Origin: Flavobacteriaceae bacterium
GTDB lineage: Bacteria > Bacteroidota > Bacteroidia > Flavobacteriales > Flavobacteriaceae
Assembly: GCA_002700465.1 (NCBI GenBank)
Contig: PADT01000011.1
Span: 1-37,754, forward strand
Direction of reading: 5' to 3'
Length of the DNA: 37,754 nt
In this document: positions 1 to 37,754 of the stretch, piece after piece
Position numbering within the stretch: the first letter of the stretch is position 1
How the letters are laid out: every line of letters starts with the position of its first letter
Notes under the pieces: model-generated
The model's input: only the letters and a program-made list of their open reading frames with translations
Told to the model about the DNA's origin: nothing
Databases searched by the model: none
Program-made: the position numbers and the translations under genes

Positions 1-2
1 CG

Positions 3-386
3 TCATTTATTTATTCTTTTTTTGGAGTAAATGCTGTTTACGCTGTTCTGGCAGGAGCTTTTTATAACATAGGAGTGAACGGCTATTTGACACTCTGGGC
101 AGGAGCTTACACAAAATCACCCATTGATTTAAACTCAAGCGCTAACGCTTTTGGAGACAAAAAAGCATTCAATGCCAAAACAATGCTTGTGGGGATTCCT
201 CAAATGCTTTTGCCTGTCTTGGTGTATTATTTTACAAGTCAATATTATGATCACTTTACAGGATGCTTGGCTGTTGCTGTTTTAGGAACACTTGGAATAC
301 TTCTAAAACCTATTGCATTTAACTTAATTTTAAAAGCTTACAAAACAGAAAAACATTCAACACTTAAAGCCTATAAAACAAATTAG
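3..386 (+). CDS. DUF5687-like ABC transporter membrane protein, C-terminal part
   Basis: The reading frame is open from the left edge of the window, so only the C-terminal 127 or so residues are present. The GTG at 75 is internal, not the start, because the frame continues upstream with membrane-like residues. What is visible is two or three hydrophobic helices (an FIYSFFGVNAVYAVLAG segment, then LVGIPQMLLPVLVYYF and LAVAVLGTLGILL) and a lysine-rich tail. The ABC ATPase gene starts 5 bases downstream, so this is probably the permease half of an ABC exporter. Assignment to DUF5687, a Bacteroidota family usually paired with such an ATPase, rests on remembered family features and on context. The substrate is unknown. 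Confidence 0.7.
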   Translation, partial: SFIYSFFGVNAVYAVLAGAFYNIGVNGYLTLWAGAYTKSPIDLNSSANAFGDKKAFNAKTMLVGIPQMLLPVLVYYFTSQYYDHFTGCLAVAVLGTLGILLKPIAFNLILKAYKTEKHSTLKAYKTN

Positions 387-391
387 TTGTT

Positions 392-1087
392 ATGATTAAA
401 ATTGAAAATCTTATTAAAAAATATTCAAAACAAACCGTCTTAGATATTCTTTCACTAGAAATCCCATCTGGACAAACTTTTGGGTTAATTGGAAATAATG
501 GAGCTGGAAAAACAACACTTTTTAGTTGTTTGCTGGATTTAATAAAACCAACTAAAGGGAAAGTCATTAATAATGACGTTGAAGTTTCTAAAAGCGAGGA
601 CTGGAAATCTTTTACAACAGCCTTTTTAGATGAAACTTTTTTAATTGGTTACCTAATGCCTGAGGAATACTTTTATTTTATTGGAGAATTAAGAGGGCTA
701 TCAAAAATTCAAGTCGATAATTTTGTTTTAAAATTTGAAGATTTTTTCCACGGCGAGATTTTAGGAGGAAAGAAATATTTAAGAGACCTTTCAAAAGGAA
801 ATCAAAAAAAAGTTGGTGTAATAGCCGCCTTAATTGGAGAACCAAAAGTCATTATTCTCGACGAGCCGTTTGCAAATCTTGATCCTTCCACACAAATAAG
901 ACTTAAAGAAATAATAAAAGATTTGAGCAAGTATAAAGACACCACTATATTGGTGTCTAGTCACGATATTCAAGATGTTACAGAGGTTTGTGACCGAATA
1001 GCGCTTCTTGAAAAAGGTAAACTTATAAAAGATATCAAGACAAATAAGGAAACCCTCAAAGAATTAGAAACTTATTTTAAAGGTTAA
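392..1087 (+). CDS. ABC transporter ATP-binding protein
   Basis: This 231-residue protein is a single ABC ATPase domain that would power the membrane protein encoded just upstream. Walker A is GNNGAGKTT at residues 34-42. The signature is a slightly altered LSKGNQKK near residue 135, Walker B is VIILDEP near 155 with a following D-loop (ANLDP), and the switch histidine lies in VSSHD near 190. The Q-loop region is unusual, with FTTAFLDETFL where a plain Q would be expected. It resembles the ATPases of multidrug or bacteriocin-type exporters, but the cargo cannot be deduced. It sits 5 bases after the permease fragment, which suggests one transcript. Confidence 0.9.
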   Translation: MIKIENLIKKYSKQTVLDILSLEIPSGQTFGLIGNNGAGKTTLFSCLLDLIKPTKGKVINNDVEVSKSEDWKSFTTAFLDETFLIGYLMPEEYFYFIGELRGLSKIQVDNFVLKFEDFFHGEILGGKKYLRDLSKGNQKKVGVIAALIGEPKVIILDEPFANLDPSTQIRLKEIIKDLSKYKDTTILVSSHDIQDVTEVCDRIALLEKGKLIKDIKTNKETLKELETYFKG

Positions 1088-1110
1088 TAAAATTAAATTT
1101 CTTTATTTTG

Positions 1111-1141
1111 ATTAATTAAGAGATTCAGCTTCTTAATTAAT
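1111..1141 (+). repeat. Inverted repeat (11-bp stem) ahead of the sprE-like gene
   Basis: ATTAATTAAGA at 1111-1121 is perfectly complementary to TCTTAATTAAT at 1131-1141, with a 9-base loop. The second arm ends 11 bases before the TTG start at 1153. There is no T-run after it, so a classical terminator for the ABC gene is unlikely. It may be an operator or an mRNA hairpin that affects initiation. The stem is almost entirely A/T, which lowers its stability. Confidence 0.5.
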
Positions 1142-1152
1142 GAAACATAAGT

Positions 1153-3585
1153 TTGAAAAAATTAACAACATTACTTATTGTAATATTATTCTTGGGTTGC
1201 TCAACTCAGAAAAATAAAACCTTAAACAAAAGATATCATTCAACTGTTTCCACTTTTAACGTTTTATTTAACGGAAACGAATCAATTAAAGAGGGTAAAG
1301 AAAGTTTTTTAAAATCCTATCAAGAAGATTTTTGGGAAATTTTGCCAGTCGAACCCATTGAGTCAACAGACAAAATCATTACTGTTGACGGTCTGGAAAA
1401 TAAAAGCTTTTTGAAAGCTGAGGAAAAAGCAGCTAAAGCCATTCAAAAACATTCCATGCTCATAGGCGGAGTACAATACAACCCTAAAACACAAGATGCG
1501 TATTTAATGCTTGGAAGAGCAAGATATTTGGATCAAAGATACGTTCAGGCAATTGACGCTTTTAATCAGGTTTATAAATTAAACATCGAAAATGAGGTTT
1601 GGAAGCGATCCGTTATTTGGAAAGCAAGATCTAACATTCGTCTGGAGCAAGAGCTTGTAGCTGTTGAACTTTTGCAAGAACTTTTAAAGAACAAAAAAAA
1701 CAGTTCAGAAATTGTTGCAAAGGCTTACTCGGTATTGTCTATGGCGTATTTAAAACTCAACAAAACAAACGAAGCTTTAAAAACTCTTGAAATTGCTCAA
1801 AGAAACACCAAAGATAAAAACCACAAAGCAAGACTCTTATATATAAAAGGTCAATTGTATGAAAAACAAAATGAAATAGATTCTGCAAAAAACTCTTTCA
1901 ATAAAATTTTAAATTTTAAAAGAAAAATTTCAAGAAATATATATATAAATGCCAAGGTTAAAGCTCTTTTATATTCTGAGTCTCTTAACTCAAAAAAAGA
2001 GTTTTTGAAACTGATTAAAAATGAAGAAAACAAACCCTACTTAGATAAAATATATTACAATTACTCTAAACTTCTTTTCTCTACCGGTTCAGTTGCCATG
2101 GCAAAGAATTTTTTAAACATGTCAATAAAAGAAAACCCCGCTGATAAAAAATTAAAATCAAAAGCCTACATAAAGTTTTCAGAATTAAACTTTAACGACA
2201 CAAATTTCTTAACGGCAGGAAGATATTTAGACAGTACACTTCAGGTTTTAGATAAAAAATCCAAAGAATTTTGGTTTTACGAAAGACAAAAGAAAGGAAT
2301 TCAAAAAGTTGTTGATTTAGAAGAAAATCTAATTTTTTATGACAGTTTAATAAGGCTTTCAAGCTATGATAAAAAAAAGTTAGATGAAATTTTAAAATCA
2401 ATCAGTACAGAAAACAAACAACAATCTGAAAAATCAAATTCAAACGAAGTAAGACAAGACAGAGTTTTTAAAAAAACTAATTTTTATTTTTACAACAACA
2501 AAATAGTCGCTTTTGGAATCAAATCTTTTAAGTCTGTTTGGGGAAACAGAGAACGTAATACCTATTGGAGATCTGAAAAGTCGATTTTAAAAAACAATAT
2601 ATCGCCCGATAACGCTGCAAACGAGAAGAGCTCCAATAAACCTGTTTCTAAAAACGAAACTCAGTTCTTAGAACTATATAAAGACATACCTTTTTCTGAA
2701 TTTAAAAAAGATAGTCTTAATAATCTTATTGACTTATCTAAACTAGAGCTGGCAGAATTATACACTCTTAAGTACAAAAATTATAAGCTAGGAGAAACCG
2801 TTTTAACTCAATATTTATCTAAAGATCCAAATTCAAATAGAGCCACCAAAGCCAAATACTTGCTTTATAAACTATATAAAATTCAAAATAACAAAAAATA
2901 TATAAAAATTAAAGAGGACATTATAGCTAGTGATTCACTTTCTAGATTTGCAAAAATTTTATTAAAAGATCCAGACATGTTAATGGATGAAAACAAATCT
3001 TTAGCACTTAGAGACAGTTTGGCTAAAATGTTTAACAATCAAGATTTTGAAAAAATTATAAAATCAGTAGACCTAAATATTGATATTGTTGAAAAAGAAG
3101 AAATTAAAGTCGATTTGGAATTACTTAGAGCTCAGTCTTATGGAAGATTGGAGGGCATAGAAAAGTACACTGAGCTTCTCAAAGAAATTTCAAAAAAATA
3201 TTCAGAGAATAAAACCGCTATTGATTTAAACAAAACTATTTCTATGATTGGTAGAAAATGGAAAACCCCAATAAGCTTAAAAGCTTCAAAAGATTTCAAA
3301 CTAATATTTATTGTTAATAATAGTGATTTAAATAAAAGTGAGATTTTAAAAATTAACAGCAAAATAAGTACTGAGTTAAACAGTATTAATAGAGTGTCTT
3401 TTGACGTTTACAACTATAAAAATCACCTAATAGTTATTCACGATTTTAAAAGTGAAGAAAAAGCAGAGGACACTGCCCTAAAAATAACCGTTCAAATTCC
3501 TGAATTACGACTTAAAAATAATTTTGTAGCTTTGTCTTCCCAGTATAAAAACATGCTGATTTACAAGACTTTAGACTTGGATTAA
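1153..3585 (+). CDS. sprE: SprE/PorW-like TPR lipoprotein (gliding motility / type IX secretion)
   Basis: This 810-residue lipoprotein has an N-terminal signal peptide with lipobox LFLGC (Cys16). The family (SprE of Flavobacterium johnsoniae, PorW of Porphyromonas gingivalis) is needed for type IX secretion and gliding and sits in the envelope. The body is mostly helical with TPR-like repeats, clearest around residues 100-250 (YLMLGRARYLDQRYVQAIDA, AKAYSVLSMAYLKLNKTNEA). It ends in a C-terminal alpha/beta domain from about residue 710 (FKLIFIVNN...). The start is TTG at 1153: an in-frame stop lies 12 bases upstream and no ATG or GTG would keep the signal peptide. A bactofilin gene follows after 4 bases. 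Another TPR lipoprotein family is possible, but length, order and the neighbouring bactofilin/atp genes fit SprE. Confidence 0.8.
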   Translation: MKKLTTLLIVILFLGCSTQKNKTLNKRYHSTVSTFNVLFNGNESIKEGKESFLKSYQEDFWEILPVEPIESTDKIITVDGLENKSFLKAEEKAAKAIQKHSMLIGGVQYNPKTQDAYLMLGRARYLDQRYVQAIDAFNQVYKLNIENEVWKRSVIWKARSNIRLEQELVAVELLQELLKNKKNSSEIVAKAYSVLSMAYLKLNKTNEALKTLEIAQRNTKDKNHKARLLYIKGQLYEKQNEIDSAKNSFNKILNFKRKISRNIYINAKVKALLYSESLNSKKEFLKLIKNEENKPYLDKIYYNYSKLLFSTGSVAMAKNFLNMSIKENPADKKLKSKAYIKFSELNFNDTNFLTAGRYLDSTLQVLDKKSKEFWFYERQKKGIQKVVDLEENLIFYDSLIRLSSYDKKKLDEILKSISTENKQQSEKSNSNEVRQDRVFKKTNFYFYNNKIVAFGIKSFKSVWGNRERNTYWRSEKSILKNNISPDNAANEKSSNKPVSKNETQFLELYKDIPFSEFKKDSLNNLIDLSKLELAELYTLKYKNYKLGETVLTQYLSKDPNSNRATKAKYLLYKLYKIQNNKKYIKIKEDIIASDSLSRFAKILLKDPDMLMDENKSLALRDSLAKMFNNQDFEKIIKSVDLNIDIVEKEEIKVDLELLRAQSYGRLEGIEKYTELLKEISKKYSENKTAIDLNKTISMIGRKWKTPISLKASKDFKLIFIVNNSDLNKSEILKINSKISTELNSINRVSFDVYNYKNHLIVIHDFKSEEKAEDTALKITVQIPELRLKNNFVALSSQYKNMLIYKTLDLD

Positions 3586-3589
3586 TATT

Positions 3590-4012
3590 ATGGCGTTTAA
3601 TTTATCAAATAACAAACAGATGCAACAAAATAGAGAATCAAATAAAATTGATATAATAGAAAAAACAACAGTAATTGTAGGAAACATAACCTCTCAAGCT
3701 GATTTTAGAATTGACGGAAAAGTTGAAGGAACTATTTCAACATCTGGAAAAGTGGTAATTGGAGAAGAGGGAATTGTTTCTGGAAAGATCGTTTGTGAAA
3801 ACTCAGATATTGCAGGGACTATCAAGGGGAACTTAGATGTTTCAGGAATTTTATCGTTAAAATCCTCAGCCAGAATTGAAGGCGAGGTTATTGCGGGTAA
3901 ATTAGCCGTTGAGTCTGGAGCAAATGTCGATGCGAGCATTTCTATGAAAGGCGCAAAAAAAATGAAGGCTCTTTCTTCAACTGAAAAAACGCATTCTGAA
4001 AAAACAGCGTAA
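3590..4012 (+). CDS. Bactofilin (polymer-forming cytoskeletal protein)
   Basis: This 140-residue protein carries a bactofilin beta-helix domain of short repeating turns, for example DFRIDGKVEGTISTSGKVVI, then VSGKIVCENSDIAGTIKGNL and ARIEGEVIAGKLAVESGA. The tails are polar, with lysines at the C-terminus. Bactofilins polymerise without nucleotide into filaments at the membrane and organise cell-wall or envelope machines. It lies 4 bases after the sprE-like gene, and its 3' end overlaps the reading frame of the AtpZ-like protein. Co-transcription with an envelope lipoprotein suggests an envelope role, but this is inference. Confidence 0.9.
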   Translation: MAFNLSNNKQMQQNRESNKIDIIEKTTVIVGNITSQADFRIDGKVEGTISTSGKVVIGEEGIVSGKIVCENSDIAGTIKGNLDVSGILSLKSSARIEGEVIAGKLAVESGANVDASISMKGAKKMKALSSTEKTHSEKTA

Positions 4013-4196
4013 CCCTTTTATTGTTTTTATTGGTCTTGTTACCCAAATGGGTGTTACAATTTTTTGTTCAGCTTCATTAGGAAAATATATTGACAGTAAT
4101 TATAATTACGACAAAACCTTTACTGTTAGCTTGACTTTATTAGGAGTGGCGTTGTCGTTTTACATACTTATAAAACAACTAAAAAAAATAAATTAA
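3981..4196 (+). CDS. AtpZ/AtpI-like small membrane protein
   Basis: A frame of about 70 residues sits directly before the ATP synthase genes, where Bacteroidota carry an AtpZ/AtpI-family protein. Its content fits: a basic N-terminus (LKKRILKKQRNP), a first helix FIVFIGLVTQMGVTIFCSAS, the typical SLGKYID turn, a second helix TVSLTLLGVALSFYILI and a lysine-rich end. The family assists F-ATPase rotor assembly and Mg/Ca transport. The start is unclear. The frame opens after a stop at 3963-3965 and has no ATG, GTG or TTG before the first helix, only CTG at 3981 and 3996 and ATT at 3993. The first ATG, at 4047, would give a 49-residue protein without most of helix 1. CTG 3981 is given provisionally; its beginning overlaps the bactofilin gene. 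Confidence 0.65.
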   Translation: MKKRILKKQRNPFIVFIGLVTQMGVTIFCSASLGKYIDSNYNYDKTFTVSLTLLGVALSFYILIKQLKKIN

Positions 4197-4226
4197 TTCT
4201 CAATAAAATTTCTTCTTTCTTAATTT

Positions 4227-4255
4227 TTGTTTTTTAGTTAATAACCTTACATTTG
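4227..4255 (+). promoter_or_regulatory. Flavobacterial-type promoter for the ATP synthase genes
   Basis: TTG at 4227-4229 and TACATTTG at 4248-4255 are separated by 18 bases. This matches the Bacteroidota sigma consensus (TTG, 17-23 bases, TAnnTTTG) exactly. Transcription would begin shortly after 4255, leaving a leader of about 30 bases before the TTG start of atpB at 4290. It is the best promoter match seen in the window. Confidence 0.7.
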
Positions 4256-4289
4256 CGCACATATTTTAATCCAATAAGCAAGGCTTAAG

Positions 4290-5384
4290 TTGAAAAATTT
4301 AAAACATTCTACAATCATAATACTTACCTTGATTTTTGGGCTAACAATTTCTGCAGCTCCAATCGAAAACGAAACAAAAGATCCTAAAAAAGGAGGAGAT
4401 CTTAAAACAGAAATAAAAGAATACATTACGCATCATTTAAAAGACAGCCACTCTTACTCAATTACATCTTGGATTGACAAAGAAACTGGTAAAAAAGTTT
4501 ATATAGAAATTCCTCTTCCAGTTATTCTTTACGATAAAGGATTTCATTTTTTCATGTCTTCATCCTTAAAACACGGAAAGAAAGTTGTTGAAAGTAACGG
4601 AAACTATTACAAGTTAAATTATCACGACAGTAAAATATATAAAACCAACAAGGAAGGGGTCTTAGATTACGACAGTGATCATCACCCACTAAACGAAACA
4701 CCTCTTGATTTTTCAATAACAAAAAATGTTGCTTCTATTATTATTGTTGCAATTTTAATGTTTTTGTTGTTTTCAGGACTGGCTAAATCATTTGCTAAAA
4801 ATAAAGGGATTTCAAAAGGCTTAGGAAGATTTTTTGAACCAATAATACTCTACATAAGAGATGAAATTGCAATCCCAAATATTGGAGAAAAAAAATATAA
4901 AAACTATATGAGTTTTTTACTAACGGTTTTTTTCTTTGTTTGGTTTTTAAACATGTTAGGACTAACCCCATTAGGGGTTAACGTAACCGGAAATATAGCA
5001 GTTACTTTTTCGTTAGCGCTTCTTACCTTTATAATTACAAACTTCACAGCAAATAAAAGTTATTGGGGACATATTTTTTGGATGCCAGGAGTGCCTGTCC
5101 TTATAAAAATAGTATTGGCTCCAATAGAACTTTTAGGAGTTTTTATCAAGCCATTTTCACTGCTCATTAGATTATATGCTAATATTCAAGCAGGACACAT
5201 AGTGTTATACAGTTTAATTGGGTTGATGTTTATTTTCAAAGGTTATGTTGGCTCAAGTTTATCGTTTGGACTAGCCTTTTTTATCTCGATTATTGAGATT
5301 TTAGTAGCGTTATTACAAGCTTATATTTTCACAATGCTATCAGCATTGTATTTTGGATTTGCAGTTGCGGAGGAGGATCATTAA
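4290..5384 (+). CDS. atpB: F-type ATP synthase subunit a
   Basis: This 364-residue protein is subunit a of the membrane Fo sector, which forms the proton half-channels against the c-ring. The essential arginine is R294 in LLIRLYANIQAGH, followed by the C-terminal helices. As in other Bacteroidota, the protein has a long N-terminal extension (about 140 residues) that begins with a signal-like helix (IIILTLIFGLTISAA) and continues as a polar periplasmic region. The start is TTG at 4290: a stop lies 15 bases upstream and there is no ATG before residue 88. A consensus promoter lies just ahead. atpE follows after 30 bases. Confidence 0.96.
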   Translation: MKNLKHSTIIILTLIFGLTISAAPIENETKDPKKGGDLKTEIKEYITHHLKDSHSYSITSWIDKETGKKVYIEIPLPVILYDKGFHFFMSSSLKHGKKVVESNGNYYKLNYHDSKIYKTNKEGVLDYDSDHHPLNETPLDFSITKNVASIIIVAILMFLLFSGLAKSFAKNKGISKGLGRFFEPIILYIRDEIAIPNIGEKKYKNYMSFLLTVFFFVWFLNMLGLTPLGVNVTGNIAVTFSLALLTFIITNFTANKSYWGHIFWMPGVPVLIKIVLAPIELLGVFIKPFSLLIRLYANIQAGHIVLYSLIGLMFIFKGYVGSSLSFGLAFFISIIEILVALLQAYIFTMLSALYFGFAVAEEDH

Positions 5385-5414
5385 AAAAGAATGTTTAATT
5401 AAAATTATATAAAT

Positions 5415-5606
5415 ATGGAAATACCAGTAATCGTAGGTGGAGGATTAGTAGTAATTGGAGTTGGAATTGGAATCGGACTGACGGGAAAGGGAGCTATGGA
5501 AGCTATCGGACGTCAGCCAGATGCTAGTGGAAAAATTCAAGTTGCTGCTCTTATTTTGGCTGCCCTTGTTGAAGGTATAGGCTTTGCTGCACTTTTTGCA
5601 CTATAG
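5415..5606 (+). CDS. atpE: F-type ATP synthase subunit c
   Basis: This 63-residue hairpin protein forms the Fo rotor ring. Helix 1 is glycine-rich (GVGIGIGLTGKG), the polar loop is RQP at residues 33-35, and the ion-binding carboxylate is Glu53 in ALVEGIGF. The glutamine in helix 1 and the Ser/Thr after the glutamate that mark sodium-coupled rings are not seen, so proton coupling is the likelier reading. The gene is followed by a strong inverted repeat before atpF, which may help set its higher expression. Confidence 0.96.
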   Translation: MEIPVIVGGGLVVIGVGIGIGLTGKGAMEAIGRQPDASGKIQVAALILAALVEGIGFAALFAL

Positions 5607-5619
5607 TCAATTATCAAAA

Positions 5620-5663
5620 CTTTTTACAGCACAGCTGACCCTGCGAAAGCGTGCTGTAAAAAG
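5620..5663 (+). promoter_or_regulatory. Perfect 13-bp hairpin between atpE and atpF
   Basis: CTTTTTACAGCAC at 5620-5632 is fully complementary to GTGCTGTAAAAAG at 5651-5663. The 18-base loop can pair further (GCT with AGC), or form a small GCGAAAGC stem with a GNRA-like tetraloop. The right arm is followed by ATAATTT rather than a T-run, and atpF starts 20 bases later, so it is unlikely to be a full terminator. It probably acts as an RNA stability or processing element, or a partial attenuator that separates the amount of subunit c from the downstream subunits. Confidence 0.65.
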
Positions 5664-5683
5664 ATAATTTAAATAACTAAAAA

Positions 5684-6184
5684 ATGGAAAAACTAATAAC
5701 AGAATTTTCGATTGGTTTGTTTTTTTGGCAAACAGTTATATTCATTTTCTTAATTCTATTACTTAAGAAATTTGCTTGGAAGCCTATTTTGGATGCAGTA
5801 AACGAAAGAGAAGAAGGAATAAAAAACGCATTGCTTTCTGCAGAAAAGGCTAAAGAAGAAATGGCTTCTTTACAATCAGACAATGAAGAAACCTTAAAAA
5901 AAGCTAGATCTGAAAGAGATTCTCTTTTAAAGGAAGCAAGAGAAATTAAACAACAGCTAATTGATGAGGCTAAAAGTGAAGCCAAAAATGAAGCAAAAAA
6001 AATTATTTCTCAAGCTCAAGAAACTATTCAAAATGAAAAAAATGCCGCTATAGTCGATTTAAAAAATCAAGTAGCAGGACTTTCAATTGATATTGCTGAA
6101 AAAGTTTTAAAAGAAAAATTATCTGATGATAAAGCTCAGATGAAATTGGTTAAAGATCTTGTTAAAGAAGTTACATTAAAATAA
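5684..6184 (+). CDS. atpF: F-type ATP synthase subunit b
   Basis: This 166-residue protein is the peripheral stalk of the ATP synthase. It has one N-terminal membrane helix (IGLFFWQTVIFIFLILLLKK, about residues 9-29), then the conserved AWKPIL turn, then a long charged coiled coil to the end (AEKAKEEMASLQSDNEETLK, AKSEAKNEAKKI). The length is normal for a single-copy b subunit. The stop codon abuts the ATG of atpH with no spacer, pointing to coupled translation. Confidence 0.95.
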   Translation: MEKLITEFSIGLFFWQTVIFIFLILLLKKFAWKPILDAVNEREEGIKNALLSAEKAKEEMASLQSDNEETLKKARSERDSLLKEAREIKQQLIDEAKSEAKNEAKKIISQAQETIQNEKNAAIVDLKNQVAGLSIDIAEKVLKEKLSDDKAQMKLVKDLVKEVTLK

Positions 6185-6739
6185 ATGAAAACAAATAGAG
6201 CTGCAATTCGTTATGCTAAGGCATTAATTCTAGAATCTATTGAAAAAGACAATCTAGAGTCGATATATTCCGATATGCAAATAGTTCTTAATACATTTAA
6301 AGAAAATGAAAACTTACAATCTTTAGCTGAAAGCAGAGTTGTTAAGAACAGTATTAAATTAAGCACACTTAATTTAATATTTAAAGATCTTAGCAAACTT
6401 TCTATTAGCTTAATCAATGTTCTTTCAGAAAATAACAGAATTGATCTTTTAGAGATTATATCTTTTAAGTTTATTGAATTATACAAAGAACACAAAGGAA
6501 TTCAATCGGCACTAGTAACAACTGCGGTTCCTTTAGACGAAGAGATGAAATCTCACGTATTAGAAATTATTTCTAAACTAACTAATAAGAATACAATTTT
6601 AACCAATAAAATAGACAATAGTCTAATTGGGGGGTTTGTATTAAGATTAGGAGATATTGAATATAATGCTAGTTTTAAAAACAAACTTAAAACTATAAAA
6701 CAAGAATTTACAAAAAATACTAATTTATCAACATCATAG
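6185..6739 (+). CDS. atpH: F-type ATP synthase subunit delta
   Basis: This 184-residue protein links the peripheral stalk to the F1 head. The N-terminal helical domain starts with the family-typical RAAIRYAKAL, and the C-terminal part carries the conserved segment NSLIGGFVLRLGDIEYNASF, the delta/OSCP hallmark. The ATG directly follows the atpF stop codon. atpA begins 3 bases after its end. Confidence 0.95.
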   Translation: MKTNRAAIRYAKALILESIEKDNLESIYSDMQIVLNTFKENENLQSLAESRVVKNSIKLSTLNLIFKDLSKLSISLINVLSENNRIDLLEIISFKFIELYKEHKGIQSALVTTAVPLDEEMKSHVLEIISKLTNKNTILTNKIDNSLIGGFVLRLGDIEYNASFKNKLKTIKQEFTKNTNLSTS

Positions 6740-6742
6740 ATT

Positions 6743-8317
6743 ATGTCACAAATTAAACCTGCTGAAGTTTCAGCAATACTTAAAAAACAATTAACAGGAT
6801 TAGACGCTTCTGCTTCGTTAGACGAAGTTGGAACAGTATTACAAGTAGGTGATGGAATTGCCAGAGTTTACGGATTATCCAATGTTCAGTACGGCGAACT
6901 AGTTCAGTTTGATTCTGGACTTGAGGGAATTGTACTTAACCTTGAGGAAGACAATGTAGGAGTTGTTTTGCTCGGTCCCTCTAAAGAAATTAGTGAAGGT
7001 GATACTGTAAAAAGAACACAAAGAATTGCTTCTATTAATGTTGGAGAAAAAATAGTAGGAAGGGTTGTAAACGCACTTGGGAAACCTATTGATGGCAAAG
7101 GAAATATTGAAGGTGAATTATTTGAAATGCCTCTTGAAAGAAAAGCTCCTGGTGTTATTTTCAGACAGCCAGTAAATGAGCCATTACAGACAGGTATAAA
7201 ATCTATTGACGCAATGATTCCCGTTGGCCGTGGACAAAGAGAATTAGTAATTGGCGATAGACAAACCGGAAAAACAACTGTTTGTATTGATACAATTTTA
7301 AATCAGAAAGAATTTTATGATGCAGGAGAGCCTGTTTATTGTATTTATGTTGCTATTGGGCAAAAGGCATCAACAGTTGCAGGAATTGCAAAAACTCTTG
7401 AAGACAAAGGCGCTATGGCTTACACTACTATTGTGGCTGCTAACGCTTCAGATCCTGCACCAATGCAAGTTTACGCTCCTTTTGCTGGAGCTGCAATTGG
7501 AGAATATTTTAGAGATACAGGAAGACCTGCACTTATTATATATGATGATTTATCAAAACAAGCTGTAGCATATCGTGAAGTGTCACTTTTATTAAGAAGA
7601 CCACCAGGTAGAGAAGCTTACCCTGGAGATGTTTTCTATTTACACTCAAGATTATTAGAAAGATCTTCAAAAGTAATAGCAGATGATGCAATTGCAAAAG
7701 ACATGAACGATTTACCTTCTTCTTTAAAATCTGTGGTAAAAGGAGGCGGATCTTTAACTGCGTTACCAATTATTGAAACACAAGCTGGAGATGTTTCTGC
7801 CTATATTCCAACTAATGTAATTTCCATTACTGATGGTCAAATATTTTTGGAATCTAATCTTTTCAACTCTGGTGTAAGGCCAGCAATTAACGTTGGTATA
7901 TCAGTTTCAAGGGTTGGTGGTTCTGCTCAGATCAAGGCCATGAAAAAAGTATCAGGAACGCTAAAATTAGATCAAGCTCAGTTTAGAGAACTTGAAGCTT
8001 TTGCTAAATTCGGATCTGATTTAGACGACGCTACATTAAATGTTATAGAAAAAGGAAAAAGAAATGTAGAAATTTTAAAACAAGCACAAAACGATCCATT
8101 TACTGTTGAGGATCAAGTAGCAATTATTTTTGCAGGTTCAAAAAATTTACTTAGAAAAGTTCCTGTCAATAAGGTAAAAGAATTTGAACGAAAATATATT
8201 GACTTTTTAAATGCAAAACATAAAAAGACAATGGAGACAATTAAATCAGGAAAATTAACTGATGATGTTATAAGCGTTTTAACTAAGACTGCCGATGAAC
8301 TAAGCTCTACCTATTAA
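6743..8317 (+). CDS. atpA: F-type ATP synthase subunit alpha
   Basis: This 524-residue protein is the non-catalytic nucleotide-binding subunit of F1. Walker A is GDRQTGKT at residues 171-178, and [17 protein letters not shown] is the Walker B region. The alpha-type signature [17 protein letters not shown] and the C-terminal helical domain ([11 protein letters not shown]) are intact. Its usual partner, beta (atpD), is absent here and must be elsewhere in the genome, as is common in Bacteroidota. Confidence 0.98.
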
Positions 8318-8328
8318 AAGAATAATTA

Positions 8329-9189
8329 ATGGCAAATCTTAAAGAAATTAGAATTAGAATTGGGTCTGTGTCTTCAACGATGCAGATAACTAGTGCTATG
8401 AAAATGGTTTCTGCAGCTAAATTAAAAAAAGCTCAAGATGCTATTACAGCAATGAGACCTTACTCAAACAAGCTTTCTGAACTAATGCAAAGTTTCAGTG
8501 GAGCTAGCGGCGGCGGGGGTAAATCTTACACAGAAAACCGAACACTTAAGAAAGTTTTAGCTGTAGTTATAAGCTCTAACAGAGGATTGTGTGGCGCTTT
8601 TAATGCAAACATAGCAAAGGAAGCATTGGTGTTTAAGTCAAAAGAGAAATTTAAAAACTCACAAATTGATTTTCTAACAATTGGAAAAAAAATTAATGAT
8701 ACCCTTTCCAAAACTGAAACAATAATTCAAAACGACAGTGACGTTTTTGAAGAATTAAACTATGATAACGTTGGTAAAATTGCGGATGAATTAATGAATC
8801 GTTTTATTTCCAACGATTACGATCACATAGAAATCATATACAACTCATTTAAAAATGCTGCAACTCAGATAATTAAATCCGAACAGTTTTTACCTATTCC
8901 TCTAAAAGAAAATGAAGGATCAGATAATTTAGACTATATTTTTGAACCTTCGCTTGAAAGTATTGCAAATACTTTAATTCCTAAATCTTTAAAAATTCAA
9001 TTGTTTAAAGCGATTAGAGATTCTTTTGCAAGTGAACACGGAGCAAGAATGACAGCAATGCATAAAGCTACTGATAATGCCTCTGAACTTAGAGACGAAC
9101 TTAAGCTTACTTACAACAAAGCAAGACAAGCCTCAATTACAAACGAAATATTAGAAATTGTTGGTGGAGCAGAAGCTTTAAACAACTAG
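8329..9189 (+). CDS. atpG: F-type ATP synthase subunit gamma
   Basis: This 286-residue protein is the central rotor shaft of F1. Both coiled-coil ends are recognisable: the N-terminal MANLKEIRIRIGSVSSTMQI followed by TSAMKMVSAAKLKKAQ, and the C-terminal SEHGARMTAMHKATDNA with YNKARQASITNEILEIVGGA. The middle contains the Rossmann-like domain (VVISSNRGLCGAFN). It is the last ATP synthase gene of this cluster; dut follows 24 bases later. Confidence 0.97.
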   Translation: MANLKEIRIRIGSVSSTMQITSAMKMVSAAKLKKAQDAITAMRPYSNKLSELMQSFSGASGGGGKSYTENRTLKKVLAVVISSNRGLCGAFNANIAKEALVFKSKEKFKNSQIDFLTIGKKINDTLSKTETIIQNDSDVFEELNYDNVGKIADELMNRFISNDYDHIEIIYNSFKNAATQIIKSEQFLPIPLKENEGSDNLDYIFEPSLESIANTLIPKSLKIQLFKAIRDSFASEHGARMTAMHKATDNASELRDELKLTYNKARQASITNEILEIVGGAEALNN

Positions 9190-9213
9190 AATAAGATTAC
9201 TGTTTTATCAATT

Positions 9214-9648
9214 ATGGTATTAAAAATAGTCAATAAGTCGAATAATAAACTCCCGGAATATGAAACTGAACTTTCAGCCGGAATGGACGTTAGAGCATTT
9301 ATTGAGAACCCAATAAACTTAAAACCGTTAGAGCGAACACTTGTAAAAACGGGGCTATATGTGGAATTAGAGAAAGGATTTGAAATTCAAGTTAGACCAA
9401 GAAGCGGTTTAGCTCTTAAAAAAGGAATAACTGTATTAAACTCTCCTGGGACAATTGACGCAGATTACAGAGGTGAAATAGGTATTATACTTATTAATCT
9501 TTCAAAAGAAAATTTTATTATTAATTCAGGAGACAGAATAGCTCAGCTTGTAGTCTGCAAGTATGAACAACCAATAATAAAGCTTAGTGATTCTCTAGGG
9601 GAAACCAAAAGAGGTAAAAAAGGATTTGGAAGCACAGGCGTAAATTAA
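9214..9648 (+). CDS. dut: dUTP diphosphatase
   Basis: This trimeric-type dUTPase of 144 residues hydrolyses dUTP to dUMP and pyrophosphate, keeping uracil out of DNA and feeding dTMP synthesis. All five motifs are present: AGMDVRA, RPRSGLA, the uracil-binding hairpin [21 protein letters not shown] and the C-terminal arm [10 protein letters not shown]. The length is normal. It lies between atpG and the nucleotidyltransferase gene (5 bases apart), so it may share a transcript with the cell-envelope genes downstream. Confidence 0.97.
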
Positions 9649-9653
9649 ACATT

Positions 9654-10670
9654 ATGAAGCTAATAATTCCTATGGCCGGCAGAGGATCTAGATTAAGGCC
9701 TCATACTTTTACAACCGCAAAACCACTTGTTAAAATAGCTGGCAAGAGTATTTTAGCTCAATTAATAAAAGATGCTGTCAAGATGATTGATGAACCTGTT
9801 GAAGAAATGGCTTTTATAGTTGGAGACGAATCTTTTTTTGGAGATCAAATTATTCAAGAGCTAAAATTATTAGCAAAAAAGTACAATTCAATCGCTACAA
9901 TCTACAGACAGCTTAACCCTCTTGGAACTGGTCATGCAATTATGTGTGCAGAAAAATCTTTAAGCGGAAAAGCTCTAATAATTTATCCAGACACATTAAT
10001 AAAAACTAATGAGCCTTTTGATAAGGAAGCAGATGCTGTTATATGGACAAAGGAGGTTGAGAATCCTGAAGCTTATGGAGTTGTTAAATTAAATGAAAAA
10101 GGTAACGTCACTGATTTAGTGGAAAAACCTACTGAATTCGTTTCAAACCTTGCCGTTATCGGTCTTTATTATTTTAAAGAAATTTCACAACTCAAAAATC
10201 AACTTCAAAAAGTTATTGAAGAAAATTTAATGAACTCAGGTGAATATCAAATTAATGACGGGCTATTAAAGATGATGAGTAATGGAAAAACATTTAAAGT
10301 TGGGAAAGTATCAGCATGGCTAGATTGTGGAAATGTTAAAAGCTCAATTAACTCAAACAAAGAAATGCTTAATTTTCATAAAAATGATAAATTAGAATTG
10401 ATTTCAAGTAACATTAAATTAATTAATTCAAATATTATTGAGCCAGTATTTATTGGTGAAAATGTAATTATTACAAACTCAACAATAGGGCCACATGTGT
10501 CAATATATAAAGACACTAACATCTCTAATTCCAAACTAGTAAACTCTATAATCGGAGAGAATTCGGAAATACTAAATGCTGACATTAAAGGCTCTATGAT
10601 TGGTAATAATTGTAAATATAACGGCAATTATAAATCTATAAATATTGGAGATTTCAGCGAGTTGATTTAA
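9654..10670 (+). CDS. Sugar-phosphate nucleotidyltransferase
   Basis: This 338-residue protein has an N-terminal nucleotidyltransferase fold with the signature MAGRGSRLRPHTFTTAKPL, in which Gly-x-Gly-x-Arg and the later Lys bind the NTP. The product-side motif is EKPTEF. The C-terminal 100 or so residues look like a left-handed beta helix of hexapeptide turns (VFIGENVIITNSTIGPHVSI). It would join a sugar-1-phosphate to a nucleotide (dTTP or UTP) for polysaccharide or envelope precursors. It resembles glucose-1-phosphate thymidylyltransferases of the RmlA2/GlmU-like type, but the sugar cannot be fixed from sequence alone. Confidence 0.88.
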   Translation: MKLIIPMAGRGSRLRPHTFTTAKPLVKIAGKSILAQLIKDAVKMIDEPVEEMAFIVGDESFFGDQIIQELKLLAKKYNSIATIYRQLNPLGTGHAIMCAEKSLSGKALIIYPDTLIKTNEPFDKEADAVIWTKEVENPEAYGVVKLNEKGNVTDLVEKPTEFVSNLAVIGLYYFKEISQLKNQLQKVIEENLMNSGEYQINDGLLKMMSNGKTFKVGKVSAWLDCGNVKSSINSNKEMLNFHKNDKLELISSNIKLINSNIIEPVFIGENVIITNSTIGPHVSIYKDTNISNSKLVNSIIGENSEILNADIKGSMIGNNCKYNGNYKSINIGDFSELI

Positions 10671-10679
10671 CTTGCTGTA

Positions 10680-11438
10680 ATGAGAAAAATAATTTTTGTC
10701 TTTTTTCTATTTATATCTAGTTGTAATTTAACTAAGAGCTCAAGCTCAAGTGCAGCTTTAAAAAAAATACCAACAAAAATTTTAAAAGAAAAAATAGAAA
10801 ACAATAAAACTAAATTTTCTTATTTAATGTTGCGTTCACAAGCAACGATTGTCAATAACGGATCTACAAATCAATTTAATCTTTCAATTAGATTAAAAAA
10901 TCAGGAAAAAATTTTAATAAGCGGATCTCTTTTAATTCCACTATTTAAGGGATTGCTTTCTAAAAATGATTTTGCATTTTACGAAAAGCTTAACAAATCC
11001 TTTTATAACGGTAATTACGATTATATCTCAGATTTGTTAAACTTTGATTTTTCATTAAGCTCATTTCAAAATTTAATTACAGGGAAACCTATTGTTAATT
11101 TAGAAAATCAAAAATTAAAGCAAAGTTTTGAAAACAAAAACTATGTGTTAAGTTCATACGACAGAAAATCTAATCTGTATCAAATGTATTATTTTGAGCC
11201 CCTTACATTCAATTTAAAAAAACAGGTTCTCACAGATAAAAATAAAAAAAGACTAACAATCGAATATCGAGATTACAAGGTAATTGAAAATAATTTTTTG
11301 CCACAAAAAATTATAATAATCACAAAAAATAACGATAAGGAATTAAAAATAAGTCTCAATTCTAAAATCAGAAGAATTAATGAAAAAATTTCTTTTCCAT
11401 TTAAAATACCTAACGGATATAAAAAGCTTCGATTATGA
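10680..11438 (+). CDS. DUF4292 lipoprotein
   Basis: This 252-residue predicted lipoprotein has a hydrophobic N-terminus and lipobox FISSC (Cys15), followed by a serine-rich linker. The rest looks like a beta-rich LolA/LolB-type fold: repeated strands such as NQFNLSIRLKNQEKILISGS and KKRLTIEYRDYKVIENNFLP. This agrees with DUF4292, a Bacteroidota family found before an EnvC-like gene. The last 4 bases overlap the start of the envC-like gene (ATGA), a sign of coupled translation and a shared envelope role. The exact function is unknown. Confidence 0.85.
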   Translation: MRKIIFVFFLFISSCNLTKSSSSSAALKKIPTKILKEKIENNKTKFSYLMLRSQATIVNNGSTNQFNLSIRLKNQEKILISGSLLIPLFKGLLSKNDFAFYEKLNKSFYNGNYDYISDLLNFDFSLSSFQNLITGKPIVNLENQKLKQSFENKNYVLSSYDRKSNLYQMYYFEPLTFNLKKQVLTDKNKKRLTIEYRDYKVIENNFLPQKIIIITKNNDKELKISLNSKIRRINEKISFPFKIPNGYKKLRL

Positions 11439-12661
11439 ATTTTGTGAAAGCCCTGCAGTGTTCACTATTAATAGCTATCATAATAAGCTTCGATTCCTTA
11501 CACGCTCAAAAATCTACACAAAAACAATTAGAAGAAAAAAAAGCCCTTTTAAACAAGGAATTAAAAGTAATAAACGCTTTACTTTTTACTAATAAACAAA
11601 AAAAAACAGCTGTATTTAATGATGTTGAAAATTTAAATTATAAGATAGAAAGAAAGCAAGAACTAATTAAACTTACAAATCAGCAAATAAATTTGTTAAA
11701 TCTTGAGATAGATATAAATTCCGAATCTTTAGACAAACTTGAGACTGACCTTTTTGAGGTAAAGGAGGCTTATAAAGAAATGATTCTAAAATCTTTTAAA
11801 TCTAAATCAGGGAAAAACAGATTAATGTTTATTCTTTCTTCCGAAACTTTCTTTCAAGCACTAAAACGCACTCAGTACATAAAGCAATATTCAATATTTA
11901 GAAAAAATCAGGCCAAAAAAATAGAATTAATCTCTAAACAGCTTAACGAATTAAAAAAAGAACTACTTTATAAAAGAGATATAAAAACAGATTTACTAAC
12001 AAAAAACAGATCAACTCAAAAAACATTGGAGCTGGAAAAAAAAGAAGCAAATAATATAGCTTATAAACTAAGAAATCAAGAAAAAAAATACAAAAGGAAT
12101 ATTTTAGCCAAACAAAAAGAAAGTCAAAAAATAGACAAAGAAATAGACAAGTTAATTAGAGAAGCTATCGCTAGATCAAACAAAAACAAATCAATTAAAA
12201 ACTCCAAAAGCTTTACATTGACACCAGAAGCCAAAGCTTTGGCAAAAAAGTTTGAATCAAACAAAGGGAAATTGCCATGGCCGGTTTCAAGGGGGGTTGT
12301 CATTCAAAAGTTTGGAACACAGCCTCATCCTGTGGTAAAAACAGCTAAAATAAAAAGTAATGGAATTGTAATCGCAACAGAAAAATCTCAAAAAGTAAAA
12401 ACTATTTTTGAAGGCAGCGTACTTTCAGTTCTACAGTTTAGAGGAAGTAATCCAACTGTATTGATTCAGCACGGAAACTACATAACAGCATATAAAAACC
12501 TTTCCAAAGTATTTGTTAACAAAGGAGATAAGGTGAGTTCTAATCAATATATTGGCGAAGTTTTTACGAATTCTTCAACAGGAAAATCATCTATTCAGTT
12601 CAGTATATTTCAAAAAACTACCGCACTAAACCCTTTGTCATGGATTTTAAGAATGAATTAA
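11435..12661 (+). CDS. EnvC-like murein hydrolase activator (degenerate M23 domain)
   Basis: This 408-residue exported protein has a signal peptide (to about SLHAQ, residue 25), a long coiled coil (about 28-260, starting KQLEEKKALLNKELKVINAL) and a C-terminal LytM/M23-type domain from PWPVSRGVVIQKFGTQPHPV. The zinc ligands of active M23 enzymes are replaced. NGIVIAT stands where HxGxD is expected, HGNYITAYKNL has Asn for the second histidine, and IQFSIF lacks the usual His. This matches EnvC-type proteins, which activate cell-wall amidases during division rather than cut peptidoglycan. The stop is one base from the stop of ribE on the opposite strand. Confidence 0.88.
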   Translation: MNFVKALQCSLLIAIIISFDSLHAQKSTQKQLEEKKALLNKELKVINALLFTNKQKKTAVFNDVENLNYKIERKQELIKLTNQQINLLNLEIDINSESLDKLETDLFEVKEAYKEMILKSFKSKSGKNRLMFILSSETFFQALKRTQYIKQYSIFRKNQAKKIELISKQLNELKKELLYKRDIKTDLLTKNRSTQKTLELEKKEANNIAYKLRNQEKKYKRNILAKQKESQKIDKEIDKLIREAIARSNKNKSIKNSKSFTLTPEAKALAKKFESNKGKLPWPVSRGVVIQKFGTQPHPVVKTAKIKSNGIVIATEKSQKVKTIFEGSVLSVLQFRGSNPTVLIQHGNYITAYKNLSKVFVNKGDKVSSNQYIGEVFTNSSTGKSSIQFSIFQKTTALNPLSWILRMN

Positions 12662-12662
12662 A

Positions 12663-13250
12663 TTATTTATAGTTCAAAGCCATCTTGGCTAAGTACTTTC
12701 CAAGAATGTCAAATTCTAAATTAACCTCATCTCCTTTTTTTAAATTTTTAAAACTTGTGTGCTTATAAGTGAACGGAATAATAGCGACTTTAAATTGATT
12801 TGGTCTTGAGTCAATAACGGTTAAACTAACTCCGTTAACAGCAATAGACCCTTTTTCAACAGTTATGTTATTGGATTTTTGGTATTCAATTATAAATTCC
12901 CAGCTTCCATTTTTTTCTTCAACATCAATACATTTACCAATTTGGTCAACATGACCTTGAATCATGTGACCATCTAATCTATCTCCAATTTTCATAGCTC
13001 TTTCCAAATTGATGACATCGTTAATCTTCCAGCTTCTGATTGTAGTTTTGTTTATTGTTTCTTCAATGGCAGTTACCGTATATAATTTATTGTTTATTTC
13101 AACTACAGTTAAACAAATACCATTATGTGATACACTTTGATCTATTTTTAGTTCAGAAGTAATTTCACTTGACAAGGTAATGTCAAGGTTGTTTTTAGAG
13201 TTTTTAATGTCAACTATTTTAGCCAGCTGTTCAACAATTCCTGTAAACAT
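12663..13250 (-). CDS. ribE: Riboflavin synthase, alpha chain
   Basis: This 195-residue enzyme joins two molecules of 6,7-dimethyl-8-ribityllumazine to make riboflavin. The two lumazine-binding repeats are visible: MFTGIVEQLAKI at the start, SVSHNGICLTV in the first half and the parallel GSIAVNGVSLTV in the second. The length is a little below the 200-220 of many homologues but complete. It is divergent from pdxA. No FMN riboswitch is seen in the 61-base spacer. Confidence 0.96.
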   Translation of the reverse strand: MFTGIVEQLAKIVDIKNSKNNLDITLSSEITSELKIDQSVSHNGICLTVVEINNKLYTVTAIEETINKTTIRSWKINDVINLERAMKIGDRLDGHMIQGHVDQIGKCIDVEEKNGSWEFIIEYQKSNNITVEKGSIAVNGVSLTVIDSRPNQFKVAIIPFTYKHTSFKNLKKGDEVNLEFDILGKYLAKMALNYK

Positions 13251-13311
13251 GATTATTAATTTATATCTTTAAATATTTGATAAAAATAATAATAATAAAA
13301 GAACAAATTAC

Positions 13312-14367
13312 ATGAAGAATGAAACTTTGCCTATTGTAGGAATTTCTTGTGGAGATCCAAATGGAATAGGAATAGAAGTGATTTTAAAATCTTTAACAGA
13401 TAAGAGAATATTAAGTTTTTTTACCCCAGTAATATTTTGCAATAATCAATTAATCTCTAGCCAAAAAGAACACCTAAATCTTGAGCTAAATCAAATAAAA
13501 ATCAATATAAATCAAAACCCAGTTAGCGGAAAAGTTAATATAATAAATGTTTGGGAAGATGATTTTGTAACAGAATTTGGTAAGCCAACAAAGGAATCTG
13601 GAACAAAGTCTTTTTTATCTCTTCAAGAAGCCGTTAAGGCCTTAATGAATAATAAAATTGATTTATTGGTTACTGCTCCAATTAATAAAAATAATATTCA
13701 AAGTGAAAAATTTAAGTTTCCAGGTCACACGGACTATTTGGCAAAACAGCTGGGTGGAGAAAGCTTAATGTTTATGATTTCTGATGAATTGAAAATAGGC
13801 TTGATAACAGACCACGTTCCATTAAAAGAAATTAGTACGCATGTTACAAAACAGAGAATAGAACAAAAATTTTCTTTAATTAACGAATCTTTAAAAAAAG
13901 ATTTTGGAATTCAAATACCGAAAATTGCAGTTCTTTCAATTGATCCTCATGTTGGTGACGGAGGAGTAATAGGAAAGGATGATCGAGACATATTAAAGCC
14001 AGTATTATTAGAAATTGCATCAAAAAATAATCTAGTTTTTGGGCCATTTTCAAGTGATAGTTTTTTTGGTTCGGGACAATACAAAAAATATGACGCAGTT
14101 TTAGCCATTTATCACGACCAAGGCCTTATCCCTTTTAAAACCTTGTCTTTTGGCTCAGGAGTTAATTACACTGCCGGCCTAAATAAAGTAAGAACCTCTC
14201 CTGACCACGGAACAGGCTATGATATTGCAGGCAAGGGGCTTGCTGATTCAACGTCTTTTAAAAATGCAATTTTTTCTGCAATAGAAATTTTAAAATCTAG
14301 ACAGCTGTTTGAAGATTTAAACAAAAATCCATTAAACTTGTCTAATTCTAAAACAGGAAAAAAATAG
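13312..14367 (+). CDS. pdxA: 4-hydroxythreonine-4-phosphate dehydrogenase
   Basis: This 351-residue enzyme oxidises 4-phosphohydroxy-L-threonine in the DXP-dependent pyridoxal phosphate pathway. Recognisable segments are ISCGDPNGIGIE at the N-terminus, FPGHTDYLA with a metal-binding histidine, SIDPHVGDGGVIG, and the C-terminal AIYHDQGLIPFKT followed by RTSPDHGTGYDIAGKG. The length fits the family. It is divergent from ribE and 50 bases ahead of the DUF177 gene. Confidence 0.96.
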   Translation: MKNETLPIVGISCGDPNGIGIEVILKSLTDKRILSFFTPVIFCNNQLISSQKEHLNLELNQIKININQNPVSGKVNIINVWEDDFVTEFGKPTKESGTKSFLSLQEAVKALMNNKIDLLVTAPINKNNIQSEKFKFPGHTDYLAKQLGGESLMFMISDELKIGLITDHVPLKEISTHVTKQRIEQKFSLINESLKKDFGIQIPKIAVLSIDPHVGDGGVIGKDDRDILKPVLLEIASKNNLVFGPFSSDSFFGSGQYKKYDAVLAIYHDQGLIPFKTLSFGSGVNYTAGLNKVRTSPDHGTGYDIAGKGLADSTSFKNAIFSAIEILKSRQLFEDLNKNPLNLSNSKTGKK

Positions 14368-14390
14368 GCTGTTAAAATTATAATATTTCT

Positions 14391-14398
14391 TATATTCG
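14391..14398 (+). promoter_or_regulatory. Possible -7 promoter element before the DUF177-rpmF genes
   Basis: TATATTCG lies 20 bases before the ATG at 14418 and differs from the Bacteroidota TAnnTTTG element at one base. No clear TTG is found 17-23 bases upstream (GTTA at 14371 is the closest match). The position suits a promoter for the ribosomal/fatty-acid cluster, but the evidence is weak. Confidence 0.3.
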
Positions 14399-14417
14399 CA
14401 GGCTCAAACTTAGCATT

Positions 14418-14939
14418 ATGCAGTTTTTAAATCAGTTTGTAATTAGTTTTACTGGACTTAAAGAAGGAGAGCATGAGTATAAGTTCGAGTTAGAAAACGA
14501 GTTCTTTGAACATTTTGAATATAATGATTTTAATAGTTGCAAAATAGGTGCAACAGTCATTTTGAATAAAAAATCTAATTTATTAGAGTTTAATTTTTAT
14601 TCCAAAGGTAAGATTAACCTAAACTGTCATGTTTCCAACGAGCCTTTTGATTACTCTCAGGCGCATAATATGAAATTGGTTGTAAAATTTAGCTCTGAAC
14701 AGTCAGATGATAATGAAGAACTTTTGGTTTTGCCGGTTGGTCAAACACAAATAAATATTGGAAAATACTTATTTGAAATGATAGTGTTATCTTTACCTAT
14801 TAAAATTATTCATCCTGGTGTAAAAGACGGCTCTTTAGAAACAGAAACGTTAAAAAAACTAAGGGAGTATGAATCAAATGTTCTAGAGAAAAACGATAAA
14901 AGCGATCCCAGATGGGACAAATTAAAAGATTTAATATAA
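14418..14939 (+). CDS. DUF177 / YceD-family protein
   Basis: This 173-residue soluble protein belongs, by content and position, to DUF177 (YceD), which almost always lies just before rpmF. YceD homologues have been linked to 23S rRNA accumulation. Visible features are the beta-rich N-terminal half (FVISFTGLKEGEHEYKFEL), the CHVSNEPFDY region that replaces the zinc-like cysteine cluster of other lineages, and an acidic/basic C-terminal helix ending DPRWDKLKDLI, typical of the family. The rpmF ATG follows after 6 bases. Confidence 0.88.
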   Translation: MQFLNQFVISFTGLKEGEHEYKFELENEFFEHFEYNDFNSCKIGATVILNKKSNLLEFNFYSKGKINLNCHVSNEPFDYSQAHNMKLVVKFSSEQSDDNEELLVLPVGQTQINIGKYLFEMIVLSLPIKIIHPGVKDGSLETETLKKLREYESNVLEKNDKSDPRWDKLKDLI

Positions 14940-14945
14940 AATATT

Positions 14946-15143
14946 ATGGCACATCCTAAAAGAAAAATTTCCAAAACTAGAAGAGACAAAAGAAGAACAC
15001 ACTACAAAGTTTCAGATTCTCAGATAGCTACATGTAAAACTACGGGAGAAGCTCATTTATACCATAGAGCTCATTGGCATGAAGGTAAATTATACTACAG
15101 AGGTAAAGTTTTGATAGACAATACAGTAGAAGCAGAAGCTTAA
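14946..15143 (+). CDS. rpmF: 50S ribosomal protein L32
   Basis: This 65-residue, highly basic protein begins [20 protein letters not shown], the standard L32 start. It has one cysteine ([19 protein letters not shown]) instead of the four-cysteine zinc ribbon of some bacteria, so it is the zinc-independent form usual in flavobacteria. It sits between DUF177 and fabH, an arrangement that links ribosome production and fatty-acid synthesis. Confidence 0.97.
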
Positions 15144-15153
15144 TATATTTTTG

Positions 15154-15182
15154 AAAAAAATGGTGTTTTTGGCCATTTTTTT
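15154..15182 (+). terminator. Possible intrinsic terminator after rpmF
   Basis: AAAAAAATGG at 15154-15163 pairs perfectly with CCATTTTTTT at 15173-15182 around a 9-base loop. The stem begins 10 bases after the rpmF stop codon, and its T-rich arm could serve as the slippery tract. Only three G-C pairs are involved, so read-through into fabH is likely. Four further T-tract arms follow, any of which could compete for the same left arm. Confidence 0.45.
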
Positions 15183-15222
15183 ACATTTTTTTGCCATTTT
15201 TTGCCATTTTTTTGCCATTTTT
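15166..15222 (+). repeat. Phased T-tract repeat (unit about TTTTTTGCCA)
   Basis: Six T-tracts of 5-7 bases begin at 15166, 15176, 15186, 15197, 15207 and 15218, spaced 10, 10, 11, 10 and 11 bases. This is close to the 10.5-base helical repeat. The units between tracts are mostly GCCA (GGCCA, ACA, GCCA, GCCA, GCCA). DNA with T/A-tracts in phase is expected to be intrinsically curved. The array fills most of the 102-base spacer between rpmF and fabH. Confidence 0.85.
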
Positions 15223-15245
15223 GATCAAAATTCTAAATAACGAGC

Positions 15246-16238
15246 TTGAAAAAAATTAATGCTTCAATAACTGCAGTAGGGTCTTTTTTGCCGGAAAAAA
15301 TTTTGAATAATGCAGATTTAGAAAAAATCGTTGATACTAATGACGAGTGGATAACTACTCGAACCGGAATAAAAGAAAGAAGAATTTTAGATAAAGGCAT
15401 AGGAACTTCACACATGGCAATTCAAGCCGCTAACACCATAATTAAAAAGAAAAAATTAGATCCTACAGAAATTGACTTAGTCGTTGTAGCTACTATAACA
15501 CCAGATATGCACGCAACCGCAACTGCAGCGTATGTTGCTTCTGAAATAGGCGCATCTAACGCATTTGGATTTGATATTAGCGCAGCTTGTTCGGGATTCT
15601 TGTATGGTTTGTCTACTGCATCTGCATTTATTGAATCAGGCAGATATAAAAAAATTATTTTAATTGGAGCTGATAAAATGTCTTCAATAGTTGACTATTC
15701 TGATAGAAATACGTGTATTATTTTTGGGGATGGTGCTGGGGCCGTTTTATTAGAGCCTAACATTGAGGGTTACGGTGTTAAAGATGAATATTTACGTTCA
15801 AATGGGTCAAATAGAGATTTGCTTAGAATTGAAGCTGGAGGATCTCAAACACCCACAACAAAGAATACGGTAAAAGAAAAAAAACATTTTATATATCAAG
15901 ACGGTAAAAACGTCTTTAAACATGCAGTTTCAAATATGTCAGACGCTTCTGATCAAATCATGAAACGCAATAATTTAACACATTTAGATGTAAATTATTT
16001 AGTTGCACACCAAGCTAACAAAAGAATTATTGACGCTACATCTAAAAGAATGGGTATTAAGGACGAAAAGGTCTTAATGAATATTCATCGATATGGTAAT
16101 ACTACCGCAGCAACAATTCCTTTGCTTTTATTCGATTTTGAATCTAAGTTTAAAAAAGGAGATAACATTATTTTTGCCTCTTTTGGAGCAGGCTTCACTT
16201 GGGGAGCTATGTATTTAAAATGGGCCTATAACCAATAA
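15246..16238 (+). CDS. fabH: 3-oxoacyl-ACP synthase III
   Basis: This 330-residue enzyme condenses acetyl-CoA with malonyl-ACP to start fatty-acid synthesis. The triad is Cys115 (AACSGFLYGL), His255 (AHQANKR) and Asn285 (YGNTTAAT). The N-terminus ITAVGSFLPE and DTNDEWITTRTGIKERRI are typical. The start is TTG at 15246: the frame is closed by a stop at 15234-15236 and no ATG lies between it and residue 55. accB follows after 10 bases. The spacer ahead contains the phased T-tracts. Confidence 0.96.
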   Translation: MKKINASITAVGSFLPEKILNNADLEKIVDTNDEWITTRTGIKERRILDKGIGTSHMAIQAANTIIKKKKLDPTEIDLVVVATITPDMHATATAAYVASEIGASNAFGFDISAACSGFLYGLSTASAFIESGRYKKIILIGADKMSSIVDYSDRNTCIIFGDGAGAVLLEPNIEGYGVKDEYLRSNGSNRDLLRIEAGGSQTPTTKNTVKEKKHFIYQDGKNVFKHAVSNMSDASDQIMKRNNLTHLDVNYLVAHQANKRIIDATSKRMGIKDEKVLMNIHRYGNTTAATIPLLLFDFESKFKKGDNIIFASFGAGFTWGAMYLKWAYNQ

Positions 16239-16248
16239 TTATTTTATT

Positions 16249-16725
16249 ATGAACATTAAGGAAATTCAACAGTTAATCAAATTTGTAGCAAAATCAGGAG
16301 TAAGTGAAGTAAAAATTGAATCAAAAGATTTAAAATTAAGTGTTAAAACTGGAGCCTCAGGAAAACTTGTTTCACATACAGAACCAGTATTACTAAATAC
16401 GCAGCCATTAGTTCAAAATGTTTTATCAGAAACTTACTCTGAACCAGAAAAAGTTCAGGCTTCCGACACTTCCGAAGACAATCATTTAATCACTATCAAG
16501 TCACCTATTATCGGAACTTTTTATAGAAAGCCCTCGCCAGACAAGCCTAATTTTATTGAAATAGGAGATTCAATAAAGGAAGGAAGCGTATTGTGTGTAG
16601 TTGAGGCTATGAAACTTTTCAACGAAATAGAATCGGAATATTCAGGAAAAATTGTTAAAATTCTTGTTGATGACGCATCACCAGTTGAATTCGACCAACC
16701 GTTATTTGTAGTCGACCCTTCTTAA
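16249..16725 (+). CDS. accB: Biotin carboxyl carrier protein of acetyl-CoA carboxylase
   Basis: This 158-residue protein carries biotin between the two half-reactions of acetyl-CoA carboxylase. The biotinylated lysine is Lys122 in VEAMKLFNE. The biotinyl domain (from about residue 80, [20 protein letters not shown]) includes the protruding thumb loop typical of true BCCP. A flexible linker separates it from the N-terminal helical segment [13 protein letters not shown]. accC follows after 10 bases; the carboxyltransferase genes are not in this window. Confidence 0.96.
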
Positions 16726-16735
16726 TCATATACTT

Positions 16736-18079
16736 ATGTTTAAAAAAATATTAATTGCTAACCGAGGCGAAATTGCGTTACGAATTATAAGAACTTGTAA
16801 GGAAATGGGTATTAAAACCGTGGCGGTTTACTCTGTAGCTGATGAGGAAAGCTTACATGTTAAATTTGCTGATGAAGCGGTTTGCATTGGCCCAGCTAAT
16901 AGTGCAGACTCGTATTTAAAAATACCAAATATTATTGCGGCAGCTGAAATTACTAATGCGGATGCTATTCATCCAGGATACGGTTTTCTTTCTGAAAATG
17001 CTAGATTTTCCAAAATATGTGATGAACATAAAATTAAATTTATTGGAGCTTCTGCAGAAATGATTGAAAGAATGGGCGACAAAGCTTCTGCAATTGCAAC
17101 AATGAAAGAAGCTGGTGTTCCAACAATTCCAGGATCTGGAGGAATTATCGAGACTTTTGATAAAGCTAAAAAAATAGCTAAAAAAATAGGGTACCCAGTA
17201 ATGATAAAAGCAACTGCAGGTGGTGGAGGAAAAGGAATGAGAGCAGTTTGGAATGAAGAAAGCTTTTTAGATTTATGGGAAAGTGCAAAACAAGAAGCAT
17301 TTGCATCATTTGGAAACGATGGAATGTACATGGAAAAGTTAGTTGTAGACCCTAGACATATTGAAATACAAATTGTAGCAGATAAATTTGGAAAAGCTTG
17401 TCATTTGTCTGAAAGAGATTGCTCTATACAAAGAAGACATCAGAAATTGACAGAAGAAACACCTTCTCCATTTATGACTGACAGTTTAAGAGAAAAAATG
17501 GGTAAAGCAGCTGTTAAAGCCTCCGAATATATCAAATACGAAGGAGCAGGAACAATTGAATTTTTAGTAGACAAAAACAGAAATTTTTATTTCATGGAAA
17601 TGAATACTAGAATTCAAGTTGAGCATCCAATTACCGAGCAAGTTATTGACTATGATTTGATTAAAGAACAAATTAAAGTTGCTTCTGGAGTAAGGGTTTC
17701 AGGAGAACATTATTTTCCTAATCTTCATTCAATCGAATGTAGAATAAACGCAGAAGATCCGTTTAAAGGATTTAGACCCTCGCCAGGCAAAATAACTAAC
17801 CTCCATTTGCCGGGGGGTCACGGAGTTAGATTGGACACGCATGTTTACAGTGGCTATATTATTCCTCCTAATTATGATTCTATGATTGCTAAATTAATTG
17901 TAACTGCTCAAAATAGAACAGACGCAATTGATAAAATGCGAAGAGCTTTAGATGAATTTATTATTGAAGGAATAAAAACAACTATTCCATTTCATAGACA
18001 ATTAATGGATCATCCAGACTATATTTCCGGGAATTACACCACGAAGTTCATGGAAGATTTTGAAATTGAAGAAAAATAG
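16736..18079 (+). CDS. accC: Biotin carboxylase of acetyl-CoA carboxylase
   Basis: This 447-residue ATP-grasp enzyme carboxylates BCCP-biotin with bicarbonate and ATP. It opens with [19 protein letters not shown], has the glycine-rich ATP loop [13 protein letters not shown], the [12 protein letters not shown] segment, and the active-site region [14 protein letters not shown]. The length is standard for bacterial AccC. Its stop codon is one base from the stop of asd on the opposite strand, leaving no room for a terminator between them. Confidence 0.97.
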
Positions 18080-18080
18080 A

Positions 18081-19064
18081 TTAGAGGAATTTGGCAACTA
18101 CTTTTTCAGCTATTTGGACAGCATTTGTTGCTGCACCCTTTCTCAGATTATCAGCAACTACCCATAGATTTAATGCTTTTTCATGAGAAAAATCTTTTCT
18201 TATTCTTCCAACAAAAACTTCATCTTTGTTTTTTGAGTATAAAGGCATCGGATAACTTAGGGTTTCAATATCATCTTTAACTATAACGCCCGAAGCTTCT
18301 TTCAATAAACCTACAATGTCTGAAATATTAAATGAGTTTTCTAACTCGATGTTTATTGATTCACTATGCCCACCCATAACAGGAATTCGTACAGCAGTAG
18401 CGCTAACACTAATTGAAGAATCTAATATTTTATGCGTTTCGTTTGAAAGCTTCATCTCCTCTTTAGTATATCCATTTTCTAAAAAATCATCACAATGAGG
18501 AATTGCATTTTGATGAATTTTATAATTATATGCCATTTCTCCCTCAACACCTTTGTATTCGTTTTCTAGCTGTTTTAAAGCCTTAACACCTGTTCCAGTA
18601 ATAGATTGATAAGTTGAGACAATAACTCTTTTAATTTTATATTTTTTATGAATTGGAGCGAGAACCATTAGCATTTGAATTGTTGAGCAGTTTGGGTTTG
18701 CAATTATTTTGTCAGTTTCTTCAATTTCAGAACCATTAATTTCAGGAATAATTAATTTTTTTAAAGGATCCATTCTCCATGCAGAGGAATTATCAATTAC
18801 AATTGTTCCGACTTCTGCGAATTTAGGAGCCCATAACAATGAAGTTTCGCCTCCAGCCGAAAAAATAGCTATTTCTGGTTTTTTTTGAAGAGCTTCATCT
18901 AAGCCAATAACAGAATAATCTTTACCACAGTATGAAATAATTTTCCCAATTGAATTTTTGGACGCAACAAGAAGAAGTTCATCAAAATGTAAATTCCTTT
19001 CTTTAATAACATCCAGCATCACATTCCCAACCATACCTGTAGCACCTATAATTGCAATTTTCAT
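18081..19064 (-). CDS. asd: Aspartate-semialdehyde dehydrogenase
   Basis: This 327-residue enzyme reduces aspartyl phosphate to the semialdehyde for lysine/diaminopimelate, threonine and methionine. The NADP-binding start is MKIAIIGATGMVGNVML, the catalytic Cys126 lies in NPNCSTIQ, and the later conserved MGGHSES is present. The ATG at 19064 is preferred over a TTG 18 bases upstream, because family members begin directly at this dinucleotide-binding strand. A possible -7 element (TATTTTTG on the minus strand, 19080-19087) lies 16 bases upstream of the start. Confidence 0.95.
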   Translation of the reverse strand: MKIAIIGATGMVGNVMLDVIKERNLHFDELLLVASKNSIGKIISYCGKDYSVIGLDEALQKKPEIAIFSAGGETSLLWAPKFAEVGTIVIDNSSAWRMDPLKKLIIPEINGSEIEETDKIIANPNCSTIQMLMVLAPIHKKYKIKRVIVSTYQSITGTGVKALKQLENEYKGVEGEMAYNYKIHQNAIPHCDDFLENGYTKEEMKLSNETHKILDSSISVSATAVRIPVMGGHSESINIELENSFNISDIVGLLKEASGVIVKDDIETLSYPMPLYSKNKDEVFVGRIRKDFSHEKALNLWVVADNLRKGAATNAVQIAEKVVAKFL

Positions 19065-19160
19065 TTTTTTAATTTTAAACAAAAATAAATATTTATGATT
19101 AAGGAGATTGCGACCTACGCAAATAAGTCAATTTTAAAACAAAAAGTTAAAAATATAACA

Positions 19161-20258
19161 CTATTTAATTACAACTCTTTTAATTCTTCTGGAAATAGAA
19201 CTAATTAGTTCATAGGAAATAGTGTTTGCCTTTTTTGAAAATTCTTCTGCTGAATAAGAGTTGTCATCAAAGAATACGACTTCATCTCCTTCTTTACATT
19301 TAATTTCAGTGACATCTATCATTAACATGTCCATGCAAACATTGCCAACTATTTTAGCCATTTTATCTCCAAGAAGTACTTCTCCTTTTTTATTTCCGTA
19401 CTGTCTTCCAATTCCGTCTGCATGACCAATTGGAAGAGTAGCAATAACAGAATTTGCTTTGGCAGTAAAGCCTTTATTGTATCCAACAGAACTTCCTGCT
19501 TTAATTTCATGAATTTGAGATATTATTGTTTTTAATGACAATACAGGCTTCAGGTTGTTTTCATATTTTATGTCATTCCCGAATCCGTATAATCCAATGC
19601 CAGACCTTACCATATCAAACTGATATTCAGAAAAGTTTAAAATTCCAGACGTATTTAAAAGATGTTTTTTTAAAGGAGTTGTTAATTTGTTTTCTAAAGC
19701 TTTATCAATTGAAATAAACTCTTTAATTTGTTTTTCAGTATATTTTTTTTCATCTAAATCCTCAGAAGCACCAAGGTGAGAGAAGATATATTTTGGAAGA
19801 TTCGGCTTAATTAGCTGTGAGAGTTTGTCTATATCTTTTTTTAAAAATCCAAGCCTGTTTAATCCAGTATTGAATTTTATTTGATACGGGTAGGATGTTT
19901 TATTTTTGTTTTTTAAAGCTTCAATAAAAAAAGATAAAATTCTAAAAGAGTAAATGCTTGGCTCCAATTGATTCAGTATTATTTCTTTAAAATCGTTTTC
20001 TTGAGGATGTAAAACAAGAATAGGAATTTTAATCCCAAATTTTCTTAAATCAACTCCTTCTTGAGTATAAGCAACAGCTAAATAATTAACTCCTAGTTGT
20101 TCTAATTCTTTAGACACAACTCTTGAGTCGCTCCCATATGAAAACGCCTTTACAACCGCCATAAATTTAGTTTGGGAATTTATTTGGGATTTTAAATAAT
20201 CTAAATTATTTTTTAAGTTTTTAAGCTTAATCTCTACAGTTGTTTCTTTAATAGACAT
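19161..20258 (-). CDS. alr: Alanine racemase
   Basis: This 365-residue PLP enzyme makes D-alanine for peptidoglycan. The PLP lysine is Lys37 in VVKAFSYGSDS, where the more usual AVVKANAYGHG is changed as often in Bacteroidota. The second-base tyrosine is Tyr260 in SVGYNKGF. FNTGLNRLGF and DMVRSGIGLYGFG are further family segments. It starts 2 bases after the end of tdk and is almost certainly co-transcribed with it. Confidence 0.95.
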   Translation of the reverse strand: MSIKETTVEIKLKNLKNNLDYLKSQINSQTKFMAVVKAFSYGSDSRVVSKELEQLGVNYLAVAYTQEGVDLRKFGIKIPILVLHPQENDFKEIILNQLEPSIYSFRILSFFIEALKNKNKTSYPYQIKFNTGLNRLGFLKKDIDKLSQLIKPNLPKYIFSHLGASEDLDEKKYTEKQIKEFISIDKALENKLTTPLKKHLLNTSGILNFSEYQFDMVRSGIGLYGFGNDIKYENNLKPVLSLKTIISQIHEIKAGSSVGYNKGFTAKANSVIATLPIGHADGIGRQYGNKKGEVLLGDKMAKIVGNVCMDMLMIDVTEIKCKEGDEVVFFDDNSYSAEEFSKKANTISYELISSISRRIKRVVIK

Positions 20259-20260
20259 TA

Positions 20261-20833
20261 TTATAACTTTCTTTTATTCATTTTTTTAATGAAAACCTCT
20301 CTGGATAAAGGCTCATATTCTTTTTTTTCACCAATTAAAACCAAATCTTTACTCTTCTCTTTTCTAAAGCTGTATCCAGCAGAATTTCCTGTTTCAACAC
20401 ATATTGCATGAACTTTTTTAACTTCTTCTGCACAGGCCATTAAATTAGGCATTGGTCCAAAAGGATTCCCTTCATAATCCATGTCAAGCCCAGCCACAAT
20501 TACTCTGTAACCATCGTTAGCAAGCGTATTACAAACTTCAACAAGCGACTGCTCAAAAAACTGAGCCTCATCAATACCAATCACATCTAATCCTTTACAA
20601 TTTTTTAAAATCTCTTCAGAATTGGAAATTATTGTTGCTGAAATTTCGTTTTTAGCATGAGAAATTATTTTATTATTGGGACTTCTAGAATCTGTTTTTG
20701 GCCTGAAAACTTTATATTTTTTTCCAGCTAATTCAACTTTTTTGATTCTTCTAATTAATTCTTCAGTTTTTCCAGAAAACATAGATCCGCAAACCACCTC
20801 TAATCTTCCTTTAAACTCATACTTTTTATTCAT
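20261..20833 (-). CDS. tdk: Thymidine kinase (type II)
   Basis: This 190-residue salvage enzyme phosphorylates thymidine. Walker A is GSMFSGKT at residues 16-23, the DEAQFFE segment carries the catalytic glutamate region, and GLDMDYEGNPFGPMP is the family-typical lasso. The zinc-site cysteines appear reduced: the usual CxxC pairs are not obvious, with Cys in MACAEE and AICVETG only. It is the first gene of the minus-strand run tdk-alr-asd and is divergent from rsmI. Confidence 0.95.
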   Translation of the reverse strand: MNKKYEFKGRLEVVCGSMFSGKTEELIRRIKKVELAGKKYKVFRPKTDSRSPNNKIISHAKNEISATIISNSEEILKNCKGLDVIGIDEAQFFEQSLVEVCNTLANDGYRVIVAGLDMDYEGNPFGPMPNLMACAEEVKKVHAICVETGNSAGYSFRKEKSKDLVLIGEKKEYEPLSREVFIKKMNKRKL

Positions 20834-20847
20834 CTAATTAATATTTA

Positions 20848-20877
20848 TTGAAATCTTATACAAAGTACTTAACTTTA
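20848..20877 (+). promoter_or_regulatory. Possible promoter for rsmI-recJ
   Basis: TTG at 20848-20850 and TAACTTTA at 20870-20877 are 19 bases apart and match the flavobacterial consensus except for the final base. A transcript would carry a leader of about 25-30 bases before the rsmI ATG at 20911. Confidence 0.35.
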
Positions 20878-20890
20878 AAGATTCGACAAA
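20861..20890 (-). promoter_or_regulatory. Possible promoter for tdk-alr-asd
   Basis: On the minus strand, TTTG (20887-20890) and TACTTTG (20861-20867) are 19 bases apart. The -7 element is one base shorter than TAnnTTTG. The position, about 28 bases before the tdk ATG, is suitable, and it overlaps the proposed rsmI promoter head to head. The support is weak. Confidence 0.25.
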
Positions 20891-20910
20891 GGTCCAAAAA
20901 TTAATTCAAC

Positions 20911-21585
20911 ATGGCAAAACTATATATTGTTCCAACTCCAATTGGAAATTTAGAAGATTTTACCTTTAGAGCGATTAATATTTTAAAGGATGTGAATTTG
21001 ATTCTATGTGAAGACACAAGAAGAAGCAAAAAATTACTAATTCATTATAATATTGAAACGCCACTACGTTCACATCACAAATTTAATGAGCACAAAGAGA
21101 TAGGAAAAATTGTAGACAAAATTTTGTCAGGAGAAAAAATTGCATTGATATCAGACGCGGGTACACCCGGAATTTCTGACCCTGGTTTTTTAGCTGTTAG
21201 AACATGTCTCGAAAATAATATTCAAGTAGAATGTTTGCCAGGTGCAACAGCGTTGATACCAGCTCTTGTGAATAGCGGAATTCCTTTTGACAAGTTTGTG
21301 TTTGAAGGGTTTTTACCTTTAAAAAAAGGAAGAAAAACTAGACTTGAAAAGCTTTCTGAAGAAAAAAGAACAATGATTTTTTACGAGTCTCCTCACAAGC
21401 TTTTAAAAACATTAAACGATTTTAGTAATAGTTTTGGTTCCGACAGAAAAGTTTCAATTTCCAGAGAACTCACTAAAATATATGAGGAAACGATTCGTTT
21501 AAGTTTAGAGGAGAGTATTAAATTATTCAATGAAAAACCTCCAAAAGGAGAATTTGTAATAATTGTCGAGGGATGTAAAAATTAA
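20911..21585 (+). CDS. rsmI: 16S rRNA (cytidine(1402)-2'-O)-methyltransferase
   Basis: This 224-residue SAM-dependent enzyme methylates the 2'-O of C1402 in 16S rRNA. Segments typical of RsmI are LYIVPTPIGNLEDFTFRA at the start, LCEDTRRSKKLL, ISDAGTPGISDPGF and FYESPHKLLKTL. The C-terminal extension seen in many proteobacterial copies is absent, as usual in this phylum. recJ begins 3 bases after its stop. Confidence 0.96.
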   Translation: MAKLYIVPTPIGNLEDFTFRAINILKDVNLILCEDTRRSKKLLIHYNIETPLRSHHKFNEHKEIGKIVDKILSGEKIALISDAGTPGISDPGFLAVRTCLENNIQVECLPGATALIPALVNSGIPFDKFVFEGFLPLKKGRKTRLEKLSEEKRTMIFYESPHKLLKTLNDFSNSFGSDRKVSISRELTKIYEETIRLSLEESIKLFNEKPPKGEFVIIVEGCKN

Positions 21586-21587
21586 TA

Positions 21588-23273
21588 ATGAATTGGGTTA
21601 TAAAAGAAAATGTCGATAACGAGTTTGTAAGTACACTTTCAAAGGAATTAAACATCTCTCCTATCTTGTCTTCAATGCTTATCAAAAGAGATATTAAAAC
21701 TTTTGATCAAGCAAAAACATTTTTTCGACCAAACTTTGAGATGCTACACGACCCTTTTTTAATGAAAGATATGAGTATTGCGGTTGAAAGAATTCAAAAA
21801 GCTGTAGAAAAAAAAGAATCTATAATGATTTTTGGAGATTATGATGTTGACGGCACTAGCTCTGTTGCCTTACTTTCTTTATACTTGGAATCACTTGGGC
21901 TGTGTGTTACAAAATACTTGCCTGATAGAAAAAACGAAGGGTATGGCATTTCCATCAATGCAATAGATAATGCACTCAAGAAGAAACAAAAACTAATTAT
22001 AGCTTTAGATTGCGGAATAAAAGCTCATAAACAAGTAGAATACGCCAAAAAAAAAGGAATAGAGTTTATAATATGCGATCATCATAATCCAGAAAAAAAT
22101 ATTCCTAAAGCTTTAGCCGTCTTAAACCCAAAGAGAAAAGACTGTGGATATCCATACAAAGAGTTGTGCGGATGTGGAGTAGGATTTAAATTAGTTCAAG
22201 CAATAGAGTCTAGGCATTCAAATGACAATCAAATTATAAATTATTTAGATTTAGTTGCTTTAGCCATTGCAGCAGATGTTGTTCCGTTAACTGGAGAAAA
22301 TAGAGTCTTGGCTTTTATTGGCCTTCAAATTATTAATTCAAACCCTAAATTGGGAATTCATTGTCTTCTAAAGAAAAATATTAAAAAAGAATACACGATA
22401 AGTGATTTAATGTATTATGTTGGCCCAAGAATAAATGCAGCAGGACGAATCAAACACGCATCATTGGCGCTGGAACTGTTAATGTGCAATGAAATAAATT
22501 CTGCAGAAAAATTAGCTTTAGAAATAGATGAATTAAACACCTCAAGAAGAGAAATTGAGAAGGACATAACTAATCAGGCAATTGATCAGGTTGAGAATTC
22601 AAGCAAAAAACTAAATTCTATTGTTGTTTTTGATTCAGATTGGAATAAAGGAGTTATTGGAATTGTTGCCTCTAGGCTTGTAGATAAATATTATAAACCA
22701 TCAATAGTTTTTTGCGAGTCTTCTGAAGGGTTTTTAACGGCTTCAGCTAGATCAATTAAAGGGTTAGATCTTTACTCAGTAATTAGTCAGTGTAAGGAAT
22801 ACATTGATCAGTTTGGAGGGCATAAATACGCTGCTGGACTTACAATCAAAAAAGAAAATTTAGAGGGATTTAAAAAACGTTTTGAAAATATTGTTTCGCA
22901 GACAATTGATAATAATGTTTTTGAACAGGAATTATTAATTGAATCAAAGATTAATTTGAGTGAGATTACTCCTAAATTTTTTAGAATTTTAAAACAATTT
23001 GAACCGTTTGGCCCAGGAAATAAATCTCCTGTTTTTTTATCTGAAAATCTACAAATAAAAGGGAAGCCTTTGGAGCTTGGGAAAGAAAAAGAACATATAA
23101 AACTTAATCTTACTCAAGACAATAAAAATTCATATTCATCTATAGGGTTTTGGTTTTCTAATAAATTCAATAACCTTGAAAACAAAGAAAATTTTTCAGC
23201 AGTTTTTAATATTGATGAAAATAATTGGAAAGATCGTTCTAGTATTCAATTAAAATTAAAAGACTTAAAATAA
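21588..23273 (+). CDS. recJ: Single-stranded-DNA-specific exonuclease RecJ
   Basis: This 561-residue 5'-3' single-strand exonuclease acts in recombination and mismatch repair. DHH-family motifs are in order: DYDVDG at residues 84-89, IIALDCGIKA, ICDHHNPE, and LAIAADVVPL. The DHHA1 part has GGHKYAAGLTI, and the C-terminal OB-like domain includes FEPFGPGNKSPVF. The length matches the core bacterial enzyme. It ends at a strong bidirectional hairpin shared with the opposing TonB receptor gene. Confidence 0.96.
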   Translation: MNWVIKENVDNEFVSTLSKELNISPILSSMLIKRDIKTFDQAKTFFRPNFEMLHDPFLMKDMSIAVERIQKAVEKKESIMIFGDYDVDGTSSVALLSLYLESLGLCVTKYLPDRKNEGYGISINAIDNALKKKQKLIIALDCGIKAHKQVEYAKKKGIEFIICDHHNPEKNIPKALAVLNPKRKDCGYPYKELCGCGVGFKLVQAIESRHSNDNQIINYLDLVALAIAADVVPLTGENRVLAFIGLQIINSNPKLGIHCLLKKNIKKEYTISDLMYYVGPRINAAGRIKHASLALELLMCNEINSAEKLALEIDELNTSRREIEKDITNQAIDQVENSSKKLNSIVVFDSDWNKGVIGIVASRLVDKYYKPSIVFCESSEGFLTASARSIKGLDLYSVISQCKEYIDQFGGHKYAAGLTIKKENLEGFKKRFENIVSQTIDNNVFEQELLIESKINLSEITPKFFRILKQFEPFGPGNKSPVFLSENLQIKGKPLELGKEKEHIKLNLTQDNKNSYSSIGFWFSNKFNNLENKENFSAVFNIDENNWKDRSSIQLKLKDLK

Positions 23274-23303
23274 AAAAAGCCCCTTTTTCAAGAGGCTTTT
23301 TTT
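23272..23303. terminator. Bidirectional rho-independent terminator
   Basis: AAAAAAAGCC at 23272-23281 is complementary to GGCTTTTTTT at 23294-23303, with a 12-base loop. T-runs appear on both strands, so it can stop recJ transcription on the plus strand and TonB-receptor transcription on the minus strand. It lies in the 53-base gap between the two convergent genes. Confidence 0.85.
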
Positions 23304-23326
23304 AATAAACAGAAACTCTGTTTTTA

Positions 23327-26035
23327 TTAGAATCTGTAAGTGAACCCTACATTCCAAGTTCTACCCCATCCAGGGAAAACTTTGTTTCTTGTATTAACAC
23401 CTAAGTAAGTACTATCCCCAGGTCCAGCCTCATAGTTTGTAGCTGATTCTGCGAAGTAATAATTATCAAAGATATTGTTTATGTTGGCTCTTAGGTAAAC
23501 AGTTTCACCTGCAACATCTAGCTTGTAAGAAGCTCCAAAGTCAAACAGGTCATATGAGGGAAGCATCATTGCCTCATCTTCAGGGCTAGTGAAATCTTCT
23601 ACATTAAAATCTGCATATAAGTCAGAAGCCGTAAACATGCTAATGTTAAACTTAAATAGATCAGAAGGAGTAACAACTAAATTAACTCTTGAAGTTGTTT
23701 GAGCAGCATCTCCAACCTTAACTCCATCTAGATAAATTACACTGCTTCCTAGTAATGTATTACTTGAATCAAAGACATCTGCAGTTACATCCCCTCCGTA
23801 TTCGTAGTTTCCTAATGTAAGCATACCTTCTACTTTAACAAATGGGCTAATTTCATAAACTCCATCAAATTCAATTCCAGTGTGTACTTGTTCTATTCCA
23901 TAGTAATTAGCATTACCATTCACTCCATCAACTCTTACTCCATCTCTTAGGAATCTGTCTTTCCAAGTCGTTTTATAAATGTTAATGTTGAAATTAAAGT
24001 TACTAGATCTGTATCCGTATCCAGCCTCTAAACCAACAACTTCTTCATTTCTCAAATCAGGATTAAGATTGTTTCCATAATTAATATAAACAGCATCAAA
24101 GTTTGGTTGCTTAGAGTAAGTCCCTGCATTAACATAAACATTGCTTTTAGCATTAATGTTATAGTTTGCACCACCTTTTATATTTCCTCCACTAATGTTT
24201 TTCCAATCAGTTTTTTGATTTCCAGGGGTTTCGTTAAAAAACTCTTCTCTTTGGAAACCTTGATTAGACACAGCTCCTTGAACAAATACAGAAAGATCGT
24301 CATTGCTGTATTCTAATTGACCAAACACACCGCTCCATCTCACAAACCCATCATTGTGATAATCAATTTTTTCTTCATTATCAGTGTCTTTAAAGACATT
24401 CCATAAATCGCTCACATTAGATCCGTATGTAGTAGTTCTAACAGCGCTTCCGCCAGAATAATTTACATTATCAAAATCTCTGTATCCGTCAGCACCTAAA
24501 AGGTGATCTAATCTTCTGTAGTGTATACCTCTATAATTTCTTAAATCAACTCCAAAATCTAAAGTTAATTTATCAGAAAGTTCTTTCTTTAAATTGATAA
24601 GACTACCAACAAAGTTGTGTGAGTTTACAGAAGCTCTTCTTACAAAACCGTTTCTTTTTACACCATCAACTCTTTCGTCCTGGTCGTTCACAATATATAA
24701 TCCAGTAGCAGCATCAACAACATTGTTGTAACTGTAGCCTCCGCTCCAATTACCTCCTTGACCACTGTTTGAATTTACAATTTGATCCCATTCTACTTCT
24801 CCAGTCATCTCATTTCTAAACCTTGAACTACTAGCGTAATTTCCACCTAAACGACCAATATCTCCAGTTCCACCTCCTCTTCCAACAGAATAGTAAGCAG
24901 AAGCTGATAAATTAGTTGATTCGTTGATTTTATATTCCCAGTTAACAGAAGCAATAGGCTTGTGGTAGAAATTTCTTCTCCAGTTAAATTCTTGCCCATT
25001 CATATAACCGTGATTGTAGTTATAACGTATACCATACTTTTCATAATCAGCAGCGTCAGCCATATTATAATAGCTGCTAGTTCTTTGATTGTGAACCTGA
25101 GGAGCACCAGTTACAATAACTTGCACATTATGTTTATCATCATCTGAAGCCCATCCATATCCCATAAAATAGTTATAGCCTTCAAACATAGTTCCGTTAA
25201 CGTATCCATCTCCTTCAACCCTTGAAAACAATAAAGAAAGCGCATGACCACCTTCCATTTCACCAGTATTGTATGAAGCTACAGTTTTCATGTATCCATC
25301 ATTACCAACAGTTGCGGCAATCTTACCACCTTTAGTTAGTTCAGTAGACTTTGTTAATACATTGATTGTACCACCAACAGATGAAATTGCTAATTTAGAA
25401 GCTCCAAGACCTCTTTGAACCTGCATAGCAGAAACAACGTCAGTTAAGCCAGACCAGTTAGACCAGTAAACTCTACCATTCTCCATATCATTTACAGGGA
25501 TACCGTTAATTAAAACCGCAGTATTTTGTGAGTCAAATCCTCTAACATTAATTCTAGAATCTCCAAAAGCACCACCAGCTCTTGTTGCATAAACACCTGG
25601 AGTTGAATTAAGCATTTCAGGAAGTTCTAAGTTTCCAATTCTTTCTTGTATATCAGAAGCTGTTAAAGTAGATACTGCAACCGGAGTTTTTCTGTCAACA
25701 GCAAAATCAACAGTTCCAAAAACAGTAATACCGTCAAGTTCGTTAGCACTTGCTGAAAGAGCAATGTTGCCTAAACTTATTCCTGAGTTAAAAGCTATTT
25801 CCTTAGAATCGTATCCAACGTAAGAAACAACTAATGTTCCTGACCCAGATGCGGTAATTGTAAATGCACCATTAAAATCAGTAGAAACTCCATTCGAAGT
25901 TCCTTTAACAAGTACGGTAGCGCCTGGAAGACCAGAGCCTAATTCAGCGTCAACAACTGTACCTGTTATAACGTTTTGAGCGTAACAGAATCCTGAGATC
26001 AGAATTGCTGTAAAAAGTAAGGTTATTTTTTTCAT
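23327..26035 (-). CDS. TonB-dependent outer-membrane receptor with N-terminal carboxypeptidase-like domain
   Basis: This 902-residue outer-membrane transporter has a signal peptide cleaved near residue 19 (SGFCYA). A CarboxypepD-reg-like beta domain follows (about 21-95, VITGTVVDAELGSGLPGATV), then a plug domain (about 115-230, LPEMLNSTPGVYATRAGGAF and VQRGLGASKLAISSVGGTIN), and a large beta barrel ends in the terminal aromatic FTYRF. No SusD-like gene lies next to it, so a glycan-utilisation pair is unlikely, and the ligand (iron chelate, cobalamin or other) is not deducible. It faces recJ across a terminator and is downstream of pgi on the same strand after a 149-base gap, so it probably has its own promoter. 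Confidence 0.93.
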   Translation of the reverse strand: MKKITLLFTAILISGFCYAQNVITGTVVDAELGSGLPGATVLVKGTSNGVSTDFNGAFTITASGSGTLVVSYVGYDSKEIAFNSGISLGNIALSASANELDGITVFGTVDFAVDRKTPVAVSTLTASDIQERIGNLELPEMLNSTPGVYATRAGGAFGDSRINVRGFDSQNTAVLINGIPVNDMENGRVYWSNWSGLTDVVSAMQVQRGLGASKLAISSVGGTINVLTKSTELTKGGKIAATVGNDGYMKTVASYNTGEMEGGHALSLLFSRVEGDGYVNGTMFEGYNYFMGYGWASDDDKHNVQVIVTGAPQVHNQRTSSYYNMADAADYEKYGIRYNYNHGYMNGQEFNWRRNFYHKPIASVNWEYKINESTNLSASAYYSVGRGGGTGDIGRLGGNYASSSRFRNEMTGEVEWDQIVNSNSGQGGNWSGGYSYNNVVDAATGLYIVNDQDERVDGVKRNGFVRRASVNSHNFVGSLINLKKELSDKLTLDFGVDLRNYRGIHYRRLDHLLGADGYRDFDNVNYSGGSAVRTTTYGSNVSDLWNVFKDTDNEEKIDYHNDGFVRWSGVFGQLEYSNDDLSVFVQGAVSNQGFQREEFFNETPGNQKTDWKNISGGNIKGGANYNINAKSNVYVNAGTYSKQPNFDAVYINYGNNLNPDLRNEEVVGLEAGYGYRSSNFNFNINIYKTTWKDRFLRDGVRVDGVNGNANYYGIEQVHTGIEFDGVYEISPFVKVEGMLTLGNYEYGGDVTADVFDSSNTLLGSSVIYLDGVKVGDAAQTTSRVNLVVTPSDLFKFNISMFTASDLYADFNVEDFTSPEDEAMMLPSYDLFDFGASYKLDVAGETVYLRANINNIFDNYYFAESATNYEAGPGDSTYLGVNTRNKVFPGWGRTWNVGFTYRF

Positions 26036-26060
26036 AAATTTTATTGTAGTTAATATTCTG

Positions 26061-26068
26061 CAAATGTG
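26061..26068 (-). promoter_or_regulatory. Possible -7 element for the TonB receptor gene
   Basis: CACATTTG on the minus strand, 25 bases before the ATG at 26035, differs from TAnnTTTG at the first base. The nearest upstream TTG is 28 bases away, which is too far, so only half of the promoter is supported. The rest of the 26036-26184 spacer is A/T-rich with no stable hairpin seen. Confidence 0.3.
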
Positions 26069-26184
26069 CTTAAATTTTGTTAAATAAGTGTTAAATCAAG
26101 GTTACTTTTTTTTAACAAATTTTGTGTATAACTCAGCTTTTTCAAGATTTTTTAAATAATCCATAATTAAACTGGAAATAATTG

Positions 26185-27822
26185 CTAATTTGATAAATAG
26201 CTTTTTAACAAGGAATTAGTTGAGCTGTCGTGGTCAGAAATTTTTTTATTTTCTATTTCTTTCAAAACTTTTGAAGCCAGTTGTTTCCCAAGTTCAACTC
26301 CCCATTGATCATAACTGTAAATATTCCAGATAACACCTTGTACAAATATTTTATGCTCATACATTGCAATTAGAGAACCAAGACTTTCGGGACTGAGTTG
26401 GTCTATAAGAAGGGTATTTGTAGGTCTATTTCCATTAAATATTTTAAATGCTTTTAAGGAATTAATTTCGTTTGCATTTAATCCTGCTTTTTTTAACTCT
26501 TCAACAACAGTTTTTTCAGACTTTCCCATCATTAGGGCTTCAGTTTGAGCAAAAAAATTAGACATTAATTTATTGTGTTGAGTATTTTCTTTAAAAAGCG
26601 GGTTTTTAAAACCAATAAAATCACAAGGGATTAGCTTTGTTCCCTGATGAATTAATTGAAAAAAGGCATGCTGTGAATTTGTTCCAGTATCGCCCCAAAT
26701 TATATTTCCGGTTTGGTATTCTACAGGGTTTCCATTTCTATCTATACTTTTCCCGTTGCTCTCCATAATGGCTTGTTGAAGATAAGCAGGCAATCTACTT
26801 AAGTACTGGGTATAAGGAATTACTGCTTCCGTTTCACATTTAAAAAAATTATTATACCAAATACTTAAAAGCGCTAGAACAACAGGAATATTGTTCTTAA
26901 ATTCAATATTTTGAAAGTGCTTATCCATTTTGTTGGCACCAGATAATAATTTACTAAAATTTTCATACCCAACAGCCAAACTAATTGAAAGACCAACAGA
27001 ACTCCAAAGAGAAAACCTTCCTCCAACCCAGTCGTTCATTGAAAAGACCATTTTTTGGTTAATCCCAAATTTTTTGATTTCAGTTAGATTTGTTGAAACA
27101 GCAGCAAAATGTTTTGAAACCGCACTTACATTTAATTTAGAAACAAGCCAATCTCTAATTGTATTAGCATTAGAAATGGTTTCTTGAGTTGTAAAAGTTT
27201 TAGAAACAATAATAAATAAAGTAGTTTCAGGATTTAAATCTTTAATGATTTCTAAAACATGATCTCCGTCAACATTAGAAACAAAATGAGGTTTTAATCT
27301 CGATGAGTAATGCTTTAAAGCTTCAACAACCATAACTGGGCCAAGATCTGAACCTCCAATTCCAATATTAACAACGTCAGTAAAAGGTTTTCCGGTGTCA
27401 CCTTTAAGGTTTCCAGAAATGATATCATTTGTAAAAGATTTTATTTTACTTCTTGTTTCTAAAATTGAAGGAACAACATTTAAGCCATCAACATTGATTT
27501 TTTCATTTCCGTCTGTTCGAATAGCTGTATGTAAAACTGCTCTTTTTTCTGTTTCATTAATTATGTTACCTTGAAATTGTTTAGAAATAGCATCTTCTAA
27601 ACCGCATTCTTTTGCTAAATCTAAAAGTAAGTTTAGTGTTGTATTGTCAATTCTATTTTTTGAAATATCTATATTAAAATCGTTCCATCCTAAGCTGAAA
27701 CAAGAGGGGTTAGATCTAGTTGAAAGTAAATCTTTAATTTCTTTATTTTCAATTTCATTAAAATGAGCTTTTAATTTACTCCAAGATTTGGTTTTAATCG
27801 GGTTTATTTTTTTTAAACTCAT
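26185..27822 (-). CDS. pgi: Glucose-6-phosphate isomerase
   Basis: This 545-residue glycolytic enzyme interconverts glucose-6-phosphate and fructose-6-phosphate. The first PGI signature region is DWVGGRFSLWSSVGLSISLA and the second lies in GVIWNIYSYDQWGVELGKQL. The active-site stretch GDTGTNSQHAFFQLIHQG and VVNIGIGGSDLGPVM are intact. The length is that of the long bacterial/eukaryotic type. It begins 13 bases after the M23 lipoprotein gene, the last member of the uvrC-DUF3108-M23-pgi run. Confidence 0.97.
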   Translation of the reverse strand: MSLKKINPIKTKSWSKLKAHFNEIENKEIKDLLSTRSNPSCFSLGWNDFNIDISKNRIDNTTLNLLLDLAKECGLEDAISKQFQGNIINETEKRAVLHTAIRTDGNEKINVDGLNVVPSILETRSKIKSFTNDIISGNLKGDTGKPFTDVVNIGIGGSDLGPVMVVEALKHYSSRLKPHFVSNVDGDHVLEIIKDLNPETTLFIIVSKTFTTQETISNANTIRDWLVSKLNVSAVSKHFAAVSTNLTEIKKFGINQKMVFSMNDWVGGRFSLWSSVGLSISLAVGYENFSKLLSGANKMDKHFQNIEFKNNIPVVLALLSIWYNNFFKCETEAVIPYTQYLSRLPAYLQQAIMESNGKSIDRNGNPVEYQTGNIIWGDTGTNSQHAFFQLIHQGTKLIPCDFIGFKNPLFKENTQHNKLMSNFFAQTEALMMGKSEKTVVEELKKAGLNANEINSLKAFKIFNGNRPTNTLLIDQLSPESLGSLIAMYEHKIFVQGVIWNIYSYDQWGVELGKQLASKVLKEIENKKISDHDSSTNSLLKSYLSN

Positions 27823-27835
27823 TTAATGAAATATT

Positions 27836-29068
27836 TTAATTTGTTTCAAAGGTAACATTTGATTCAATAGCATCAAGTTGTTTTTTGACAGGGCCCATGT
27901 GAACCAGATATTTTTCTTTAAGCTCTTTAGAAATAGGCTTTGCTTCAGGCAGTTTTTGTCTTAAAGGATCTACTTGTTTACCATTTTTCCAAAACCTATA
28001 ACAAACGTGTGGCCCTGAGGTGTTTCCTGTCATTCCTACTGTTCCAATGTAATCTCCTTGATTTACAAACTGTCCCACTTTAACTCCTCTTTTATCCATA
28101 TGGAGATATTGAGTTGAATAAGTCCCGTTATGTTTAATTTTGACATAATTCCCATTTGAACGCGTGTAGCTTGATTTCGTTACTGTTCCACTTGCAGTTG
28201 CTCTTATGGGTGTTCCCCTTGGAGCTGCAAAATCCGTTCCCCGATGTGGACGAATTCTTCCATAGAAAGCAATTTTTCTTTTTAAATTATACCTAGAAGA
28301 AATTCTACTAAATTGTACAGGCGCTCTTAAAAAAGCTCTTCTTAAATTTTTTCCGTTTTCATCAAAATACTCGACAAGCCCTCTTTTTGGATCCGTCTCA
28401 AATTCAATAGCATAAAAAGGCTTTCCTCTGTGTTCAAAGTAGGCTGAATGAATCCTGTTAAGACCAACAGAAATCGAATCGTCAACAAATTTAGAAGAAT
28501 AAATGACTTTAAAATTATCTCCTTTTTCTAATCTGAAAAAGTCGATTGTCCATGCATAAATTTCAGAAAGTTCATTTGATAATAATGGGGATAGTTTTTT
28601 TTCTTCCATCGTCTCAGATAAAGAGCTCGTTATTACTCCTTCAGCCTCAAATTCTACTAGCTTTACAGCTTTAGATTTTTTTTCAGCCCAAAGAGAATCA
28701 GTTAAAGAAACAACAACATAATCAATAAGATTAGGTTGATAAATAAAAACTTGGGGAGTTTTTAATGAGTCTTTTGAAAAAAGAATAGAGTAAGGTTTAC
28801 CAATATTAATCCTTCTAATATCAAAAACTTTTTTTGCCTTTTGAACTATATTATAAATTTGAGGGTAAAAAAGATTATTGTCTTCCAAAATTGATCCAAA
28901 TGAATCTCCTCTTTTGACGGTATCTCTTTTAACGGTATAGTCATTTAAAGTAAACCCAAATTGTTTTATAATTTTTTCTTTTACTATTTCAGGTTTTGAC
29001 TCTGGCTTTTTTTCTCCGCAGGAAATTAAAAGAACAGATATTAAAAAAGGAATAAATAATTTATTCAT
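27836..29068 (-). CDS. M23-family peptidoglycan endopeptidase, lipoprotein
   Basis: This 410-residue predicted lipoprotein has lipobox LLISC (Cys17) and a charged linker. An OapA/LysM-like N-terminal region follows (VKRGDSFGSILEDNNLFYPQ). The C-terminal M23 domain keeps its zinc and catalytic residues: HRGTDFAAP (His and Asp), YLHMDK and GPHVCYRF. Unlike the EnvC-like protein at 11435, it should be an active cell-wall hydrolase, probably cutting peptide crosslinks. It overlaps the end of the DUF3108 gene by 8 bases, so the two are likely translated together. Confidence 0.92.
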   Translation of the reverse strand: MNKLFIPFLISVLLISCGEKKPESKPEIVKEKIIKQFGFTLNDYTVKRDTVKRGDSFGSILEDNNLFYPQIYNIVQKAKKVFDIRRINIGKPYSILFSKDSLKTPQVFIYQPNLIDYVVVSLTDSLWAEKKSKAVKLVEFEAEGVITSSLSETMEEKKLSPLLSNELSEIYAWTIDFFRLEKGDNFKVIYSSKFVDDSISVGLNRIHSAYFEHRGKPFYAIEFETDPKRGLVEYFDENGKNLRRAFLRAPVQFSRISSRYNLKRKIAFYGRIRPHRGTDFAAPRGTPIRATASGTVTKSSYTRSNGNYVKIKHNGTYSTQYLHMDKRGVKVGQFVNQGDYIGTVGMTGNTSGPHVCYRFWKNGKQVDPLRQKLPEAKPISKELKEKYLVHMGPVKKQLDAIESNVTFETN

Positions 29069-29879
29069 TTAATTTAATTTTAAAAGGATGTTTTAAACCA
29101 CGAAATTCTTCTAAATCAGCTTCAATAGATCCAATTCTAAGCCCAGCCTCGATTTTGACAGGAACCTTGTTTTTGTCGTTACTTACCCATAAAGTTAAGC
29201 TTTCGCTATCTCTAAAAACTCTGCCAGATTCTATGTAAGGTCTAAATTTTAAACAATTTATTATTCCAAATTTAGTTTTCAAATTTTCATACCCTAAAAA
29301 TTTCATTCTAAAAGGATAATTTTCTGCATCAAAAAATATATTTATTCGAATGAAATCATTTTTTTTAAGTTTTTTAACATCAAAATGATTTCTAAGAAAA
29401 TAGAAAGTGGAAATTAAGTCTTGAACATTTTTTTTTATTTTTACAGAACTTAATCTATTGTTTTTAATGTCATTAACATTAGCTAAGTTATTGGAGTAAT
29501 CGTAATTTATTTCTACATTTTTAGTATAACCTCCTTCATAAATATTTCGAGTAGATTTAATGGGCTGGACTAAGTTTTTATCAAAAAACGTTTCGTAAAC
29601 ATCATCAACTTTAAAAAAAAACCTAGCAATACCCGTAGTTCTTCCTATAGCAGTTGCTTTAAAAACTTTCTCTTTTTCAATAAAATCTTCTTCAAGGTTT
29701 AAAGTAGCATAGCTTGCATTAAAAAAACCATAATGAATTCTAAATTTCAAAGATTCACCAGTTTTGAAAGCGTCAAAAGATTTATTGATAAAGGGTGCTT
29801 TCACGCCAGAATAACTCTGAGCGATAATTTGATAACAAATAAAAAAAACAGTTAAACTCCAAAATATTCTCAAGCGCAT
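29061..29879 (-). CDS. DUF3108 family exported protein
   Basis: This 272-residue protein has a signal peptide (FWSLTVFFICYQIIAQ, cleaved near residue 20). The body is beta-rich and fits DUF3108: GESLKFRIHYGFFNASYATL near the start, a central VEINYDYSNNLANV, and a C-terminal LTLWVSNDKNKVPVKIEAGL followed by GSIEADLEEFRG. Proteins of this type are periplasmic or outer-membrane associated, with no defined role. It is downstream of uvrC by 22 bases and overlaps the M23 endopeptidase gene, which suggests an envelope function for the pair. Confidence 0.87.
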   Translation of the reverse strand: MRLRIFWSLTVFFICYQIIAQSYSGVKAPFINKSFDAFKTGESLKFRIHYGFFNASYATLNLEEDFIEKEKVFKATAIGRTTGIARFFFKVDDVYETFFDKNLVQPIKSTRNIYEGGYTKNVEINYDYSNNLANVNDIKNNRLSSVKIKKNVQDLISTFYFLRNHFDVKKLKKNDFIRINIFFDAENYPFRMKFLGYENLKTKFGIINCLKFRPYIESGRVFRDSESLTLWVSNDKNKVPVKIEAGLRIGSIEADLEEFRGLKHPFKIKLNE

Positions 29880-29901
29880 AGTTTGACAAAAATAATAAAT
29901 A

Positions 29902-31698
29902 CTATTTCATAGAATTTAAAAATTCTTTTATTTTTTTTGCTTTGCTTTCACCTACTTCATTAATCAGAAGTTCTAAAGAAGTTTCTTTTATTTTTTTTAA
30001 TGACTTGAATCTTTTTAGTAAAGTAGTTTTTGTTTTTTCACCAATTCCTGGTATTCCGTCAAAAGTGGAAGTCAGAGCTTGTTTACTTCTTTTATTTCTA
30101 TGAAAAGTAATTGCAAATCGGTGAGCTTCATTTCTCATTTGTTGAATTACTTTAAGAGTTTCAGATTTTTTATTTAAATATAAAGGTATGGGGTCGTTAG
30201 GATAAAATATTTCTTCCAATCTTTTAGCGATACCTAAAATGGCTATCGTATTTTCTAAATTTAATTTTTTTAGTGCTTTAATTGAAGAACTTAGCTGACC
30301 TTTCCCTCCATCTATAATAATTAAACTAGGTAAAACAGATTTTTCATTTACCATTCTTTTATATCGCCTGTAAACCACTTCTTCCATAGAAGCGTAATCA
30401 TCAGGACCTTCAACAGTTTTAATATTAAAATGTCTATAATCTTTCTTTGATGGTTTAGAGTTTTTAAAAACAATACACGACGCTACTGGGTTAGAACCCT
30501 GAATATTTGAGTTGTCAAAACATTCAATATGTATAGGAATTTCATTTAATCTCAAATCTATTTTCATTTGATTTAAAATTCTATTTGTGTGCCTTTCCGG
30601 GTCAACTATTTGAACCTGTTTTAGTTTTTCAATTTTAAATTGTGTTGCATTTCTTACAGAAAGGTCTAATAGCTTTTTGTTATCTCCAGCTTTAGGATAT
30701 ATAAACTTTAAATTTAAAATTTTATCAAATTCAATATTAGAAATAACAGTATTGTTTTTTGAACTAAACTTGTCTCTTAAATTAACTAGAGTCATAAGTA
30801 AAAGTTCTTTGTCTGTTTCATCTAACTTTTTTTTGATTTCTACATTATGAAAACGAACAATTCGGCCAAATGCAACTTGTAAATGATTTACATAAGCATG
30901 AGAAGAGTCAGAAATAATACTGAATACATCAATATTATTTAATTTAGAACTAACTACTGTTGATTTAGACTGGTAAGTTTCTAATAACTCAATTTTTTCT
31001 TTTGCTTTTTGAGCTTTTTCAAATTTCAACGAATCTGATGCAATTTCCATTTCATTTTTGAAATAGTTTATTGAACTAGATAAATTACCTTTTAAAAAAT
31101 CTCTGATATTAGAAATGTATATATTATAGTCCTTCTCCTTTTGATGTCCTTCACATCCTCCCAGACAGTTGCCAATATGGTATTCTAAACAAACCTTGTA
31201 TTTACGTTCTATGATATTTTTCTGGTTTAAATCATAATGGCATGTTCTTAATGAATAAAGATTAGAAAAAACACCCATAATTGTTCTAACAGTTTTGTAA
31301 TTAGTGAACGGTCCAAAATACTCTGAACCGTCTTTTTCAACCCTTCGAGTTGTTAAAACTCTAGGAAAAGATTCTTTTTTTATTACAATCCAAGGATAAG
31401 TTTTATCATCACGCAGTAAAATATTGTATTTAGGTTGAAATTTTTTAATTAGAGAATTTTCTAAAAGCAATGCGTCTGACTCAGATGACACTACAATATG
31501 TTTGATATCATGAATATTTTTAACTAAATTTTTTGTCTTTCTAGAGCCAACATTTTTTTGAAAGTAAGATGAAACTCTTTTTTTTAAATTTTTAGCCTTT
31601 CCAATGTAAATGATTTTATCATCTTTATTGAAAAATTGATAGACCCCAGGCTCAGAAGGCATTGTTGAGAGCTCTATTTTTAAAGATTGACCAATCAC
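29902..31698 (-). CDS. uvrC: Excinuclease ABC subunit C
   Basis: This 598-residue subunit makes the dual incision in nucleotide excision repair. An N-terminal GIY-YIG domain (PGVYQFFNKDDKIIYIGKAK, about 17-36) makes the 3' cut, a UVR motif lies near residue 200-240, an RNase H-like domain (IECFDNSNIQGSNPVAS) makes the 5' cut, and helix-hairpin-helix motifs close the protein (FDGIPGIGEKTKTTLLKRF). The start at 31698 gives the usual 12-residue leader before the GIY-YIG domain. A -7-like element only 5 bases upstream hints at a leaderless transcript. Confidence 0.97.
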   Translation of the reverse strand: MIGQSLKIELSTMPSEPGVYQFFNKDDKIIYIGKAKNLKKRVSSYFQKNVGSRKTKNLVKNIHDIKHIVVSSESDALLLENSLIKKFQPKYNILLRDDKTYPWIVIKKESFPRVLTTRRVEKDGSEYFGPFTNYKTVRTIMGVFSNLYSLRTCHYDLNQKNIIERKYKVCLEYHIGNCLGGCEGHQKEKDYNIYISNIRDFLKGNLSSSINYFKNEMEIASDSLKFEKAQKAKEKIELLETYQSKSTVVSSKLNNIDVFSIISDSSHAYVNHLQVAFGRIVRFHNVEIKKKLDETDKELLLMTLVNLRDKFSSKNNTVISNIEFDKILNLKFIYPKAGDNKKLLDLSVRNATQFKIEKLKQVQIVDPERHTNRILNQMKIDLRLNEIPIHIECFDNSNIQGSNPVASCIVFKNSKPSKKDYRHFNIKTVEGPDDYASMEEVVYRRYKRMVNEKSVLPSLIIIDGGKGQLSSSIKALKKLNLENTIAILGIAKRLEEIFYPNDPIPLYLNKKSETLKVIQQMRNEAHRFAITFHRNKRSKQALTSTFDGIPGIGEKTKTTLLKRFKSLKKIKETSLELLINEVGESKAKKIKEFLNSMK

Positions 31699-31702
31699 AT
31701 TT

Positions 31703-31710
31703 CAAAAATA
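31703..31710 (-). promoter_or_regulatory. Possible -7 element for uvrC
   Basis: TATTTTTG on the minus strand matches TAnnTTTG exactly, but it ends only 5 bases before the uvrC ATG, and no TTG lies at the right distance upstream. If used, transcription would start at or very near the ATG. Confidence 0.25.
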
Positions 31711-31717
31711 ATTCTTT

Positions 31718-31725
31718 TATATTTG
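31718..31725 (+). promoter_or_regulatory. Possible -7 element for the DUF3784-folate ligase pair
   Basis: TATATTTG matches the TAnnTTTG consensus exactly and lies 17 bases before the ATG at 31743. The nearest upstream TTG (31687-31689) is 28 bases away, which is longer than the normal 17-23, so the upstream element is not supported. Confidence 0.4.
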
Positions 31726-31742
31726 GGACACTTAATAAATCT

Positions 31743-32069
31743 ATGGAAAGTGAAATGTTTATTGCAATAATTATAACAAATATTTGTTTTATTGGCTGTG
31801 CTTATATGGTAAATGAAAATAACGCAGACATGTTATTAGCTGGATATAATACTATGTCTAAAAAAGAAAAAGAATCTTTTGACCTTAAAGGATATCTCAT
31901 TTTTTTTAAGAAATTTTTTATAAATCTTGCCATATATACTTCTTTAATTTTTTTATTTTTTTATGTAGCTTTTGATGAAATAACAGCAAGTTATGCATAT
32001 TTTATTTCTGTTCTTTTGCCAATGCCTTATATCATCTACAAAGGCAATAAATTCAAAATTAAAAAATAG
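31743..32069 (+). CDS. DUF3784-like small membrane protein
   Basis: This 108-residue protein has three predicted helices: FIAIIITNICFIGCAYMV, FFINLAIYTSLIFLFFYVAF and a short last one ending YAYFISVLLPMPYIIY. Between the first two it carries the segment LLAGYNTMSKKEKE, the hallmark of DUF3784. Function is unknown. An ATG at 31743 is preferred: the open frame extends back to 31662, but that part lies inside the uvrC start region and has no membrane or family character. Its stop codon overlaps the GTG start of the next gene by one base (TAGTG). Confidence 0.8.
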   Translation: MESEMFIAIIITNICFIGCAYMVNENNADMLLAGYNTMSKKEKESFDLKGYLIFFKKFFINLAIYTSLIFLFFYVAFDEITASYAYFISVLLPMPYIIYKGNKFKIKK

Positions 32070-32632
32070 TGTTTAAGACAGAATTAAGAAAGTTTTATAA
32101 ATCTAAAAGGAGTTCTTTAACTAATAATGAAATTGAAGCTTTGAGTTTGAGCTTAGCTAATATGGTTTTAAAGCTAGACATATGGGAATGCAGTAATTAT
32201 CATATTTTTTTTCCAATAGAAAAAAATAACGAAATAGATACTAAACTGATCATTCAGGTAATTCAAGGAAAAGACAAGAATGTTATTCTCCCTAAATTAA
32301 ATTTAGAAAACAAATCTTTCTTAAATTTTCTTTTGACTGACGCAACTTTACTAAAAGAAAATAATTTTGGAATTGCAGAGCCTCAATCAGGAATTCAGAT
32401 TGATGAAAGTCAAATTGAGGTTGTATTTCTTCCTCTATTATGTTTTGACACTCAAGGACATAGAGTTGGATATGGAGGAGGTTATTATGACAGATTTCTA
32501 AAAAAATGTCCCGAGAACACAATCAAAATTGGCTTATCTTATTTTGAGTCAATAAAGAAAATACAAGACATTAATAACAAAGATGTTAAAATGAATTTTT
32601 GCTTGACTCCTAAAAAAATTTATGAATTTTGA
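32069..32632 (+). CDS. 5-formyltetrahydrofolate cyclo-ligase
   Basis: This 187-residue enzyme (MTHFS/YgfA family) uses ATP to convert 5-formyl-THF to 5,10-methenyl-THF. The N-terminal basic helix (ELRKFYKSKRSSLT) and the C-terminal substrate/phosphate motif GYGGGYYDRFLKKC are clear, with FLPLLCFDTQGHRVG before it. The start is GTG at 32069, overlapping the TAG stop of the DUF3784 gene, so translation is probably coupled. Its 3' end overlaps lspA on the other strand by 13 bases. Confidence 0.95.
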   Translation: MFKTELRKFYKSKRSSLTNNEIEALSLSLANMVLKLDIWECSNYHIFFPIEKNNEIDTKLIIQVIQGKDKNVILPKLNLENKSFLNFLLTDATLLKENNFGIAEPQSGIQIDESQIEVVFLPLLCFDTQGHRVGYGGGYYDRFLKKCPENTIKIGLSYFESIKKIQDINNKDVKMNFCLTPKKIYEF

Positions 32633-33252
32633 GGAAATATTTTTTTATTAAATAACAACATCATACCAACTCCAATCGAGATGGAACTGTCAGCAATATT
32701 AAAAACAGGTTCAAAAAAAGTAAAACTTTCTCCACCTAAATAAGGCAACCAAATTGGCCATTCCCAAGTAAGCATTGGAAATTGAAGCATGTCAACAACA
32801 TGACCGTGAAAAATAGATTCATACCCATTTCCAGGGCTAAATTGCGCTACGTTGTAGTAGCTTTCTGTGAATAAGTATCCGTAAAAAACAGAATCAATTA
32901 TATTTCCAATTGCTCCAGCCAGAACCATAGAAAGGCTTATTATTAATAGTTTGCCAGCATTTTTTTTAATACTGTCATACAGCCAATAAGAAATAAAAGT
33001 GACAGCTACAATTCTAAACAAGGTCAAAAATAATTTTCCGCTTCTTTCAGAAATAAAAGGTAAAAAATCATTGATTGTAGCTCCCCAAGCCATTCCTTTA
33101 TTTTCAATAAATAACAATTTGAACCAACCTAAATCAAATAGAGGCAATTGGCCGTAAAGAGTTAAGGGAAAATTTAATTTAATATAAACTTTAGAGACTT
33201 GATCAACAATTAAAATTAAAAGAACAATAAGTAAAGATTTCTTTAAGCTCAT
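32620..33252 (-). CDS. lspA: Lipoprotein signal peptidase (signal peptidase II)
   Basis: This 210-residue membrane aspartyl protease cleaves the signal peptide of prolipoproteins such as those at 1153, 10680 and 27836. The helices are visible (LIVLLILIVDQVSKVYI, LFLTLFRIVAVTFISYWLYD, LLIISLSMVLAGAIGNII). The two catalytic aspartates lie in GNIIDSVFYG and FNIADSSISIG. The protein is longer than E. coli LspA because of a periplasmic insertion around YLFTESYYNVAQFSPGNGYE, common in Bacteroidota. It is last in the run ileS-traR/dksA-lspA. Confidence 0.95.
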   Translation of the reverse strand: MSLKKSLLIVLLILIVDQVSKVYIKLNFPLTLYGQLPLFDLGWFKLLFIENKGMAWGATINDFLPFISERSGKLFLTLFRIVAVTFISYWLYDSIKKNAGKLLIISLSMVLAGAIGNIIDSVFYGYLFTESYYNVAQFSPGNGYESIFHGHVVDMLQFPMLTWEWPIWLPYLGGESFTFFEPVFNIADSSISIGVGMMLLFNKKIFPQNS

Positions 33253-33278
33253 AAGACCTAATCATGTAAAAGCTGAAA

Positions 33279-33653
33279 TTATTTTTGAAGATTTTTGGCT
33301 TCAATACTTAATGTTGCGTGAGGAACAAGTTCAAGTCTTTTTTTGTTAATTAACTTTCCAGTTACTCTACAAACCCCGTAAGTTTTATTTTCTATTCTTA
33401 TAAGAGCACTTTTTAAATCTCTTATGAATTTCTCTTGTCGAATAGCAAGCGCAGTATTAGCTTCTTTAGACATAGTTTGAGAACCTTCTTCAAAAGCTTT
33501 AAAGGTAGGAGAGGTATCTTCAGTACCATTGTTTCCGTCATTCATATAAGCACTTTTAATTAATGCTAAATCTTTTTGTGCTTTTTCAATTTTCTCTTCA
33601 ATTAAAGATTTAAAATGCTTTAAGTCTTTATCTATGTATCTAGTAATTGCCAT
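33279..33653 (-). CDS. TraR/DksA-family protein with degenerate zinc finger
   Basis: This 124-residue protein has a long N-terminal coiled coil (LKHFKSLIEEKIEKAQKDLA) and a C-terminal DksA-like globular segment TYGVCRVTGKLINKKRLELV followed by PHATLSIEAK. Only one of the four zinc cysteines remains (Cys95); position 98 is Thr, and the later pair is missing. Family members bind RNA polymerase through the secondary channel and alter initiation, sometimes with ppGpp. Whether this member does so is inference. It lies 2 bases after ileS and 26 before lspA, a gene order commonly seen in flavobacteria. Confidence 0.9.
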   Translation of the reverse strand: MAITRYIDKDLKHFKSLIEEKIEKAQKDLALIKSAYMNDGNNGTEDTSPTFKAFEEGSQTMSKEANTALAIRQEKFIRDLKSALIRIENKTYGVCRVTGKLINKKRLELVPHATLSIEAKNLQK

Positions 33654-33655
33654 AA

Positions 33656-36600
33656 CTAATTAATTTTTGTTAAATATAATTTAGAATCAATGTTATCAAA
33701 TTTAAGCTCCACTCCATCCTCAAAATCATCTAAAACTATTAAATTTTCTGCCAATGTCTCAGTTAATATATAATTTTGGTTTTCAAAAATAGCTTTTTCA
33801 AGGATAATATCCTTTTTAATTTTTAAATTAATTTTATCTGTTACCAGCAATCCACTCTCTTTTCTTAAAGTTTGAATTCGATTTACCAGCTCTCTACAGA
33901 TTCCTTCGTTAATTAATGTGTCATTTAATTGTATATCAAGAGCTACTGTAACACCATTTTCGGAAGCTACTAGCCATCCTTCAATATCTTCAGAAATTAT
34001 TTCTAAATCACATGGTTCTAAAATTATTTCTTCTGAATCTATAGTGATAGAAATAGACTGATTTGCTTCTATTTTTTGAATTTTAGAATCGTCTAGTGTT
34101 TTAATTTCAGCCATTACAGCAGACAGTTTTTTGCCAAGCTTAGGTCCAAGAGATTTAAAATTAGGCCTAACTTTTTTAATTAATATCCCAGAGGAGTTGC
34201 TTATAAGCTCCACTTCTTTAACATTTACTTCAGATTTAATAAGTTCTGAAATTTCTAAAATTTCTTTTTTTTCGTTCTCACTTGAAAAAGGAATCATGAT
34301 TTTTGAAAGAGGTTGACGAACTTTTAATTTTTCTTTTTTTCTAAGAGATAAAACTAAAGAACATATTGTCTGAGCATTTCTTATTTTTTGTTGTAAATCA
34401 GGACAAATTTCTTCAGAGTTTGAAACAGGAAATTCATCATGATGAACGGAGTCCAAAGGATTTTCAGAGGTGTTGTTAATTAAATCTTTATATAATCTAT
34501 CCATAAAAAACGGAGCGATTGGAGATGATAATTTAGAAACTACTGTTAAACACTTGAAAAGCGTTTGATAAGCACTGATTTTATCATGACTATATGATCC
34601 TTTCCAAAACCTTCTTCTGGAAAGCCTTACATACCAATTACTTAAATATAACTGTACGAAGTTTGAAATTGCTCTTGCAGCTTTTGTTGGCTCGTAATTA
34701 TCGTAATGATCGTCAACTTCAGCTATCAAAGAATTTAACTCAGATAATATCCATTTATCAAGTTCAGGCCTGTCGTTTATATTAATTTCATTTTCCTTGT
34801 AACTGAAATTATCAATATTTGCGTATAAAGCAAAAAAGGAATAAACATTATAAAGAGTTCCAAAGAACTTGCGTTTACTCTCTTCAATTCCGTCTAAATC
34901 AAATTTTAAATTATCCCAAGGATTAGCATTACTAATCATATACCACCTTGTTGCATCTGGTCCAAACTCAGAAATAGTTTTAAATGGATCAACAGCATTT
35001 CCGAGCCTTTTTGACATTTTTTGACCATTTTTGTCAAGGACAAGACCATTAGAAATCACATTTTTATATGCTATAGATTTAAAAACTGTTGTAGCAATAG
35101 CGTGAAGAGTGTAAAACCATCCTCTTGTTTGATCAACTCCTTCAGCAATATAATCAGCAGGAAAAGCTTCATTATTATCAATTTTGCTTTTGTTTTCAAA
35201 AGGATAATGCCATTGTGCGTAAGGCATAGATCCAGAATCAAACCACACGTCAATTAAATCAGGCTCGCGATACATTTTTTCGCCTTTAAGAGAACAAAGA
35301 ATGATTTGGTCAACTACATTTTTATGTAAATCAATCTTATCATAATTATCATCACTCATGTCATGAATATCGAAGTTTTTAAATGGATCATTTTTCATAA
35401 AACCCTTGGAAATAGATTTTTTAATTTCCGTTTTTAGATCTTTCATTGAACCAATAACTAAAATTTCTTTAGAGTCACTTGTTCTCCATATAGGTAATGG
35501 AATCCCCCAATATCTAGACCTTGATAAATTCCAATCATTTGCGTTTGCAAGCCAGTTTCCAAATCTGCCTTCACCTGTAGATTTAGGCTTCCAGTTTATG
35601 GATTTATTAAGCTCAATCAAATCCTCTTTTTTATCTGTTACTTTTATAAACCAAGAGTCTAAAGGGTAGTATAATATTGGCTTGTCAGTTCTCCAACAGT
35701 TAGGATAACTGTGAACATATTTTTCAACTTTGAAAGCTTTATTTTCCTCTTTTAATTTAATAGCGATTTCAACATCTACAGATTTTTGTGGAACTTCATT
35801 CTCCTTATAATATTCATTTTTAACAAACTTACCCCCCAAAAAACCAAGTTCTTTTCTAAATTTTCCTTGTAAATCAACCAAAGGCACAGGCTGTTGATTT
35901 TCATCAAGAATTAATAATGCAGGGATTTCAGGAGAAGCCATTTTAGCAACTTTTGCATCATCTGCACCAAAGGTAGGAGCAGTATGGACTATTCCAGTAC
36001 CATCTTCTGTTGTTACAAAGTCACCCTGAATAATTCTAAAAGCATTTTCAGGATTTTTGTATGGTAAAGGAGCATCCTCCCATAGCTGAGAATATTTTAT
36101 ACCGACTAACTCGCTTCCATTTATGGACTCGTTAATTAAAAAAGGAATTTTCTTATCGATTTTTGAATCGTATTTAAGTTCGCTTTTGGAACTAACCTTT
36201 ATATAATTTCCAATGAAAACTTTAGCAACAAGGTCACTAGCTAAAACAACATTTGTAAATTCATGAGTATATTGATTGAAAGTAGACACTACACTATATT
36301 TAATTTTTCCACCTACAGTTAGAGCGGTGTTTGAAGGAAGTGTCCAAGGAGTAGTTGTCCATGCTAAAAAATATAAAACTTCATAGCTTGATAGTGATGC
36401 AGGAAGAGAATTATTTATAGCTTTAAATTGAGCTGTAACTGTTGTGTCACTTACTTCTTGATAAGTACCAGGTTGATTAAGCTCATGTGAACTCAAACCT
36501 GTCCCTGCTTTTGGCGAGTATGGTTGTATTGTATAACCTTTATAAATTAAATTTTTATCAAATAGTTCTTTTAAAAGCCACCAAACTGATTCAATGTATT

Positions 36601-37060
36601 TAGACTTATAAGTAACATAAGGATTACTCATGTCTACCCAGTAACCCATTTTTTTTGTTAAATCGTTCCAAACATCAGTATACTTCATAACGGCTTTTTT
36701 ACAAGCTTTATTATAATCTTCAACTGAAATTTTAGTCCCTATGTCTTCTTTTGTAATCCCTAAATCTTTTTCAACACTGAGCTCTATAGGAAGTCCATGT
36801 GTATCCCATCCAGCCTTTCTGTCAACCTGAAATCCTTTTAAAGTTTTGTATCTACAAAAAATATCTTTGATACTTCTAGCCATAACATGATGGATCCCTG
36901 GCATACCATTAGCAGATGGGGGCCCCTCGTAAAAAATAAATTTAGAAGCATTTTTTCTTAAACTAATACTTTTTTCAAAAGAGCGATTTCTCTCCCAATC
37001 CGCTAGAACCTCATTAGCAACTTGAGATAAATTTAAACCATTATATTCTTTAAATGCCAT
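33656..37060 (-). CDS. ileS: Isoleucyl-tRNA synthetase with GIHH signature (IleRS2-like)
   Basis: This 1134-residue class I synthetase charges tRNA(Ile) with isoleucine. The first ATP signature reads GIHH at residues 55-58 instead of the usual HIGH. The second is KMSKR at 681-685 (NGQKMSKRLGN). The CP1 editing domain is intact (TTTPWTLPSNTAL and HTAPTFGADDAKV). The tRNA-binding anticodon domain follows, but the C-terminal zinc-ribbon of E. coli-type IleRS is absent, and length and sequence fit the eukaryote-like IleRS2 type. The three genes ileS-traR/dksA-lspA form one transcription unit. Confidence 0.96.
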   Translation of the reverse strand: MAFKEYNGLNLSQVANEVLADWERNRSFEKSISLRKNASKFIFYEGPPSANGMPGIHHVMARSIKDIFCRYKTLKGFQVDRKAGWDTHGLPIELSVEKDLGITKEDIGTKISVEDYNKACKKAVMKYTDVWNDLTKKMGYWVDMSNPYVTYKSKYIESVWWLLKELFDKNLIYKGYTIQPYSPKAGTGLSSHELNQPGTYQEVSDTTVTAQFKAINNSLPASLSSYEVLYFLAWTTTPWTLPSNTALTVGGKIKYSVVSTFNQYTHEFTNVVLASDLVAKVFIGNYIKVSSKSELKYDSKIDKKIPFLINESINGSELVGIKYSQLWEDAPLPYKNPENAFRIIQGDFVTTEDGTGIVHTAPTFGADDAKVAKMASPEIPALLILDENQQPVPLVDLQGKFRKELGFLGGKFVKNEYYKENEVPQKSVDVEIAIKLKEENKAFKVEKYVHSYPNCWRTDKPILYYPLDSWFIKVTDKKEDLIELNKSINWKPKSTGEGRFGNWLANANDWNLSRSRYWGIPLPIWRTSDSKEILVIGSMKDLKTEIKKSISKGFMKNDPFKNFDIHDMSDDNYDKIDLHKNVVDQIILCSLKGEKMYREPDLIDVWFDSGSMPYAQWHYPFENKSKIDNNEAFPADYIAEGVDQTRGWFYTLHAIATTVFKSIAYKNVISNGLVLDKNGQKMSKRLGNAVDPFKTISEFGPDATRWYMISNANPWDNLKFDLDGIEESKRKFFGTLYNVYSFFALYANIDNFSYKENEININDRPELDKWILSELNSLIAEVDDHYDNYEPTKAARAISNFVQLYLSNWYVRLSRRRFWKGSYSHDKISAYQTLFKCLTVVSKLSSPIAPFFMDRLYKDLINNTSENPLDSVHHDEFPVSNSEEICPDLQQKIRNAQTICSLVLSLRKKEKLKVRQPLSKIMIPFSSENEKKEILEISELIKSEVNVKEVELISNSSGILIKKVRPNFKSLGPKLGKKLSAVMAEIKTLDDSKIQKIEANQSISITIDSEEIILEPCDLEIISEDIEGWLVASENGVTVALDIQLNDTLINEGICRELVNRIQTLRKESGLLVTDKINLKIKKDIILEKAIFENQNYILTETLAENLIVLDDFEDGVELKFDNIDSKLYLTKIN

Positions 37061-37121
37061 TGTGAATAAATCGAAATTTACTAAAAGCGAAAGTAACTAT
37101 TTTAGACGAAATTTGAAGAAC

Positions 37122-37754
37122 TTAAAACTTATAACTTAAAACTAAATTTAAGTTTCTGCCTGGAGCGGATATTCCTGATGCAAATTCTCTAAAATGAATG
37201 TCAAAAACATTGTCTAAAACAAGTAGTGTTTTAAATTTATTTGAAAACTCATATGAAGAAGAAAGTTTAACTACACTCCATGAAGGCATCCCGTTGAAAG
37301 AAAAATCAATACCATCAAAAATTACAGGAGTTTCTTCCAGTCCGTCCTCTCCACCAATACTGTATTTATCAGGATTTTTGGAACTAGAAAACCTATAAGA
37401 AAGCTCAAAGTCACTTGATTTGCCAACAATATATCTGAGAGTTAAATGTCCAAATAATGGAGAAATCGATGGCAGTGGGTGGTGACTATCAACACTACCT
37501 CCGTGAGTATAAGTTAAATTAGCTTTAAAAGCCCACACATTCGGTAAACTTAGCCTTAAGTCCAATGTTGCTCCGTATATAAATGCATTTCCTTTATTTA
37601 CATTAGCCATTGTGATTACCTCTTCAGAATTAAATAGTATGGTAGATGTATCAATTGTAGACTTATCATCACTTATTTCGAAATAATCTCTAGAAATATG
37701 TTTAGAAATGTGCGTGTAATATGCGTTTAGAGAAAATATATTTTGTTTATTTAG
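37122..37754 (-). CDS. TonB-dependent receptor, C-terminal part of barrel
   Basis: The frame is open to the right edge of the window, so only about the last 210 residues are seen; the ATG at 37610 is internal. The content is alternating beta strands of an outer-membrane barrel (NIFSLNAYYTHISKHISRD, WAFKANLTYTHGGSVDSHHP, FGHLTLRYIVGKSSDFELSY). It has a typical late-barrel segment LLVLDNVFDIHFREFASGIS and the terminal signature NLNLVLSYKF with a final phenylalanine. It lies upstream of ileS on the same strand, 61 bases apart. The N-terminal plug, signal peptide and ligand are outside the window. It is not the same gene as the receptor at 23327. Confidence 0.85.
   Translation of the reverse strand, partial: LNKQNIFSLNAYYTHISKHISRDYFEISDDKSTIDTSTILFNSEEVITMANVNKGNAFIYGATLDLRLSLPNVWAFKANLTYTHGGSVDSHHPLPSISPLFGHLTLRYIVGKSSDFELSYRFSSSKNPDKYSIGGEDGLEETPVIFDGIDFSFNGMPSWSVVKLSSSYEFSNKFKTLLVLDNVFDIHFREFASGISAPGRNLNLVLSYKF

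Follow-up and report, generated by a model that had tools for sequence, protein, structure and literature searches.

The spacer between rpmF and fabH contains a phased array of six T-tracts that is real and far from chance. The array lies at 15166..15222 on the forward strand of the window (the whole stretch of DNA that was analysed, 37,754 nucleotides) and consists of tracts of 5-7 T separated by short, mostly GCCA-like linkers, with about one helical turn for each tract. It is conserved across the genus of the source organism, its predicted curvature is strong, and its last unit has a favoured form and a favoured distance to the fabH start codon. The reading preferred here, tentatively and with a probability of roughly 0.4, takes the array as intrinsically curved DNA and as the upstream portion of a promoter for fabH-accB-accC. 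We infer the identity of this promoter, the use of the curvature by RNA polymerase, and the position of the transcription start.

The phased array and its conservation

The six T-tracts were located at 15166-15170 (five T), 15176-15182 (seven), 15186-15192 (seven), 15197-15202 (six), 15207-15213 (seven), and 15218-15222 (five), which gives start spacings of 10, 10, 11, 10, and 11, and an A7 tract lies at 15154-15160; tracts, spacings, and coordinates are all as claimed in a preliminary description of this DNA. The window tests as having A/T tracts of at least four bases repeated at the helical period (six tracts), and the same array was found by Tandem Repeats Finder at 15166-15222 with a period of 11 or 21. 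A phased chain of six tracts occurred in none of 500 dinucleotide shuffles of the window spacer. The upstream neighbour is rpmF (14946..15143, forward strand; ribosomal protein L32, 65 aa), which scored above the cut-off of NCBIfam TIGR01031. Downstream on the same strand are fabH (15246..16238; beta-ketoacyl-ACP synthase III, 330 aa, TTG start; NCBIfam TIGR00747), accB beginning 10 nt past fabH (16249..16725; biotin carboxyl carrier protein; NCBIfam TIGR00531), and accC (16736..18079; biotin carboxylase; NCBIfam TIGR00514). Searches against Rfam gave no match at gathering score in the window. A further short, phased T-run at 35008-35037 was rejected as an array of this kind; by eye its other strand encodes the lysine-rich KMSKR motif of an aminoacyl-tRNA synthetase, so that it is coding.

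The genus sample comprised 22 genomes, including that of the window (G000), with assemblies of 1.1-1.9 Mb that were 51-93 percent complete. We take the genus to be a probably marine clade of the Flavobacteriaceae; its nearest named relatives by FabH are Flavobacteriaceae. The rpmF-fabH spacer was readable in 20 of the 22 genomes (rpmF was matched only in part in G004 and not at all in G019), and FabH identity to the window, where the protein is intact, goes down to 68 percent across these 20. T-tracts are present in every readable spacer. Tract phase, to which the preliminary description had pointed as the property to follow in relatives, is kept in 19 of the 20, with at least four tracts in a phased chain; the exception is G002, where the spacing of the tracts ranges from 11 to 24.5 bp. 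In each of the 19 phased spacers the observed chain was matched by no more than 8 of 500 shuffles, and G002, with 290 of 500, was like its shuffles. The chain at fabH is 5-8 tracts long in 16 of the 20 genomes; these conservation counts are non-independent because the genomes are related.

The mean tract period is 10.21 bp, with a standard error of 0.03 (19 genomes). Tract lengths differ between species, mostly within 5-7 T, and are compensated by linker length (r -0.44); an equally small unit variance was obtained in none of 5000 permutations. Successive spacings are anticorrelated (-0.52, 88 pairs), the pattern expected for tracts tied to a lattice. Among the sister genomes G000, G003, and G013, 10 of 20 linker columns and 3 of 36 tract columns are variable. 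In the window fabH begins with TTG, as it does in 16 of the 17 genus genomes measured (G016 has ATG); in the other Flavobacteriaceae read, the start codon is mostly ATG.

Curvature was predicted with two wedge models, which were checked on artificial phased and unphased repeats. Under both, the largest predicted bend among all 84-bp segments of the window fell in the rpmF-fabH spacer; the most curved segments start at 15164 and 15140, with 169 and 172 degrees, and the next sites reach 113 and 102 degrees. In all 20 genus spacers, those of the window and of G002 included, the predicted bend exceeded that of 60 of 60 shuffles, in agreement with the curvature above shuffled spacers that had been anticipated for this DNA. 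When 400 kb of G015 was scanned, the spacer of that genome ranked top at 146 degrees and a coding-looking site reached 143 degrees, so strong curvature is not unique to the spacer. FabH loci were also sampled from named genomes (80 loci, seven of them in the genus of the window). The 130 bp before fabH were predicted to be curved in 9 of the 14 non-genus loci with rpmF upstream (equalled by no more than 2 of 40 shuffles) and in 3 of the 59 loci in which rpmF was undetected, a contrast that is confounded by relatedness. On these models, the predicted curvature supports the earlier reading of the tracts as curved DNA, as do the conserved phase within the genus and the scarcity of such arrays.

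The last unit and the candidate promoter

Under the promoter reading, T-tracts placed once per helical turn would bend the DNA in one plane and would offer their narrow minor grooves to RNA polymerase, through contacts of the alpha subunit or through wrapping. The last unit, CATTTTTG at 15216-15223 on the forward strand, would occupy the place of the sigma-A -7 box (consensus TAnnTTTG) as a degenerate form of it, and the curved array would compensate for this imperfect box and for a poor -33 element. Sigma-A promoters of Bacteroidota have a TTG near -33, at a spacing of 17-23. A candidate for this element is the TTG at 15191..15193 (forward strand), 22 nt before the candidate -7 box; a TTG separated from the box by 21-22 nt is present in 13 of the 20 genomes and missing in 7. 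In Flavobacterium psychrophilum, the -7 box TAnnTTTG stands at -12 to -5 and the median leader is 24 nt, according to PMC9723704. If the last unit is the box, this placing predicts a transcription start at 15228 on the forward strand, with a leader of about 18 nt ahead of the TTG codon as against the median of 24 nt.

With the chain end found without use of the motif, the chain-end tract was A-T5-G in 17 of 20 genomes versus 3 of 109 inner tracts, and it had five T in 18 of 20 versus 18 of 109. The A-T5-G chain end of G018 is a tract farther upstream, and in G001 the phased chain extends one tract beyond the unit placed by motif. A ANNTTTTG unit could be placed before fabH in all 20 genomes, a count that is partly circular since the motif A(T/C)TTTTG served for the placing. 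Most often this last unit reads CATTTTTG and lies some 22 nt ahead of the fabH start. The distance from the G of the last ANNTTTTG unit to the start codon is 20-23 nt in 16 of 19 genomes, and 12, 13, and 26 nt in G002, G018, and G016.

The consensus box is enriched in front of genes of the genus, with 48 occurrences of TAnnTTTG versus 17.8 ± 3.9 in shuffles. At the last unit it was found in none of the 20 genomes; (C/G)ANNTTTG was present in all 20, where the count of ANNTTTG is again partly circular, and the first base is never T. CAnnTTTG showed no enrichment before genes (9 versus 6.1 ± 2.5), and CATTTTTG did not occur in 178 upstream regions. Elsewhere in the spacer, TAnnTTTG or TAnnTTGY was found in only 4 of 20 genomes, the window included. 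Support for the promoter reading thus comes from geometry and conservation and not from a match to the consensus. No periodicity of T, A, or A+T was detected upstream of 59 other TAnnTTTG sites in the genus, which counts against the promoter reading; a genome-wide promoter periodicity like that of Campylobacter was rejected on these sites.

Loci at which fabH is reduced or replaced bear on which gene is served. In G006 and G007, fabH is cut down at the locus to its first and last codons (by eye, assemblies as given), and the best FabH matches elsewhere in these genomes are 29 and 40 percent identical; seven phased tracts are kept there, ahead of accB and accC (biotin carrier and biotin carboxylase domains). 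In G179, which belongs to another genus, a histidine-phosphatase gene replaces fabH, and a 12-tract array (L280:6509-6626) ends 27 nt before accB-accC. These arrays suggest that the array serves the operon containing accBC rather than FabH itself. Among seven other genera in which the rpmF locus was read by eye, an array was present only in G179 and in none of the other six, where rpmF is followed by an accB-like frame (G095, G138, G226, G108) or by fabH (G142, G231). Presence in one of seven genera argues against a general rule that an array precedes the accBC operon.

The outgroups provide evidence against the promoter reading. Of the 10 outgroups read, 5 (L020, L021, L022, L023, L028) have a TAATTTGC motif at 84-92 nt from the fabH start, on its upstream side; the motif resembles TAnnTTGY, the SM5 box of F. 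psychrophilum, and T-rich DNA is located downstream of it, before fabH (by eye). Ancestral T-tracts would on this arrangement have been in the leader. Outgroup spacers are 149-180 nt long (nine measured). In the genus, TAATTTGC is absent from the 20 spacers, the array fills most of the spacer, and no strong terminator was seen either.

A narrower proposal is that the array acts as a DNA-shape rheostat for membrane-lipid synthesis, such that cooling of the sea would raise fabH-accBC transcription without a regulator protein. A-tract curvature is stronger in the cold. The proposal is considered highly improbable; if true, the recurring arrays in related small-genome genera would be the sign of a lineage relying on curved DNA and not on regulators.

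Other loci and alternative explanations

Arrays of at least four tracts were counted in samples of three genomes. In 438 kb (400 kb of G015 plus the window), three were found, and both intergenic ones are rpmF-fabH spacers; in 380 kb of G010 there were again three, the sole intergenic one being the rpmF-fabH spacer. No other intergenic array was present in the 818 kb sampled, a second locus lying outside the samples. A search for two GCCA units with at most two mismatches returned 17 places in 11 of the 22 genomes, 16 of them in the rpmF-fabH spacer, and the reversed control returned 1. Over whole genomes, a four-tract pattern fell mainly at the rpmF-fabH locus and at a glycosylase locus, plus scattered single places. 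At a spacing of 10-11 bp the pattern was matched in 21 of 22 genomes, and a control at 14-16 bp matched scattered places in 16 of 22, several of which are repeats of 15-bp units resembling coding repeats; these counts were not used as statistics because overlapping matches inflate them and because the reversed T-tract pattern is nearly identical to the original.

The second array is located 3' of a gene for an HhH-GPD glycosylase (L182:5500-5721, L179:5112-5322, L178:5715-5814, and syntenic loci). Among the 19 genomes examined, of 21 with this gene, at least four phased tracts were found in 13, three tracts in 2, and no array in three (G016, G006, and G007), and one genome is cut by a contig end; the gene had no match in G000. 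The tracts number up to 21 (G013, near-perfect repeats). In several genomes the array lies between convergent genes for an aldo/keto reductase and the glycosylase (families tested in G014 only). In six others its neighbours are the glycosylase gene and a MATE-like gene read the same way, and the A-tracts fall on the strand that is coding for both, which makes an RNA role unlikely at this locus. In one of the six, G020, most of the array falls within the end of the glycosylase frame.

More widely, a five-tract pattern was matched in at least 48 of 249 genomes, genus members included, and among the matches listed many look like lysine-rich coding strands or plain poly-T. Ten places from other genera were read, one of which has its array inside a reading frame and one of which lacks a chain of four. 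Intergenic arrays of 5 to 12 tracts were found at seven places in six of these other-genus genomes (1.4-2.2 Mb), one of them before accB and the rest at other genes. G179 has a second 12-tract array 3' of the gene for riboflavin synthase (L280:3358-3476). Arrays at other intergenic sites weaken a purely promoter-based account, and the array loci together point to DNA shape, not RNA, as their common feature.

Such sites would be explained by a structural element untied to a promoter, that is, a stretch of bent DNA to which a nucleoid protein binds or which pins a supercoil. The conserved array between convergent genes at the glycosylase locus, the six MATE-neighbour genomes with A-tracts on both coding strands, and the six arrays of other genera that lie away from accB are all consistent with it. 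For pure structure, however, the favoured last unit and the favoured distance to the start codon at fabH would be superfluous, and the chain of 5-8 tracts kept there in 16 of 20 genomes also counts against it; this explanation is regarded as somewhat unlikely. In a functionless tandem repeat, produced by slippage and duplication of units, the phase would simply follow from the copying of units 10-11 bp long. Within each genome the linkers resemble one another, and they differ from those of other genomes (by eye; GCTC in G008, ATCA in G009); there is also a higher-order period of 21 bp, and the glycosylase locus has near-perfect repeats in one genome and no array in three, all of which speak for such an origin. 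It is nevertheless judged unlikely: one place has been kept in 20 of 20 genomes despite the divergence of FabH, tract and linker lengths compensate each other and the last unit is favoured (in genomes that are related and whose units look homogenised within each genome), and intergenic arrays were otherwise lacking from the 818 kb sampled, which did not include the glycosylase locus.

Readings at the RNA level are less probable still. A weak terminator-like hairpin (A7-TGG ... CCA-T7) at 15153..15182 on the forward strand overlaps the first two T-tracts; formed by AAAAAAATGG and CCATTTTTTT, it has a predicted energy of -9.4 kcal/mol, which none of 15 shuffles equalled. Taken whole, the spacer did not fold better than its shuffles (z -0.74), of which 42 of 200 folded equally well, and in its minimum-energy form the left arm is paired with the last of the right arms instead of the first. 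The preliminary description had offered a tandem terminator, in which one left arm has several alternative partners, and this proposal went mostly unsupported. A hairpin of -4 kcal/mol or lower was found in 10 of 20 genus spacers, of which that of the window is the strongest, and G011 and G018 yielded no hairpin. In the outgroups, each of the ten loci scanned has a strong hairpin ahead of fabH, at -11 to -20 kcal/mol (the stretch scanned was 100 nt for the genus and 220 nt for the outgroups, with shuffles for the genus only). No stable stem with a U-tract like that of close relatives was found in the genus spacers, and the tandem terminator was rejected. The site had also been described as the point at which output of L32 is separated from output of FabH. 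This holds for the outgroups, where a terminator does so, and not evidently for the genus, where no strong one was seen and read-through from rpmF into fabH is possible. Strong hairpins were found at 10 of 116 gene ends in a sample of G015 (L128-L147) versus 31 of 81 in a sample of the outgroup G034 (L220-L229), so the missing strong terminator at rpmF-fabH is not special.

Termination of rpmF transcription by means of several U-rich arms, whether intrinsic or assisted by a U-tract, is rated very unlikely. The hairpin of the window and those of the outgroups favour it, as do the sister genomes, which keep the pairing with changed letters (TGG/CCA, TAG/CTA, TCA/TGA; by eye), and the excess of bent DNA at putative terminators for which Bolshoy and coworkers are cited in PMC4060949. 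It is opposed by the finding of a hairpin in just half of the genus spacers, none below -9.4 kcal/mol, by the location of the array mostly downstream of the hairpin, and by the 10.2-bp phasing, which is unnecessary for RNA termination. A weak terminator may exist in the subgroup of sister genomes with compensating pairing. Least probable is an element of the RNA leader, in which a U-rich, C-spaced stretch would serve, for example, as a Rho loading site or as an unstructured landing stretch for ribosomes. A pyrimidine-C step in 94 of 111 linkers would suit it, as would the T-rich outgroup stretches between the presumed promoter motif and fabH (by eye), but at the glycosylase locus of some genomes the U strand is antisense to both neighbours. 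To our knowledge, helical phasing has no use in RNA.

Comparison with known systems

Phased A-tract promoters are already a known kind, and it is the locus and the lineage that are new. A literature search combining tracts or curvature with Bacteroidetes, Flavobacteriaceae, fabH, and rpmF gave no title on the array among the matches listed. Until now, promoters of this kind have been described at a small number of genes and as a statistical trend; the present case is a discrete and extreme array, kept at one housekeeping locus throughout a genus while its linkers drift, and it offers a clean natural test of selection on DNA shape versus selection on sequence. The array also marks where a fatty-acid operon may start, in a group without a strong terminator seen where its relatives have one.

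A low-temperature bent promoter of Clostridium perfringens is cited by title in PMC2697988. It is said to have three phased A-tracts upstream; phased tracts in that position are shared with the present case. In Mannheimia, tandem A-tract units of about 10 bp lie upstream of the core promoter, as described in PMC2697988; these too are helix-phased and variable in number, and are there termed curved and enhancer-like. The rows considered from that source give two to four units, in one species, whereas the units here are mostly 5-8 and occur in all 20 readable spacers; moreover, the array here reaches the presumed -7 box and precedes a lipid-synthesis operon, and it belongs to a candidate promoter only. 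Phased A-tracts of Synechocystis are aligned with the -10 element and the start (PMC9825172), and in RpoD promoters of Campylobacter jejuni a periodic signal replaces the -35 box, according to a title cited in the same source. Both share with the present array phased A/T tracts that are aligned with a core promoter. Many promoters are involved in those organisms, whereas a single locus is involved here, and 59 other candidates in the genus have no T period. The T-tract rheostat of Helicobacter pylori sabA is similar in that an intergenic T-tract near a promoter shapes the DNA and the contact with polymerase, according to PMC4081817; it differs in having one tract of variable length that turns an upstream element, where several tracts in constant phase are found here. 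Excess predicted curvature in intergenic DNA and terminator regions, for which Bolshoy and coworkers are again cited in PMC4060949, is likewise a point of resemblance, although what is a statistical trend there is a discrete, extreme array at the rpmF-fabH locus.
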